Assembly (NCBI GenBank): GCA_020848745.1
Contig: JADLHM010000149.1
Location: forward strand, 1 to 64,000
DNA: 64,000 nt
Direction: 5' to 3'
Source: Deltaproteobacteria bacterium
GTDB taxonomy: Bacteria; Desulfobacterota; Binatia; UTPRO1
How positions within the stretch are numbered: the stretch's first letter is position 1; the number at the start of each line of letters is the position of its first letter. A model generated the notes under the pieces. It saw nothing but the letters and a program-made list of their open reading frames with translations. It was not told where the DNA came from and made no database searches. The translations under genes were made by a program, and so were the position numbers. Shown here piece after piece: positions 1 through 64,000 of the stretch.

Positions 1-1582
1 GCACGTCGTCGGCGTCGATGACCTGCGGGCGCAGGTCCCAGAGCGACGCCGCCTCGACCATGGGCACGCCGTCGATCAGGTTCGCCCGCGCCATGCTCCA
101 GAGCGAGAGCAGCGGCGCCTGCGGATTGACCAGCACCAGCTCGCCCGGCGCGACCAGGCGATAGAGCACCGAGCCCAGCACCTTCCCGACCGATCGCGGA
201 AACCCGCCCGCCACCACGAGCCGCGCGTCGCGCAGCGCCACGCGGTGCTCCCCGAGCTGCAGGAGCGCGTAGAGTCCGGCCTCGTCGCGCGTCGACACGA
301 GCAGCAGGTGCGCTTCGGCGATCGCGTCGAAGTTGCTGGCGATCAGCCGTTGCAGATAGTGCTCGCGGAAATAGCGCGACTCGAAGCTCGCCGAGAGGAA
401 CACGACGCTGATCGACCGCTCGCGCGCGTCGGCCACGATACGCTCGATGATCGCCGGGGCCACCGGCACGTCGGTGATCAGGACGACCGACGCGACCGGT
501 TTCTCGGCGTAGAACGCGTAGGTCTTCACGCGCTCGGTCTCGAGGTTCGCCTCGCGGACGCGGTTGATCGTGGTCGTCGGCGGCTCCGCCTCCTGCGCGA
601 GCAACGCTTGCCGCGTCACCTGATGGATCAGCATGTCGTACCGGAAGCCGAGCTTCGCGGTGTGCTCGATGAGCGGCAGGTCGCCGTAATAGAGCGCGAG
701 ATGGTTCGCCGGCAGCGTCGCGTAGTGCCCGTTGGCGGGATCGAACGGCAGCCACCGGCCCCCGAGCCACGCTTCGACCCACGAGATCGTCGCGCGCTTG
801 CGAGCCCCGTCCTCGAGGCGCAGGCCGCCGACGAGCCGCGCCGGGATGCCGGCGGCGCGAAAGAGCGCGACGAGCAGCCGGGCGCGTCCGCTCGGGCTGC
901 CGCGCTCGCCATTCAGCACCGAGACCGCGTCGTCGGGCGCGTCCCGGCTCTCGCTCCGGAGAAAGGAGGCCGCGTACTGGAAGAGCGACCACGTCGTCTC
1001 GTCGACGCGCCCGGCGTCGCGCGTCAGCGCCGCGACGCGCCGGACGATCGCCGGGTCGGTCGACTGCACGCGCTCGCTCGGCCGCAGGTGCATCGGGTCG
1101 GGAGGCGGCGGGTTGTCCGCGAGCGCCAGGCGCGGCACGTCGTACCAGACGTCGGTCGTGCGCGCGGTGTAGCTGTACGCGATGGCGCCCTTCTGCGGCT
1201 TCACCGCCGCCGCCTCCCAGCCGACCCACTGGTTCGGGGGCTCGGCGTCCTCACGGAAACGAAAGGCGCTCGGGCGCACCGTGCGGCCGAGGATCGCCTG
1301 CCGGCCGTCCGACACCGGGACCAGCATACGCACCGACGCGACGTCATCGGTCGGATCGACGTCCATCGACACCGTAACGGTCCAGTATTGGATCGTCGGC
1401 TTGCGGGGGCGGACGCGCGCCTCGTCCGCCGGACTGAAGATGCGACCGTCCGCCGCCGGCGTCGGCGCGGCGCTCGGCTCGGCCTGCGGACGCTCCGCCC
1501 ACGCGAGAAGCGCCGCGAGCACGAGGACGCCCCGGGCAAGGAACGGCCCCGCGCGCCGGATGATCTCCGCCCCGCGCCCCAT
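1..1582 (-). CDS. Transglutaminase-like membrane protein with degenerate catalytic site (partial, C-terminus off window)
   Basis: The ATG at 1582 lies 2 nt after the stop of the preceding glycosyltransferase-like gene; the frame is open to the window edge (527 codons visible). Residues about 15-29 form one hydrophobic segment (signal anchor or signal peptide). Residues about 220-300 resemble a transglutaminase core (FRAAGIPARLVGG, then WVEAWLGGRWLPFDPANG), but the usual Cys position is Pro230 and the usual His position is Ile266; only Asp281 remains. This matches the inactive transglutaminase domain that in known proteins is fused to seven membrane helices, but those helices would be off-window here. 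It is last visible in the glycan operon, so a scaffold or binding role in envelope glycan assembly is inferred, not shown. Confidence 0.75.
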   Translation of the reverse strand, partial: MGRGAEIIRRAGPFLARGVLVLAALLAWAERPQAEPSAAPTPAADGRIFSPADEARVRPRKPTIQYWTVTVSMDVDPTDDVASVRMLVPVSDGRQAILGRTVRPSAFRFREDAEPPNQWVGWEAAAVKPQKGAIAYSYTARTTDVWYDVPRLALADNPPPPDPMHLRPSERVQSTDPAIVRRVAALTRDAGRVDETTWSLFQYAASFLRSESRDAPDDAVSVLNGERGSPSGRARLLVALFRAAGIPARLVGGLRLEDGARKRATISWVEAWLGGRWLPFDPANGHYATLPANHLALYYGDLPLIEHTAKLGFRYDMLIHQVTRQALLAQEAEPPTTTINRVREANLETERVKTYAFYAEKPVASVVLITDVPVAPAIIERIVADARERSISVVFLSASFESRYFREHYLQRLIASNFDAIAEAHLLLVSTRDEAGLYALLQLGEHRVALRDARLVVAGGFPRSVGKVLGSVLYRLVAPGELVLVNPQAPLLSLWSMARANLIDGVPMVEAASLWDLRPQVIDADDV

Positions 1583-1584
1583 CG

Positions 1585-2754
1585 TCACCGCGCGAGGTCG
1601 AGCATCGGCCCGAGGACGCGCGCCGGCGCGAAGTACTCGAGCGCGAGCGCGCGCGCGGCCCGGCAATGCCGCGACGGATCGGACGCGATCGCGGCGAACG
1701 CGGCGCGCGCGTCGTCCGCCGTCCGGAAGGCGAAGAGCCCCTCCCCGACCGGCAGGTGAACGTCGAAGCCGGTGTCCTGGTTCACGACCGGCCGTCCGGC
1801 CGCGAGGTAGCAGGCGCTGCGGTCGCTGAACCACCCGCTCCGCAGGCGCACGTTGACGTCCTTCGCGACCGTGAACTCTCCGCGCGATCCGCGGACGAAC
1901 GCGCGATAGACCTCCGGGTCGCTCGACACGGCGAGCGGGTCCACCACCTCCCATCCGGCCGCGAGGAGTCGCGCGAGGTCGTCCGGCCGGTTGGCGACGT
2001 CCATCGCCACCCGGAAGCGCTCGCCGGTCGCGCCCGGCAGGTCGAGGAACCCGAACCACTCGGTCCGCTTCCGCCACGCGAAGGTCTCGCCCTCGAACGT
2101 CACGTCGCGCCCCGTCGCGTCCCACTTCCCGATCGTCGTGAACGCGGCGGCCGGATCCATCGGCAAGGGCTCCCACAGCTCGGCGACGATCGGCTGGCGG
2201 ATGGGCCGCCAGCGCACCCCGCCGGTCGGGACGCGGCACGCCGCCGTCCCGATGTTCTCGCCGAGCGTGAAGTGCGCGTCGTGCTCGGCCACCACGGCCG
2301 CGAGTCCGGCGTCGCCCCCGGCGAGGCGGAGCTGTGCATAGGCCGGGTCGAGGTCGACGTACGCCGCAACGGCCCGCGGCCGCCGGGCGCGCGGCACCCG
2401 GTTCACGCCCGCCACGTTCACGAACACGTCGGCCTCCGCGAGCGCGGCGCGCGTCCGTGCCTCGCCGGCCCCGTGCCAGCGGTCGGCGCCGGCGTCCCAG
2501 AATCCCCACGCATCGCCGAAGCCGTGCGCGCCGAAGAACGTCGCGGCCGCGCGCACGCCGTGGTCGTAGTCCCCGCTCCGCATGCCGTCCGCGCCCGGCA
2601 CGTAGGCGTCGGCGTAGTACGCGGTGTCCTCGTAGAAGAAGACGTCGCATCCGAGCGTCCGAAAGCCGGCGAGGAAGTGCAGCGCCTGCCACGCGTAACC
2701 GCCGAGCGGATAGCGGACGAAGTACCCCGCGACCACGACGCGCGGCGCGCTCAC
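1585..2754 (-). CDS. GT-B-like glycosyltransferase, CgeB/YkvP type (paralogue A)
   Basis: A 389-residue cytosolic protein with GTG start overlapping the upstream stop as GTGA. The N-terminus (RVVVAGYFVRYPLGG) looks like the first strand-loop of a GT-B Rossmann domain. The C-terminal part carries GEFTVAKDV and, at 307-330, a GWFSDRS...AAGRPVVNQDTGF signature, matching the C-terminal domain of CgeB/YkvP-type glycosyltransferases. Two paralogues (2751-3926 and 3974-5131) share the same layout, so it arose by tandem duplication. Sugar donor and acceptor cannot be told from sequence. A longer upstream reading frame exists but overlaps paralogue B and lacks similarity to the other copies. Confidence 0.8.
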   Translation of the reverse strand: MSAPRVVVAGYFVRYPLGGYAWQALHFLAGFRTLGCDVFFYEDTAYYADAYVPGADGMRSGDYDHGVRAAATFFGAHGFGDAWGFWDAGADRWHGAGEARTRAALAEADVFVNVAGVNRVPRARRPRAVAAYVDLDPAYAQLRLAGGDAGLAAVVAEHDAHFTLGENIGTAACRVPTGGVRWRPIRQPIVAELWEPLPMDPAAAFTTIGKWDATGRDVTFEGETFAWRKRTEWFGFLDLPGATGERFRVAMDVANRPDDLARLLAAGWEVVDPLAVSSDPEVYRAFVRGSRGEFTVAKDVNVRLRSGWFSDRSACYLAAGRPVVNQDTGFDVHLPVGEGLFAFRTADDARAAFAAIASDPSRHCRAARALALEYFAPARVLGPMLDLAR

Positions 2755-3926
2755 GCGCACCCCGCGTCCGCGAGCAGGCGCCCGAGGACGCGCTCGGCGC
2801 CGAACGCCTCGGCCGCGACGGCGCGCGCCGCCGCGCAGCGCCGCGCGTAGCCCTCGCGCACGCTCCCGAGCGCCGCTGCCGCGTCGGCGAGATCGGCGAA
2901 GGGCAGGATCGCCTCGCCGAGCGGATAGTGCGGCGCGAGCCCGGTGTCCTGCACGATTACCGGCCGGCCGAGCGCCAGGTACGCCGTCGAGCGCGAGCTG
3001 AACCACCCGCTGCGGGTGGCGACGTACGCCTCCTTGGCGACGCTCAGCTCGCCGCACGAGGCCGCGAGGTACGCGCGGTACGCGGCCGGAGTCGCCGACG
3101 CCTCACGCGCGTCGCGCAGGCACCAGCCGGCCGCCGCGAGCCGCGCGCGCGGCGCCGCGCCCGCGAGCGCCACCTCGAGGCGCTCCGACGTCCGTTCCGG
3201 CAACGCCAGAATCTTCGCGAACTCGACGTCCTTCCCTCCGTACACCCGCCCGTCGATCACCGGCGGCGTCACGTCGATCTTCCACGACATCACGGTCGTG
3301 AAGGCGCCGTGGTCCGGCGGCGCCGACGCCGGCCAGTCGTCGAGCACGATCGGCGGCCGCGTCGGATGCCAGGAGAGTTCGACGGTCGGGATCGCGCAAT
3401 CCGGCGCGCCGAGATTCGCGGCGTAGGAGAAGAAGACGTCGTGCGACCGGATCATCGCCGCCGACTCGCGCACCGCCGCGGCCGCATCGCCGGTCGTCGC
3501 GGCGGCGAGCTTCGCCTGGCTGTAGCACGGGTCGGTGTCGACATAGGCGTGGACGCCGCGGCCGCGGTACTCGTCCCGCAGCCAGCCGCTCCCGGACACG
3601 TTCAGGAAGAGATCCGCCTCGCGGCACCGGCGCACGAGCGCCTCCGCGCCGAGCCCGTGCACGACGCCGCACGGGTCGCGAAACGCCCAGGCGACGCCGT
3701 CACCCGCGGCGCCCATGGCGCGCGACAAGTAGCCGACGTTCTCCTCGCAGGCGTCGGTGAACGTCTCGCGACGCGGCGAGTACACCCACTGACCGGTATC
3801 CTCGAGGTAGGTCACGTGGTGCCCGAGCGCCACGAGGCCGTGCACGTACTGCAGGTAGTCCCACGTCACGCCTCCCACCGGATAGGTGGCGATGAGACCG
3901 GTGACCACGATGCGCACGGCGCGCAC
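2751..3926 (-). CDS. GT-B-like glycosyltransferase, CgeB/YkvP type (paralogue B)
   Basis: A 391-residue protein. I chose GTG at 3926 because its N-terminus (VRAVRIVVTG) then aligns residue for residue with paralogues A and C; GTG at 3917 is the alternative. The C-terminal signature GWFSSRSTAYLALGRPVIVQ is present, after GELSVAKEAYV. The stop overlaps the start of paralogue A by GTGA; paralogue C ends 47 nt upstream, the only real gap in the operon. Family membership rests on the GT-B-like N-terminus and CgeB-like C-terminus; substrate unknown. Confidence 0.8.
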   Translation of the reverse strand: MRAVRIVVTGLIATYPVGGVTWDYLQYVHGLVALGHHVTYLEDTGQWVYSPRRETFTDACEENVGYLSRAMGAAGDGVAWAFRDPCGVVHGLGAEALVRRCREADLFLNVSGSGWLRDEYRGRGVHAYVDTDPCYSQAKLAAATTGDAAAAVRESAAMIRSHDVFFSYAANLGAPDCAIPTVELSWHPTRPPIVLDDWPASAPPDHGAFTTVMSWKIDVTPPVIDGRVYGGKDVEFAKILALPERTSERLEVALAGAAPRARLAAAGWCLRDAREASATPAAYRAYLAASCGELSVAKEAYVATRSGWFSSRSTAYLALGRPVIVQDTGLAPHYPLGEAILPFADLADAAAALGSVREGYARRCAAARAVAAEAFGAERVLGRLLADAGCA

Positions 3927-3973
3927 TGTAGCGCCAGACGCCCGGACGGTCACGAGGGGCGGCGCCACCGCGC

Positions 3974-5131
3974 TCAGCGGAGCCCGGCGGCGCCGAGCAT
4001 CGCGCCGATCACCTTGTCGGCCGCGAAATGCTCCTCGGCGATGGCGCGCGCCGCGCGCGCGTGCCGTGGCCAGTCGGCGACCACCGCGCGCACCGCGGCG
4101 ACCGCCTCCTCCGGCGTCGCGAACGCGAGGAGGCCTTCGCCGCTCGGGATGCGCTCGCTGAAGCCCGTCTCCTGCGTCACGACGGGCCGGCCGGCGGCGA
4201 GGAAGCAGACGCTGCGATCGCTGAACCATCCGCTGCGCGGCCGGACGTAGATGTCCTTCGCGACCGTGAACTCCCCGCGCGACGCCTCGACGTACGCGCG
4301 ATACGCCTCGATGTCCGCCGAGATCGGCCGGGGATCGACGAGCGACCAGCCGCGCCCCGCGAGCTCGGCTCGCACGCGGTCGTCACCCGGGTCCATCGCC
4401 AGCTCGAACGGCACGCCGCTCGCGCGCGGCACGTCGATCATGGCGAGGAAGTTGAGGTGCTTCGACCAGCGATAGGTCTCGCCGCGGAACACCACGTTCT
4501 TCCCCTTGTTCTCCCAGGTGGCGACGCTGGTGAACGCCCGTCCTTCCGGCGCGGGCCGCCAGAGCGCGGGAACGACCGGCGGACGCGTCGCGATCCAGGT
4601 GAAGCGTTCCGCCGGCACCCGGCAGGAGGGCGTCCCGAGGAGCTCGCCGTAGGTGAAGAGCACGTCGTGCGAGGCGAGGAACCTCATGCTGTCCTCCTCG
4701 CCGTTCGCCACGCGCATCTGCTCGTACATCGGATCGGTCTCGACGTAGCAGATCTTCGCGCCCTGCCGGTGCTCGTCGCGGAGCTCGGTCGCGCCGCAGA
4801 GGTTGAAGATGGCGTCGGCGCTTCGATAGAGGGCGCACACGGCGGCGTGATCGCGGCCGTGCCAGCGGTCCGCGAGCCCGTCCCAGTAGGCCCAGCGGTC
4901 GGCGAAGTCGAAGCGCCGCATGACGTCGGCCAGGTAGGCCACGTTGGCGTCGGCCGCGACCCCGAGGCCGCCGCTTCCCGGGTCGTAGGGCGGCGCGCCC
5001 GAGTCCTCGACGTAGTACACGTCGCAGCCGAGCGCGCGCAGGCCGACGAGATAGTGGATCGCCTGCCAGGCGACGCCGGCGAGCGGATACTGCCCGGCGA
5101 TGCCGAGCACCACGACGCGCGGACCGCTCAC
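3974..5131 (-). CDS. GT-B-like glycosyltransferase, CgeB/YkvP type (paralogue C)
   Basis: A 385-residue protein, GTG start, overlapping the ABC exporter stop as GTGA, so the two are translationally coupled. N-terminus RVVVLGIAGQYPLAG and C-terminal GEFTVAKDIYVRPRSGWFSD then AAGRPVVTQETGF repeat the pattern of paralogues A and B. Placed directly after the exporter, it probably acts on the same glycan. Three divergent copies in a row suggest three successive transfer steps or different acceptor specificities (inference). Confidence 0.8.
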   Translation of the reverse strand: MSGPRVVVLGIAGQYPLAGVAWQAIHYLVGLRALGCDVYYVEDSGAPPYDPGSGGLGVAADANVAYLADVMRRFDFADRWAYWDGLADRWHGRDHAAVCALYRSADAIFNLCGATELRDEHRQGAKICYVETDPMYEQMRVANGEEDSMRFLASHDVLFTYGELLGTPSCRVPAERFTWIATRPPVVPALWRPAPEGRAFTSVATWENKGKNVVFRGETYRWSKHLNFLAMIDVPRASGVPFELAMDPGDDRVRAELAGRGWSLVDPRPISADIEAYRAYVEASRGEFTVAKDIYVRPRSGWFSDRSVCFLAAGRPVVTQETGFSERIPSGEGLLAFATPEEAVAAVRAVVADWPRHARAARAIAEEHFAADKVIGAMLGAAGLR

Positions 5132-6945
5132 GCCGGCTCCGCCCCCTCCCGGCGGCCGAACTGCGCTTCGTAGAGACGCGTGAACGCGCCGCCGCGCGCC
5201 ACGAGCTCGTCGAAGGTCCCCTGCTCGGCCACCGTTCCTTCACGCAGCACGACGACCCGATCCGCGTGCCGGATCGTCGAGAGCCGGTGCGCGATCACGA
5301 ACGTGGTCCGGCCGCGCATCAGCTCGCGGAGCGCGGCGATGATGAGCGCTTCGGTCTCCGTGTCGAGCGCCGACGTCGGCTCGTCGAGGATGAGGATCGG
5401 CGCGTCGCGAACGATCGCGCGCGCGATCGTCACCCGCTGCTGCTCGCCGCCCGAGAGCGTCGCGCCCTGCTCGCCGACGGGCGTCGACAGCCCCTGCGGT
5501 AGTCGCGCCAGGAGCCCGTCGAGCTGGGCGAGCCGCGCCGCCCGCGCGATCTCGAGCTCGGTCGCTTGCGGCCTGCCGTACGCGATGTTCTCGCGCAGCG
5601 TCGTCGGAAAAACGAGCGCCGGCTGCAGCACCATCGCGATCCGGCTCCGCAGATCCCGCAGGCGGTACTCGCGGAGGTCCACGCCGTCGAGCAGCACGCG
5701 CCCTTCCACCGGATCGTAGAAGCGGCCGACGAGGCTCACGAGCGTGCTCTTGCCGACGCCCGTCGGCCCGACGATCGCGACCACCTGCCCCGCCTCCGCC
5801 ACGAAATCGACGTCGCGCAGCACCGGGCGGTCGGCGGCATACGCGAAGTGCACGCGCTCGAAGCGGACCTCTCCGCGCGGGACGGTCGCGAAGGTCCGCG
5901 CGCCGTCGCGGAGGTCCGGCGCCGTCGCGAGGATCTCGAGCGCCCGCGCGGCGCCGGCCCGCGCGCCGTGGACCATGCCGATCGTCTGACTGATGCTGTT
6001 GATGGGCGCGTAGAGCGAGGCGAGGTACGTCGTGAAGACGAGGACCTGACCGATCGTGAGGGTTCCGCTCAGGACCTTGGTCGCGCCCACCCAGAGTACG
6101 AGCGCGGTCCCGACGGCGATGATCACGTTGATCGCGCCCGAGTAGAACGTCTGCATCATGTACATGCGAAGATTGGCGCGCAGACTCTCGGTGCTCGACG
6201 CCGCGAACTGCCGCGCTTCCTCCTCCTCGGTGGTGAACGCCTGGATCACGCGGATCGCCGCGATCCCGCGCTGCGTCACGGTGTAGAGCCGGCTCTCCTT
6301 CTGGCGCGCCTCGGTCGCAATCGCGTTGATCCGGCGGCCGAGGATCGTGATGCCGAGGAAGATCACCGGGCAGATCGCGAGCGCGACGGCCGTCAGGAGT
6401 CCGTCCATGCGCCCCATCACGACGACCATTCCGCCGAACAACACGAGCGACGTGATGATGGGGAACACCCCGTTCATGCTGAGCGTCTGGATGGCGAACG
6501 TGTCGGCGGTCACGCGATAGAGGAGGTCGCCGACGTCGCGGCTGGTGTGGAACTTGAGCGAGAGCCGCTGCAGGTGCTGGTAGAGATCGAGACGGAAGTC
6601 GTTGACCATCCCCTGCCCGATCGTGATCGTCGTCGCGTTGTTGAGCGTACCGAGCGCGGCGAGCGCGACGTACAGCAGGACGAGGCCGAGGCAGGCGGCG
6701 AGCAGGAGCTGCATCGGTCCGAGGCCGGCGGCCGGTCCCCAGGCGATCGGCGCGCCCGTCAGCACGTTGTCGACGACGATCTTGAGGGGCCAGGGCTTCA
6801 GAAGCTCGCACGCGCCGATCAACACGACTTGCGCCAGGGCGAACAGGAAGGCCGCGCGGCGCGGGCGAAGGTAGTGCGCGACGGCGCGCAGCAGCGGGAA
6901 GCGGGGAGCGCGCGCGGCGCCCCCCGTCGCGGCCGCGGAGCTCAG
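5128..6945 (-). CDS. ABC exporter (fused membrane and ATPase domains, MsbA-like)
   Basis: A half-transporter of about 605 residues, the usual length for MsbA-type exporters. Six membrane helices lie within residues 30-320. The ATPase domain has Walker A GPTGVGKST (393-401), signature LSGGEQQR (497-504), Walker B ILILDE (517-522) and the switch His (IAHRLST, H553). No ATG, GTG or TTG lies in frame close upstream; the frame runs open far into the preceding gene. A CTG at 6945 overlaps that gene's TGA exactly as CTGA, matching the GTGA junctions elsewhere in this operon, so I take CTG as the start. Likely exports or flips a lipid-linked glycan made by the neighbouring transferases. Confidence 0.88.
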   Translation of the reverse strand: MSSAAATGGAARAPRFPLLRAVAHYLRPRRAAFLFALAQVVLIGACELLKPWPLKIVVDNVLTGAPIAWGPAAGLGPMQLLLAACLGLVLLYVALAALGTLNNATTITIGQGMVNDFRLDLYQHLQRLSLKFHTSRDVGDLLYRVTADTFAIQTLSMNGVFPIITSLVLFGGMVVVMGRMDGLLTAVALAICPVIFLGITILGRRINAIATEARQKESRLYTVTQRGIAAIRVIQAFTTEEEEARQFAASSTESLRANLRMYMMQTFYSGAINVIIAVGTALVLWVGATKVLSGTLTIGQVLVFTTYLASLYAPINSISQTIGMVHGARAGAARALEILATAPDLRDGARTFATVPRGEVRFERVHFAYAADRPVLRDVDFVAEAGQVVAIVGPTGVGKSTLVSLVGRFYDPVEGRVLLDGVDLREYRLRDLRSRIAMVLQPALVFPTTLRENIAYGRPQATELEIARAARLAQLDGLLARLPQGLSTPVGEQGATLSGGEQQRVTIARAIVRDAPILILDEPTSALDTETEALIIAALRELMRGRTTFVIAHRLSTIRHADRVVVLREGTVAEQGTFDELVARGGAFTRLYEAQFGRREGAEPA

Positions 6946-9503
6946 AAACCCGCCTCCATCGGCCCGAGCCCGATCTGCTGCGCCACGATCTCGAGCACCT
7001 GGTACATCGTCCGGCCGAGCCGGACGGCTTGATAGAAGATCGAGCCGGCCACGAGGGCGGCGAGCACCAGCGCGACCGTCAGCAGCTCCGGCACGAACAG
7101 GTACGCGCCGATCGCCACGAGCCCACCGGCGCACCAGAGCGCCAGCTTCGCCGCGCGCGACGTCTTGATCGCGCAGCGCACGTTGAAGAGCCGCTTCGTC
7201 CCGCCGTGGTTCTCGACCGCGACCCGCAGCTGCGACTTGGTCGCGATGCCCCGGCGGATCTCGAGGTCCCAGTCGCTCCAGCCGAGATCGTGCGCGATGA
7301 GGTACTTGCGCGGCAGCAGGAACCGGATCACCCCCTCGAGGAGCTCCTCTTTCTCCTGGCCGCCCTCGCTCCAGTAGCGCAGGAAGAACTCGCGGCCGAG
7401 CCAGCGGATGCGCGGCGCCTGGCGCATCTCGGCGAAGCGGATGCGCTCGACGTCGGTCAGCCCCTTCACGCGCCAGCGGTAGCGCTCGTAGCTGCGCAGG
7501 AGGGGCCCGAGGTAGATCAGCATGGCGACGAGCAGCCGGCCGCGCCAATGGTCGAAGCGCGGGTCGATGCGGGCGTTGCGGGCGCTCGCGGCGGCGGACA
7601 CGAGCGTGATCGCGAGGGGCAGCGCGGCGAGCGTCAGGTACTTGCCGGCGGCGAGCGCCGCGATCAGCAGCACCGCGGCGACGGCGTTCCACTCCAACGT
7701 GAACGGCAGGAAGGCGAAGATCGACGACGGCGGCTCGTAGAGCGTCTGGAAGAGCCCGCGTCCGAACGTCCCCGAGTAGATCACCGGCCGGCGCGAGAAG
7801 AGCGAGGTCGTGAACTCGCCGTAGATCCGCCCGAGCCAACGCGACTGCCCGAGCATGTTGAAGCGATACGGATGCTTGAAATACAGCAGCGCCTCGGCCT
7901 TCCCGTAGCCGCGCTGTTGACTGAAGTAGTCCTTCACCGTGTTGCGGCGGAAATGCCAGACCATCGCCGAGGGGCTGAAGCCGATGACGTGCCCCTGGTT
8001 CTGGAGACGCCAGCAGAGATCGACGTCGTCGCCCGCGGCCGTGAAGATCGGCTGGAAGCCGCCGACCTGCTCGAGCGCCCGCTTCCGGAAGGCCATGTTG
8101 CAGCCCGGGATGTGCTCGGCGATCTCGTCATTCAACAGCACGTGGGTCGGTCCGCCCGGTGACGCCGCCACGTAGGCGGCTACCGCGCTGTCTTCCGACG
8201 GCGGGAAGTTCGGGCCTCCCACCGCGACGAACCCGGCCTGGAACTTGTAGACGAGATACGTCAGCCAGTCGGGATCGACGACGCAGTCGGAGTCGGTGTA
8301 GGCGACGATGTCGCCCGACGCCGCCTCCATGCCGACGTTGCGCGCGACCGAGAGCCCCTTGTTCGGCTGGTTGACGAGGGTGAAGAGGCTCGGACGGGCC
8401 TCGACGTACCGTTCGGCAATCGCCTGCGTCGCGTCGCGCGAGCCGTCGTTGACGATCACGACCTCGTAGTTCGGGTAGCGGATCCTCTCGAGCGACGCCA
8501 AGCAGGCGTCCATCGTGCGCTCCGCGTCGTAGGCGCAGATCACGACCGACACCTTGGGATACTGGCGAAGGGCCGGCGGCAGGGGCGCCGCGTACTGCGC
8601 CCGGATCGCGTGGAACGCGGGCTTGCGCTGCCGCTCGCGCGTCACCAAGCCGAACGACCAGTCCTCGATCTGGAAGCCGCCCGTGAACCAGTCGTCGGTC
8701 CACGAGAAGATGCAGGTGCCCGCGAGCCCCGACTCGAAAGCGGCGCGCACCTGCCACGCGAGGGTCGCGGCCTGCGCGTCCTCGCCGAGCCGCACCGAGT
8801 CGATGCCGTGCTCCGTCAACACGAGCGGCCGGTCGCCGGCGATGTTCTGCAGGCGTCCGAGATAGCGCCGGAACGCGTCTTCCTGGTGCAGGTAGACGTT
8901 GAAACAGACGAAGTCGAGGAACTCGAGGTCCAGATACTCCGTCGGCGGAAAGTTCGCGTAGCTCACGAGCGCGTGCGGCGCGAGCGCCTTGATGTCGTCG
9001 TACAGCGCGCGCAGGAACGCCTGCATCCGTTCGGGACCGTACCAGCGGACGATGTCGGGCGGGATCTCGTTGCCGATCATGTAGGCGAACACCGCCGGGT
9101 GCCCGGTTGACTCGCGCACGGCGCTCCGGATGGTCTCGCGGATCCCGGCAGCGACCGCCGGCTGGTCGAGGAAGCAGACGTGCTCCGCCCATGGAATGCC
9201 GACCATGACGCGGAGGTCGTGCGCCTCGGCGCGGTCGAGGAGCCAGCGCGGCGGGACCGTGAACGTCCGCAGGACGTTCACGCCGAGCTCGCCCATGAGC
9301 GCGAAGTCGCGCTCGACCATGTCGCGCTCGGGAAATTGCGTCCCGTGCGACCCGTCCTTGAAGGGCCCGTACGAGACGGCCTTCATGAAGAACTTGCGGC
9401 CGCCGGCGAAGAAGAACTTCCCCTGCACCTGTAGCGGTCCGGCGTCGCTCGCCGCCGCGAGCGCCACGGTACGAGCGGCGTGGCTCGCCTGCGCCGGTGT
9501 CAT
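6942..9503 (-). CDS. Glycoside hydrolase (TIM barrel)-GT2 glycosyltransferase fusion, membrane protein
   Basis: An 853-residue two-enzyme fusion. Residues about 25-305 form a clan GH-A TIM barrel (GH2/GH5-like) with both catalytic acids visible: acid/base Glu146 in MIGNEIPP and nucleophile Glu231 in LVLTEHG. Residues about 315-560 are a GT2 transferase with VNDGS (351-355), DSD (404-406) and GDDVDLCWRLQ (from 491). Membrane segments follow near 600-640 and 800-835. I chose ATG 9503; an upstream TTG at 9566 adds 21 residues of low-complexity sequence. First gene of the operon; the next gene overlaps by CTGA. Substrate unknown. If the barrel is cytosolic it would trim the growing glycan; if outside, topology must place the GT2 and GH on different sides. 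Confidence 0.88.
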   Translation of the reverse strand: MTPAQASHAARTVALAAASDAGPLQVQGKFFFAGGRKFFMKAVSYGPFKDGSHGTQFPERDMVERDFALMGELGVNVLRTFTVPPRWLLDRAEAHDLRVMVGIPWAEHVCFLDQPAVAAGIRETIRSAVRESTGHPAVFAYMIGNEIPPDIVRWYGPERMQAFLRALYDDIKALAPHALVSYANFPPTEYLDLEFLDFVCFNVYLHQEDAFRRYLGRLQNIAGDRPLVLTEHGIDSVRLGEDAQAATLAWQVRAAFESGLAGTCIFSWTDDWFTGGFQIEDWSFGLVTRERQRKPAFHAIRAQYAAPLPPALRQYPKVSVVICAYDAERTMDACLASLERIRYPNYEVVIVNDGSRDATQAIAERYVEARPSLFTLVNQPNKGLSVARNVGMEAASGDIVAYTDSDCVVDPDWLTYLVYKFQAGFVAVGGPNFPPSEDSAVAAYVAASPGGPTHVLLNDEIAEHIPGCNMAFRKRALEQVGGFQPIFTAAGDDVDLCWRLQNQGHVIGFSPSAMVWHFRRNTVKDYFSQQRGYGKAEALLYFKHPYRFNMLGQSRWLGRIYGEFTTSLFSRRPVIYSGTFGRGLFQTLYEPPSSIFAFLPFTLEWNAVAAVLLIAALAAGKYLTLAALPLAITLVSAAASARNARIDPRFDHWRGRLLVAMLIYLGPLLRSYERYRWRVKGLTDVERIRFAEMRQAPRIRWLGREFFLRYWSEGGQEKEELLEGVIRFLLPRKYLIAHDLGWSDWDLEIRRGIATKSQLRVAVENHGGTKRLFNVRCAIKTSRAAKLALWCAGGLVAIGAYLFVPELLTVALVLAALVAGSIFYQAVRLGRTMYQVLEIVAQQIGLGPMEAGF

Positions 9504-9672
9504 GCGGTCGGCGAGGCCATCGGAGACATTCCCTGCCCTCTTTTCACATGGGTCGGGGACGGACAAGCCGAGGCGCCGCTCGCCCTCGCGGCGTCAGCGC
9601 GGACCGACGCGCGCAGGGCCGCCCCTCCGTGCAGAGAGGTCCGGCCCCGCGCCGCAGGGTCGACGGCCTATC

Positions 9673-12060
9673 TTACGGCAGGCCCTTCGCGGTGCCCTTG
9701 ATCGTCACGCGCCCCGGACCGGGCAAGCCGGCGACGTTGTTGACGGCCGCCGCACCCGTCGGACCGACGCAGAACACCGCGCCGAGCGTCGGATGGGACG
9801 TGTCGTTCATCGGCGTATCCTCCATGCCGACGGCGACGAGCGTATCCGTGCCGTCCAAGGCATTCGCTTGGAAGGTGCCGCCGCCGGTGAGGAAGCATTG
9901 GCGACTCGCGACCTGGCAGCTGCCGGACCCGCCGCCGCAGTCGGCATCGGCGAGGCAGCCCCGCTGCGCGTGCCCTGACGCCACGCTGCAGTTCTGATCC
10001 GTCGGCCCGACCGAACACTCGCCCTCGCCGTCCCCGTCGCCGTCGAGGCAGTCGAGGGTCGCCGTGTTGGTGTTGTCGAGGCACGACGCCGGCTTGGTCG
10101 GCTCGCCCGGTCGCGCGCAGCTGCCGCCCGGGCAGGCCGCGTTGTTGCTGCACGGCGCGCCGTTGTTGGCTCCCGAGAGGCAGCGTTTGCCGCCGCACTG
10201 GGTGGCGCCGACCGCGACGCAATCGGCATTGGTGCTGCACGGCGACGCCGCCGCGTTGTTGCACGTGTCGCAGAGGCACTTGTTGCCCGGCGCGTTGGTG
10301 CAATTCGGACTGTCCGCCGTGAGCGTCTTGATGACCGGATCGGTCTTGCTCGAGAGGTCGATCGGCAGGGTCGCGATCACGCCGCCCGGGGCCGGCGGGC
10401 AGTCGAGGCTGGTCGTCCCGAAGTCGGCGCGGCTCGGGATGGTGCCCCCACCGTCACACCCGAGCCCCATGCGCTGTCCGCCGTCGCAGGTCCCACCGGC
10501 GACCCCGTCGTTGTTTGCGGCGTCACCGATGCAACGCGGACACGGGTTGTCGATCGCGATGCCGTTGAACACCCGCGAGCGGAGGTTCACGACCGTATTC
10601 GCCTCGCCGCTCTCGATGTTCGCGGTGCCGGAGACCGGGCCGAAGAACTGATTCAGCACGCAGGTCGTGACGCCGCCCGCGGCGAGCGGCAACGGCGAGC
10701 CGAAGTAGTACTCGCAGGTGCCGCCGCCCGCCGTGCACGGCGCGTTGCTCGTACACTTGATCGACTGGTCGTTGCTGCAGCGCCGGTCGTTCAGCTGCCC
10801 CGTGAGCGCGTTCGCGATCGGTCCGGAGATCGGACACGTGCCGCACGGTCGCTTGGTCGCGGCGCAATTGACGGCCACCGTGACGTCCCCGTTGCTGATC
10901 ACGGGCGCGCGGTGCGAGATGCCGGTCCACCCGGTGTCGAGGATGCTCGCGGGGTCCGCCGCGTCGCCGCTGAACGTGATCTTGGTCGGGCACGCGCAGG
11001 TGCACGACATGCTGCAGACCTCGAGCCCGTTGCCGGAGCCCGCGCAGGTGCTCGAGCCCGGCGGGTCGCACTGCTCGTTGCCATTCACCTGACCGTCACC
11101 GCAGCTCGGCGTGCTCGTCGCGATCGGCGTCGGCGTCGCGGTGCGCGTCGGCGTCGGCGTCGCAGTCGACGTGCGCGTCGCGGTGACGGTCGGCGTCGCC
11201 GTGCGGGTCGGAGTCAGGACCGGCGTCGCGGTCACGGTCGCGGTCGCGGTCGGAACCGCGGTGAGCGTCGCGGTGGGCGTGGGCGCCTGAGTCTGCGTCG
11301 CGGTCGGCGCGACCACCGTCACGGTCGGCTGTACGGCGGTGGCGGTGACGGTCGGCGCGACGACGGTGGCCGTGGCCGTGGGAGCGACGACCGTCGACGT
11401 CGCGGTCGGCTCGGGGGTCGCGGTCGCGGCGACCTCCGTCGGTGTCGCCGTCGCGACGGGCGTCTCCGTCAACGTCGGCAGGGGCGTCTCGGTCGCGACG
11501 GGCTCGGGGGTCACGGTGACGGTCGCCGGCACCTCCGTCAGCGTCGGCAGCGGCGTCTCGGTCGCGACGGGCTCGGGGGTCGCCGTCAGCGTCGGTACGG
11601 GCGTGGCGGTCTCGGTCGCCGTCGGAACCGGAGTCGCGGTCGGCGTCGCCGTCGGATCCGGCGCGACGCAGCTGTCGCAGCACGACTCGACCACGGTGCC
11701 GCCGCGGCTCGTACAGAGCGACGCCGACGCGAGCGGCCGACAGCGGCTCGTCACGTCCGAGCCGGGAAGCTTGCATGCGACGGTCCCGTCGCGCTTGCCG
11801 CAGACGGAGCGGATCGCGCAGCCTTCGATCTTGGAGCGACACTTCTTCGGCAGCGCCCCCTCGCGCGCGAGGCGATTGACCACCCGGCTCACGCATGCCG
11901 TGTAGCGGCTGTGATTCTTGGCCTCGACACACGGGCATTCGGCGTCGATGGTCGCCTGCACGACGCAGCGCGCCGCCTCGCAATCGACCGGCGCGGCCTC
12001 GGCGCGCACGACAGGTAAGGCCAGGAGCATGGTGGCGAGAACGGCGGTGACGAGCTTCAT
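9673..12060 (-). CDS. Secreted Cys-rich protein with long Thr/Pro linker
   Basis: A 795-residue exported protein. Residues 1-22 are a signal peptide (VTAVLATMLLALPVV, cut near AEA). Residues 25-132 are a Cys-rich N-terminal domain; 134-319 are an almost pure Thr/Pro/Ala/Val/Glu linker; from 320 there is CGDGQVNGNEQCDPPG, the DUF4215-type Cys-rich motif, then a C-terminal region with dozens of paired cysteines (for example CSNNAACPGGSC). ATG is preceded by a good AGGGAG ribosome site. It stands alone between the glycan operon and two tRNAs. Probably an extracellular or surface protein stabilised by disulphides; the linker would hold the two globular parts apart. No enzymatic motif seen. Confidence 0.85.
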   Translation of the reverse strand: MKLVTAVLATMLLALPVVRAEAAPVDCEAARCVVQATIDAECPCVEAKNHSRYTACVSRVVNRLAREGALPKKCRSKIEGCAIRSVCGKRDGTVACKLPGSDVTSRCRPLASASLCTSRGGTVVESCCDSCVAPDPTATPTATPVPTATETATPVPTLTATPEPVATETPLPTLTEVPATVTVTPEPVATETPLPTLTETPVATATPTEVAATATPEPTATSTVVAPTATATVVAPTVTATAVQPTVTVVAPTATQTQAPTPTATLTAVPTATATVTATPVLTPTRTATPTVTATRTSTATPTPTRTATPTPIATSTPSCGDGQVNGNEQCDPPGSSTCAGSGNGLEVCSMSCTCACPTKITFSGDAADPASILDTGWTGISHRAPVISNGDVTVAVNCAATKRPCGTCPISGPIANALTGQLNDRRCSNDQSIKCTSNAPCTAGGGTCEYYFGSPLPLAAGGVTTCVLNQFFGPVSGTANIESGEANTVVNLRSRVFNGIAIDNPCPRCIGDAANNDGVAGGTCDGGQRMGLGCDGGGTIPSRADFGTTSLDCPPAPGGVIATLPIDLSSKTDPVIKTLTADSPNCTNAPGNKCLCDTCNNAAASPCSTNADCVAVGATQCGGKRCLSGANNGAPCSNNAACPGGSCARPGEPTKPASCLDNTNTATLDCLDGDGDGEGECSVGPTDQNCSVASGHAQRGCLADADCGGGSGSCQVASRQCFLTGGGTFQANALDGTDTLVAVGMEDTPMNDTSHPTLGAVFCVGPTGAAAVNNVAGLPGPGRVTIKGTAKGLP
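11104..11661 (-). repeat. Thr/Pro-rich low-complexity repeat tract
   Basis: Encodes residues 134-319 of the Cys-rich secreted protein. It contains a 69-bp (23-residue) direct repeat: TPEPVATETPLPTLTE occurs twice (starts near 11553 and 11484 on the plus-strand text), plus shorter TATPT, TVVAPT and PTVT units. It is in frame throughout and is a protein linker, not a CRISPR array or non-coding satellite. Confidence 0.85.
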
Positions 12061-12385
12061 GACGACTCCCTGGTTGTGCGACCCGTGTGGTTGCGGGCCT
12101 CGATTTCGGCGCGATCGCGCGCTCGGGTCATTGGCCTGGCTCGATGAACGGATTGCGGCGGCACCCGCGCAGACCTGTCATCTGCCAGACGAAGGGCCTG
12201 CGGCGCAACTATTTTCGCCCGCGATGACGGCCGTGTGGACGCGGCGGACGCCCTCGCCCTCCGTATGGCGGATGCATTGCCCGGCGCGTCGAACCTCGGC
12301 GCCACGGGTCGCTCGAGACGCGCGGTGCTCCGAGCAGCGGCCACGTCCCCGCGGCGCGCGCTGCGGCTCACCGCTCCCCAACTGA
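12061..12385. other. Intergenic region, no gene seen
   Basis: 325 bp between the secreted Cys-rich gene and tRNA-Leu. Reading frames here are arginine-rich shadows that run into the tRNA. It should hold the promoter of the Cys-rich gene and the 3' end of the tRNA transcript, but I find no hairpin followed by a T-run and no convincing -35/-10 pair. Confidence 0.6.
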
Positions 12386-12459
12386 TGCTGGTGGAGGGAT
12401 TCGAACCCCCACTGGGCTGATTTTAAGTCAGCTGCCTCTGCCGCTTGGGCTACACCAGC
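12386..12459 (-). tRNA. tRNA-Leu (anticodon UAA), short variable region
   Basis: A 74-nt cloverleaf: acceptor GCTGGTG/CACCAGC, anticodon stem GCTGA/TCAGC with loop CTTAAAA (anticodon TAA), T-arm GGGGG-TTCGAAT-CCCTC, discriminator A73, no encoded CCA. The D-arm (GGCAGAGGC) is of the leucine type, but the variable region is only 5 nt (CCAGT) instead of the long arm expected for leucine tRNAs. It reads UUA, a very rare codon in such GC-rich DNA. Confidence 0.85.
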
Positions 12460-12486
12460 GAAGGACGAAACACGGAAGGAAACGAG

Positions 12487-12559
12487 AGGCGGCGAGCGGA
12501 TTCGAACCGCTGCATCGAGGTTTTGCAGACCTCTCCCTTAGCCACTTGGGTACGCCGCC
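12487..12559 (-). tRNA. tRNA-Cys (anticodon GCA)
   Basis: A 73-nt cloverleaf: acceptor GGCGGCG/CGCCGCC, anticodon stem GAGGT/ACCTC with loop CTGCAAA (anticodon GCA), T-loop TTCGAAT, and U73, the discriminator expected for cysteine. No encoded CCA. It lies 27 nt upstream of tRNA-Leu and is probably transcribed with it. Confidence 0.95.
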
Positions 12560-12572
12560 CTAGGGAGGCGAC

Positions 12573-12602
12573 GTCGTACCATGCGGTCGTCCCGACCGGC
12601 AA
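12573..12602 (-). promoter_or_regulatory. Probable promoter of the tRNA-Cys/tRNA-Leu pair
   Basis: On the minus strand TTGCCG (12602-12597), an 18-nt spacer and TACGAC (12578-12573) lie 13 nt before the tRNA-Cys 5' end. Its form matches the TTGNC / TANNNN promoters seen elsewhere in the window. Confidence 0.4.
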
Positions 12603-12628
12603 GGCGCCTCCGCCCGCCCGATCCGCGA

Positions 12629-12657
12629 TTGCCTGGACGCCGCATCGGGCTTAGATG
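12629..12657 (+). promoter_or_regulatory. Probable leaderless promoter of the DUF4124 gene
   Basis: TTGCCT, 17-nt spacer, TAGATG, then 7 nt to the GTG at 12665. The spacing would put the transcript start at or next to the start codon, and no Shine-Dalgarno is present. Confidence 0.4.
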
Positions 12658-12664
12658 TCGAGAC

Positions 12665-13453
12665 GTGCCGACGATCACGCGTCTCGCAACGGCTTGGCTC
12701 CTGGTTCTCCTGATCGGCCCTCCGGCTCGCGGCGAGGTCTACCGCTGGGTCGACGAACACGGAGTGACGCATCTCGACGACACGCTCGGGAACGTCCCCG
12801 AGACGGCGCGGGGCGACGCGAAGGTCTTCCAGTCGCGAGCCGCTCCCGCCCCGGCGAGCCCTTCGGGACCCGCGCAAGCCGCCTTCGCGAACGGGATCGC
12901 GCGCGACCTCGGGCTCGTCGCGAGCGACACCCAGGACGCGGTCTCCACGCTCGGGCTCGTCGGCATCTATCCGAGCGCGGGATGGCATCCGGCCGGGCCG
13001 CTGACGCCGACGATCGTCGAGGAAGTCGCGCGCGCGGCGCGCGCGGCGGCGCGGGCGCGGCGACTGCCGCAGGCGGAGGCGAGCGTCGAGGCCTCGGTGC
13101 TGCGCATCGCTGCGGGGCTCGGCGTCGCGGGGCCGCCGCCGAGCGCGGCGCCCGAGCCCGCGGTCGCCGAGCCTCCGACGATCGTCGTCGCCCCCAACAT
13201 CGTGGTCGAGCCTCCGCCCCAGCAGACGGTCGTCGTCCACACCGTCGAGCGCGAGCGCACGCCGGTGCTGACGCATTGGGGCTGGGATCCTGGGTTCGGT
13301 GGCGGCATCCCGTTCGCGCCGATTCCGAGCGGTCCACAGGGGCCGATTCCGGATCGGATCACGCCGCTCTCGAACCCCGCCGGGCACCTGCGCGGGCCGG
13401 CCGTGCCTCCGCGTCCCGGTCCGCAGCCGTTCCGCCGCCCGCTCACGTTCTGA
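12665..13453 (+). CDS. Exported DUF4124-domain protein
   Basis: A 262-residue protein. GTG at 12665 is chosen because a signal peptide follows at once (TAWLLVLLIGPPARG, cut near residue 20) and because a leaderless promoter sits 7 nt upstream. Residues about 22-45 match DUF4124 (VYRWVDEHGVTHLDDT), a small domain common at the N-terminus of periplasmic proteins. The rest is Ala/Pro-rich with a proline-rich C-terminus and no recognisable enzyme domain. Probably periplasmic; function unknown. It is not linked to the next gene, which starts 91 nt downstream with its own ribosome site. Confidence 0.75.
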   Translation: MPTITRLATAWLLVLLIGPPARGEVYRWVDEHGVTHLDDTLGNVPETARGDAKVFQSRAAPAPASPSGPAQAAFANGIARDLGLVASDTQDAVSTLGLVGIYPSAGWHPAGPLTPTIVEEVARAARAAARARRLPQAEASVEASVLRIAAGLGVAGPPPSAAPEPAVAEPPTIVVAPNIVVEPPPQQTVVVHTVERERTPVLTHWGWDPGFGGGIPFAPIPSGPQGPIPDRITPLSNPAGHLRGPAVPPRPGPQPFRRPLTF

Positions 13454-13544
13454 ACGACGCACCGCCCGTCGCTGGCGCCGCGCCGCGCGTCTGGCTATCA
13501 CGCCGAAGGCGCCCGCCCGTGCGGGTCTCGCCCTGGAGGATGCC

Positions 13545-14558
13545 ATGAAGCTCGATACGGTCTTCGCCCCGACCTCGCTGGCCGACGTTCCCGCGCTCGC
13601 GCGCGCCGCCGACGAGATCGGCTTCGCCGGCCTCTGGACCGCCGAGACGAGCCACGATCCGTACCTGCCGTTGGCGCTCGCGGCGGAACACAGCGAACGC
13701 ATCGAGCTCGGGACGTCGATCGCGGTCGCGTTTCCGCGCAGCCCGCTCGTCCACGCGCAGATCGCCTGGGACCTCGCGGCGCAGTCGAGGGGCCGGTTCG
13801 TCCTCGGTCTCGGCACGCAGGTCAAGGGCCACAACGAACGGCGCTTCGGAATCACCTGGGATGCGCCCGGCCCGCGCCTGCGCGAGATGATTCTCTGCAT
13901 CCGGGCCATCTGGGACTGCTGGCAGAACGGCACGAAGCCGCGTTTCGAGGGCAAGCACTACCGCTTCACGCTGATGACGCCCTTCTTCAGCCCCGGCCCC
14001 ATCACGCACCCCCGCGTCCCGATCTGGATCGCGGGCGTGAACACCTACATGCTCGAGCTCGCGGGCGAGCTGTGCGAGGGGCTCCACGTCCATCCGTTCC
14101 ACTCGATCCGCTATCTGCGCGAGTCGCTCCTGCCCGAGGTCGAGCGCGGCCTCGCCAGGGGCGGACGGAAGCGGAGCGACATCGCTCTGGCGACCAGCGC
14201 CTTCGTGATCGCGGGCGACACCGACGAGGAGATCGCGCGCGCGAAGGACGCCGTCCGGATGCAGCTGGCGTTCTACGCGTCGACGCGCGCATACGCACGC
14301 GTGCTGGAAACGCACGGCTGGAGCGCTACGTCCGCGCGACTCAACGAGAAGGCGGCCAAAGGCGACTGGGGCGGCATGGCGAGCGAGATCACCGACGAGA
14401 TGCTCGACGTCTACGCCGTGACGGCGCGGTGGGACGAGGTCGCGGGCAGGGTCCGGGCGCGCTACGAGGGCATCCTCGACCGCGTCGCGCTCTATCTGCC
14501 GTTCCGTCCCGGCGACGACACCGAGCGCTGGCGCCGGATCGTACGCGCGTTCGCGTGA
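13545..14558 (+). CDS. F420-dependent LLM-class oxidoreductase (MSMEG_2256-like)
   Basis: A 337-residue luciferase-like flavin/deazaflavin oxidoreductase. GGAGGA at 13535-13540 sits 4 nt before the ATG. The N-terminus (DTVFAPTSLADVPALARAAD, then GLWTAETSHDPYLPLALAAE) and RGRFVLGLGTQVKGHNERRF match the LLM subfamily assigned to coenzyme F420. It would act in the cytosol on an unknown carbon substrate. If the cofactor is F420, the organism needs F420 synthesis genes, none of which are in this window. The stop overlaps the next start as GTGA. Confidence 0.85.
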   Translation: MKLDTVFAPTSLADVPALARAADEIGFAGLWTAETSHDPYLPLALAAEHSERIELGTSIAVAFPRSPLVHAQIAWDLAAQSRGRFVLGLGTQVKGHNERRFGITWDAPGPRLREMILCIRAIWDCWQNGTKPRFEGKHYRFTLMTPFFSPGPITHPRVPIWIAGVNTYMLELAGELCEGLHVHPFHSIRYLRESLLPEVERGLARGGRKRSDIALATSAFVIAGDTDEEIARAKDAVRMQLAFYASTRAYARVLETHGWSATSARLNEKAAKGDWGGMASEITDEMLDVYAVTARWDEVAGRVRARYEGILDRVALYLPFRPGDDTERWRRIVRAFA

Positions 14559-14830
14559 AGCGTCCGCGCCTCGGCGGGGTCACGCGCATCGTCTTCGCGC
14601 TCGAGGGCGGCCGCCGCATCGTGAAGGTCCAGGGCGCCGGCCTGGCGGAGGCCGAGCGCCGCCATCTGCGTCAGCTGGTCCGCCCGCTCGCGATCCGGAC
14701 CGGGGTCGTGACGATCAAGCGGGACTGGCTCGGCCGGCGGCGCGTCGCCTTCAGCCGCGACATTCCGGACCCGATGCAGCAGGTCGTCCGCAATCTCGTG
14801 GGCAACTTGTCCCGCCTGCGCTCGCTCTGA
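14555..14830 (+). CDS. Small conserved-looking hypothetical protein
   Basis: A 91-residue protein, GTG start overlapping the oxidoreductase stop as GTGA, so it is translationally coupled to it. Basic and apparently soluble, with a regular strand-helix pattern (VTRIVFALEGGRRIVKVQ, TGVVTIKRDWLGRRRVAFS). I do not recognise the family. The coupling is the main evidence that it is real. Confidence 0.55.
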   Translation: MKRPRLGGVTRIVFALEGGRRIVKVQGAGLAEAERRHLRQLVRPLAIRTGVVTIKRDWLGRRRVAFSRDIPDPMQQVVRNLVGNLSRLRSL

Positions 14831-15201
14831 CACACGGGCTGTGCCGCCCGCGCGCCGCCGCGTACCACACGCGCGGGAAAACCCAGGAACGGCGCATGCA
14901 CCGGCGGTGGCATGGACTTCGCACTCGCAAAAGCACGTCCGCGGCGAGCGGAACGACTCATGCCGATGCCGACTGCCCACGCTTCCGTCTCCTCCTCCTC
15001 CCCCGCTCACGACCTTCCGCTCGCCGCGGCCGCCGCATTGCTCTCTCTCGTCGCGTACCTCGAGCCCGCCGCCCGCGTCCCAGCGGGTGCGCTCACCCTT
15101 TCCACCCTCCTCCTGCTGTGGCTCGGCGCCGTGCGCCGCCGTAGCGCGTCGATCCGCCCCCCCAGGATCTGACGCGGCGGCGGTGACCGGCGCCGAGCGT
15201 T
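14831..15201. other. Intergenic region with one doubtful small ORF
   Basis: 371 bp between the 91-residue gene and the convergent uracil-DNA glycosylase. Besides the small possible membrane protein listed at 14960 I see no RNA gene, repeat or clear terminator. Confidence 0.5.
14960..15172 (+). CDS. Possible small membrane protein
   Basis: A 70-codon frame with two hydrophobic stretches (LPLAAAAALLSLVAYLEPAA and GALTLSTLLLLWLGAV) and a basic tail. There is no strong ribosome site and GC-rich DNA often gives such frames by chance, so this is only a candidate. Confidence 0.28.
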   Translation: MPMPTAHASVSSSSPAHDLPLAAAAALLSLVAYLEPAARVPAGALTLSTLLLLWLGAVRRRSASIRPPRI

Positions 15202-15867
15202 TCACTCCTTCCCGACGAGCACGCGGGCGCGGTCGAACACCGCGGCGAGCATCGCCGCCGTGAGCTTGCCCGTCTGGGTGTTCTGTCGGCTCGGGTGGTA
15301 CGACGCCACCACCATGAGGCTCCCGAGCATCGCTTCCGCGCCGTGTCCGAAGCGCGGCAACGGCCGCGGCAGCTCGCTCCCACGGGCGCGCTCCATGGCG
15401 AGCACGGTCGCGAAGGCGATCTGGCCGAGCGCGACGACCACCCGGACCCGCGTCAGGAGCGCGCGCTCCTCGAGGAGGAAGCCCCGGCAGCGGGCGAGCT
15501 CGTCGACGGTCGGACGGTTGTCCGGCGGCGCGCAGCGCGCAGCAGCCGTGACGTAGGCGTCGCGCAATCGCAAGCCGTCGTCGCGGCGCTCCGAGCGCGG
15601 GATGCTCGCAAAGCCCGCGCCGTGCATGGCGCGCATCAGCCAGAGGCCGCTGTCGTCGCCGGTGAACATGCGTCCCGTACGGTTGCCGCCATGTGCCGCG
15701 GGCGCGAGGCCGACGACGAGCAGGCGGGCGCGCGGATCGCCGAAGCCCGGGAGCGGCCGGCCCCAATAGACTTCGTCGCGGAACTGGCGGCGCTTGATCC
15801 GCGCGACCTCCTCGCGATACGCGACGAGCCGCGGACAGGCGCGGCAGCGGATGATCGCGTCGGCCAG
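15202..15867 (-). CDS. Uracil-DNA glycosylase, family 5 (UdgB-like)
   Basis: A DNA repair glycosylase that removes uracil. Motif A GLAPAAHGGNRTGRMFTGD is typical of family 5 enzymes, and SYHPSRQNTQTGK is the second active-site motif. The homologous part begins well upstream of the first ATG (15669): residues RACPRLVAYREEVARIKRRQF and the motif A region would be lost. The upstream frame has no ATG, GTG or TTG before a TGA; CTG at 15867 gives 221 residues, the normal length. The start is therefore probably CTG or another rare codon. The 112-residue gene upstream ends at 15890, so translational coupling is likely. Confidence 0.82.
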   Translation of the reverse strand: MADAIIRCRACPRLVAYREEVARIKRRQFRDEVYWGRPLPGFGDPRARLLVVGLAPAAHGGNRTGRMFTGDDSGLWLMRAMHGAGFASIPRSERRDDGLRLRDAYVTAAARCAPPDNRPTVDELARCRGFLLEERALLTRVRVVVALGQIAFATVLAMERARGSELPRPLPRFGHGAEAMLGSLMVVASYHPSRQNTQTGKLTAAMLAAVFDRARVLVGKE

Positions 15868-15889
15868 CCGGCCGAGCGCGGCGCGGCGA

Positions 15890-16228
15890 TCAGTCGCCGA
15901 CGTAGCGAACCTGGTTGTCGCGGACCATCACCGCAGAGGGAATCTCCTCGTCGGCGAGGCCATGTTTGACGCTCAGGTGCTCGACGAACGCGGCGCGCGC
16001 GCGGAAGCTCTGCGCGTGCGGGGCACAGTAATACGGCGCCTTGTTGATGCTCACGACGCCGGGCACCGCGTGGTGCGCGCCCCCGAACGGGAACGTCACC
16101 CCCGTGTCGTACTCGAGCGGCACGTCGATGAAGAGATCGGCCCGCGGACCGCCGCGCCAGCCTCGCGGTCCGTCCGCATGGGCCGTCATCGCCCCGACCA
16201 GTATGCCGAGGAGCACCATCGCCCGCAT
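15890..16228 (-). CDS. Small exported protein, unknown
   Basis: A 112-residue protein starting at ATG 16228 (a second ATG at 16219 is possible). The N-terminus MRAMVLLGILVGAMTAHA is a signal peptide. The mature part (DLFIDVPLEYDTGVTFPFGG, then YYCAPHAQSFRARAAFVEHL) is not a family I recognise. It lies between a PDZ protein and the uracil-DNA glycosylase on the same strand. The longer open frame to 16513 overlaps the PDZ gene and is rejected. Confidence 0.6.
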   Translation of the reverse strand: MRAMVLLGILVGAMTAHADGPRGWRGGPRADLFIDVPLEYDTGVTFPFGGAHHAVPGVVSINKAPYYCAPHAQSFRARAAFVEHLSVKHGLADEEIPSAVMVRDNQVRYVGD

Positions 16229-16283
16229 CGCCGGCGAGTATGCCAGCCGCGCGCCGGACGCGGAACGTCGATTCGCCGCGCGC

Positions 16284-17264
16284 TCACCGGCTTCCGCCCC
16301 ACGCCCCGAGTCGCGCCGCCGCCTGACGCGCGCGCTCCCACAGGAGCTCGACCGCCTGGTCGGGATTCCAGCGCCCTGCCATCTCGCCCGGCAACAGCAT
16401 GTGCGTCGTCCGCGGCGCCTGCTGCAGGCTTTCGTCAAGGAAGGGATAGCGCTCCATCCAGCGCGGCACTTCGGAGTCCGAAAAGTACGCGAGCGACAGG
16501 GCGCCGGCACCACGTTGATCGACGCGTGCGTGCGCGAGCTCCGCGGCCTTGTAGCGACGGATGTCGCGCGCCGTCTCGTGATAGCCGACGGCCTCGGCGA
16601 TCACGCCGCGCACGGCGGCGCCGCCTTCGCCATCGATCGAGAGCGCGGCGATCGCGTTGGTCGCCTCCGTGAGCCGCCGCTCGTACGCGGCGAGCGGCAC
16701 CGCCAGGCGCGCCGCCTCATCGACGGTGCCCAGCAGCGCCGCCGCGGCGACGGCCTTGGCCGCGAGCTCCGCCGATGTTCCGTCGCGCGCCGGCAACGCC
16801 GCTTCCCGCAACGGCGTCGGCGTCGCGCGCGGGGTGGCCACGGGCGAAACCGCGGACGGCGGAACGCGCGCCCGTTCCGCTTCCGGCGTGCTCGCCGGCT
16901 CGGCGAGCACAACCGCCGGCTCGGGCGCGGCGAGCGCCGCCATGACGAGCTTTCCGTCGCGCTCCGCCGCGACGAGGACGAGAAGCCCCCTGGCGAGCGC
17001 CTCGGCGGCGGCCGCCTCGAGGTCCGCGCAGCCGGTGATGCGGCGGCCGTTCGCCTGCCTGACGACGTCGCCGACGCGCAGGCCGCTGCCGGGTGCGGGA
17101 GAACCCCCGACGACCACTCCGCCGCCGCCGTCCAGAAGAGGACGCTCCTCGACGGCAAGCGACACCGCGGCGGGGAGGTCGCACTCGCGCGCCGCCTGCG
17201 CCGGCGAGGCCAGCGTGAGCGTGAGCGCGACGGCGTTCCCGAGACGCGCGATGACCGCGACCAT
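16284..17264 (-). CDS. Exported PDZ-domain protein
   Basis: A 326-residue periplasmic protein. ATG 17264 gives a signal peptide (VAVIARLGNAVALTLTLASP, cut near AQA). Residues about 25-110 resemble a PDZ domain (VVVGGSPAPGSGLRVGDVVR, then GRRITGCADLEAA). A Pro/Ala linker follows, then a helical C-terminal half with FSDSEVPRWMERYPFLDES and LLPGEMAGRWNPDQAVELL. No protease motif is seen, so it may be a binding or scaffold protein. The gene faces away from the PepF-like gene. Confidence 0.7.
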   Translation of the reverse strand: MVAVIARLGNAVALTLTLASPAQAARECDLPAAVSLAVEERPLLDGGGGVVVGGSPAPGSGLRVGDVVRQANGRRITGCADLEAAAAEALARGLLVLVAAERDGKLVMAALAAPEPAVVLAEPASTPEAERARVPPSAVSPVATPRATPTPLREAALPARDGTSAELAAKAVAAAALLGTVDEAARLAVPLAAYERRLTEATNAIAALSIDGEGGAAVRGVIAEAVGYHETARDIRRYKAAELAHARVDQRGAGALSLAYFSDSEVPRWMERYPFLDESLQQAPRTTHMLLPGEMAGRWNPDQAVELLWERARQAAARLGAWGGSR

Positions 17265-17436
17265 GCATCGGAACGGAACACCCGCCACTTTCCCCGCCGA
17301 CTTCCCCTCCCTCGAGCATCGTCGAGCAGAGGCGGCTCCCCGCTCCGCTTCATTCGGCGCGCGTCCCGACCATGGCATGACGCGCGACCAAACCACAGCG
17401 CTCGCGCCATTGCCAGTCGGCTGCTACGTGTCCTGG

Positions 17437-19242
17437 ATGATCGCTCGACACGGTGACGGCGCCGGCGCCGGGAGCGCGGCGACGCACGCGAGCGCGTCCG
17501 GCGTGCGCTGGAACCTCCGCGAACTCTATGAGGACCCCGCCGACCCCGCGCTCGAGCGCGACCTCGCGGCGGCCCGGGAGCGCGCGGCGGCGTTCGTCGC
17601 GACGTGGCGCGGACGCATCGCCGCCGCGTCCGCCTCCGACCTGCGCTGCGCGCTCGAGGAGTACGAGGCCCTCCAGGAGCTCGCGCAACGCCCCGGCTTC
17701 TACGCATCGCTGCTGGCGGCGGCCGACACCCAGGACACCGTCGCGCTGGCGCTCGAGCAGCGCACCACCGAGGCGCACGCCGATCTGCGGACGACCCTCG
17801 TCTTCTTCGAGCTGGAGCTGATCGCGCTCGACGACGCGCGCGCCGACGCCCTCGTCGTCGATCCAGCGCTCGCGGACTACGCGCACTTCCTCACGCAACT
17901 CCGGCGCTTCCGACCGCACGTCCTGAGCGAGCCCGAGGAGCGCATCCTGACCCGCAAGGACCTCGGCGGGCGCGCCGCCTTCGTGCAGCTCTACGACGAA
18001 CTGACCGGAGCCTTTCGCTTCCGCATCCGCGACGAGGATCTCACCGAGGGCGAGGTCCTTGCCCGTCTCCACCATCCGGAGCGCACCGAGCGGCGGTCCG
18101 CGCTCGCCGCCTTGCTCGAGCCGTTCGCGGCCGCCAAGGTCCCGCTCACCGCGATCATGAACGCCATCCTCCTCGACCACCGCATCGACTGCGAGCTGCG
18201 GAGCCACGCGGACGTGACGCACCCCACCCATCTCGCCAACGAGATCGCGCCCGAGGTCGTGGCGACGATGATGGCCGCCGTGGAGCGGCACCGGCCCGTG
18301 ATCCACCGCTACCTGCGCCGCAAGGCGATACTCCTCGGCCTCCCGCGCCTCGGCATCGCCGACGTGTACGCCCCGCTCGACGATGCGGGCCCGGCCATCC
18401 CGTGGGAACGCGGGCGGACCATCGTGCTCGAGGCGTTCGGACGTTTCGACGGCGGGATCGCCGCCATCGCCGACACGCTGCTCGCGTCCGGACACGTCGA
18501 CGCCGAGATCCGCCCGCGCAAGCGCTCCGGCGCCTTCTGCGCCGCGCTCGGACCGTCGCAGGCCCCGTACGTGCTCTCCACCTACACCGAGACCGGCCGC
18601 GACGTCGCCACGCTCGCCCATGAGCTCGGCCACGCCGTGCACTACGCGCTGGCGTGCCGGCAACGCCTCCTGCACTACGAGCCGCCGCTCGTCCTCGCCG
18701 AGACCGCGTCGGTGTTCGCCGAAATGCTCGTGACCGATCACCTCCTCGCCACGACGGCGGACCCGAGCATCCGTCGCCGGCTCCTCGTCGAAACGCTCGA
18801 CGAGATGTACGGCACGGTCTTCCGCCAGCACGCACTCACGCGCTTCGAGATAGCGGCCCACGCGGCACGGCGCTCCCGCCGCCTCGACCACGACCAGATC
18901 TGCGAACTGTGGATGGCCGAGCAGCGCGCGCTCTTTGCCGACAGCGTGGACCTCGACCCGGCCTACCGCACCGGCTGGAGCTACATCCCGCACTTCATCC
19001 ACAGCCGCTTCTATTGTTATTCCTACGCCTTCGGCGAGCTGCTGACGCTCGCGCTCTTCCAACGTTACAAAGAGGAGGGGGCGCGCTTCGTGCCCGCCTA
19101 TCTCGAGCTCCTGGCCGCCGGCGGCAGCGCCACGCCCGAGGCACTTGCGAGCCGACTCGGCTTCGATCTCCGCGCGGCGGCGTTCTGGGACGGCGGCTGC
19201 GCCGCGATCGCCGCGATGGTCGACGAGATCGAGCGCTCGTAG
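17437..19242 (+). CDS. M3-family oligoendopeptidase (PepF-like)
   Basis: A 601-residue zinc peptidase that cleaves short peptides in the cytosol. The zinc site HELGH is at 395-399 with the third ligand in the downstream ETASVFAEML. The N-terminal VRWNLRELYEDPADP and C-terminal HFIHSRFYCYSYAFGELLTL match PepF/M3B peptidases in sequence and length. ATG 17437 is chosen; GTG 17428 is equally possible. A longer upstream frame is antisense to the PDZ gene and is rejected. Confidence 0.93.
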   Translation: MIARHGDGAGAGSAATHASASGVRWNLRELYEDPADPALERDLAAARERAAAFVATWRGRIAAASASDLRCALEEYEALQELAQRPGFYASLLAAADTQDTVALALEQRTTEAHADLRTTLVFFELELIALDDARADALVVDPALADYAHFLTQLRRFRPHVLSEPEERILTRKDLGGRAAFVQLYDELTGAFRFRIRDEDLTEGEVLARLHHPERTERRSALAALLEPFAAAKVPLTAIMNAILLDHRIDCELRSHADVTHPTHLANEIAPEVVATMMAAVERHRPVIHRYLRRKAILLGLPRLGIADVYAPLDDAGPAIPWERGRTIVLEAFGRFDGGIAAIADTLLASGHVDAEIRPRKRSGAFCAALGPSQAPYVLSTYTETGRDVATLAHELGHAVHYALACRQRLLHYEPPLVLAETASVFAEMLVTDHLLATTADPSIRRRLLVETLDEMYGTVFRQHALTRFEIAAHAARRSRRLDHDQICELWMAEQRALFADSVDLDPAYRTGWSYIPHFIHSRFYCYSYAFGELLTLALFQRYKEEGARFVPAYLELLAAGGSATPEALASRLGFDLRAAAFWDGGCAAIAAMVDEIERS

Positions 19243-19258
19243 GCACCGGCCGCTCGCG

Positions 19259-20539
19259 TCAAGCGGCGAAGAGCGCGGCGATCTCGTCGCCCTGGCTCGC
19301 AGCGTCGCGGCGACCGAGGGCGAAGAGCTGGCGCGTGTAGGCCGCATCGAAGAGCACGTAGGACAGGAGATCGGCCTCTCCTTCCGGCACGCCGTGCGCC
19401 GCCGAGCGCATGACCAGATCGGCGACCAGGCGCGCGGGGCTCAGCGACCGCGAGCGCTCCGCGTAGCATCGCCCCGCCAACCGCCCCAGATCCTCCGACG
19501 GACGAATCACGCAATCACGGACGACCCGATAATCGGTGCCGCGACTCGCCCGGATGATCTCGTTGATCCTCGGCAGGAACTCCGGCCCGAACGCCTGTTG
19601 GCCCCCGAGGAGAAGCGCGTTCATCAAGCGCATGCGTTGCAGGTCGTAGTCGACATGGTCGAGCAGCATCGCGTTCAGCACCTTGCCGACGAGATACGCC
19701 GGGTTGCCGTACGCCTGCTCGCGCGGGCTCGGAATCGGCCCCGGTGGGTCGGGATCGGGCGGGTGTCGGAGCGCGACCAGGAGCAGCCGATCCGCCCCGA
19801 GGCGCAGGGCCGGCGAGAGCGGCGTGTTCAAGCGCAAGCCGCCGTCGCAATAGAAATGCCGCCCGATGCGCACCGCCGGAAAGAAGAGCGGGATCGCGGC
19901 CGAGGCGAGGATGTGGGCGGGGCCGATCCCCGACGCGCGCGCGACGACGTAGGGGTCGTACTCCCAGGGCTTCAGGCTGACGCGCGCGCCGTCCACGAAC
20001 ACGACCGCGCGTCCCGACGCGATCTCGGTGCACGAGACGCAGAGTACGCCGCCGCGCGCGCGCAGATTGCCGCGCAGCTGCCGCCACGGAATCTGCTGCC
20101 TCACCATCTCCTCGAGCGCGCTCGTGTCGAGCAGTCCGGGAATTCGGCTCGGCATCGGGACGGAACTGCGGCCGCCCGCGGCGCCCGTCGTGAAGGGGAA
20201 GCTCACGAGTCGGGTCGGAATCCGGAGAAGATCACCGAGGCTCAGGCGATAGACGCGTTCGAGCGACATGGACTCCCACGTCGAGGCGAGGCGCGCCGCG
20301 CGGGCTGCCACCTCCTCCTGGAGCGTCGCCATCCAGTAGGCGGCATGGATGGATCCGACCGACGCGCCGCTCACGATGTCGAACGTCGGCAGGAAGCCGA
20401 GCCGTTTCGGCAGGTCCTCGATCAGGAACGCGAGGACGCCGGCTTCGTAGGCGCCGCGAGCGCCGCCGCCGGCCAGGATCAGCGCGATCCGCGGCCGGCG
20501 CTCGACCGCCATCGACGGCGTGTCCGACGGGATCGTCAT
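19259..20539 (-). CDS. Patatin-like phospholipase
   Basis: A 426-residue serine hydrolase acting on lipid esters. The oxyanion-hole motif GGGARG is at 24-29, the nucleophile is Ser60 in SGASVGS, and the catalytic Asp is in YCDGGLRLNTPLSP, so the dyad is complete. The frame stays open further upstream but overlaps tRNA-Gly and its terminator, so ATG 20539 (or 20512) is preferred. No signal peptide is seen. It converges with the PepF-like gene, their stops being 16 nt apart. A C-terminal helical region of about 150 residues is of unknown role. Confidence 0.9.
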   Translation of the reverse strand: MTIPSDTPSMAVERRPRIALILAGGGARGAYEAGVLAFLIEDLPKRLGFLPTFDIVSGASVGSIHAAYWMATLQEEVAARAARLASTWESMSLERVYRLSLGDLLRIPTRLVSFPFTTGAAGGRSSVPMPSRIPGLLDTSALEEMVRQQIPWRQLRGNLRARGGVLCVSCTEIASGRAVVFVDGARVSLKPWEYDPYVVARASGIGPAHILASAAIPLFFPAVRIGRHFYCDGGLRLNTPLSPALRLGADRLLLVALRHPPDPDPPGPIPSPREQAYGNPAYLVGKVLNAMLLDHVDYDLQRMRLMNALLLGGQQAFGPEFLPRINEIIRASRGTDYRVVRDCVIRPSEDLGRLAGRCYAERSRSLSPARLVADLVMRSAAHGVPEGEADLLSYVLFDAAYTRQLFALGRRDAASQGDEIAALFAA

Positions 20540-20548
20540 GCGGCGCCC

Positions 20549-20581
20549 AAAAACGAAGGCCCCGGCGAGGTGCCGGGGCCT
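20549..20581 (-). terminator. Rho-independent terminator after tRNA-Gly
   Basis: On the minus strand AGGCCCCGGC-ACCTC-GCCGGGGCCT forms a perfect 10-bp hairpin, followed 3 nt later by TTTTT. It lies 13 nt after tRNA-Gly and ends the long minus-strand run. Confidence 0.9.
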
Positions 20582-20593
20582 GGATGCCGAGAG

Positions 20594-20667
20594 AGCGGGT
20601 GAAGGGCTTCGAACCCTCGACCCCGACCTTGGCAAGGTCGTGCTCTAGCCAACTGAGCTACACCCGC
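20594..20667 (-). tRNA. tRNA-Gly (anticodon GCC)
   Basis: A 74-nt cloverleaf: acceptor GCGGGTG/CACCCGC, D-arm GCTCAGTTGGCTAGAGC, anticodon stem CGACC/GGTCG with loop TTGCCAA (anticodon GCC), T-loop TTCGAAG, U73. No encoded CCA. It starts 23 nt after pgsA and is probably cotranscribed with it. Confidence 0.96.
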
Positions 20668-20690
20668 AGAAGAGCGGCACCATATGGAGG

Positions 20691-21353
20691 TCATAGCGAC
20701 CTGTCAACAATGTCGCCGTTCGCGACGTACCGCGCCCGCACCGCTCGATACACACGACAGTGGTAATCCACGGCGGACCAGAGCCCGAGGACGAGCGCGA
20801 TCCAGAGGAAATACGTGCCGCCGAGTTGGAAGTCCACGTAGCAGTAGCGGTAGTGCAGCAGAAGGCCGGTGAGCGCGAAGATCTGAAAGATCGTCTTGTA
20901 CTTGCCGAGCTCCTCGGCGCCGAGCGTGATGCCCTCGCTCGATGCGATGCTGCGGAGGCCCGTGACCGCGAGCTCGCGGCCGACGATCACGACGACGAGC
21001 CATGCGGGCACGCGAGCCGCGCACGGCACGTCGGGGAGCGGCACGCACGGCATCGCCACCAGCATGATCAGGACCGAAACGACGAGCAGCTTGTCCGCGA
21101 GGGGATCGAGGAACTTGCCGAGCGTCGTGACGATGCCGTACTTCCGCGCCAGGTACCCGTCGTAGTAGTCGCTCAGCGAGCCCACGACGAAGAGCACCGC
21201 GGCGACCGCACCCGCGGACGGTCCCGGATCACGCAGGATCCAGACGAGCACCGGCACCAGCGCGATGCGGAAGAGCGACAGGAGATTCGGCGTCGTCCAC
21301 AGGCGATTCGCTGGATCGCGCGCGGCGGTCGGCGTCGGGGATGCTACGGCCAT
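20691..21353 (-). CDS. pgsA: CDP-diacylglycerol-glycerol-3-phosphate 3-phosphatidyltransferase
   Basis: A 220-residue inner-membrane enzyme making phosphatidylglycerol phosphate from CDP-diacylglycerol. The CDP-alcohol signature is complete: SDYYDGYLARKYG, then GKFLDPLADK (D-x2-DG-x2-AR-x8-G-x3-D-x3-D). The N-terminal NLLSLFRIALVPVLV and four to five further hydrophobic helices fit the family. It follows the lytic transglycosylase by 25 nt and precedes tRNA-Gly. Two more CDP-alcohol transferases lie at 48-49 and 54-55 kb, but only this one has the usual PgsA size and layout. Confidence 0.93.
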   Translation of the reverse strand: MAVASPTPTAARDPANRLWTTPNLLSLFRIALVPVLVWILRDPGPSAGAVAAVLFVVGSLSDYYDGYLARKYGIVTTLGKFLDPLADKLLVVSVLIMLVAMPCVPLPDVPCAARVPAWLVVVIVGRELAVTGLRSIASSEGITLGAEELGKYKTIFQIFALTGLLLHYRYCYVDFQLGGTYFLWIALVLGLWSAVDYHCRVYRAVRARYVANGDIVDRSL

Positions 21354-21378
21354 CGGGGCTCCGACGGCCGCGCCCGTC

Positions 21379-22044
21379 TCACCGCGCGCTGGCGATCGCC
21401 TGCTGGAGATAGTCCTGCCGGAAGCGCAGGACCCTGTGCACGTAGTTGCGCGTCTCCTCGAACGGCGGAATGCCGTTGTACTGATCGACCCATCCCTCGC
21501 CCGCGTTGTAGGCCGCCAACGCCAGGACGACGTTGTTGCGATAGCGGTCGAGGAGCATGCGCAGGTGCTGCACGCCGCCTTCGATGTTGTCGATCGGCGC
21601 GTGGATATTGCGGACCCCGTGCATCTGGGCCGTCCCGGGCATCAACTGCATCAGGCCGCGCGCGCCCTTCGGCGACACTGCGTTCGGCTGGAAGCCCGAC
21701 TCGGCCTTGATGACGGCCTTCACCAAGGCTTGTTCCACGCCGTAGCGGCGCGAGACGTTCGTGATGATCGGATCGAAAGCCCGCGACTCGGCCCGTACCC
21801 GGCTCGGCCCGACGCGGAAGCTCGCCATGGCGCCGCCACCGAGCGCGCTGATGCTCGGAAGCTCGCGGATGACGACCCGGTAGAAACGCTTGTCGGTCGG
21901 AACGTTCGTGTAGTGGATGACGCCGAAACGATCGACCCGCTTGTAGATGTCGGCCGAGACGTCCGCCGCGCCGAGCAGCGCGAAGACGAGCGCCCCGCCG
22001 ATCACCATCCACCCACCCCGGCGTCTTCCCAGACCCGCCGCCAT
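21379..22044 (-). CDS. Lytic transglycosylase (SLT domain) with DUF4124 N-terminus
   Basis: A 221-residue periplasmic murein lytic transglycosylase. Residues 13-31 are a signal sequence; 32-55 are DUF4124-like (YKRVDRFGVIHYTNVPTDK); 90-215 are the SLT domain with catalytic Glu115 in IKAESGFQP, then GARGLMQLMPGTA, NIEGGVQHL and ALAAYNAGEG. A leaderless promoter 8 nt upstream supports ATG 22044. It may be cotranscribed with pgsA, 25 nt downstream. Confidence 0.92.
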   Translation of the reverse strand: MAAGLGRRRGGWMVIGGALVFALLGAADVSADIYKRVDRFGVIHYTNVPTDKRFYRVVIRELPSISALGGGAMASFRVGPSRVRAESRAFDPIITNVSRRYGVEQALVKAVIKAESGFQPNAVSPKGARGLMQLMPGTAQMHGVRNIHAPIDNIEGGVQHLRMLLDRYRNNVVLALAAYNAGEGWVDQYNGIPPFEETRNYVHRVLRFRQDYLQQAIASAR

Positions 22045-22052
22045 CGCGATGC

Positions 22053-22082
22053 ACCATAGTCAACTCCACAGCGGACCGTCAA
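22053..22082 (-). promoter_or_regulatory. Probable leaderless promoter of the lytic transglycosylase
   Basis: Minus strand TTGACG (22082-22077), 18-nt spacer, TATGGT (22058-22053), then 8 nt to ATG 22044. Matches sigma-70 well for such GC-rich DNA. Confidence 0.5.
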
Positions 22083-22124
22083 TGCGAATTCGCCGTCCCG
22101 TGGCCCGTCGAATCCGTCGCCGCG

Positions 22125-23741
22125 TCAGATTTCTGACCCCGGGAGGATGGTGTCGTGCCGCCAGTGGACGTCGTCCCGCTCGGGACAATCGATCGTGTAG
22201 TGCAGGCCGCGACTTTCGCGACGGGCCATCGCACAGCGCACGATGAGCTCCGCCACGGTCGCGATGTTGCGAAGCTCGAGCAGGTCGCCCGTGACCAGGA
22301 AGTCCCAGTAGTACTCACGAATCTCGTCCTGCAGCATCGCGATCCGCTTGCGCGCCCGCTCCAGGCGCCGGTTCGAGCGCACGATGCCGACGAAGTTCCA
22401 CATCGTCCGCCGCACCTCGTCCCAGTTCTGCGTGACGACCACCGACTCGTCGCTGTTGACCGCCGTCCCGGAGTTCCATTCGGGCAGTCGCGGGGGCGGC
22501 GTCGAGTCCTCGGCGAGGCGGACCCGCGCGTGCCGCGCCGCGCGGTGTCCGAAGACGAGGCCCTCGAGCAGCGAGTTCGAGGCGAGACGATTGGCGCCGT
22601 GGAGTCCCGTCATCGCGACTTCGCCGCAGGCGTAGAGCCGCGGAATGGACGTGCGACCGTCCATGTCGGTCGCGACCCCGCCGCAGAGGTAGTGGGCGGC
22701 GGGAACGACCGGCATCCATTGCCGTGTCGGATCGATGCCGAGCTCTCGGCAGCGGCGGACGATGTTCGGGAACCGCTCCTCGATCCAGCTCGCGGGCTTG
22801 TGGGCGATGTCCAGGTACACGTGCTCGAAACCGTGCACCTTCATCTCGTGGTCGATCGCGCGCGCGACCACGTCGCGCGGCGCGAGCTCCGCGTCGCGAT
22901 GGTAGCGCTCCATGAAGAACGAGCCGTCCGGCAGGCGAAGACGCGCTCCCTCCCCCCGCATCGCCTCGGTGATCAGGAAGGATTTCGCCTCCGGATGGTA
23001 CAGGCACGTGGGATGGAACTGGAAGAACTCGAGGTTCCCGACGGTGGCTCCCGCCCGGTAGGCGATCGCAACGCCGTCTCCGGTCGCGACGTCCGGATTC
23101 GTCGTATAGAGGTACACCTTGCCCGCGCCTCCGGTGCAGAGGATCGTCGTGCGCGCACGCATCGCGCGGATGTGACCGGTGGCGCGCTCGTACACATAGG
23201 CTCCCCAACACGTCGGAGGGTCCGGCGCCCGACCGCGCTTGCGGTCGATCAGGAGATCGACGGCGAGCGCGTTCTCGAAAACCACGACGTTCGGATGACC
23301 GCGCAGCGCTTCGGTGAGAGCGCGGACGATCTCCCGGCCCGTGAGGTCACCGGCATGAAGGACGCGGCGCCGCGAATGACCCCCTTCCCTCCCGAGATCG
23401 TATTCGACGGCGTCGCCGGCGACATGCGCGTCGAAGCGCGTCCCGAGGGCGATGAGATCGCGGATGCGGTCGGGTCCCTCGCGCACGACCATCTGGACGA
23501 CGTCCTCGTGGCAGAGGCCCGCGCCAGCGACGAGCGTATCCTCCGCATGGGAGGTGAACGAGTCCTCGGGGCTCCAGACGGTCGCGATGCCTCCCTGGGC
23601 ATACGACGAATTGCTCTCGCCGCTTTGGTCCTTGGTGACGAGAGCCACGCGCCCGTGGTCCGCCACGCCGAGCGCGAAGGTCAGGCCCGCGATGCCGCTG
23701 CCGATGACCAGGTACTCCCAGGTGTCGTCGGACGGCGCCAT
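22125..23741 (-). CDS. nadB: L-aspartate oxidase
   Basis: A 538-residue FAD enzyme that oxidises L-aspartate to iminoaspartate, the first step of NAD synthesis. The FAD-binding motif is IGSGIAGLTFAL near residues 13-24; SNSSYAQGGIA and the fumarate reductase-like HPTCLYHPE are typical. The C-terminal helical domain (LRNIATVAELIVRCAMARRE) and overall length fit NadB. It starts 10 nt after purF, so it is in the purine operon. nadA and nadC are not in the window. Confidence 0.95.
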   Translation of the reverse strand: MAPSDDTWEYLVIGSGIAGLTFALGVADHGRVALVTKDQSGESNSSYAQGGIATVWSPEDSFTSHAEDTLVAGAGLCHEDVVQMVVREGPDRIRDLIALGTRFDAHVAGDAVEYDLGREGGHSRRRVLHAGDLTGREIVRALTEALRGHPNVVVFENALAVDLLIDRKRGRAPDPPTCWGAYVYERATGHIRAMRARTTILCTGGAGKVYLYTTNPDVATGDGVAIAYRAGATVGNLEFFQFHPTCLYHPEAKSFLITEAMRGEGARLRLPDGSFFMERYHRDAELAPRDVVARAIDHEMKVHGFEHVYLDIAHKPASWIEERFPNIVRRCRELGIDPTRQWMPVVPAAHYLCGGVATDMDGRTSIPRLYACGEVAMTGLHGANRLASNSLLEGLVFGHRAARHARVRLAEDSTPPPRLPEWNSGTAVNSDESVVVTQNWDEVRRTMWNFVGIVRSNRRLERARKRIAMLQDEIREYYWDFLVTGDLLELRNIATVAELIVRCAMARRESRGLHYTIDCPERDDVHWRHDTILPGSEI

Positions 23742-23751
23742 CGACGGCGGC

Positions 23752-25176
23752 TCAGCGCTCGTCCTGCGCTTCGAACAGCACGAGCTGGCGCGGCGCGCCG
23801 GTGTCCTCGAACGGCACCGGGTAGCGCCCGGTGAAACAGGCGTCGCAAAAGCCGGGGTGCCGCCCGCCGAGGAAGGCGTACATGCCCTCCTCGGTCAGAT
23901 ACGCCAGCGAATCGGCGGTGATGTAGCGCCGGATCTCGTCGACGTCGTGCGACGACGCGATCAGCTCCCCGCGCGTCGGGGTATCGATGCCGTAATAGCA
24001 GGGATTCGTCGTCGGCGGCGAACTGATACGCACGTGCACCTCGCGTGCGCCGGCATCGCGGATCATCTTGACGATCTTCCGACTCGTGGTGCCGCGCACG
24101 ATCGAGTCGTCGACCACGACCACGCGCTTGCCCTCGAGCACGTTGCGCTGCGCGTTCAGCTTCACCTTCACGCCGAAGTGGCGGATCGCGTCGCGTGGTT
24201 CGATGAAGGTGCGTCCGACGTAGTGGTTGCGGATGAGGCCCATCTCGAACGCGATGCCGGCCGCTTCCGCGTAGCCGATCGCCGCCGGCACGCCGGAATC
24301 GGGGACCGGGATCACGATGTCCGCGGGGACTCCCGACTCGCGCGCCAGCGTCCGCCCGAGCTCCTTCCGCGCCTGGTAGACGCTGCGCCCGAAAACGATC
24401 GAGTCTGGACGCGCGAAATAGATGTGCTCGAAGATGCACGCAGCGCCCGGCGTCTTGGCGAACGGGTGGTACGAGACGAGCCCCTCCCCGCTCATGACGA
24501 CCACTTCCCCGGGCTCGATCTCGCGCTCGTACTCAGCGTCCATCAGGTCGAGCGCGCACGTCTCCGACGCGACGACCCACGCGCCCTTCACGCGCCCGAG
24601 CACGAGCGGGCGGAACCCGTGCGGGTCGCGGACCGCGATCAGCTTGTCGGGCGAAAGGAACACGAGGGAGTACGCTCCCCGCACCTGACGCAGGGCCTCG
24701 ACGACGCGGTCCTCGAGCGTATCGGCCACGGCGACCGCGATGAGATGGATGATCACCTCGGTATCGACGGTCGATTGGAAGATCGATCCCCGCGCTTCGA
24801 GCTCTCCGCGCAACCGTTCGGCGTTCACCAGGTTGCCGTTGTGCGCGAGCGCCAAACCGCCGCGCCCGTACTCCACGACCAGCGGCTGCGCGTTCTTCAG
24901 ATGCTGCGACGCGCCCGTCGTGGAGTAGCGGTTGTGACCGATCGCGGCCCGGCCACGCAGCTTCCGGACGATCGCTTCCGGAAAGATGTCGGTCACGAGC
25001 CCGAGGCCGCGATGCGAAACGAGCACCTGGCCGTCGGAGGAGACGATGCCGGCGGCCTCCTGGCCGCGATGCTGTAGGGCGCAGAGACCGAGGTATGCGA
25101 GATTCGCCGCCTCGGGGTGACCGAAAACCCCGACGACGCCGCATTTCTCGCGAAAGCCGCCCTCAGTCGTGGGCAT
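23752..25176 (-). CDS. purF: Amidophosphoribosyltransferase
   Basis: A 474-residue enzyme for the first committed purine step, PRPP plus glutamine to phosphoribosylamine. Cys12 in [11 protein letters not shown] is the glutaminase nucleophile after an 11-residue propeptide, as in the Bacillus subtilis type. The PRPP loop is [16 protein letters not shown]. Cysteines in the C-terminal [11 protein letters not shown] and upstream fit the iron-sulphur form of the enzyme. It follows purL by 12 nt and precedes nadB. Confidence 0.96.
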
Positions 25177-25188
25177 CCTTTTCGCGTA

Positions 25189-27420
25189 TCACGACCCGCA
25201 CGAGCCAGCGAGCGCCTTGGCGAGGCCGGTTCGCCACGTCTCCCGGAGCGTCGCCACGTCGACTCCGACGAGGTCCCCGATCTCGAGACGTTGCCCGCGC
25301 ACCTCGCCGATCACCGAGATCGGCACTTCCTCGCGACGCGCGATCTCGCGGAGCCGCGTCAGGTGTCGCCGTCGCACGGAGACGATCATGCGCGCCTGGC
25401 TCTCGCCGAAGAGCAGCGCGTCCGGCCGGAATCCGCCTTCGATCTCGACGCGCGCGCCAAGCGGCGGCGCCGTCTCGCTCGTGATGCAGCATTCGGCGAG
25501 CGCCACCGCGAGCCCGCCCTCCGCGACGTCGTGCGCCGAGCGCAGCAAGCCCTCGCGTGCCGCCGCGACGACCGCGCGGATCAGCCGCCGCTCGATCTCG
25601 AGGTCGATCCACGGCACCCCGCCCCGCACTTGATGGTGGACGACGGCCAGGTACTCGCTGCTGCCGAGCTCTTCGCGATTCCGGCCGAGCAGCACGACGG
25701 CGTCGCCTTCGCTCTTGAACCATTGCGTCACGTGCTGGCTCGCGTCCTCGAGCAGCCCGACCATGCCGATCACCGGCGTCGGCGGAATGCTGCGGCCCTC
25801 GGTCTCGTTGTAGAAGCTGACGTTGCCGCTGATGACCGGCGTGCCGAAGGCGAGGCATGCATCACGCAGACCGGCGATCGCCTGCTGGAACTGCCACATC
25901 ACCTCGGGCTTCTCCGGACTCCCGAAGTTCAGGCAGTTGGTCACGCCGATCGGCTCGGCGCCGCTCGCCGCGAGGTTGCGTGCCGCTTCCGCGACCGCGC
26001 TCACCGTCCCCACGTACGGGTCCACGAGGCAGAGCCGGCTGTTGCAGTCGACGGTCATCGCGACCGCCTTGTCGGTGCCCGGGAGGCGGACGACCGCGGC
26101 GTCGGAGCCCGGACGCACGACGGTCCCGCCACCGACGTAGCTGTCGTACTGCCGGTATACCCACTCGCGCGAGCAGAGGTTCGGCGATTCCAGAAGCCGG
26201 ACCAGCGTCTGGTTGTAGTCGGCCGGCTCGGTCAGATCCTTCAGTTGCAGCTTCGCGCTCTCGTCCGTCTCTCGAGGTTCGATCGCGGGGCGCTCGTACA
26301 CCGGGGCGTCGTCGGTGAGCGGCGCGATCGGCAGGTCGACGACGACGCGGCCTTCGAACGTGCAACGCAAGCGCCGGGTGTCGGTGACGCGTCCGATCAC
26401 GGCCGCCTCGAGGTCCCACTTGTCGAAGACGGCCTTGACGGCGTCCTCGGAGCCCTGGCGCACGACGAGCAGCATGCGCTCCTGGGACTCGGAGAGCAGG
26501 ATCTCGTACGGCGTCACCCCCGGCTCCCGCAGCGGGACGCGCGACAGGTCGAGGTCGATGCCGGTGTCGCCGCGCGCCGCCATCTCCGTCGAGGACGACG
26601 TGAGACCCGCGGCTCCCATGTCCTGGATGGCGACCAGGTGGCGGCTCATCTCCGGCGACATGAGCTCCAGACAGGCCTCGAGCAGGAGCTTCTCGGTGAA
26701 CGGATCACCGACCTGCACCGTCGGGCGCTTGCTTTCCGACTCGGCGTCGAATTCCGCGGAGGCAAGGAGGCTCGCGCCGTGGATGCCGTCGCGGCCCGTA
26801 CGCGAGCCGACGTACATCACCGGATTGCCGACCCCCGTAGCCCGCGCGCGGAAGATGCGATCGGCCTGCACGACCCCGAGTGTGAACGCGTTCACCAGGA
26901 TGTTGTGGTCGTACCCGGGATCGAAGGAAACCTCGCCCCCGACCGTCGGCACCCCGATGCAGTTTCCGTAGTGACCGATGCCCGCTACGACGCCGCGCAC
27001 GAGGAACGCCGTCCGCGAGTGATCGATCGATCCGAAGCGCAGCGAATTGAGATTCGCGATCGGCCGTGCGCCCATCGTGAAGATGTCGCGCAGGATGCCG
27101 CCGACACCAGTGGCGGCGCCCTGGAACGGCTCGACGAACGACGGGTGGTTGTGGCTCTCGATCTTGAAGACGACCGCGAGGCCGTCGCCGACGTCGATCG
27201 CGCCCGCGTTCTCCCCGGGCCCCTGCAGCACGCGTGGACCGGTCGTCGGCAGGCTGCGGAGATGGACCCGCGAGCTCTTGTAGCTACAGTGCTCGGACCA
27301 CATCACGGAGAAGACGCCAAGCTCCTCGATGGTGGGCGCGCGTCCGAGCGTGGACTCGATGTGTTCGTACTCCTGGACCGTCAGCCCGTGCGCCAGCCCC
27401 GTCTCGACCGTGACGCGCAT
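25189..27420 (-). CDS. purL: Phosphoribosylformylglycinamidine synthase, large subunit
   Basis: A 743-residue ATP-dependent enzyme converting FGAR to FGAM with PurQ and PurS; the size is that of the small, three-subunit form. The N-terminal [14 protein letters not shown] and [19 protein letters not shown] motifs are characteristic. The start overlaps the purQ stop as TGATG. Confidence 0.97.
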
Positions 27421-28163
27421 CAGGGACCCGACAGCACTTTCGAGCTGGTCGGCGCGGCCGACACGTCGACCGCCCCACTCGCGCTGGCGATGATCGAGAG
27501 GAAGATCTTCCGGCCGTCCTCACCCCCGACGATCCACTCGCACGCGTGCTCGGGGTGCGGCATCAGGCCGAAGACGTTACCGCGGGCGTTGCGCACTCCG
27601 GCGATCGCCCCGAGCGACCCGTTCGGATTGGCTTCGGGCGTGACCCGCCCCTCGGCATCGGCATAGCGGAGCACGATCTGCCGACCGGCCTCCAAGGACC
27701 GCAGGGTCGCCTCGTCGGCCACGTAGCAGCCTTCGCCGTGCTTCACGGGGAGATCCAGGACGTCGCCGCGCCGGCAGCGGTTGGTGAAGATCGTGTCCGC
27801 ATCCTCGACACGGACGTGCACCCGGCGGCACAGGAAGTCGAGCTCGCGGTTGCGGATCAGCGCGCCCGGAAGCAGGCCTGCCTCACAGAGGATCTGGAAG
27901 CCGTTGCAGATCCCGAGCACGACTCCGCCCTCGTTCGCGAACCGCTCGACGGCCCGCATGATCGGCGAAAACCGCGCCACCGCGCCGCATCGAAGGTAGT
28001 CCCCGTACGAGAAACCCCCGGGCAACACGACGCAATCGAGGCCGTCGACGCCCGTGTCCTTATGCCACAAGCGCACCACGGTCTCGCCGAGCAGGCGCTC
28101 GAGGACGTACACGGTCTGGGCGTCGTCGTTCGACCCGGGAAAAGTGATCACGCCCCAGCGCAT
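27420..28163 (-). CDS. purQ: Phosphoribosylformylglycinamidine synthase, glutaminase subunit
   Basis: A 247-residue class I glutamine amidotransferase supplying ammonia to PurL. The nucleophile Cys lies in [13 protein letters not shown] and the His/Glu in [12 protein letters not shown]. The N-terminal ITFPGSNDD is typical. It is 3 nt after purS and overlaps purL by one base (TGATG), so the three subunits are translated together. Confidence 0.97.
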
Positions 28164-28166
28164 GAC

Positions 28167-28427
28167 TCAGCTCGCATCGGCGACATCGACCTCGAAGCGG
28201 TAGTCCTCGATCACCCGGTTGGCGAGGAGACGCTCGCACATCTCGCGCAATCGCGCTTCGGCGCTCTCCCGACTGACGTCCACCAGATGGAGTTCGAGAT
28301 ACTTGCCGATCCGCACGTCGCCGACCTCCGGGTACCCGAGCGCGTGCAAGGAATGCTGCACGGCCTTTCCCTGCGGATCGAGGACTCCCGTCTTCGGGGT
28401 CACGTACACGCGCGCTAGCCAACCCAT
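28167..28427 (-). CDS. purS: Phosphoribosylformylglycinamidine synthase, PurS subunit
   Basis: An 86-residue small subunit that joins PurL and PurQ. ATG 28427 starts MGWLARVYVTPKTGVLDPQG, which matches PurS; the upstream extension is rejected. VGDVRIGKYLELHL and the acidic C-terminus (IEDYRFEVDV) are typical. Confidence 0.95.
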   Translation of the reverse strand: MGWLARVYVTPKTGVLDPQGKAVQHSLHALGYPEVGDVRIGKYLELHLVDVSRESAEARLREMCERLLANRVIEDYRFEVDVADAS

Positions 28428-28481
28428 GCTGCCGTCCTCGCTGCGAGAAGTCGCCCGTGCCCCGTCACGCGCCGGCAAAGA

Positions 28482-29846
28482 TCATCTGGCCCGCCCACGC
28501 GACGTTCGGACCGCGGGCCGTTGGCGCGTCTGTCGACGCCGAGAAGCCACACTGGTACCCAAGCCCCGGCGAAAGAGCAAGTCGACGTGCTCGAGATGAC
28601 GCGCGGGATCGAGCAGCCCTGCGAGCTCGCGCGCCGTGAGGCGCTTGCGGATCTCCGGCTCGGCTGCGAGCGCGTCGACGAATCGCGCCTGGCCGGCGAG
28701 CGCGGCGTGCGCGGCGCGCTGCACCCAGCGATACGCATCCTGCCGGATGGCGCCCTTCTGCACGAGAGCGAGCAGCACGTTCTCGGACAGTACGACGCCG
28801 GCGCTGAGGCCGAGATTGGCGCGCATACGCTCCGGACGCACCACGAGATTCTCAAGTACGCCGGTCATGCGGGCGAGCATGAAGTCGAGAGCGATCGTCG
28901 CATCCGGCGCGATCACCCGCTCCACGGACGAATGACTGATGTCGCGCTCGTGCCAGAGCGCGACGTTCTCCAGCGCCGCGCCGGCATACGCGCGAAGCAG
29001 CCTCGCCAACCCCGTCACGTTCTCCGACAGAATCGGGTTCCGCTTGTGGGGCATCGCCGAGGAGCCCTTCTGCCCCGTCGTGAACGGCTCCTCCGCTTCG
29101 CCGACCTCGGTACGCTGCAGGTGACGGATCTCGACCGCGATGCGCTCCAACGAGGCGCCGAGCACGGCGAGCGTAGCGAAGAACGTCGCGTGGCGATCGC
29201 GGGCGACGACCTGGGTCGCAACCGGCTCCGGAGCCAGGCCGAGCCGCGTCAGGACGTACGTCTCGACCTCCGGGGCGACGTTCCCGAAGATGCCGACCGC
29301 ACCCGACAAGGTGCCCACCGAGATCTCGCGGATGGCGGCGACGAGGCGGTCGAGGTTGCGCACCGCCTCGGCGTGCCAGCTCGCCACCTTCACGCCGAAC
29401 GTGACCGGCTCCGCGTGCATTCCGTGCGTACGGCCGATCATGAGCGTCTTCTTGTGGGCGAGCGCGAGGCGCCGCAGCGTCGCGATCAACCGTTCCTGGC
29501 CCCGCACGAGGAGCTCGCCGGCGGCTTTCAGCTGCAGAGCGAACCCGGTGTCGAGCACGTCCGACGACGTCAGGCCGAGATGCAAGAACCGGCCATCGGG
29601 GCCGATCGTCTCCGCCACCTGCGTCACGAAGGCGATGATGTCGTGCTTCACCTCCGCCTCGAGCTCGGCAATGCGGACGGGATCGATGCGCGCGCGTTTG
29701 CGGATGGCGACGACCGCCTTCATGGGCACCGCCCCGCGCTTGGCCATCGCCTCGCAGGCGAGGATCTCGACCTCGAGCCAGCGGCCGTAGCGCGCGGCAT
29801 CCGTCCAGACCTCCCGCATGGCGGGCAGCGTGTACCGATCGATCAT
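28482..29846 (-). CDS. purB: Adenylosuccinate lyase
   Basis: A 454-residue lyase acting twice in purine synthesis (SAICAR to AICAR, and adenylosuccinate to AMP). The fumarase-superfamily signature GSSAMPHKRNP and the active-site GRTHGMHAEP and LGLTSSDVLDT are visible. ATG 29846 overlaps the M16 peptidase stop as ATGA. It begins the pur gene run; purS starts 54 nt downstream. Confidence 0.97.
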   Translation of the reverse strand: MIDRYTLPAMREVWTDAARYGRWLEVEILACEAMAKRGAVPMKAVVAIRKRARIDPVRIAELEAEVKHDIIAFVTQVAETIGPDGRFLHLGLTSSDVLDTGFALQLKAAGELLVRGQERLIATLRRLALAHKKTLMIGRTHGMHAEPVTFGVKVASWHAEAVRNLDRLVAAIREISVGTLSGAVGIFGNVAPEVETYVLTRLGLAPEPVATQVVARDRHATFFATLAVLGASLERIAVEIRHLQRTEVGEAEEPFTTGQKGSSAMPHKRNPILSENVTGLARLLRAYAGAALENVALWHERDISHSSVERVIAPDATIALDFMLARMTGVLENLVVRPERMRANLGLSAGVVLSENVLLALVQKGAIRQDAYRWVQRAAHAALAGQARFVDALAAEPEIRKRLTARELAGLLDPARHLEHVDLLFRRGLGTSVASRRRQTRQRPAVRTSRGRAR

Positions 29847-31156
29847 GCGAGCAGTCCTCCGAAAACGTCCGTGTCGAGGACGCGTTCCTTCACGTCGCCG
29901 AGCAGCACCAGCGCGCATGACTCCGGCGTGAAGAGCCGCGCCGCGGTCGCCACGACCTGGTCGTTGGTGACGGCCTCGAGGCGCGCCGCGAGCTCGTCGG
30001 TCGCCACCTGGCGCCCGAAGTACATCTCGTGCAGCGCCAGGCGCTCCATGCGTTGATCCGAGGTCTCGAGGCCGAGCAGCAGCGTCCCCCTGAGCTTCCC
30101 CTTGGCTCGCGCGAGCTCTGCGGTGGGGATTCCCTCGCGGCGAATCCGCCGGAGCTCGCCGACCACGATCTCCACGACCTCCGCGACCCAGCGCGGGCGC
30201 GTCCCGGCGGCAATGCCCAGATAGCCGGTGTCGCGGTACGAGCAGAGGAACGAGTCGATCGAGTAGGCGCGACCGCGGCGTTCACGTACTTCCTGGAAGA
30301 GCCGCGAGCTCGGGCTGTCCCCGAGGACGGAGTTCAGCACCACGGCCGCATCACGATCCGGATCGCCGACGGCGACCCCGCGCGTTGCGAAGCAGAGCTG
30401 CACCTGCTCGAGCCGCCGCCGGTGCACGGTCACGCCCCGCGCCGGCACCGGCCAGTCCCCATCTTCCACCGGCGCCGAACCGGACAGGTCGCCGAATCGC
30501 CTTGCAATCTCCTCGACCAAGGCGTCGTGCTCGACGTCTCCGGCCGCCGCGACGACCAGCCGGTCGGGCCGATAGCGCCGCTGCACCCAGGCGCGGCACA
30601 CGTCGCGATCGAACCCGGCTACCGTGTCCCGTGTCCCGCAGACCGGCCGACCAAGCGCGTGCCCGGGCCAGTACGCCTGATGGAAGAGATCGTTGATCAG
30701 ATCGTCCGGCGTGTCCTCGATCTGCGCGATCTCCTCGAGAACCACGTCCCTCTCGCGTGCGATCTCCTCGGGCGCGAAGCGCGAGGCGAGGAAGATGTCG
30801 CTCAACAGATCGACTGCCAAGGGGACGTGCTCACCGAGCACCTTGGCGTAGTAGCACGTGTGCTCGCGATCCGTGTCGGCATTGAGCACACCGCCGACGG
30901 CATCGATCGCCTCCGCGATCTCGGCGGCGCTCCGCCGCTCGGTGCCCTTGAAGAAGAGGTGCTCGAGGAAATGCGAGAGCCCGTTCTCCGTCGCGCCCTC
31001 GTAGCGCGACCCGCTCTCGATCCAGAGCCCGATCGCCGCCGAGACCATCCCCGGCGTGCGCTCCGACAGGATGCGGATCCCGTTCGGCAGCGTCGTCTTG
31101 TCGATACGAACGCCTGCCGCCGCGTCGACCGACGCGGCGGCGTCTTTCGACACCAT
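29843..31156 (-). CDS. M16-family zinc metallopeptidase
   Basis: A 437-residue pitrilysin-type peptidase. The inverted zinc motif HFLEH lies in LSHFLEHLFFKGTERR, with the third ligand Glu about 75 residues later (ERDVVLEEI). The C-terminal half is the usual non-catalytic M16 repeat. Such a gene next to pnp is common in bacteria. The ATG is 4 nt after the pnp stop; the stop overlaps purB. Confidence 0.93.
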   Translation of the reverse strand: MVSKDAAASVDAAAGVRIDKTTLPNGIRILSERTPGMVSAAIGLWIESGSRYEGATENGLSHFLEHLFFKGTERRSAAEIAEAIDAVGGVLNADTDREHTCYYAKVLGEHVPLAVDLLSDIFLASRFAPEEIARERDVVLEEIAQIEDTPDDLINDLFHQAYWPGHALGRPVCGTRDTVAGFDRDVCRAWVQRRYRPDRLVVAAAGDVEHDALVEEIARRFGDLSGSAPVEDGDWPVPARGVTVHRRRLEQVQLCFATRGVAVGDPDRDAAVVLNSVLGDSPSSRLFQEVRERRGRAYSIDSFLCSYRDTGYLGIAAGTRPRWVAEVVEIVVGELRRIRREGIPTAELARAKGKLRGTLLLGLETSDQRMERLALHEMYFGRQVATDELAARLEAVTNDQVVATAARLFTPESCALVLLGDVKERVLDTDVFGGLLA

Positions 31157-31160
31157 GGCG

Positions 31161-33251
<2,091 letters not shown>

Positions 33252-33346
33252 CTCACCTGCTCCCGTCCCGTGTCGGAACATTCCCTGAAGACCGTGTGGT
33301 AACGCAGCGAGAAACGGGATGGGTAGAGAAGTGAAAAAAAAGACGC

Positions 33347-33628
33347 TTACTTGCGGATGTTGAGACGTTCGATGACGGTCTTGTAGCGCTGGAAATCGAT
33401 GCGTTTCAGATAGTCCAGCAACCGCCGCCTCTGCCCCACCAACTTCAATAAGCCGCGACGCGAATGATGATCTTTCGCGTGGGCTTTGAAGTGTTCGGTC
33501 AAATACCCGATGCGATCACTCAGCAGTGCAATCTGGACCTCGGGCGAACCGGTATCGGTCTCGTGCCGTCGGTAGTCCGCCAGGATCCCCTGGGTACGCG
33601 CTGCCGCGCCGCTCGTTCCTTCTCCCAT
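33347..33628 (-). CDS. rpsO: 30S ribosomal protein S15
   Basis: A 93-residue ribosomal protein binding the central domain of 16S r[22 protein letters not shown] and [20 protein letters not shown] are diagnostic. ATG 33628 is preferred over the in-frame TTG at 33643. A run of eight T follows the stop within a few bases, but the stem before it is only about 3 bp, so termination would be weak and read-through to pnp is expected. Confidence 0.97.
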
Positions 33629-33650
33629 GTCGTTTCTCGTCAAGTGGGCA

Positions 33651-33679
33651 GCAGTACCATGCGATACCCGGGATGTAAA
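33651..33679 (-). promoter_or_regulatory. Possible rpsO promoter
   Basis: Minus strand TTTACA (33679-33674), 17-nt spacer, TACTGC (33656-33651), 22 nt before the rpsO ATG. The -35 is good and the -10 poor. Confidence 0.3.
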
Positions 33680-33698
33680 GTGAGCGCGGGCCTCACGC

Positions 33699-34628
33699 TC
33701 ATTCCGGCTCGCCTCGCGTGCGCTCGACCATCACCCGCGCCAGCTGCCAACGGGACCCATCCGACGTCGCCGTCGCGATCGCGACCAACTCCCCCCGCGC
33801 GCTCGCCAAGCGCACCACCTCGCCCGCTCCCCGGGGAGGCCCGAGCGTCCCGAGCACCCGCTGCTGTCCGCGCCGGATCGACACGATGGTGCGCGAATCG
33901 ACCTCGACCGCCCGCAGCGTCCCGAGCGCCTCCGAGGGGGTCACGAGCGCCAGCGCGCCCTCGGCCGCCACCCGCGCGAGATCGTCGAGCCTCACGGCGT
34001 CCCGGACGTCGAAGGGGCCGCAGCGCGTCCGGCGGAGCGCCGCCAAGTGCGCGGCCGTTCCGAGGGCCCGCCCCAGATCCTGCGCCAGAACCCGTACGTA
34101 GGTGCCCCGCGAGCACGTCACCGCGAACGCGAGGCGATCAGCGGCGAGCCACGCCACGTCGAAGGCCGCGATCCGGACCGGACGGGGGGCCCGCTCGACG
34201 GTCTGCCCTGCGCGCGCCAGGCGATAGAGCGGCACGCCGTCACGCTTCAGCGCCGAGTACATCGGCGGCGTCTGCAGGATCTCACCGCGCAGCCCGGCAA
34301 CCGCGGCCGCCAGGTCGGCCGTGGTGAGCGGCGGCAGCGGTCGTTCCTCGAGCACCGCCCCGGTGCGGTCGAGCGTGTCGGTCGCGGTCCCGAGCGCGAT
34401 CTCACCGACGTACCGCTTCTCGTCGTCGGCGAGAAAGGCCGCGATCTTCGTTCCCTCGCCGATGCAGATCGGGAGAAGCCCGGTCGCGAAGGGATCGAGC
34501 GTCCCGAGGTGCCCGACCTTGCGCTGCCGCAGCGTGCGCTTCACGAACGCGACCACGGAGGCCGACGTCACACCCTCCGGCTTGTCCACCAGAAGCAGCC
34601 CGTGCAGCTCCGAGCGGGGCTCAGGCAT
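33699..34628 (-). CDS. truB: tRNA pseudouridine-55 synthase
   Basis: A 309-residue enzyme making pseudouridine 55 in the tRNA T-loop. The catalytic Asp is in [25 protein letters not shown] and [19 protein letters not shown] are typical. ATG 34628 overlaps the end of rbfA by 8 nt. Confidence 0.96.
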
Positions 34629-34986
34629 CGTCGTCTTCCTCGCGCGGGCCACGCGCCTCGCGCAGCAGCCGTTCGAGGCGCTCCGCGTTGCCGATGGTCG
34701 GATCGATCTCGAAGCGCAGCTCGGGAGTGAAGCGGAGGCCGAGCCGCCGCCCGATCTGCGACTGCAGATACGCACGCGCGCTCGCGAGGCCCGCGAGCGT
34801 GCTCCGCTCCGCCGCCTCGCCCCCGTGCACCGCCACGTACACGGTCGCGTGCTTCAGATCGGGCGACATACGCGCGCCCGTCACGGTGACCATGCCGACC
34901 CTGGGGTCCTTCACCCCGCGCAGCAGGACGTCCGAGAGCGCCGCTTGCAGCAACGCTCCGACGCGATCGGTTCGATGTCCGGCCAT
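34621..34986 (-). CDS. rbfA: Ribosome-binding factor A
   Basis: A 121-residue KH-fold factor for 16S rRNA 5'-end maturation. DPRVGMVTVTGARMSPDLKH and the C-terminal LGLRFTPELRFEID are characteristic. ATG 34986 is 5 nt after the DUF503 gene; the acidic tail EEDDDA overlaps truB. Confidence 0.95.
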   Translation of the reverse strand: MAGHRTDRVGALLQAALSDVLLRGVKDPRVGMVTVTGARMSPDLKHATVYVAVHGGEAAERSTLAGLASARAYLQSQIGRRLGLRFTPELRFEIDPTIGNAERLERLLREARGPREEDDDA

Positions 34987-34991
34987 GGCTC

Positions 34992-35279
34992 TCAGTAGTG
35001 CAGGAACTCGAGCTGCTCCTCGCCGAGCTCCGCGACCTGCATGTCGTCGATGCAACGCACGACCTCGCGCAGGGCCCCGTCGACGAACGCCTGATCGGTG
35101 CCGACCTGGCTGATGCCGAGCACCGCACGCTGCCAGAGATCGTGGTCGTCGGCTTCGGCGATCGACACGTTGAACTTGTTGCGCACCCGCGCCTTGATGG
35201 TGCGGAGCACGCTCCGCTTGCCCTTGAGCGAATGGTTCTCGTGCAAGTAGAGCGTGAGACGAAGTACGCCGACGGTCAC
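34992..35279 (-). CDS. DUF503 family protein (YlxP-like)
   Basis: A 95-residue conserved protein often found between infB and rbfA, as here. GTG 35279 gives the usual N-terminus VTVGVLRLTLYLHENHSLKG; NVSIAEADDHDLWQRAVLGI follows. Its molecular role is unclear; the context suggests ribosome maturation. Confidence 0.9.
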   Translation of the reverse strand: MTVGVLRLTLYLHENHSLKGKRSVLRTIKARVRNKFNVSIAEADDHDLWQRAVLGISQVGTDQAFVDGALREVVRCIDDMQVAELGEEQLEFLHY

Positions 35280-35405
35280 GACTCGCTCCGTTGCAACGCG
35301 CAGCCGAAGCCGCACGCCGCGTCCAAACCGGCTCGCTCCCGCGTTTCGTCAGCCGAGATGCGGTCTGCCGGCGGCGGAGCCCCGTGATGAACGACAGCGC
35401 GGGGG

Positions 35406-38179
<2,774 letters not shown>

Positions 38180-38183
<4 letters not shown>

Positions 38184-38443
38184 GCATGCACCTCCGGGAA
38201 CCGGGCGCGAAAGGATTCGCGCGCGGGCTTAGGTACCACGCACCCCAACGAGCGTACAAACCCGCCCCGGCGCGTGAACGTGTCGGCGCACGTGCGATCG
38301 GCGTGGAAATACCCGCCGCGACCGCCGAGCCGTCCGGCGCCGTCGAGAACGAGCGTCCCCGCGCGCGCGACGACACGCACGAGATTGGATCGCGCGTCGC
38401 GCGCACGGCACCCGAGACAGGTTCTGGTCGGTTCGTGTCGCAT
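38180..38443 (-). CDS. ylxR: YlxR (DUF448) family RNA-binding protein
   Basis: An 87-residue protein always found between nusA and infB. The N-terminal [20 protein letters not shown] and later [14 protein letters not shown] match DUF448, thought to bind RNA or regulate transcription. It starts 5 nt after nusA and overlaps infB by four bases. Confidence 0.93.
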
Positions 38444-38448
38444 CGGCC

Positions 38449-39834
38449 TCAGCCGTCGCTCCCGGCTCCGTCGCCGCCGTCGCCGGTGGAGCCTCCGCTC
38501 GATTCGGCAGCCGCCGAGAACGCCGCGGCCGCCTCAAGGGCAGCCGCCTCCGCCGCCGCCGCTTCTTCCGCGACACGAGCCTCGGCTTCCAGGCGCTTCT
38601 GCTCGACGTGCGCCTTGGCCGACTTCACGATGCCCGACGCCTTGTCACTGCTGACTCCCTCGACCTGGCCGACCCGATCGGGATCCGCGTCCGCAAGCTC
38701 CTCCGCCGACTTGAAGCCGTCCTGGTAGAGCAGCTCCGCGGTCACGTCGCCGATCCCCGGGATCGCCATGAGCGACTGGCGGGCGTTTCGCGCCTCCTCT
38801 TCGGCCTCGGCCTCGCCCTTCACGTCGAGACGCCATCCCGTCAACCGGGACGCGAGGCGAACGTTCTGGCCCTTCTTCCCGATCGCGAGCGAGAGCTGAT
38901 CGTCGGGAACGATCACCTCCATGGCCCGCTCCTCCTCGTCCATGATGATCTTGGAGACCTTCGCTGGGGACAACGCACGACACACGTACTCCGCCGGATC
39001 CTGGATCCACGGCACGATGTCGATCTTCTCGCCGCGCAACTCCTGCACGACCGATTGCACGCGCGTCCCGCGCATGCCGACGCAGGCCCCGACGGGATCG
39101 ACGTCGCGATCGTTCGAGTAGACCGCGATCTTGGCGCGCCCACCGGGTTCACGCGCCGCGCCCTTCACCTCGACGATGCCCTCGTAGATCTCGGGAACCT
39201 CCTGCTCGAAGAGCTTGATGAGCAACCCGGGATGCGTGCGCGACAGCACGATCTGCGGTCCCTTGCTGGTGAGCTCCACGTCGAGGATGTACGCGCGGAT
39301 CCGGTCGCCCTGACGATACCGCTCGCGCGGGATCTGCTCCTTCTCGGGCAGGATCGCGTCGGTGCGACCGAGGTTCACGATGATGTTCTTGCGCTCGAAG
39401 CGCTGCACGATACCCGAGAAGAGCTCGCCCTTCCGATCCTTGAACTCGTTGAAGATGATGGTGCGCTCGGCCTCGCGAACTTTCTGGATGATGTTCTGCT
39501 TCGCCGCCTGCGCCGCGATGCGGCCGAACTTCTCCTGGGAGAGCTTGGACAGGAGCTCGTCGCCGACCTCGGCTTCCGGATCGAGCGTCGCCTTCGCGTC
39601 CCTCAATGTCACCTGATTGGCCGGATCGGTGATCTCGTCGACGACCGTCTTGATCTCGAACAGCTCGACCTCGCCGATGTCCGGATTGAACTTGGCCTCG
39701 ATCTGGTGCTCCAGACCGAAGGTGCGACGCGCGGCCGAGAGCATGGCCTCCTCGAGGGCGGCGACGATGATGCCCCTGTCGATCCCCTTTTCCTTGCTCA
39801 CCTGCTCGATGACGCGATTCAGATCGGGTTGCAT
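38449..39834 (-). CDS. nusA: Transcription termination/antitermination factor NusA
   Basis: A 461-residue RNA polymerase-binding factor. The N-terminal domain is followed by S1 (GELFSGIVQRFERKNIIVNL) and two KH domains (GACVGMRGTRVQSVVQEL and SLAIGKKGQNVRLASRLT). A C-terminal helix-hairpin-helix (IPGIGDVTAELL) precedes an Ala/Glu then Gly/Asp-rich tail. GGAAGGAG sits 6 nt before ATG 39834. Confidence 0.97.
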   Translation of the reverse strand: MQPDLNRVIEQVSKEKGIDRGIIVAALEEAMLSAARRTFGLEHQIEAKFNPDIGEVELFEIKTVVDEITDPANQVTLRDAKATLDPEAEVGDELLSKLSQEKFGRIAAQAAKQNIIQKVREAERTIIFNEFKDRKGELFSGIVQRFERKNIIVNLGRTDAILPEKEQIPRERYRQGDRIRAYILDVELTSKGPQIVLSRTHPGLLIKLFEQEVPEIYEGIVEVKGAAREPGGRAKIAVYSNDRDVDPVGACVGMRGTRVQSVVQELRGEKIDIVPWIQDPAEYVCRALSPAKVSKIIMDEEERAMEVIVPDDQLSLAIGKKGQNVRLASRLTGWRLDVKGEAEAEEEARNARQSLMAIPGIGDVTAELLYQDGFKSAEELADADPDRVGQVEGVSSDKASGIVKSAKAHVEQKRLEAEARVAEEAAAAEAAALEAAAAFSAAAESSGGSTGDGGDGAGSDG

Positions 39835-39850
39835 GTCGTCTCCTTCCCGC

Positions 39851-40387
39851 CTACCGAGACCCGGCCCGCCGCGCCGGCCGCTGCGCACCGCGATCCCGAC
39901 GCCGCTGTCCGAGCACGGGAAACTCGTGCTGGTAGTTCGCTCGGGTGATGGCCTCGTACGCGATGTCGTGGGCGATCCGATCGTCCCCGGTGATGGTGAT
40001 GCCGTCGCCCCGCGCCGCCGTCAGGACTCCCCGGAAGGAGTGCCGCGTGCCGATGCCCTTGCGCGTCTGCACGTGCACCTTCTTGCCGACGAAGGCCTCG
40101 AAATGGCTCGGACGCGTCAGGGGCCGGTTCACCCCCGGCGAGGACACCTCGAGCGTGTAGGCGCCGGGAACGGCGTCGCCCCGCACGTCCAGGGCATCGG
40201 AGAGCTGCCGGCTCACCGCGGTGAGTTCGTCGAGCGAAACGCCCCCGCCGAGCTCGTCGATCAGCAAACGCAGGACGTGCCCGCACCCCTCGCGCCGCAG
40301 CTCGACGTCCACGAGCTCCAGCCCGAGGTCGAGCACGATCGGCTCGGCGATGGCCCACACGGCCGCGATCTTCGGATCGATTTCCAT
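39851..40387 (-). CDS. rimP: Ribosome maturation factor RimP
   Basis: A 178-residue factor for 30S assembly and first gene of the nusA-infB operon. MEIDPKIAAVWAIAEPIVLD at ATG 40387, then YTLEVSSPGVNRPLTRPSHF, are characteristic. It lies 16 nt upstream of nusA. No clear -35/-10 pair was found in the 130 bp ahead of it. Confidence 0.95.
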   Translation of the reverse strand: MEIDPKIAAVWAIAEPIVLDLGLELVDVELRREGCGHVLRLLIDELGGGVSLDELTAVSRQLSDALDVRGDAVPGAYTLEVSSPGVNRPLTRPSHFEAFVGKKVHVQTRKGIGTRHSFRGVLTAARGDGITITGDDRIAHDIAYEAITRANYQHEFPVLGQRRRDRGAQRPARRAGSR

Positions 40388-40519
40388 TTGTCGAGGTTGT
40401 CTGCGTACCCCTCCCCTCCGCCGAGTCTCCGCGACCGGGGTGAGGCACTGCATCGGCTGCGTTCAAGGAACCCCGGCAAACAGAAGGCTGGGCGAGAGTG
40501 GAGAGCGCCTTCTCAGAAC

Positions 40520-40542
40520 AAAAAAAGCGGGCACGGGCCCAC
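40520..40542 (-). terminator. Rho-independent terminator after the acyl-CoA synthetase
   Basis: Minus strand GTGGGC-CCGT-GCCCGC (6-bp stem, one G-T pair, 4-nt loop) followed directly by TTTTTTT. It separates the greA/acyl-CoA synthetase unit from the rimP operon. Confidence 0.8.
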
Positions 40543-40647
40543 TTCTTTGAAGCAGTTCGCGGCAATAACACGAGCCTTGCGAAGGCGCAAGCCTGGGACG
40601 CGGTGCGGCAAGCGTACCGTTCCCGACCGCCGCGACGGCAGCCAACC

Positions 40648-42489
40648 TCAGGAGCCGTACATCTGGTCGATGACCTCCCGGTAGCGCTCGGTCACGACCT
40701 TGCGCTTCACCTTGAGGCTCGGCGTGAGCTCCCCGGTCTCCTGGGAGAAGTCCCCTTCGAGAATCCGGAAGTACTTGATGCTCTCGTACGAGGCCAGGTG
40801 CTTGTTGACGTGCTGCACCTCGCGATCGACGAGCGCCGTGATCTCGGGATGGCTTGCTGCCTGCGCCCGGGTGCGTAGCTCGATGCCGGCCGCCGCCGCG
40901 TAGCGTTCGACCTCCTCGAAATCGAGCGTCAGGAGCGCCACGACGTACTTTCGATTGTCCCCGATCACGACCGCCTGACTGATGTGGAGCTGGGTCTTCA
41001 AGAGGTTCTCGATGTTCTGGGGCGCGACGTACTTTCCGCCCGAGGTCTTGATGAGGTCCTTCTTGCGGTCGGTGATCCGCACGAACCCATCCGCGTCGAT
41101 CTCACCGATGTCTCCCGTATGGAACCAACCCTCGGCGTCCCAGGACTCGGCCGTCGCCTCCGGACGCTTGTAGTACCCCTGCGCGACGTTCGGTCCCTTG
41201 GCGAGGATCTCGCCGTCGGGAGCGATCCGCAGTGTGACGTTCGGGATCGCCGGGCCCACGGTCCCGAACCTGAACTGGTCCGGCCGGTTGCAGGTCAGGA
41301 TCGGCGTCGTCTCGGTGAGGCCGTAGCCTTCGAGGATCAGCAGCCCGACGGCGTGGAAGAACTCCATGATCTCGCGCGCGAGCGGCGCCCCGCCCGAGAC
41401 CATGAGACGGACGCGCCCGCCGAGCGTCTGGTGGATGCGCGAGAACACCAGCCGGTCGGCGATCATGCCCTGGAACGAGACGAGCAGCGGGAGCGCCTCA
41501 CCGCGCTGCAGATAGGCGCTGCGCTCGCGCCCCACCCCGAGCGCCCAATCGAAGATCGCGCCCTGCAGAAAACCGCTCTGCTGACGCGTCCCCATGATCC
41601 GCGCGTAGATCTTCTCGTAGATACGGGGCACCGACGGGATGAGGTGCGGTCGCGACTCGCCGAGCTCCTGCGTCAGCGTGTCGATCGACGTGGCGAAGGC
41701 GGTGACGGTTCCCAGCAACAGCCCGAGATACTCGACCATGCGCGCGAACGAGTGCGCGAGGGGCAGGAAGAAGAAGTCCACCTCGCCTTCCGCGACGACC
41801 CCGAGCGCGCTCACGGCCTCGATCGCCGCGAGATGGTTTCCGTGGGTCTGCATCACCCCTTTCGGCGGACCGGTGGTCCCCGACGTGTAGACGATCGTCG
41901 CGAGGTCGTCGCGCCCGACGGCCGCCATACGCGCGTCGAGGATCGGCTGCGCGTGCTCCGACGCCGCCCGCCCCCGCGCGCGCAGGTCGGCGAGGGCGAC
42001 GACGTCCGCGCCGTCGGGCTCGCCCTCCATCAGGACGAGCAGCCCTACCGCGATGGACACCCGCTCGCCGTCGAGCTCGAACCCCTCGCGCTGGACGGTA
42101 CGGACCTTCGCCAGCTGCTTGGCGTTCTCCACGAAGCACACCCGCGATTCGGAGTTGGCGAGGATGTAGCCGCACTCGTGCGGGAGGTTCGATTGGTAGA
42201 TCGGCACGCTGATCGCGCCGCACGCGTAGATCGCGATGTCCGCGTCGACCCATTCCGGTCGCGTCCCGGAGAGGATCGCGACCTTTTCGCCGGGCTGCAG
42301 GCCGTGCTCCACGAGGCCGGCGGCGATCTCGCGGATCGCGGTCGCGTCCTCGTCCCACGAGACTTCGCGCCACGCACCGTCGCGCTTCACGCGATAGCGC
42401 GGTTTTTCAGCGCGTACCGCGGCCCGGTCGAAGTACATCTGCGCGAGGTTCCGGAAGGCGGTTCCGCGCGACGTCGACTCGGTCGGCAC
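40648..42489 (-). CDS. Long-chain acyl-CoA synthetase (AMP-binding)
   Basis: A 613-residue adenylate-forming enzyme activating fatty acids to acyl-CoA. The AMP motif YTSGTTGPPKGVMQTHGNH, the A5 motif GYGLTETTP and the C-terminal TGDIGEIDADGFVRITDRKK are all present. Length and the LKVKRKVVTERY end match FadD15-type enzymes. GTG 42489 lies 8 nt after greA, so the two are cotranscribed. No signal peptide; probably membrane-associated. Confidence 0.92.
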   Translation of the reverse strand: MPTESTSRGTAFRNLAQMYFDRAAVRAEKPRYRVKRDGAWREVSWDEDATAIREIAAGLVEHGLQPGEKVAILSGTRPEWVDADIAIYACGAISVPIYQSNLPHECGYILANSESRVCFVENAKQLAKVRTVQREGFELDGERVSIAVGLLVLMEGEPDGADVVALADLRARGRAASEHAQPILDARMAAVGRDDLATIVYTSGTTGPPKGVMQTHGNHLAAIEAVSALGVVAEGEVDFFFLPLAHSFARMVEYLGLLLGTVTAFATSIDTLTQELGESRPHLIPSVPRIYEKIYARIMGTRQQSGFLQGAIFDWALGVGRERSAYLQRGEALPLLVSFQGMIADRLVFSRIHQTLGGRVRLMVSGGAPLAREIMEFFHAVGLLILEGYGLTETTPILTCNRPDQFRFGTVGPAIPNVTLRIAPDGEILAKGPNVAQGYYKRPEATAESWDAEGWFHTGDIGEIDADGFVRITDRKKDLIKTSGGKYVAPQNIENLLKTQLHISQAVVIGDNRKYVVALLTLDFEEVERYAAAAGIELRTRAQAASHPEITALVDREVQHVNKHLASYESIKYFRILEGDFSQETGELTPSLKVKRKVVTERYREVIDQMYGS

Positions 42490-42497
42490 CGGCGCGA

Positions 42498-42989
42498 TCA
42501 GCTCCCGCCGGAAACGTTGGCCGTCGCCTCGTGCAGGGTCACGAGACCGACGATCTGATAGCTCCGCTTGCCGACCGGCGCCTGTACCTCGACCTCGTCG
42601 CCGACCGCCTTGTTGAGGAGCGCCCGTCCGATCGGCGAGCTCAGGGAGATCGCCCCGCTCGCGGCGTCGACCTCCTCGGGAAAGACGATCCGGTACTCGG
42701 ACGTCGTCCCCTCTTCGCCGTCCATGACGGTGACCCGGCTCCCGTACGCCACCACGTCGTGCGGAATGGACGCGAGCGTGTACATCGAAAGCTCACGAAT
42801 GCGATTCTGGATCTGCCCGATGCGCGCCTTCAGGAACTCCTGCCTCGCCTTGGCGGCATCGTATTCCGCGTTCTCCGAGAGGTCCCCGTGGGCCGCGGCT
42901 TCCTGCAACTCCTTCGGGACCTTCACGGTGAGCTCGTGCTTGAGCTCCTGAAGCTCCTTCTTGAGGCGAGTGACGACGGGCAGCTCCAT
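42498..42989 (-). CDS. greA: Transcription elongation factor GreA
   Basis: A 163-residue factor that rescues backtracked RNA polymerase. The N-terminal coiled coil (RLKKELQELKHELTVKVPKE, then GDLSENAEYDAAKARQEFL) and C-terminal FKBP-like domain are complete. GGAGGAG precedes ATG 42989; the in-frame extension upstream is rejected. Confidence 0.95.
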   Translation of the reverse strand: MELPVVTRLKKELQELKHELTVKVPKELQEAAAHGDLSENAEYDAAKARQEFLKARIGQIQNRIRELSMYTLASIPHDVVAYGSRVTVMDGEEGTTSEYRIVFPEEVDAASGAISLSSPIGRALLNKAVGDEVEVQAPVGKRSYQIVGLVTLHEATANVSGGS

Positions 42990-43009
42990 GCGCTCCTCCG
43001 AGGCGAGGG

Positions 43010-43039
43010 ATGCTAGCCGCATCCCTTCGCGCAAGTCAA
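43010..43039 (-). promoter_or_regulatory. Probable greA promoter
   Basis: Minus strand TTGACT (43039-43034), 18-nt spacer, TAGCAT (43015-43010), 20 nt before greA. Unlike the leaderless cases it leaves room for a Shine-Dalgarno, which is present. Confidence 0.5.
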
Positions 43040-43100
43040 AACGCGCGTCCGACGATCCACACGACGCACGCCGCGGGGCGCGGTCCGGTCCAACGGTGGT

Positions 43101-43550
43101 CTAGCGGGAGGCGAGCAGGCCGCGCACGATCTCGCTCGCGCGCTTGCCGTCGTACCGACCCGGGTGTCGATCCTTGAGGCGAGCCATGAGCGGGCCCATG
43201 GCATCGACGCCTTCCGCGATCCACCCCTGGAGGAGCGCGGTGAGCTCGACGTCGCCGAGCACGGTGGGCAAGTAGCGCGCGAGGATCGCCCGCTCCGCGG
43301 CATTCTCGGCCACGAGATCGTCGCGCCCGGCGCGACGTGCGAATTCCCCGGCCTCCTCCCGCTTCTTCGCTTCGCGCTGGACGAGCGCCAGGATCTCGCC
43401 GGCCGGCAGCTCGCCTCCCCCGGCGTCGATCCGTCGATTGGCCACCGCGGCGAGCAGGCCGCGCAGCACGTAGACGGTCACCCTGTCGCGCTGCTTCATC
43501 GCGTCCTGCAGCTGTTGCCGCAGTTGCGCCTCGGAGAGCCCGTCCGCCAT
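43101..43550 (-). CDS. GatB/YqeY domain protein
   Basis: A 149-residue YqeY-type protein related to the tail of GatB, thought to bind tRNA. AMKQRDRVTVYVLRGLLAAV, REEAGEFARRAGRDDLVAEN and the C-terminal GRYDGKRASEIVRGLL are typical. It starts 7 nt after the small membrane protein gene. Confidence 0.92.
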   Translation of the reverse strand: MADGLSEAQLRQQLQDAMKQRDRVTVYVLRGLLAAVANRRIDAGGGELPAGEILALVQREAKKREEAGEFARRAGRDDLVAENAAERAILARYLPTVLGDVELTALLQGWIAEGVDAMGPLMARLKDRHPGRYDGKRASEIVRGLLASR

Positions 43551-43557
43551 CCCCGCC

Positions 43558-43722
43558 TTAGTGCCTGCGGGAGATCATCTTGTCCATCTTCTCCTTGGCG
43601 TCGGGATCGGCCGACGCTTCGGCAAACCAATCGCTCGTCGCCTGGAGGAACGCTTCCTTCTGATAGGCGTACCAATACATCGCCGCCAACCCGAGCAGGA
43701 GCCCTGCCACAAATTGCCGCAT
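43558..43722 (-). CDS. Small single-pass membrane protein
   Basis: A 54-residue protein with one N-terminal membrane helix (FVAGLLLGLAAMYWYAYQKE) and a charged C-terminal tail (ADPDAKEKMDKMISRRH). GAAAGGA lies 5 nt before ATG 43722 and a promoter lies at 43763-43792, so it is likely real. Longer frames upstream are shadows. Function unknown. Confidence 0.7.
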   Translation of the reverse strand: MRQFVAGLLLGLAAMYWYAYQKEAFLQATSDWFAEASADPDAKEKMDKMISRRH

Positions 43723-43762
43723 GACGGTCCTTTCGGCCCCTCCGAAAGTGCCGCGCCGCAAG

Positions 43763-43792
43763 AGTGTACCGGCCGGCCCCGCAGAATGTCCA
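43763..43792 (-). promoter_or_regulatory. Probable promoter of the small membrane protein/yqeY-like unit
   Basis: Minus strand TGGACA (43792-43787), 18-nt spacer, TACACT (43768-43763), followed by a leader of about 34 nt with a ribosome site. Confidence 0.45.
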
Positions 43793-43952
43793 GACGACTT
43801 CTCGGACGCGACCGTCGGCGCTCGCACGCCAAACCCAGTGCGGCCTCTCATACGATCCGTCGTCACACGAGCGCGCGAGGCCGTCGGGGTTGTCCCCCCG
43901 CTCTCCCGCGCGTAGCGTGTGACTCCCCCGTGCCCTGGCCCAGGAGCGTCAC

Positions 43953-44672
43953 GTGCAGATCCTCCGATCCGCCCTCCGGTTTCCCACCGACCTGCTCTGT
44001 CCCGAACGATGCGCCGCGTGCGACGCGCTCGTCCACCCGATCGATCTCCTCTGCGCCGCTTGCCTCGTGGCCACACGCCGCCTCGGACCTCCGGAGTGTC
44101 CGGGATGCGGCGCTCCCCGGACGACCGACGCCCGTTGCGCCCTCTGCGCGCCGCCCGACGCGCCGATCCGCACCGCGCGGGCGTGGGCCGCCTACGACGG
44201 CAGCACGGGGCCGAGTCCGGTCGCGCGCGCGATCGCCCGTCTCAAGTATCAAGGAGCGCGCCGGCTCGGACGGCGCTTCGCCACCGTCCTGACCTCGCGG
44301 GTCTCCACGGCGGACGCCGCGCTCGTCATCCCGGTGCCCCTGCATCCCCGACGCCTGCGCGCACGCGGGTTCAATCAGAGCGCCGTGATTGCTCGACACC
44401 TCGCACGTGACCTCGGCCGACCGGTCGGGCTCGGAGCGGTCGTCCGCGTCCGCGATACTCCGAGCCAGGTCGGAAGCACGACCGTCGCGGCGCGCGCCGC
44501 GAACGTCGCGGGCGCCTTCGCGGTTCCCCATCCCGCGACCGTCCGAGATCGTCCGATCCTGCTCGTCGACGACGTGTGGACGTCGGGGGCGACGGTGCGA
44601 GCCGTGGCACGGTGCCTCCGCGACGCAGGAGCGACCGCCGTCGACGTCGTCACGATCGCGCGCGTCCTCTGA
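43953..44672 (+). CDS. ComF-like phosphoribosyltransferase
   Basis: A 239-residue ComF/GntX family protein. Four CxxC-type pairs at the N-terminus (CPERCAACD, CAACL, CPGCG, CALC) form a zinc-binding double zinc ribbon; the C-terminal PRPP-binding motif is ILLVDDVWTSGATVRA, with ARGFNQSAVIARHLA before it. GTG 43953 has AGGAG 6 nt upstream. In naturally competent bacteria ComF helps DNA uptake; here no other competence gene is seen. Confidence 0.9.
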   Translation: MQILRSALRFPTDLLCPERCAACDALVHPIDLLCAACLVATRRLGPPECPGCGAPRTTDARCALCAPPDAPIRTARAWAAYDGSTGPSPVARAIARLKYQGARRLGRRFATVLTSRVSTADAALVIPVPLHPRRLRARGFNQSAVIARHLARDLGRPVGLGAVVRVRDTPSQVGSTTVAARAANVAGAFAVPHPATVRDRPILLVDDVWTSGATVRAVARCLRDAGATAVDVVTIARVL

Positions 44673-44715
44673 GCGGGGATCCCGTAGCATCCGCGACCGC
44701 GCTATAGCGTGCGAC

Positions 44716-45309
44716 GTGGACGAAGATCGCCGGCGGCTCTGGCAGGAACGCCACCGGACCGACGAGGAACTCGGGGCGCCGTCCCCGTTCGTCGTCGACG
44801 CGCTCGATCTGCTCGGCGCCCCGACACGTCTGGCGGGCGCGCGCGCTCTCGACCTGGCGTGCGGACGGGGGCGCCACGCGCTGCTGCTCGCCGAGCGCGG
44901 CTATCGCGTCGACGCGATCGACTTCGCGCTGGCCGCGCTCACGGCCGTCCACCGCCACGCCGCCGCGCGGCGCCTCGACGTCCGATGCCTCGCGGCGGAC
45001 GTCGCCACCTGGCCGTTGCCGACCGATCACTACGCGCTGGTGCTGGTCGTGAGCTTCCTCGACCGCTCTCTCTTCCCTTCGTTGCGCGCGGCGGTCGCGC
45101 CGGGCGGCGTCCTGCTCTACGAGACGCACGCACGCGGGACGGGCATCGCGCCGGCGGTGCGCGCCGAGTTCTGCCTCGAGCCGGGCGAGCTCGACGTCCT
45201 CTGCCGCGACTGGGAGATCCTGCTGCGGCACGACGGCGACGCGCGACATCGCGGCCGGCGCGCGCCGCGCGCCGGCATTCTCGCGCGCCGCCCCGCCTCC
45301 GCGCATTGA
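44716..45309 (+). CDS. SAM-dependent methyltransferase
   Basis: A 197-residue class I methyltransferase of the tellurite-resistance TehB-like group. Motif I is ALDLACGRGRHALLLAERGY, then VDAIDFALAAL and APGGVLLYETHA. GTG 44716 is chosen; TATAGC lies 7 nt upstream in the leaderless position, though without a good -35. Substrate unknown. Confidence 0.82.
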   Translation: MDEDRRRLWQERHRTDEELGAPSPFVVDALDLLGAPTRLAGARALDLACGRGRHALLLAERGYRVDAIDFALAALTAVHRHAAARRLDVRCLAADVATWPLPTDHYALVLVVSFLDRSLFPSLRAAVAPGGVLLYETHARGTGIAPAVRAEFCLEPGELDVLCRDWEILLRHDGDARHRGRRAPRAGILARRPASAH

Positions 45310-45334
45310 CAGCGAGGACGCTTTCCGATGCTAT
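45306..45334 (+). promoter_or_regulatory. Possible leaderless purM promoter
   Basis: TTGACA (perfect -35), 17-nt spacer, TGCTAT, then 8 nt to ATG 45343. The -35 overlaps the stop codon of the methyltransferase gene. The upstream ATG 45328 falls against the -10 and would not be transcribed from here. Confidence 0.4.
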
Positions 45335-45342
45335 CCGCCGCG

Positions 45343-46404
45343 ATGCCGAGCCCCGTTCGCGCGCTCACCTACGCCGACGCCGGCGTCGACATCGACGCGG
45401 GCGATCGGCTCGTCGCCAACATCGGCTCCTTGGCCCGCCGCACGCGCCGCCCCGAGATCGTCGCGGGCGTCGGCGGGTTCGCCGCGCTCGCGCGCCTGCC
45501 TCGCGGCTACCGCGAGCCGCTGCTCGTGACCTGCACCGACGGCGTCGGCACGAAGCTGCGTATCGCCTTCGCGCTCGACCGCCACGACACGGTGGGCGTC
45601 GATCTCGTCGCGATGAGCGTCAACGACCTCCTCACGATCGGCGCCGAGCCCCTGCTCTTCCTCGACTATTTCGCGACCGGACGTCTCGACGTACGTCGCG
45701 CGACCGACCTCGTGCGCGGCATCGCGCGCGGCTGTCGCGAGGCCGGGTGCAGCCTCGTCGGGGGCGAAACCGCCGAAATGCCGTCGTTCTACCCCGACGG
45801 GGAGTACGACGTCGCCGGTTTCGCCGTCGGTGTCGTCGAGCGACGGCGGGTGATCGACGGAACGGGCATCCGTCCGGGCGACGCACTGATCGGCTTGCCG
45901 TCGAGCGGCTTGCACAGCAACGGCTTCGCCCTGGCACGCCGCGTCCTGCTCACGCGCGCGAAGCTCCGCCTCGACCGACCGGCTCCGGGATTGCGCGGGA
46001 CGCTCGGAGACGAGCTGCTGCGCCCCACGCGCATCTACGTCCGGACGGTGCGAAAGCTCCTCGCCGCGGCGCCGCGAGGCGCGATTCGCGGCATGGCACA
46101 CATCACGGGGGGTGGCCTCCCCGGCAACCTTCCCCGCGTGTTGCCGGCGGGCTGTCGGGCGGTGGTTCGCCGCGCATCGTGGCGCGTGCCGCCCATCTTT
46201 CCGCTCATCCAGCGTCTCGGCGGCGTGGCGCGTGCCGAGATGGACCGCACGTTCAACAACGGGGTCGGCTACGTGCTGGTGGTGGCGGCCTCCCGGGCCG
46301 AGCGCGTCCTCGCCCACCTGCGTCGCCAGCGCACGGGGGCATGCCGCATCGGGGTGGTCGAGCGCGGCACCCGCGGACTCGAGTACGTCGAACGCGATGC
46401 CTGA
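45343..46404 (+). CDS. purM: Phosphoribosylformylglycinamidine cyclo-ligase
   Basis: A 353-residue AIR synthetase closing the imidazole ring. YADAGVDIDAGDRLV, CTDGVGTKL, GGETAEMP, GDELLRPTRIYV and HITGGGLPGNLPRVLP are all typical. I prefer ATG 45343 over 45328 on the promoter position. It is away from the other pur genes and on the opposite strand, overlapping purN by 8 nt. Confidence 0.95.
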   Translation: MPSPVRALTYADAGVDIDAGDRLVANIGSLARRTRRPEIVAGVGGFAALARLPRGYREPLLVTCTDGVGTKLRIAFALDRHDTVGVDLVAMSVNDLLTIGAEPLLFLDYFATGRLDVRRATDLVRGIARGCREAGCSLVGGETAEMPSFYPDGEYDVAGFAVGVVERRRVIDGTGIRPGDALIGLPSSGLHSNGFALARRVLLTRAKLRLDRPAPGLRGTLGDELLRPTRIYVRTVRKLLAAAPRGAIRGMAHITGGGLPGNLPRVLPAGCRAVVRRASWRVPPIFPLIQRLGGVARAEMDRTFNNGVGYVLVVAASRAERVLAHLRRQRTGACRIGVVERGTRGLEYVERDA

Positions 46405-47062
46405 GCCGTTGGCGCTCGGCGTGCTGCTCTCCGGGAGCGGCACGAACCTCCAGGCGCTCATCGACGCCATCGCCGCAGGCACGCTCGACGCTCGCATCGC
46501 GGTCGTCGTGAGCAACGTGGCCGACGCCGGCGGCGTCGCGCGTGCGCACCGTCACGGGCTCCCGACCGTCGTGCTGCGCCACCGCGAGGCGCCGTCGCGC
46601 GAAGCCTACGATGCCCGCGTAGCGGAGACGCTCCGCGAGCACGGCGTCCGCCTCGTCGTACTCGCGGGCTTCATGCGCCTCGTGACGACGGTGTTGCTGC
46701 GGGCCTTCCCCACCCGCGTTCTGAACATCCACCCGGCCCTCCTCCCGGCGTTTCCCGGCTTGCACGCGGAACGCCAGGCGCTCACCCACGGCGCTCGCAT
46801 CACCGGCGTCACCGTGCACTTCGTCGACGAGGAGACCGACCACGGACCGATCCTCGCGCAAGCGGCCGTCCCGATCCTGCCCGACGACACCGAGGAGACG
46901 CTCCACGCGCGTATCCAACGCCAGGAGCATCGCCTGTATCCGTTCGCCATCCAGCTGATCGCGGCGGGACGCGTGCGCGTCGAGGGGCGTCGCGTGCTCG
47001 TCGACGGCGGCGCCTGCGCCACCGATGCGGTGCTCGCCAACCCGATGCTGCCCGCCGCGTGA
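46397..47062 (+). CDS. purN: Phosphoribosylglycinamide formyltransferase
   Basis: A 221-residue folate-dependent GAR transformylase. VLLSGSGTNLQALIDAI, NIHPALLPAFPG and HFVDEETDHGPILAQ hold the substrate and catalytic residues (Asn, His, Asp). ATG 46397 overlaps purM; its stop overlaps the next start as GTGA, coupling it to the flippase-like gene. Confidence 0.95.
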   Translation: MPEPLALGVLLSGSGTNLQALIDAIAAGTLDARIAVVVSNVADAGGVARAHRHGLPTVVLRHREAPSREAYDARVAETLREHGVRLVVLAGFMRLVTTVLLRAFPTRVLNIHPALLPAFPGLHAERQALTHGARITGVTVHFVDEETDHGPILAQAAVPILPDDTEETLHARIQRQEHRLYPFAIQLIAAGRVRVEGRRVLVDGGACATDAVLANPMLPAA

Positions 47063-48051
47063 TCCGCGGCGCGCGCGTCGCCCACGCCGCCATCGTGCTG
47101 GCGGGATTCGGCGTGTTCGCGGCGCTCGTACAGCACGTCGGCCCCGCACGCCTCGTGGACGACCTCCGTCGCTTCGGCTGGGCCATCCTCGCAGTCGTGG
47201 CGTTCGAACTCGTGATCGACGCCTGCAACACGGCGGCCTGGCGCGCCATCCTGCCGCCGGGGTCGCCCGTCGGCTTCGGACGCCTGTATTGGGTGCGGCA
47301 GGCCGGCGTCGCGATCAACCAGGTCACACCGACGGCCACCGTCGGCGGCGAGGTCGTCAAGACCCTCCTCCTGCGGCCGTACCTGCGGACGGCCACGACG
47401 GCGGCCTCGCTCGTCGCCGCCCGCATGAGCTACGCGCTCGGCCAGACGATCCTCGTGCTGCTCGGCCTGTCGGCGGTGTTGAGCCGGACCGGCGATGCCC
47501 CCGACCTCCGGGGCGCCATCGTCCTGACGGTCGTCGCGACCGCCGGCGGCGTCCTGAGCTTCGTCTGGCTGCAACGCGGCGGCATCTTCGCGCGCCTCGC
47601 GAACGGCCTGCCGCGACTCGGCCTCGCCGAGCGCCTCGTCGAGCGCGCGCGCGCCGCCGCGCGCGCACTCGATCGTCAGCTCGCGGCCTTCTACCGGGAG
47701 CGACCGGGCGCGTTCGTTGCATCGGTCTCCTGGCACGCGCTCGGGCAGATCGTCGGCCTCTTCCAGCTCTCGTTCACCCTGACGATGCTCGGCATGCCGG
47801 TCTCGATCGCCACCTGCCTCGCCATCGAGGCGTTCGCGCTCGTTCTCGATTCGGCGGCGTTCCTCGTTCCGGGGCGCGTCGGAGTGCAGGAAGCCGGCCG
47901 CGTGCTGGTGTTCACGACCTTCGGCTTGAGCGCCACGACCGGCCTCGCGGTCGCGGTGATCGTCCGACTCAGTCAGCTGACGGTGGTCGCGCTCGGGCTC
48001 GCGGCGTATGCCGTGCTTTCCATGCGCGCGCCGGCACCCGATCGGGCCTGA
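47059..48051 (+). CDS. Flippase-like integral membrane protein (UPF0104/HpnL type)
   Basis: A 330-residue protein with about eight membrane helices and the UPF0104 / lysylphosphatidylglycerol synthetase membrane-domain layout (WAILAVVAFELVIDACNTAA, INQVTPTATVGGEVVKTLLL, VPGRVGVQEAGRV). Members flip lipids or are linked to hopanoid and modified lipid pathways. GTG 47059 overlaps purN as GTGA. It converges with the first CDP-alcohol transferase, their stops 4 nt apart, and I place it at the edge of the head-group cluster. Confidence 0.8.
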   Translation: MIRGARVAHAAIVLAGFGVFAALVQHVGPARLVDDLRRFGWAILAVVAFELVIDACNTAAWRAILPPGSPVGFGRLYWVRQAGVAINQVTPTATVGGEVVKTLLLRPYLRTATTAASLVAARMSYALGQTILVLLGLSAVLSRTGDAPDLRGAIVLTVVATAGGVLSFVWLQRGGIFARLANGLPRLGLAERLVERARAAARALDRQLAAFYRERPGAFVASVSWHALGQIVGLFQLSFTLTMLGMPVSIATCLAIEAFALVLDSAAFLVPGRVGVQEAGRVLVFTTFGLSATTGLAVAVIVRLSQLTVVALGLAAYAVLSMRAPAPDRA

Positions 48052-48055
48052 GCGC

Positions 48056-49321
48056 TCACCTCGGACGCGCCGCGCGCGGCGCTGTCGCGAACACCCAGGC
48101 GACGCGGAACGCGTGCACCGCGACGGTCGCCACCGCCCACGCCACGACGCCGACGAAGGCCTCGGCGGGACGCCCGGTGAAGAAGCCCCCGACCAAAATC
48201 ATCACGTACACGTTGCGCCGACCGGCAACGGCGCGGAACCGACGATCGAACGGCGTGAGCTCGTCGAGCATGCGGCCGGTCGCCCGCTGCGCCGCGAGGT
48301 ACAGGAGGTTGTCCACCAGGTCGCAGGCCACGAGCAGCCAGCCCGCATACCAGAGATCCGCACGGCCCCCGGCGCGCCCGAAGTGCGACGCCAGCGCGAG
48401 GTACCAGCCGTTCTCGTAGAAGAAGTCCCCGACGTGCTCGAGCTCGCCGAGCTTCGAAGTCTGGAGCTTCAGACGCGCAAGCTTGCCGTCCACACCGTCG
48501 AGCACGCCGACGACCAGGGCCAGGAGTACGCCGACGCGCAGCCAGCCACCGTAGAAGAGCGCGGCGACCACGCCCGCCAGCACCAACGTGAACAGCGTGA
48601 TCTGGTTCGGCGTCACGCTCGTCGGTGCGAAGCGTCGGACGAGGAAGTTCTCGAAAGGCGCGTCGAAGTATTGCCCTGGGAGGTCGAGTGCGCGCTTCTG
48701 CACATGATCCAGCAGCACGTCCCATCCGGCCCGGCGCTCTTCCGTCGTCCCCACGGTGACGACGTACGGCGCCGCGTCACCACGAAGCTCCGCGCTGTAG
48801 GGATCGATCTCTTCGAGGAGGCAACGCTCCGCGTGCGCCGCGACCGCGGCTCCGTGGCGCGCGACGTCGGCCGCCCGGATCCATGCAACGGGCTCCTGCC
48901 GCGAGCCGTCGCAGCTCACGAACGTGGTGCGATCGCGGTCGAGGAGCGCGCGCAAGACGCGGAGATCGACCAGCCGATCGGCCGCGAGGGCGAGGAAGAC
49001 GTGCGGACGGTCGGGCGTCGCCGCGACCGCACCGGCGAGATCGCCGACGCCCTCCGGCACGCGTCGCACGCTCACGATCGCGCCCGGCACACTCACCGCG
49101 GGCTCCGGATCCCCGTCGCGTACCAGCAGCACGACGCGGGCGCGATCGAGCTTCACGAGCTGCTTCAACTGGCGCTCGAGCAGTGAGAGACCGCCGGGCG
49201 TTCCGGCACGTCGCCACGTCGCGTCCGACGGCACGAAGATCATGACGTCCACGGCCGGCGCGTCGCGCGCCGCCGCGGCGGCGGCGCCGTCGCGGCGCCC
49301 TGCCTCCGTCCGCCCCTCCAC
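48056..49321 (-). CDS. CDP-alcohol phosphotransferase fused to degenerate nucleotidyltransferase-like domain (copy 1)
   Basis: A 421-residue membrane protein. Residues about 22-165 have an NTP-transferase-like strand pattern (LSLLERQLKQLVKLDRARVV) but no glycine-rich nucleotide loop. Residues about 230-410 are a CDP-alcohol transferase domain with D275-x2-D278-G279-x2-A282-R283-x8-G292; the following DxxxD pair is altered to ELEHVGD (one residue short, first Asp lost or replaced by Glu295). Layout recalls bifunctional inositol-phosphate cytidylyltransferase/DIPP synthases. GTG 49321 is chosen because a promoter -10 covers the upstream GTG at 49333. Transcribed away from the HAD gene. Confidence 0.8.
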   Translation of the reverse strand: MEGRTEAGRRDGAAAAAARDAPAVDVMIFVPSDATWRRAGTPGGLSLLERQLKQLVKLDRARVVLLVRDGDPEPAVSVPGAIVSVRRVPEGVGDLAGAVAATPDRPHVFLALAADRLVDLRVLRALLDRDRTTFVSCDGSRQEPVAWIRAADVARHGAAVAAHAERCLLEEIDPYSAELRGDAAPYVVTVGTTEERRAGWDVLLDHVQKRALDLPGQYFDAPFENFLVRRFAPTSVTPNQITLFTLVLAGVVAALFYGGWLRVGVLLALVVGVLDGVDGKLARLKLQTSKLGELEHVGDFFYENGWYLALASHFGRAGGRADLWYAGWLLVACDLVDNLLYLAAQRATGRMLDELTPFDRRFRAVAGRRNVYVMILVGGFFTGRPAEAFVGVVAWAVATVAVHAFRVAWVFATAPRAARPR

Positions 49322-49330
49322 GATCCGCGC

Positions 49331-49359
49331 CACGTATCGTCCGTCCGGAACGGCGTCAA
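49331..49359 (-). promoter_or_regulatory. Probable leaderless promoter of CDP-alcohol gene copy 1
   Basis: Minus strand TTGACG (49359-49354), 17-nt spacer, TACGTG (49336-49331), then 9 nt to GTG 49321. Its -35 abuts the -35 of the divergent HAD promoter. Confidence 0.45.
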
Positions 49360-49388
49360 TTGCCGGTCTCCGCGACGCCTGGTACGTC
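49360..49388 (+). promoter_or_regulatory. Possible leaderless promoter of the HAD-led operon
   Basis: TTGCCG, 17-nt spacer, TACGTC, then 6 nt to GTG 49395. Together with the opposing promoter the two -35 boxes form CGTCAATTGCCG, so the two units share one control point. Confidence 0.4.
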
Positions 49389-49394
49389 TCCCGC

Positions 49395-50102
49395 GTGGCA
49401 CGCTCCGCGAGCGCAGCGCGACGCGCCGAGGGTCTCGTCGCGATCCTGCTCGACTACGGCGGCACCCTCGACGGCGACGCGCAGCACTGGTTCGATCATT
49501 TCGTGCGCCTCTGGGGTGAAGCGGACGCCGCCGTCCCGCTCGCGACCCTGAAGGACGCGTTCTATGCGGCCGACGCCGCCATCACCCGCGACCCGGAGAT
49601 CCGCGGGTTCGGTCTCGCGCGCATGATCCGCACGCACGTCGACCTCCAGCTCCGGCATCACGGCCGCCGCGACGACGTGCTGGCGACGCGGCTGGCCGAT
49701 GCCTTCATCGCCGATACGCGCGCCGCCTGGGACCGCAACCGGCCGCTCCTGCGCGCGCTCGCCCGCCGCTTCCGCCTGGGCGTCGTCTCGAACTCCTACG
49801 GCAACATGCCCGCGCTCCTCGCCGAGGCCGATCTCGCGCCCTTCGACGTCGTCGTCGACTCCGCGATCGAGGGCCTCGCGAAGCCCGACCCTGCGATCTA
49901 CACTCTGGCCGCCGTGCGGCTCGGCGTGCCGGCCGCTGCCGTGCTCCACGTCGGCGACTCGTGGGAGCGCGACGTGGTCCCGTCCGCCATCGTCGGCATG
50001 CGAAGCGCGTGGCTGGCGCGCCCGGGAGCGGCGACACCGCGCACACCCGCAAACGTCTGGCGCCTCGACTCCCTGCTCGATCTCGAGGCGCTCCTCGCAT
50101 GA
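49395..50102 (+). CDS. HAD-superfamily hydrolase
   Basis: A 235-residue HAD protein leading the six-gene operon. Motif I is LLDYGGTLDG (nucleophile Asp, but Gly instead of the usual second Asp at +2), motif II VVSNSYGN, motif III Lys in GLAKPDPAIY, motif IV GDSWERDV. A dephosphorylating role in head-group synthesis is likely; the motif I change leaves this open. The stop overlaps the next start as ATGA. Confidence 0.85.
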   Translation: MARSASAARRAEGLVAILLDYGGTLDGDAQHWFDHFVRLWGEADAAVPLATLKDAFYAADAAITRDPEIRGFGLARMIRTHVDLQLRHHGRRDDVLATRLADAFIADTRAAWDRNRPLLRALARRFRLGVVSNSYGNMPALLAEADLAPFDVVVDSAIEGLAKPDPAIYTLAAVRLGVPAAAVLHVGDSWERDVVPSAIVGMRSAWLARPGAATPRTPANVWRLDSLLDLEALLA

Positions 50103-50797
50103 TCGCCGGCATCATCGCGGCGGGGCTCGGCGAGCGGCTGCTGGCGCGCGGCATCCGCACCCCGAAGCCGCTCGTCGAGATCGCCGGCCGCCCGCTGATC
50201 GCGCGCACCATCGACGCCCTCTACGCCGCCGGCGCTTCGCGTATCGCGTGCATCGTGAACGCCGAGACCGATCGCGTGCGGGAGTACCTCCACGACACGC
50301 CCTGGCCCGTCCCGATCGACGTCCTCCAACGCACGACCGCGAGCTCGGCGGAGAGCTTCCTCGCGCTGCGCCCGTTCCTCTCGAAGGCGCCGTTCCTCCT
50401 CACGACGGTCGACGCCATCTGCGCCCCGAGCGCGTTGGTCGCGCTGGCAGCGCGCGGCCGCGCCCTCTCGCCGACCGCGAGCGTCCTCGGCGTGACCGCG
50501 ACCGTCGACGACGAGAAGCCGCTCTGGGCCGAAGTGGATGCGGACGACCGCATCCGATCGCTCGGCGACGCGACGCGCGCACGTCACGTCACCGCCGGCG
50601 TTTACTTCCTCCAACCCCTAGTATATTCGCTCGCGGATGAAATCGCCCCGCGCGTTTTCACCGCGTTTCGCGCCGTGCTCGGGGCGCTTCTCACGCACGG
50701 TCACCCGCTCTACGGGTTCGACGTCGGCGCGGCGATCGACGTCGATCGCCCCGAGGACATCGTGGCCGCCGAGCGCCTGCTCGGCCTGAACGTCTGA
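50099..50797 (+). CDS. Sugar/polyol-phosphate nucleotidyltransferase
   Basis: A 232-residue NTP transferase. The nucleotide loop is intact: AAGLGERLLARGIRTPKPL (residues 7-25; Arg13 and Lys23), then FLLTTVDAICAP for the metal Asp and FDVGAAIDVDRPEDI near the end. It would form a CDP- or other NDP-activated alcohol. It is the only complete nucleotidyltransferase in the cluster and may serve both CDP-alcohol fusions. It overlaps its neighbours as ATGA and TGATG. Confidence 0.85.
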   Translation: MIAGIIAAGLGERLLARGIRTPKPLVEIAGRPLIARTIDALYAAGASRIACIVNAETDRVREYLHDTPWPVPIDVLQRTTASSAESFLALRPFLSKAPFLLTTVDAICAPSALVALAARGRALSPTASVLGVTATVDDEKPLWAEVDADDRIRSLGDATRARHVTAGVYFLQPLVYSLADEIAPRVFTAFRAVLGALLTHGHPLYGFDVGAAIDVDRPEDIVAAERLLGLNV

Positions 50798-51609
50798 TGC
50801 GGAGCCTCGTAGGCGTATTCCGCGAGCCCGAGTATTCCCCGGGTCGTGTCGACGACGACGCCGCGATCCTCGAGCGCACGCGGGACGCGTTGGCGGCGCG
50901 CGGCCTGACCATGCGGCTCGGCGGCATCGAGCTGCTCGCCGACGGTGCGCCGGCGGCCGTGCTCGCGATGTGCCAGTCGGATCGCGCCCTCGCCGTGCTC
51001 GACCGGGCGGCGGCCGCCGCGACCGTCATGAACCACCCGAACGCGATTCGCGCCTGCCATCGGCACGAGACGATACGCCGCCTCACCGCCGCCGGAACCC
51101 CGTTTCCGGCGACGCGCATCGTCCCAACCGCGACGGAACGACCGCGCGGCGCGCGCGCGCCGTGCTGGGTGAAGCGTGGCGACGTCCATGCCATGACCAC
51201 GGACGACGTCGTCTTCGCGCCGACGCGGGAAGCGCTCGACGCGACGCTCGCGGACTTCGCCGCGCGGGGCATCACCCACGCGGCGCTACAGACCCACGTC
51301 GAGGGCGTCGTCGTGAAGTTCTACGGTGTGGCCGACGGGCGCTTCTTCCGCTGCTACACCCGAGAAGGAGCCGTTCCGGCTCCGATCCCGGCCTTGTGGA
51401 GCGTCGCGCACGCGGGCGCCGCCGCGCTCGGGCTCGACGTGTTCGGCGGCGATCTCGTCGTCACCCCCGACGGACGTCCCTTCCTCATCGACGTGAACGA
51501 CTGGCCGAGCTTCGCGCGCTGTCGCGACGAGGCTGCCGACGCCATCGCCGGCTACGCGATCGACCGCCTGATCGACGTCGCGCCGGCCGCGCAAGGACAG
51601 CATGGATAA
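50797..51609 (+). CDS. ATP-grasp enzyme
   Basis: A 270-residue ATP-grasp protein of RimK/inositol-kinase-like shape. NHPNAIRACHRHETIRRLTA starts the N-domain contact, CWVKRGDVHAM holds the ATP Lys, LQTHVEGVVVKFYGV the hinge and FLIDVNDWPSF the Mg-binding Asp/Asn. It could be a kinase for a cyclitol or a ligase joining an amino acid to an amine; the sequence alone does not decide. TGATG overlap before, 8-nt overlap after. Confidence 0.78.
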   Translation: MRSLVGVFREPEYSPGRVDDDAAILERTRDALAARGLTMRLGGIELLADGAPAAVLAMCQSDRALAVLDRAAAAATVMNHPNAIRACHRHETIRRLTAAGTPFPATRIVPTATERPRGARAPCWVKRGDVHAMTTDDVVFAPTREALDATLADFAARGITHAALQTHVEGVVVKFYGVADGRFFRCYTREGAVPAPIPALWSVAHAGAAALGLDVFGGDLVVTPDGRPFLIDVNDWPSFARCRDEAADAIAGYAIDRLIDVAPAAQGQHG

Positions 51610-52924
51610 GAAACCCGGCCCGAAGTCCCGCTCGGTGTTCCACGAGGAGCAAGCCGTCGTCGCGCCCGGACAGCAGCGCATCGCGCTGCTGTCCGAGCTG
51701 ACGCTCGCATCCGGGCGGGGCGCGACCATCACGGATCTGGACGGCAACACCTACCTCGACTTCTTCGCGGGTGTCGCCGTCGCGAGCCTCGGCCATGCGC
51801 ATCCCGCCTACATGGCCAAGGTGGAGGCGCAGCTCCGGCGCATCTCCGTCGGCAGCTTCACGACCGAGAATCGGCTGAAGCTGCTCAGGCTGATCGCCAA
51901 GCTGGCGCCCGGGAACCTCGCTCGCACACAGCTCTTCAGCGGTGGTGCGGAGGCGGTGGAGGCGGCGTTCCGGCTCGCGATGTCCGCCACGGGCAAATAC
52001 GAGATCGTCGGGTTCTGGGGTGGGTTCCACGGCAAGACGGCGGGCGTCATGGGCCTGATCGGCGACGAGTCGAAGCACGGCTGGGGCCCCCTTCCCGGCG
52101 GCCGGTTCTCCGTGCCTTACGCCGACTGCGCGCGCTGCCCATTCAAGCTTCGTCATCCCGACTGCGGCCTCGCCTGTGCGGACTTCGCGCGGCAGGCGAT
52201 CAAGCGCACCACCTCGGGGGCGGTCGCGGCGATCGTCATCGAGCCGATGCAGGGCACGGCCGGCAACGTCGTCCCTCCGCCGGAGTTCCTCCCGGCGATC
52301 CAGAGCATCGCAAAGGAGATCGGCGCGCTCTTGATCGCCGACGAGATGATCACCGGCTTCGGACGCACCGGCCGCTGGTTCGGGTGCAACCATTCCAACG
52401 TGGTCCCCGACGTCATGACGGTCGGCAAAGGGATGGGGAACGGCTTTCCGATCAGCGGCGTGATCTCGTCCGACGACATCGTGAGAGCCGAGCCATTCTC
52501 GCGAGCGAGCGCGTCGTCCTCCAGCTACGGCGGCAATCCGCTGGCGGCGACGGCCGCCCTCGCGACACTCGAGGCGATGGTCGACGAGGGGCTGGTCGAG
52601 CACGCCGCGACGATCGGCGCGCACATGCTGGATCGCCTGCGCGCCATGCGGGAAACGTACCCCTTCATCGGCGACGTTCGCGGCGCCGGCTTGATGATCG
52701 GCGTCGACCTCGTCGCCGACCGCAGCACGAATGAGCTCCTCGGGCGCGCCGCCACCGAGCGCATCTTCCTCGATGCGCTCCAGCACGGCCTCTTGATGAT
52801 GGGATACTTCCCGCGCATCCGCATCAATCCCCCGCTCACGATCACGCGCGAGCAAGCCGATCGGGGGCTCGACATCCTCGACCGGGTCTTCGCCCGCGCC
52901 GCCAAGGAAGTTCCGGCGTCGTGA
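51602..52924 (+). CDS. Class III PLP aminotransferase
   Basis: A 440-residue PLP enzyme. PLP Lys276 is in TVGKGMGNGFP, the PLP-binding Asp in ADEMITGFGRTG (247-257), and HPAYMAKVEAQL and FSGGAEAVEAAF are typical. A Cys-rich insertion (C176-x2-C179 and C188-x3-C192) resembles the region holding an iron-sulphur cluster in some GABA aminotransferases. Next to a dehydrogenase, it likely aminates a keto-polyol or keto-cyclitol (inference). Confidence 0.92.
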   Translation: MDKKPGPKSRSVFHEEQAVVAPGQQRIALLSELTLASGRGATITDLDGNTYLDFFAGVAVASLGHAHPAYMAKVEAQLRRISVGSFTTENRLKLLRLIAKLAPGNLARTQLFSGGAEAVEAAFRLAMSATGKYEIVGFWGGFHGKTAGVMGLIGDESKHGWGPLPGGRFSVPYADCARCPFKLRHPDCGLACADFARQAIKRTTSGAVAAIVIEPMQGTAGNVVPPPEFLPAIQSIAKEIGALLIADEMITGFGRTGRWFGCNHSNVVPDVMTVGKGMGNGFPISGVISSDDIVRAEPFSRASASSSSYGGNPLAATAALATLEAMVDEGLVEHAATIGAHMLDRLRAMRETYPFIGDVRGAGLMIGVDLVADRSTNELLGRAATERIFLDALQHGLLMMGYFPRIRINPPLTITREQADRGLDILDRVFARAAKEVPAS

Positions 52925-54000
52925 AGGGGAGGCGGCCACGCCCGCTGCGCGGGGCGATCGTGGGATTCGGCAACGTGGCGGTCGAAGGCCATCTGCCGGC
53001 CTGGCGCGAGCACAAGCTCTTCGACATCGTGGCGGTCTGCGACCCGAACGAGACGCGGCTGGCGCTCGCGGCGGAGGCGCTGCCGACGGCGCGCCGCTAC
53101 GCCGACATCGACGACCTCCTGCTGAACGAGCGTCTCGATTTCGTCGATGTGGCGACGCCGCCCGCGAGCCACGCCGCGATCGTGCTCGCCGCGCTGGCCA
53201 AGCGCGTGGCGGTCCTTTGCGAGAAACCCCTCACCACCACGTGGGACGTTCTCCGGCAGATCCGCAACGCCGCGAGCGCCGCACGCGCGGTCGTCTTCAC
53301 GACCCACAACTGGAAATACGCGCCGATCATCCGCACCGCGAAGCGCACGCTCCGCCGCGGCGACATCGGCGCCGTGTCGCACGTCCGTCTCGAGACGGTC
53401 CGCACGACGCCGCCGACCGACGCGGGCACCGACGGCACGTGGCGCCTCGATCCGGCGGCCGCCGGCGGCGGCATCCTGGTCGACCACGGATGGCATGCGT
53501 TCTACCTCGCCCGCCACCTCGCCGATGCGGACCCGGTCGCGATCTCCGCCGTGACGTCGCAGCGCAAGTTCACGGCGACCAGCGTCGAGGATACCGCCGA
53601 ATGCACCATCGAGTTCCCGCGGGCACGCGCCGAGATCTTCCTCACGTGGGCGGGCGACGCACGCCGGAACTCCGGCACGGTGACGGGAAGCCTCGGCACG
53701 CTGACGATCGCGGACGGCACCCTGATCACCACCATCGGGAACGGGCCTCCCGTCGAGACGCGCTTCGCGCAGCCGCTCTCGGCCGGCTCGTACCATCCCG
53801 ACTGGTTCGCCACGATGCTCGACGATTTCCACGCCGAGCTGCACGATCCGGCGACCCGCGGCGGCAACCTCCGCGAAGCCGAGGCCTGCTGCCGCCTCCT
53901 CGAGCGCGGCTACCAGTCGAGCGCGGGCGGCGGCGTGCGTCTCGCGCTGGCGGAGGTCCCATCCGCCCCGGCGGGAAGCCCCGCGACCCCCGGTGAGTGA
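52921..54000 (+). CDS. Gfo/Idh/MocA-family NAD(P) oxidoreductase
   Basis: A 359-residue dehydrogenase. The Rossmann loop is AIVGFGNVAVEGHLPAW, the active-site Lys is in LCEKPLTTTWDV, and DHGWHAFYLARHL holds the catalytic His region. Relatives oxidise sugars and inositols. GTG 52921 overlaps the aminotransferase as GTGA, and the end overlaps the next gene by 8 nt. Probably supplies the keto substrate for the aminotransferase. Confidence 0.92.
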   Translation: MKGRRPRPLRGAIVGFGNVAVEGHLPAWREHKLFDIVAVCDPNETRLALAAEALPTARRYADIDDLLLNERLDFVDVATPPASHAAIVLAALAKRVAVLCEKPLTTTWDVLRQIRNAASAARAVVFTTHNWKYAPIIRTAKRTLRRGDIGAVSHVRLETVRTTPPTDAGTDGTWRLDPAAAGGGILVDHGWHAFYLARHLADADPVAISAVTSQRKFTATSVEDTAECTIEFPRARAEIFLTWAGDARRNSGTVTGSLGTLTIADGTLITTIGNGPPVETRFAQPLSAGSYHPDWFATMLDDFHAELHDPATRGGNLREAEACCRLLERGYQSSAGGGVRLALAEVPSAPAGSPATPGE

Positions 54001-55111
54001 CGGGGTCGCGGCGCGACCCTTCGACGGGATCATCGTCGCGAACGGCGGCGCCGACCACGTCGTCGGCGGGATGCGGCTGGTGGAACGCGCCGCGTTCGCC
54101 CTGGCGCGCGCCGGGGCCACGCGTCTGCTGCTGCTCGGTCCAGGCCGCGACGCCGCCCTCAGGATGCCCCCGGTGGACGTGCAATGGAACGTGCCGCCGG
54201 CGACGTGGGTCGGTGCGGCGGGTGACCCGATCGTCGTGATCTCCGCCACCACCGTCGCCGCGCCGGCCACGATCGCGGCGCTCGCGGAGGAGCCGACGCC
54301 AGGGCCGCACGCCGCGCCCCGCGGCGTCCTCTGGCGCGCCGACCCCTGCTGCCCGGCCGCGCTCGACCCTCGGACTCGACCAGGCCTGCAACCTCCCGCA
54401 GACCTCCCGCGCTGGACCCCGCCGAAGGACGCGCTCCTCGTTCCGGCCAGCGACGCGACCGGCCGCGCCGCCGCCGAGCGCGCGCTCTTCACGCGCCTCG
54501 GCCGGAGCGGCGACGGCTGGTTCACGCGGCTCGTCGACCGCCGCCTGTCGCGCAGCCTCACCCGCCTCCTCCTTCCCACCGGGATCGCGCCGAACGTCGT
54601 GACGCTCGCCTCGATCGCGATCGGCATCGCGGGCGGCTGCTGCTTCGCGCGCGGCACGCCGAGCGCGGCCGTCGCCGGAGCCCTCCTCTTCCTCTTGTCG
54701 ACGATCGTCGACGGCTGCGACGGGGAGATCGCGCGCATGACCTACCGCGAGAGCGCCTTCGGAGCGAAGCTCGACATCCTCGGCGACAACCTCGTCCACC
54801 TCTTCCTCTTCGGCGGGATCGCGATCGGCCTCTACGCCCGGAGCGGCGACGCGATCGTCGCCGCTCTGGGCTGGGCCCTCCTCGGCGGCGTCCTGCTCGC
54901 CATGGCATCGGTCTACGCCTGCGTCGTCCGCCGTCCTCCGAGCCCCGCTCAGCGCGCGCTCTACGAGGCCTTCGCGAGTCGGGAGTTCGCGTATCTGCTC
55001 GTCGTCCTGACACTCGCCGGCCGCCTCGACTGGTTCCTCTGGATGTCGGCGATCGGGACCTACGTCTTCGCCCTCGGGCTCCTGATCCTGGGCGTCCTCT
55101 CCCGGCGCTGA
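53993..55111 (+). CDS. CDP-alcohol phosphotransferase fused to degenerate nucleotidyltransferase-like domain (copy 2)
   Basis: A 372-residue membrane protein and last gene of the operon. Residues 1-115 look like a reduced NTP-transferase fold (GIIVANGGADHVVGG, then RLVERAAFALARAGATRLLL) without the G-x-R/P-K loop. Residues about 175-370 carry the full CDP-alcohol motif: D240-x2-D243-G244-x2-A247-R248-x8-G257-x3-D261-x3-D265, plus six helices. It would transfer a phospho-alcohol from its CDP form to a lipid or polyol. GTG 53993 overlaps the oxidoreductase gene. Confidence 0.85.
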   Translation: MSDGVAARPFDGIIVANGGADHVVGGMRLVERAAFALARAGATRLLLLGPGRDAALRMPPVDVQWNVPPATWVGAAGDPIVVISATTVAAPATIAALAEEPTPGPHAAPRGVLWRADPCCPAALDPRTRPGLQPPADLPRWTPPKDALLVPASDATGRAAAERALFTRLGRSGDGWFTRLVDRRLSRSLTRLLLPTGIAPNVVTLASIAIGIAGGCCFARGTPSAAVAGALLFLLSTIVDGCDGEIARMTYRESAFGAKLDILGDNLVHLFLFGGIAIGLYARSGDAIVAALGWALLGGVLLAMASVYACVVRRPPSPAQRALYEAFASREFAYLLVVLTLAGRLDWFLWMSAIGTYVFALGLLILGVLSRR

Positions 55112-55183
55112 CGCGCCGCGCCAGCCCGCCTCGCGAAACCTCTCGCCGGGCTCGGCCGTACTCCCGGCAGAGAGGATAACGCC

Positions 55184-55594
55184 ATGTCGAACCCCGCAAT
55201 GCTTCGTCGAGGGGACCATCGGTGGGACGACGCGTTCCCGCTCCTGCCCGAGCAGTTTGCCGAGACTACTCGGGTGCTGGAGGTAGCGGAACCCGAACGT
55301 CGACTCCTGCTGGCGGTGCTCTGCGACGCCATCGTCGTGTTCCAACGACGCGTCGTCGGTACGGGGGGCTCACCGCTGCCACCCGATGAGGCCGAGCGTT
55401 GGATCCTGTCGAACGATCGCCGCTGGATCTTCTCGTACGTGAACGTGTGCGAGGCCCTCGGACTCGCACACGAGCCCCTGCGCCGCGCGCTCATCGCGTG
55501 GCGTTGGCGCGTCGCGAGCGCGAGTCGGAGCCCCGCGGCCCGGCGGCGTCTCCTCGCCGGAAAGCAGCCGATCTCGCCGCCGACGTCGAGCTGA
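55184..55594 (+). CDS. Conserved-looking hypothetical protein
   Basis: A 136-residue soluble protein. AGAGGA lies 7 nt before ATG 55184. The core pattern RRLLLAVLCDAIVVFQRR, then EAERWILSNDRRWIFSYVNV and CEALGLAHEPLRRALIAW looks like a conserved helical domain that I cannot name. The helix near the end could bind DNA. It stands alone; function unknown. Confidence 0.68.
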   Translation: MSNPAMLRRGDHRWDDAFPLLPEQFAETTRVLEVAEPERRLLLAVLCDAIVVFQRRVVGTGGSPLPPDEAERWILSNDRRWIFSYVNVCEALGLAHEPLRRALIAWRWRVASASRSPAARRRLLAGKQPISPPTSS

Positions 55595-55638
55595 CCCGGC
55601 TTCCTCGAACGGATCGTCTGGGATAGTGCTCGGCGCCG

Positions 55639-56445
55639 GTGGAGGCCAGCGTCGACGGCATTCGTCTGCACTACGAGCTCGCCGGTGAAGCCGGCCCGCT
55701 CGTGGTGTTGACGCACGGGCTCGGAGGTCGTCTCGGCTTCTTCGATCCGCACGTCGAAGTCCTGGCGCGCCGGTATCGCGTCCTGCGTTGGGATCTCCGC
55801 GGCGCCGGCATGTCGGCGAAGCCCGCGGGACCCTATTCGCCCGAGCTCTTCGCACGCGACCTCGCGGGGTTGCTCGACGTGCTCGGCGAGCCGTCGGCAC
55901 ATCTCGTCGGTCATTCCGGTGGGGGCGCGGTCGCACAGCGCTTCGCGCTCGACTGCCCGCGGCGCGCGTCGTCGCTGGTCCTCGCCAGCACCTCGAGCGA
56001 GGTCGGGCCGAAGGCCGCAGCGGCCTGGACCCGCCTCGCCGAGACCATCGAGCAGCGCGGCTTCGGCTCGGCGGACTCCGATCCCGACCCGCGCGGCTTC
56101 GGCCCGTCGTTCGCGGCGGCGCATCCCGAGGTCGTCCGGGAGCTCGCCGCGCAGACGCGTGCGAACGATCCCCGCGCCTATGCCGCCAGCGCGCGCGCGT
56201 TCGGCTCCTACAATTTCACGGACGAGCTCCCGGCGCTCCGCGCTCCGACGCTGATCCTGCAGGGCCTCGCCGACCAGATGACGCCTCCGGGAGGCTCGGT
56301 CATCCTGTCGCGCCGCCTGCCGCGGGCACGACTCGTGATGGTTCCCGACGCCGGTCACAACCTCCCGATCGAAGCCCCCGCCCTCTTCACGACGGCGATA
56401 CTCTCCTTCCTCGGCGGCCTCGAACTCGCGGGCGCGGCCGAGTGA
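55639..56445 (+). CDS. Alpha/beta-fold hydrolase
   Basis: A 268-residue serine hydrolase similar to 3-oxoadipate enol-lactonases. Oxyanion region LTHGLGG, nucleophile Ser in LVGHSGGGAVAQR, acid Asp in LQGLADQMTP, His in VPDAGHNLP: the triad is complete. GTG 55639 is chosen; TAGTGC lies 9 nt upstream with a poor -35. Substrate not predictable. Confidence 0.88.
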   Translation: MEASVDGIRLHYELAGEAGPLVVLTHGLGGRLGFFDPHVEVLARRYRVLRWDLRGAGMSAKPAGPYSPELFARDLAGLLDVLGEPSAHLVGHSGGGAVAQRFALDCPRRASSLVLASTSSEVGPKAAAAWTRLAETIEQRGFGSADSDPDPRGFGPSFAAAHPEVVRELAAQTRANDPRAYAASARAFGSYNFTDELPALRAPTLILQGLADQMTPPGGSVILSRRLPRARLVMVPDAGHNLPIEAPALFTTAILSFLGGLELAGAAE

Positions 56446-56494
56446 CGGCGCGCCCGTCGCACACGCGCGCTCCCGTCGCGGCCCCCGGCCGCAA

Positions 56495-56523
56495 TTGACC
56501 GCCACCGCGGCGGCGGCTATGCG
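56495..56523 (+). promoter_or_regulatory. Probable leaderless promoter of the ACT-domain gene
   Basis: TTGACC, 17-nt spacer, TATGCG, then exactly 7 nt to ATG 56531. The transcript would start at or next to that ATG. Confidence 0.5.
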
Positions 56524-56530
56524 CGTCGCC

Positions 56531-57076
56531 ATGAAGAGCTGGTACGCGCTCTCCGCGATCGGTCGCGACCGCCCCGGCATCGTCGCCGACCTCGCGGAGC
56601 TCATCTACGAGTGCGACTGCAACCTCGAAGATTCCAGCATGACGATCCTCGGGAGCGAGTTCGCCGTGCTGCTCCTCTTGTCGTCCGCAGGACCCGACGC
56701 CGAGCAACGTCTCTCGTCGGGCTGCAAGCGGCTCGAGTGGGAGAAGCGCCTGACCGTGTTCTTTCGGCCGCTCGAGGGCGAGCCCGTTCCGTACGCGACG
56801 CGGGCCCGCGCCCGCCGCTACGGCCTGCAGGCGATCGGCGTGGACCGCGCGGGCATCGTCGCGAAGATCGCCCGCTGCCTCGCCGATCACGCCGTCACCA
56901 TCGCCGCCATGACGACGCAGTCGCGCCCGGAGCCGGAGAGCGGGACGCCGCTCTATACGATGCGCATGGAGCTCGACGTTCCGGAGCACGTGGACGCGAC
57001 CGCGCTCGGCAAGCGGCTGCAGGCCATCGGCGAGGAGCTGCAGATCGACGTGGCGTTCGGCACCGACGCCCGCTGA
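56531..57076 (+). CDS. Two-ACT-domain protein (GcvR-like)
   Basis: A 181-residue protein with two tandem ACT domains: YALSAIGRDRPGIVADLAEL (from residue 4) and YGLQAIGVDRAGIVAKIARC (from about 97). This layout is that of GcvR, a small-ligand sensor controlling glycine cleavage in E. coli; here the target is unknown. ATG 56531 fits the promoter spacing; ATG 56519 would overlap the -10. Confidence 0.85.
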   Translation: MKSWYALSAIGRDRPGIVADLAELIYECDCNLEDSSMTILGSEFAVLLLLSSAGPDAEQRLSSGCKRLEWEKRLTVFFRPLEGEPVPYATRARARRYGLQAIGVDRAGIVAKIARCLADHAVTIAAMTTQSRPEPESGTPLYTMRMELDVPEHVDATALGKRLQAIGEELQIDVAFGTDAR

Positions 57077-57091
57077 CCGGCCGCGCCGCGG

Positions 57092-57343
57092 TTACGGTAG
57101 GCCGGCGAGACCGCCGCGGTCGGCCAGCGCGCGCAGCTCCGTGTAGCCGCCGACATGCGCACCATCGATGAAGATCTGCGGCACCGTGCGCCGCCCGCCG
57201 GCACGCGCGATCATCTCGTCGCGCAGGGCGGGATCGTTTCCGACGTCGACCTCTTCGTAGGGGATCGCGCGCTCTCCGAGGAGCCGCTTCGCTTGCACGC
57301 AATACGGACACATCTGGGTCGTGTACACGGTGACTCTTGCCAT
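57092..57343 (-). CDS. grxC: Glutaredoxin 3
   Basis: An 83-residue thiol-disulphide oxidoreductase. The active site CPYC is in YTTQMCPYCVQAKRLL, cis-Pro in RTVPQIFIDGAHVGGYTEL. Length and ends match GrxC. ATG 57343 is 7 nt after a promoter -10. It converges with the ACT gene and diverges from mazG. Confidence 0.95.
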   Translation of the reverse strand: MARVTVYTTQMCPYCVQAKRLLGERAIPYEEVDVGNDPALRDEMIARAGGRRTVPQIFIDGAHVGGYTELRALADRGGLAGLP

Positions 57344-57350
57344 GCGGGGC

Positions 57351-57379
57351 AGCCTAACCACGGCCCGATCCTCCGGCAA
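57351..57379 (-). promoter_or_regulatory. Probable leaderless grxC promoter
   Basis: Minus strand TTGCCG (57379-57374), 17-nt spacer, TAGGCT (57356-57351), then 7 nt to ATG 57343. No Shine-Dalgarno is present. Confidence 0.5.
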
Positions 57380-57440
57380 CCGTTCGCGCGGCGACGTCGG
57401 TGAGTTGACAATCCGCGGCGACCTCGGAACGGTGCCGCGG

Positions 57441-58298
57441 ATGAACCGATTTGGCGAGCTGGTGGGAATCTTACGGCGCCTACGCGGTCCGGACGGATGT
57501 CCCTGGGATCGCGAGCAGACGCCGCAGAGCCTGCGCGGGTGCCTCTTGGAAGAGTCGTACGAGACGCTCGACGCGCTCGATCGCGACGATCCGAACGACT
57601 TGCGCGACGAGCTCGGTGACCTGCTCCTGCAGATCGTCATGCAGGCGGACATGGCCGCCGAAAGCGGCGGTTTCACCATCGAGGACGTGATCGGGGGCGT
57701 CATCGACAAGATGGTACGGCGCCATCCCCACGTCTTCGGCGACGTGAAGGTCGCCGACACCGCCGACGTGCTCCGCAACTGGTCGCGCATCAAGAGCGCT
57801 GAACGCGCCGGCAAGGGGACCGACGCGGACCCTTCGATCCTGAGCGGGCTGCCTTCCGAGCTGCCCGCCCTCCACGCCGCGCATCGCATCGGCGAGAAGG
57901 CCTCCCGCGTCGGATTCGATTGGCCGTCTCCGCGCGCCGCGATGGCGAAGGTCCGCGAAGAGGTGGCGGAGCTCGAGGAGGCCCTGACGGAGGGCGTACC
58001 GTCGCGCGTCGCGCACGAGGTCGGTGACGCGCTCTTCGCCCTCGCGAGCGTCTCCCGCCTCGCCGATCAGAACGCCGAGATGAGCCTGCGCGAGACGCTG
58101 GCGCGCTTCACCCGACGCTTTCGCGGCATGGAACGCGCCCTCGCCGTCGCCGGTCGGGACATCCACGCGGTTCCACAGGACGAGCTCGAAGCGCTCTGGG
58201 AGGCCGAGAAGCGCGCCGAGCGCGGCGCCGACCACCGTGTCCTCGAAGAGGGCCGTGCCCCCGGAGAGGGCCGTGCCCCGGGAGGGGGTTCGTCATGA
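57441..58298 (+). CDS. mazG: Nucleoside triphosphate pyrophosphohydrolase
   Basis: A 285-residue MazG that clears non-canonical NTPs. Two MazG domains: LRGPDGCPWDREQTPQSLRG with EESYE and DELGDLLLQ, then the second copy with VREEVAELEEAL and HEVGDALFALA. The C-terminus ends in a repeated EGRAPG. ATG 57441 has a TTGACA 36 nt upstream but no good -10. The stop overlaps the convergent murJ stop by 6 nt. Confidence 0.95.
   Translation: MNRFGELVGILRRLRGPDGCPWDREQTPQSLRGCLLEESYETLDALDRDDPNDLRDELGDLLLQIVMQADMAAESGGFTIEDVIGGVIDKMVRRHPHVFGDVKVADTADVLRNWSRIKSAERAGKGTDADPSILSGLPSELPALHAAHRIGEKASRVGFDWPSPRAAMAKVREEVAELEEALTEGVPSRVAHEVGDALFALASVSRLADQNAEMSLRETLARFTRRFRGMERALAVAGRDIHAVPQDELEALWEAEKRAERGADHRVLEEGRAPGEGRAPGGGSS
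58248..58283 (+). repeat. 18-bp tandem repeat, two copies
   Basis: Two near-identical 18-bp units (GAGGGCCGTGCCCCCGGA, one mismatch in the second) at the end of mazG encode EGRAPGEGRAPG. It is the only short tandem repeat I noticed outside the Thr/Pro linker. Confidence 0.8.
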
Positions 58299-59945
58299 CG
58301 GCCGCGGTGCGATCCGGCGCTGCAACCGCGTCACGACCGCACGGCGAAACGCGGCCACTTCGCTCCCGCCGACGACGTTGAGCGCCGCGCCGCACGTCGC
58401 CGCGCCCGCCGCAACCGCCAGCAGCAGCCACCCCACTTTGACCGCCAGCGTCGTCGTGCCGTCGAACCACTCGACGCGGGCCACGATCGTCCGCACGACC
58501 GGGACCATCATCGCCGAGGCGATGCCCGTTCGCGCCGTCGAGCCGAGCCACGAGCCCCAGGCGAAACCGCCGATCCGCCGGTTCAGCAGGGCGGCGAGCG
58601 CCACGAGATTCACGGTGGCGGCCAGCGAAGTCGAGAGCGCCAATCCGCCGTGGCGGAGATCGAGGATGCCGACCGCATGCGTCGCCGTCGCCATCGTCCG
58701 CCCGAACCACGAGTCCGGCGGTACCGTCACCGGACCGATCAACAACACGACGAAGAACAGATTGGCGACAAAAGCCGCAGCGGCCGTGAGAACCGGAGTG
58801 CGCGTGTCCTCGAGCGCGTAGAACGCTGGGACCAGGACGCGGACGCACGCGACCGACCAGAGTCCGACGGAGTACCAGCGCACAGCGACAGCCGTCGCGG
58901 CGGCATCCGCGGGCGTGAACTGACCCCGAATGAACAGGACGGACGTCAGCGGCTCGGCGGTGAGGGCGAGCCCAACCGCCGCGGGAAGCGCGATGAGATT
59001 CACGAGGCGGAGCGCGAAAACGACCGTGTCCCGGAAGGCCGCGAGGTCGTGCTTGGCCAGCGTCGCGAAGCTCGGCAGAGCCGCCGTGCTGAGCGCGACG
59101 GCGAAGACGCCGAGCGGAAACTCGAACAGACGCTCGGCGTACCAGAGGAAGGCGACGCTCCCCGCCGGCAAGAGCGAGGCGAACATCGTGCTGACCAGCA
59201 CGTTGATTTGATAGACGGCCGAGCCGAATACGGTCGGCAGCATCAACGTCCCGACGCGCTTCACCGCCGCGTGACGCGGCGCCCAGAGCGGCGTGAGGGG
59301 AATCCCCTGTCGCTGGAGCGCCGGAAGCTGCGACGCCATCTGCGCGGCCCCCCCCAGGAGGACCGCCACCGCGAGGCTGTAGATCCCGAGCCATGGCGCC
59401 AACGCGGCCGTCGCCGCGATCATCACGAGGTTCATGACGATCGGGGACATCGCCGGTGCCCAGAAATCGCGGAGCGCGTTCAACACGCCCATCGCCGCCG
59501 CGACCATCCCGATGCTGAAGATGTACGGGAACACGACCTGGGTGAGCCGGCTCGTGAGCTCGAGCTTTCCGGGCACCGCGGCGAAGCCCGGCGCGAAAAG
59601 GGCCGTGATCGGGCCCGCGAAGACGATTCCGAGCACCGTGACGACGCCGAGCACGAGCGCCATCATGGTGAACAGCACGCGCGCCACCCGATCGGCCTCG
59701 GCCCGCGGTCCGTGCGCCAGGTATCCGGTGAAGACCGGGATGAAGGCTGCGGTGGCCGCCCCTTCCGCCACGAGGCGCCGCAAGAGATTCGGGATGCGGT
59801 ACGCAACGAAGAACGCGTCTGCGCCCATGCCGGCCCCGAAGAGGTACCCGACCACGATGTCGCGCACGAGCCCGGTCACGCGCGAAACCACCGTCAAACC
59901 GCCGACCAGCCCGGCCGCCCGGGCGATCTGTCGCTTCTCGCTCAT
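58293..59945 (-). CDS. murJ: Lipid II flippase MurJ
   Basis: A 550-residue membrane protein of the MVF/MOP family that flips lipid II for peptidoglycan synthesis. ARAAGLVGGLTVVSRVTGLV, FGAGMGADAFFVAYRIPNLL and RRLVAEGAATAAFIPVF are typical, with about 14 hydrophobic helices. ATG 59945 is divergent from rpsT, whose -35 box overlaps this start codon. Confidence 0.95.
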   Translation of the reverse strand: MSEKRQIARAAGLVGGLTVVSRVTGLVRDIVVGYLFGAGMGADAFFVAYRIPNLLRRLVAEGAATAAFIPVFTGYLAHGPRAEADRVARVLFTMMALVLGVVTVLGIVFAGPITALFAPGFAAVPGKLELTSRLTQVVFPYIFSIGMVAAAMGVLNALRDFWAPAMSPIVMNLVMIAATAALAPWLGIYSLAVAVLLGGAAQMASQLPALQRQGIPLTPLWAPRHAAVKRVGTLMLPTVFGSAVYQINVLVSTMFASLLPAGSVAFLWYAERLFEFPLGVFAVALSTAALPSFATLAKHDLAAFRDTVVFALRLVNLIALPAAVGLALTAEPLTSVLFIRGQFTPADAAATAVAVRWYSVGLWSVACVRVLVPAFYALEDTRTPVLTAAAAFVANLFFVVLLIGPVTVPPDSWFGRTMATATHAVGILDLRHGGLALSTSLAATVNLVALAALLNRRIGGFAWGSWLGSTARTGIASAMMVPVVRTIVARVEWFDGTTTLAVKVGWLLLAVAAGAATCGAALNVVGGSEVAAFRRAVVTRLQRRIAPRPS

Positions 59946-59973
59946 TGACGACCAGGGGGTCGGCTGCTAGAAG
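59945..59973 (+). promoter_or_regulatory. Possible near-leaderless rpsT promoter
   Basis: TTGACG, 17-nt spacer, TAGAAG, then 10 nt to GTG 59984, leaving a leader of only a few bases. It overlaps the murJ start codon on the other strand. Confidence 0.45.
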
Positions 59974-59983
59974 CGCCGCCACT

Positions 59984-60256
59984 GTGAACAAGCACCCGTC
60001 CGCACAAAAGCGCCATCGTCAGAGCGTCAAACGGCAAGCCCGCAACACCGTGATCCGGTCGCGCGTTCGCACTTCGGTGCGAAAGCTCCGCGAGTCGATC
60101 GCGGCCGGCAACGGCGCAGAAGCAACCGAGCGCCTCCTGAGCGCGACCCGTGCCATCAGCAAGGCCGCAACCAAGGGCGTGTTTCACCGCAATACCGCCT
60201 CCCGCAAGATCTCGCGCCTCACGTTGGCCGTCCGCAAGCTGACGGCCAACGCCTGA
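59984..60256 (+). CDS. rpsT: 30S ribosomal protein S20
   Basis: A 90-residue, very basic 16S rRNA-binding protein. GTG 59984 gives VNKHPSAQKRHRQSVKRQAR; the in-frame extension upstream overlaps the promoter. KAATKGVFHRNTASRKISRL is typical of the C-terminus. E. coli S20 also uses a non-ATG start. Confidence 0.95.
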   Translation: MNKHPSAQKRHRQSVKRQARNTVIRSRVRTSVRKLRESIAAGNGAEATERLLSATRAISKAATKGVFHRNTASRKISRLTLAVRKLTANA

Positions 60257-60276
60257 CCCCCCCACCCCGCTCGACC

Positions 60277-61278
60277 TCACGGGCGGCGTGGTGTCGTTGA
60301 CGGACGCACCGCGCCACGACACGTCCGCAACATCCAGAGCTCGAGAAGCACCCGGCCGTCACCTCCGCTCTTGGCGGCGAGGTCGATGTCGGCGAGCTCA
60401 CCGTACGCGCGGCGGAGCTCCCCCGCGCGATAGGCCCGGAGCCCACGCTGGCACGCGATGCGCTGATAGGGCGCGAGCGCGAGCTCCCGCAGCGCCTCAT
60501 CGACGCTGCGGCCGCGAGCGACCAGCTCGGCGCCCGCCACCAGCGGCCGCAAGCTCGCCGCCAGAGCGCCGATGAGGGCGATGGGCTGCGCCCCTTCGTC
60601 GAGCGCGCAGCCCAGGAGTCGCGTCGCGGCGGCGGCATCGCGCGCGCAGAACGCGTCGGCGACCTCGAAGTTGCCGTGCTCGCGCCCCGGAGCGGTCACA
60701 CGTCGCACGTCGTCCACGTCGACCGCGCGGCCCTCGACCGCCGCCGCGAGCTTGTCGAGCTCGCTCGCCAGCAGGAGAAGATCGCGGCCGACGCACTCGA
60801 GCAGCAGCGCGCGCGCATCCTCGCGGAGCTCGAGGCCACGCTCCCGCGCAAACGCGTCCGCGAAGCCGCGCATCTCGCTCGCGCGCGGATGATCGACCGG
60901 AATCCGCACCGCCAGCTCGCGGGATCGAGCGAAGAAGCGCCGACGCATGTCGGCTCCGCGCGCCACGATCGCGAGCGTCACTTGCGGCGCCTGGCGGTCG
61001 AGCGCCGCCGTGAGACGCTCCTGACTCCGCTCGTCGAGGCTCTCGACACCGCGCACGACGATGAAGGTCCGCGCGCCGAAAAGCGACGGGGTCTCGATCG
61101 CATCCGCGAGCGCGACGACGTCGCATTCGCCGGCATGATAGCCGTGCACCGCGAGCGATCCCGCCTGCTCGAGGTTGCGGCGGATGTCGGTGAGCGCGCG
61201 GTCGGCGCGCCAGCCGTCGAACTCCCCCCGCCGCTCCTCCGCGAGCAGGTAGAGCGGACTCGTGGGTCTGGACGCCAT
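60277..61278 (-). CDS. holA: DNA polymerase III, delta subunit
   Basis: A 333-residue clamp-loader subunit. N-terminal AAA-like domain (SLFGARTFIVVRGVESLDER), then LLLECVGRDLLLLASELDKL and the C-terminal collar LIGALAASLRPLVAGAEL match HolA. ATG 61278 overlaps the lptE stop as TGATG, a common gene order. It converges with rpsT, stops 20 nt apart. Confidence 0.93.
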   Translation of the reverse strand: MASRPTSPLYLLAEERRGEFDGWRADRALTDIRRNLEQAGSLAVHGYHAGECDVVALADAIETPSLFGARTFIVVRGVESLDERSQERLTAALDRQAPQVTLAIVARGADMRRRFFARSRELAVRIPVDHPRASEMRGFADAFARERGLELREDARALLLECVGRDLLLLASELDKLAAAVEGRAVDVDDVRRVTAPGREHGNFEVADAFCARDAAAATRLLGCALDEGAQPIALIGALAASLRPLVAGAELVARGRSVDEALRELALAPYQRIACQRGLRAYRAGELRRAYGELADIDLAAKSGGDGRVLLELWMLRTCRGAVRPSTTPRRP

Positions 61279-61886
61279 CAGAAATCTTCCATGATCTGCT
61301 CGTAGACGTCGCGCGCCACGCTGCCGATCATCCGGTCGAGCGTCTCGCGTCGACGGAACTCCGCGAGCTGCACGTCGGTGAATCCCCCGAGGTCCTCAGG
61401 ATTCAACGTCCCCTTCCGGAAGTCCGACGAGGTGGTCACGATGACGGAGGCGATGCTCTCGTAGTCGTCCACGACCCGGAGGCCGCGCACCTTCCAGACG
61501 AGCTTGCCGGTCGCACGCTGGCGCAAGTCGAGGTCGAGCGCGAGGATCGTCTGGTAGATGAGGACCTCGTCGTCGCGGTTGAACGCGACGGGGCGATCCT
61601 CGGCGGTCTTCACGGTGCCCGTGAGCACCAGATCTCCTTCGTCGGGCTTCGCGACCTTCAGCGGACCGCGCAACACGAACTCCCGTTCGATCGCCATCGC
61701 CAGGCGCTTTTCGACGCCGACCTCGCGCGTTTCGTTCGCAAACGGACGGACGCCGATCGTCCGGATGCCCGCCTCGAACGCCCGGCCGGTTCCGGCGAAG
61801 TGGTACCCGCAACCGTGAACGAGCGCGAGGCATGCGCCGAGCGCCGCCCGGAACGCGGTCCACCGCCGCACGCCACGCGCCCTCAT
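61278..61886 (-). CDS. lptE: LPS-assembly lipoprotein LptE-like
   Basis: A 202-residue outer-membrane lipoprotein. The lipobox ends at Cys26 ([14 protein letters not shown]). [20 protein letters not shown] and the long strand-rich middle fit LptE, which plugs LptD. Its presence indicates an LPS-type outer membrane. ATG 61886 overlaps the leuS stop as ATGA. Confidence 0.88.
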
Positions 61887-64000
61887 ACGACGATGCTGAC
61901 GAGCCGCCCTGGAACGACGTGGGTCTTGCGGACCGGTTTACCGGCAATCTGCGCCTGCACCTTCGGATCGGCGAGCGCGCGGGCGATCAGCTCGCTCTCC
62001 ACCGTGTCGGGCGCGGCGGTGAACCGTCCCCGCACTTTGCCGTTCACCTGCACCACCAACTGGACCTCGTCCTCGACGAGCGCGTCACCGTCCGCCTCGG
62101 GCCACGGCGTCGCGGCGAGGGGCCGACCGCCGCCGACCTCCTGCCAGAGCTCGCTGGCGATGTGCGGCACGAACGGCGCGAGGAGGACGATCGTCGTACG
62201 CACCGCCTCGCCGATCGCGGCTCCGAGGTCGGCGTCCGACGGCGCCTCGTCCCGGACGAGCTCCGCGTAGCCGTTGACGAGCTCCATCACCGCCGCGACC
62301 GCAGTGTTGAAGTGATTCCTCCGCTCCACGTCCTCGGTCACGCGCGCGATCGTCTTGTGCGTGAGGCGGCGAAGCGCGCGCGCGTCGGCGCTCGGCGCCG
62401 CGGACCCAGACGGCGCGGCTCCCGCCAGCCAGCCGCATCCCCGAGCCACGATGCGCCAGATCCGATGGAGGAAGCGCGAAGCCCCCTCGACGCCTTGATC
62501 GCTCCACTCGAGGTCCCGCTCGGGGGGCGCCGCGAAGATCGAGAACAGGCGTGCCGTGTCGGCGCCGTACCGCTCGACGAGGTAGTCGGGGTCGACGACG
62601 TTCCCCTTCGACTTGCTCATCTTCGCACCGTCTTTGATGACCATGCCCTGCGTCAGGAGGTTCGCGAACGGCTCGATCGTCTCGCCCGGCGCCTCCCAAT
62701 CGGGAATCTCGCCGAGATCACGCAGCACCTTGGTGAAGAAGCGGGCGTACAAGAGGTGCAACACCGCGTGTTCGACGCCGCCGATGTACTGGTCAACGGG
62801 CAGCCAGTAGCGGATCGCGTCGCCGGCGAACGCCCGGGTCGTCTCGTCCGGTGTCGTGTAGCGCAGGAAATACCACGACGACTCCATGAACGTATCGAAC
62901 GTGTCGGTCTCGCGGCGGGCGGCGCTCCCACAGGTCGGACACGTGGTGCGCACGAAGTGCTCGAGCTTCGCGAGCGGTGACCCCCCCGACCCCGTGAACT
63001 CGGCGTCGAGCGGCAGGACGACCGGCAGGTCGGCGTCCGGTACGGGAACGATGCCGCACGCGTCGCAATAGACGACCGGAATGGGCGCCCCCCAATAGCG
63101 CTGCCGCGAGACGCCCCAGTCACGCAGGCGATACTGCGTCGCCGCGCGCCCGAATCCGCGAGCCTCCGCGGCGTCCGTGATGCGCGCCTTCGCCGCGTCG
63201 CTCGCCAATCCATCGAACTCGCCGGACCCCACGAGGCAACCCGGTCCCTCGTGTGCCGCGGTCATGCGCGCCGGATCGAGCCGCGGCTCCCCCTCCGGCT
63301 GCACGACGACCTTCTTCGGCAACCCGTGGATCCCGGCGAACTCGAAATCGCGCTGGTCGTGGCACGGTACGGCCATGACGGCGCCCGCGCCGTAGGCCAT
63401 GAGCACGAAGCTCGCGGCGTAGATCGGGAGGCGCTCGCCCGTGAAGGGATTGCGACAATGGGCCCCGATGAAAACCCCGTCCTTCCCCTCCGCGCGCGCC
63501 TCCGGCGCCTGGGATCGCACCGTGCGGACGAACGCGTCCACCGTCGCCTCCTGCGCCGTACCGCGCGACAGCTCGACGACGAGCGGGTGCTCGACCGCGA
63601 GGCTGACGAACGTGGCGCCGAACACCGTGTCGGGACGGGTCGTGAAGACCCGGATCTCGCCGTCTCGACCGTCGAGCGCGAAGCGCAGCTCCGCGCCGAC
63701 GCTCCGTCCGATCCAGTGCCGCTGCATCACCAGCACCTTCTCGGGCCAGCCCGCGAGCCGATCGCAGCCTGCGAGCAACTCGTCGGCGTACGCGGTGATG
63801 CGGAGGAACCATTGTTCGAGGTCGCGCTCGCGGACGACCGACTCGCAGCGCCAGCACTTCCCGTCCTCGACCTGCTCGTTCGCGAGTACGGTCTGGCAGC
63901 GCTCGCACCAGTTGACGATCGACTTCTTGCGGTAGGCGAGACCGCGTTCCAGCATCGCGAGGAAGAAGCGCTGCTCCCAGCGGTAGTACGCGGGATCGCA
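61883..64000 (-). CDS. leuS: Leucyl-tRNA synthetase (partial, N-terminus off window)
   Basis: The 705 C-terminal codons of a class I synthetase. Zinc-like cysteine pairs CERCQ and CWRCE, the CP1 editing domain ([30 protein letters not shown]), a second Cys set (CDACG, CPTCG), KMSKS in [13 protein letters not shown] and the C-terminal VQVNGKVRG are visible. The frame continues past the edge as [16 protein letters not shown]; the HIGH motif is off-window. It leads the lptE-holA unit. Confidence 0.97.

Follow-up and report, generated by a model that had tools for sequence, protein, structure and literature searches.

A widespread bacterial gene cluster with a probable role in making an aminated, inositol-type membrane-lipid head group by way of CDP activation

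Eight genes at one locus

The window analysed here is a stretch of 64,000 nucleotides from a Deltaproteobacteria bacterium, in which a sequence-only reading had described eight neighbouring genes as a new pathway for an amino-polyol or cyclitol phospholipid head group. All eight genes were recovered from the ORF list at the positions given by that reading, and hmmscan assigned a family to seven of the proteins, the exception being an ATP-grasp enzyme with a clear fold and no Pfam match. The first gene (47059..48051, plus strand) encodes an LPG_synthase_TM/HpnL-like integral membrane protein (PF03706, E 6.8e-27), a putative lipid flippase, relatives of which are found in or adjoining most homologous clusters. 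CAPT1 (48056..49333, minus strand) is a CDP-alcohol phosphotransferase with a degenerate nucleotidyltransferase-like N-terminal domain (PF01066, E 4.8e-8; weak NTP_transf_3 match); its gene converges on the flippase gene and diverges from that for the HAD.

The other six genes lie on the plus strand and encode, in this order, a HAD-IA family protein (49395..50102; PF00702, E 2e-15), whose GTG start codon at 49395 is the least certain start of the cluster; a free-standing nucleotidyltransferase (50099..50797; NTP_transf_3, E 2.9e-12); the ATP-grasp enzyme (50797..51609), a cluster-specific family with a match to the RimK/inositol-phosphate-kinase fold; a PLP-dependent class III aminotransferase of a cluster-specific subfamily, AT3 (51602..52924; PF00202, E 5.4e-97); a Gfo/Idh/MocA oxidoreductase, GFO (52921..54000; GFO_IDH_MocA, E 4.3e-22); and CAPT2, a second CDP-alcohol phosphotransferase (53993..55111; PF01066, E 1.8e-10). 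Their coordinates confirm that they are chained by overlaps of 1-8 nt: 4 nt between HAD and nucleotidyltransferase, 1 nt between nucleotidyltransferase and ATP-grasp, 8 nt between ATP-grasp and AT3, 4 nt between AT3 and GFO, and 8 nt between GFO and CAPT2.

CDP-alcohol transferases and nucleotidyltransferase

CAPT1 and CAPT2 are each extended at the N-terminus, and the CAPT1 extension is nucleotidyltransferase-like. The CAPT1 motif is a variant (DGVDGKLAR..G-x2-E-x3-D) kept across its subfamily. CAPT2 has the complete motif (D-x2-D-G-x2-A-R..G-x3-D-x3-D), as do 51 of 66 relatives, and is kept in 6/6 genomes of the window's family. An AF2 model of CAPT1 (pLDDT 83.4) matches AF2299 and IPCT-DIPPS (Archaeoglobus) over its full length, aligning with the IPCT-DIPPS structure 4mnd over 442 alignment columns; these proteins are likewise fusions of a nucleotidyltransferase-like and a CDP-alcohol phosphotransferase domain. 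They are also the nearest solved relatives of CAPT2 (AF2299, E 3e-16; 4mnd, E 3.5e-13), the sequence match being confined to the C-terminal domain. Against NF041135, the IPCT-DIPPS model with a cut-off of 580 bits, CAPT1 and CAPT2 score 36 and 60 bits. Unlike the archaeal enzymes, CAPT1 has a variant transferase motif and, in the alignment, an N-terminal domain devoid of the G-x-G-x-R and Lys signature, and the window's cluster encodes a separate, intact nucleotidyltransferase. Residues 3-228 of the latter align with model positions 3-217 of NF041135, in its IPCT part (E 1.2e-10), and G-x-G-x-R, Lys23, Asp105 and Asp214/216 are conserved among its aligned relatives; the enzyme is predicted to be a CTP:inositol(-like)-phosphate cytidylyltransferase.

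Distribution and linkage to inositol and lipid-transport genes

The sequence-only reading had proposed a search of genomes for the two fused CDP-alcohol genes together with the aminotransferase and the oxidoreductase. Our results show that the gene set stays together in the window's family and, across the phylum, in 13 of 198 genomes sampled, and that close relatives occur in about ten named phyla. This conservation is far beyond chance. A core without AT3 and GFO is found in Phocaeicola, in Muribaculaceae and in a few Ignavibacteria/Chlorobiota; in Phocaeicola it is a run of five genes, in the order nucleotidyltransferase, ATP-grasp, transferase, membrane protein and HAD.

A myo-inositol-phosphate synthase lies inside or beside 26 of the 96 cluster loci, including loci with both AT3 and GFO, and the synthases at these loci are of two distinct types. 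At locus L103 the synthase gene follows, with a 4-nt overlap, a HAD, nucleotidyltransferase, ATP-grasp, AT3, GFO and CAPT2 series in the same order as in the window; the synthase at locus L114 was checked by Pfam. Since synthase genes lie in homologous clusters, and since the closest structurally solved or curated proteins to the CDP-alcohol transferases include inositol enzymes, the cyclitol part of the earlier reading is supported. In the window's own genome the inositol-phosphate synthase is outside the cluster, on another contig (C46), where it adjoins a PIP synthase-like gene, a placement that counts against the reading we favour below. A search with PF07994 alone had suggested that the genome lacked this enzyme; that search also missed a Corynebacterium control, and PF01658 recovered the gene.

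Genes for MlaD and for putative MlaE and MlaF lie within the operon in Ignavibacteria, and HpnN/HpnM-like genes are found near clusters at other loci; this linkage indicates a lipid product.

A proposed route to an inosamine lipid

We consider it somewhat probable that the cluster directs the synthesis and export of a phospholipid with a head group derived from inositol phosphate, in which AT3 and GFO turn a ring hydroxyl into an amine to give an inosamine. The genes, their catalytic residues (those of the HAD excepted), their co-inheritance and their linkage to inositol-phosphate synthase and lipid-transport genes were computed here; the reactions, the amine and its position, the lipid acceptor, and the parts played by the ATP-grasp enzyme and the HAD are what we infer. 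The nucleotidyltransferase would join the head-group phosphate to CTP, yielding a CDP-inositol-type donor. A CDP-alcohol transferase would then hand the head group on from this donor to a lipid alcohol, for example diacylglycerol or ceramide, and the product would be flipped or moved by the LPG_synthase_TM protein. Oxidation by GFO followed by transamination by AT3 would convert one ring hydroxyl into an amine, making the head group an inosamine instead of plain inositol. A probable role of the ATP-grasp enzyme and the atypical HAD is to adjust the position of the phosphate, or the donor, ahead of transfer.

Part of this route has a precedent, a "putative alternative inositol lipid cluster" of Bacteroides vulgatus and Prevotella, predicted to make lipids through CDP-inositol, with PI-DAG/PI-dihydroceramide as the expected product (Heaver et al. 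2022, PMC9246714). It encodes a nucleotidyltransferase, a CDP-alcohol transferase and a HAD together, of the same families as in Phocaeicola and in the window, and genes for an inositol-phosphate synthase and an LPG-synthase-type membrane protein lie close by. The spacing of its locus tags (RS13095 nucleotidyltransferase, RS13105 transferase, RS13115 HAD) fits the Phocaeicola five-gene order, and the Bacteroidales core found here is this published cluster (PMC9246714). Unlike the window, it has no aminotransferase and no oxidoreductase, and the ATP-grasp enzyme goes unmentioned in the paper (PMC9246714); the window's cluster, in turn, lacks a synthase and encodes two CDP-alcohol transferases of the fused type.

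Homologous clusters thus already had an assignment in part, having been predicted in Bacteroidetes to form a route to inositol lipids (PMC9246714). As the core gene set is already published, the cluster is an extended variant and not the wholly new pathway that had been suggested, while CTP activation, lipid transfer and an aminated cyclitol all fit, the cyclitol being backed by the synthase linkage. Our literature search (open-licence papers) found no description of inosamine phospholipids or of the extended cluster. The probable product of the cluster is an inositol-type lipid head group, formed by way of a CDP-activated intermediate and given an amine, which extends the prediction for gut Bacteroides. 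More tentatively, amino-inositol (inosamine) phospholipids made from a CDP-activated aminocyclitol could be an undescribed class of bacterial membrane lipid in about ten named phyla, the gut Bacteroidales cluster being its amine-less form. If so, many environmental phyla, among them Gemmatimonadota, Rokubacteria, Verrucomicrobiota, Ignavibacteria and sulfate reducers, would produce an inositol-type lipid, cationic or zwitterionic, for which lipidomics has no name yet, and the CDP-inositol route predicted for Bacteroides, abundant in the gut, would belong as a single branch to a far wider pathway. The Pfam-less ATP-grasp enzyme and the atypical HAD would also gain concrete candidate jobs.

The aminotransferase and oxidoreductase pair

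The active sites of both enzymes are intact in the alignments, with Lys276, Asp247 and Arg407 conserved in AT3 and Lys102, Asp188 and His192 in GFO. GFO, a predicted inositol(-phosphate) dehydrogenase, matches the inositol 2-dehydrogenase model at E 8.3e-21, below its cut-off. In the synthesis of aminocyclitol antibiotics, a StrI/StsC-type pair, an inositol dehydrogenase of the Gfo/Idh/MocA family followed by a PLP aminotransferase, acts on the inositol ring; in the window the product is expected on a lipid, and AT3 is of class III, not of the DegT/StsC type. Class III aminotransferases usually act on amino acids and terminal amines, and the known inosamine transaminases belong to another subfamily, a mismatch that counts against an inosamine product.

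The cluster could instead make ordinary phosphatidylinositol or inositol phosphoceramide through CDP-inositol, AT3 and GFO serving elsewhere, for example in inositol supply or salvage, and no amine being formed. The core lacking AT3 and GFO in Bacteroidales and a few Ignavibacteria/Chlorobiota agrees with this, as does the PI-dihydroceramide made by Bacteroidetes with the core (PMC9246714). We nevertheless find it unlikely. AT3 and GFO are almost always both present (60 of 96 loci) or both absent (27), with just one of them in 9, and they overlap between core genes; furthermore, the AT3 subfamily (E<=1e-120) occurs in the phylum sample only with the cluster: the 13 genomes, out of 198, in which it is found are precisely those with the ATP-grasp enzyme. 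Moreover, contig C46 of the window's genome already provides a PIP synthase-like route apart from the cluster. That route (mycobacterial/BT_1522-1526 type) also makes inositol phospholipid with a CDP-alcohol transferase, but from CDP-diacylglycerol and inositol phosphate, and needs no nucleotidyltransferase.

The ATP-grasp enzyme and the HAD

As a single sequence, the ATP-grasp enzyme has no match in Pfam or the PDB, the Pfam inositol-phosphate kinase domain included. Its AF2 model (pLDDT 94.8) retrieves RimK (1.8e-13) and ZmITPK1 (2.4e-12) with Foldseek, matches that leave ligase versus kinase undecided. A RimK-type ligase adding an amino acid to the aminated head group, with AT3 providing the amine or amino acid, would give an aminoacylated polyol lipid; RimK and related ligases are the top Foldseek matches and TIGR00768 (RimK) gives a weak one (19.7 bits, under the 143.4 cut-off), but core-only clusters, which lack AT3, contain the enzyme equally, and its C-terminal motif KFYG...D-x-N-D-W-P-S-F aligns with its counterpart in the inositol-phosphate kinase ITPK4 (profile match, E 1.8e-5), which makes such a ligase rather improbable. 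In the HAD, motif I is DxGGT, with D20, G22, G23 and T24 each present in >=90% of 88 aligned HADs; the second Asp of the usual DxD, the acid/base, is missing, and this counts against the inosamine lipid route.

Association with hopanoid genes

Squalene-hopene cyclase is present in 11 of the 13 cluster genomes against 20 of the other 185 in the phylum (Fisher p 1.6e-8), a strong tracking that a plain phospholipid route does not explain and that counts against the inosamine phospholipid. Among genomes with the AT3 and GFO form, it was not found in six of the Ignavibacteria/Bacteroidetes type, in one of the Acidobacteriota or in most of the Gemmatimonadota, and it was likewise not found in Bacteroidales: the cyclase co-occurs within the phylum yet is not required elsewhere. 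Among cyclase-positive genomes HpnJ is no commoner with the cluster (6/11) than without it (10/20); a search of the window's genome at E<=1e-100 did not detect it, and none of hpnI/J/K was recognised within the window's cluster. A head group placed on, or working with, hopanoids through a modification cluster related to hpnI/J/K cyclitol ether synthesis would agree with the cyclase statistics, the HpnL-like flippase and the HpnJ/K/M/N neighbours, but it is the least probable of these alternatives, because many cluster genomes have no detected cyclase and HpnJ shows no association beyond it, and the flippase falls short of the HpnL cut-off (166.4 bits against 195.65, TIGR03476). Such neighbours do occur at individual loci: HpnJ lies directly upstream of the cluster at L065, the locus of the cultured strain Desulfoferrobacter suflitae DRH4, which has the AT3 and GFO form; HpnK and HpnJ adjoin the cluster at L113, IspH and HpnM-like genes are found at L117, and HpnN-like genes at several loci.

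Gene content and conservation of the cluster

The eight genes that the sequence-only reading had grouped in the window are all present, and their families were matched by Pfam and NCBIfam, save for the ATP-grasp gene, which has no Pfam match. An HpnL-like putative flippase (47059-48051, + strand) is followed by CAPT1, the first of two fused CDP-alcohol transferases (48056-49333, - strand). Six + strand genes come next, joined by overlaps of 4, 1, 8, 4 and 8 nt, in line with the 1-8 nt given by that reading: HAD (about 49395-50102), nucleotidyltransferase (50099-50797), ATP-grasp (50797-51609), class III aminotransferase (AT3, 51602-52924), Gfo/Idh/MocA (GFO, 52921-54000) and CAPT2 (53993-55111). 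Just 3' of CAPT2, a conserved hypothetical ORF (55184-55594; 136 aa, no Pfam match) is restricted, among the loci searched, to the window's family.

Gene order is retained within the same genus and family, and all family genomes (6/6) carry a CAPT2 ortholog. In one relative (G003) two contigs share the cluster between them. Another (G001) has neither the membrane protein nor CAPT1 at this site, with the purN-HAD interval intact; both genes are hence dispensable at the locus. Within the phylum, ATP-grasp has a strong match (E below 1e-20) in 13/198 genomes, and AT3 (E<=1e-120) occurs in exactly the same 13. An ATP-grasp profile scan with one genome per species confirmed at least 560 candidates as relatives. 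Among the best 80, nucleotidyltransferase and HAD were each found in 71 loci, CAPT2-like genes in 68, AT3 in 52, the membrane protein in 51 and GFO in 49; many absent genes fall at contig ends, and locus counts are slightly too high owing to a small number of duplicates (such as L058/L067 and L055/L100). In Rokubacteria L091 a radical-SAM-like gene (15420-16340) separates the membrane-protein and CAPT1-type genes.

A variant of a predicted inositol-lipid cluster

Loci of Phocaeicola, Duncaniella and Muribaculaceae combine nucleotidyltransferase, ATP-grasp, CDP-alcohol transferase and HAD, with the membrane protein also in Phocaeicola; AT3 and GFO are absent from these Bacteroidales loci. In B. 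vulgatus and Prevotella, genes for an NTP transferase, a CDP-alcohol transferase and a HAD that neighbour inositol-phosphate synthase were described as a putative alternative inositol-lipid cluster, proposed to form CDP-inositol from inositol phosphate and CTP before transfer to diacylglycerol (Heaver et al. 2022, PMC9246714); the locus-tag spacing given there agrees with the five-gene order that we find in Phocaeicola. A 2023 review still lists it as predicted in silico (PMC10191378). The window's cluster is thus a variant of an already known, predicted kind. The Duncaniella locus also holds a phosphoinositol dihydroceramide synthase, above cut-off.

Myo-inositol-phosphate synthase, of two different types, occurs in or beside 26/96 loci, among them loci that have AT3/GFO and loci that lack them. 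In the Elusimicrobia locus L103 it comes after HAD, nucleotidyltransferase, ATP-grasp, AT3, GFO and CAPT2, arranged as in the window, with an overlap of 4 nt; in L055 it is flanked by ATP-grasp and GFO, and the L114 protein was confirmed by Pfam. L085, a record labelled Patescibacteria, has the full cluster, and its synthase is 83% identical to one of Ignavibacteria/Bacteroidetes type; either mis-binning or transfer would account for this.

In the window's genome the synthase lies on another contig, C46, adjoining a CDP-alcohol transferase that scores best, below cut-off, as archaetidylinositol/phosphatidylinositol phosphate synthase. These two genes and a flippase-like membrane protein are consecutive there (L150, L004). 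C46 is a second, conventional-looking inositol-lipid locus. Given its synthase and phosphatidylinositol-phosphate synthase-like gene, this genome probably makes ordinary phosphatidylinositol by the PIP route, so that the cluster would make something additional.

Enzymes and proposed head group

Catalytic residues are kept in the nucleotidyltransferase, as are the PLP lysine of AT3 (Lys276) and Lys102, Asp188 and His192 of GFO; from general knowledge of these families, we take them to be catalytic. AT3 also has conserved cysteines (C179, C188, C192) that may be metal ligands. The CDP-alcohol motif is complete in CAPT2, whose closest solved relatives are AF2299 and IPCT-DIPPS, and variant in CAPT1, where the variant is kept across the subfamily. 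The CAPT1 model (pLDDT 83.4) matches both structures over its full length, and the fused architecture is therefore already known. For ATP-grasp, the model (pLDDT 94.8) is about as similar to RimK as to plant ITPK1, and the C-terminal motif of the protein aligns with ITPK4. Motif I of HAD is DxGGT, not DxD (D20, G22, G23 and T24 each in at least 90% of a set made up of the window's HAD and 87 homologs), which makes a simple phosphatase role uncertain.

Of the 96 loci, 60 have both AT3 and GFO, 9 have one without the other and 27 have neither gene. Their state changes at least 4 times on the ATP-grasp tree, versus 18.8 for shuffled labels, and L093/L123, which lack them, nest in a clade otherwise carrying both. 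Because the root is arbitrary, the tree does no more than suggest that the Bacteroidales form is derived. The simplest reading is an oxidise-then-transaminate pair, in which GFO would oxidise the inositol ring and AT3 transaminate it; this predicts an inosamine head group. The pathway proposed by the sequence-only reading is supported in part, its amine, its acceptor and the ATP-grasp and HAD steps being predictions.

Probable lipid product and possible acceptors

Lipid-transport genes near homologous clusters, namely verified MlaD with putative MlaE/MlaF, and HpnN- and HpnM-like genes, support a lipid product. In L076 and L114 (also L085, L089, L102, L115) the Mla genes are part of the operon, where they separate nucleotidyltransferase from ATP-grasp. 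Ceramide is one possible acceptor, given the serine-palmitoyltransferase-like genes in the vicinity of Verrucomicrobiota and some other loci.

A hopanoid product would fit the presence of squalene-hopene cyclase in 11/13 cluster genomes of the phylum vs 20/185 others, and the HpnJ, HpnK or HpnN-like genes adjoining the cluster in some loci. However, the search yielded no cyclase in many AT3+GFO genomes of other phyla, and HpnJ shows no enrichment beyond that of the cyclase. A shared membrane type is the likelier explanation of the cyclase link, with a hopanoid acceptor possible in some lineages. In the hopanoid producers L065, L113, L117, L066 and L098, the genes adjoining the cluster are HpnJ, HpnK, IspH, HpnM-like or HpnN-like.
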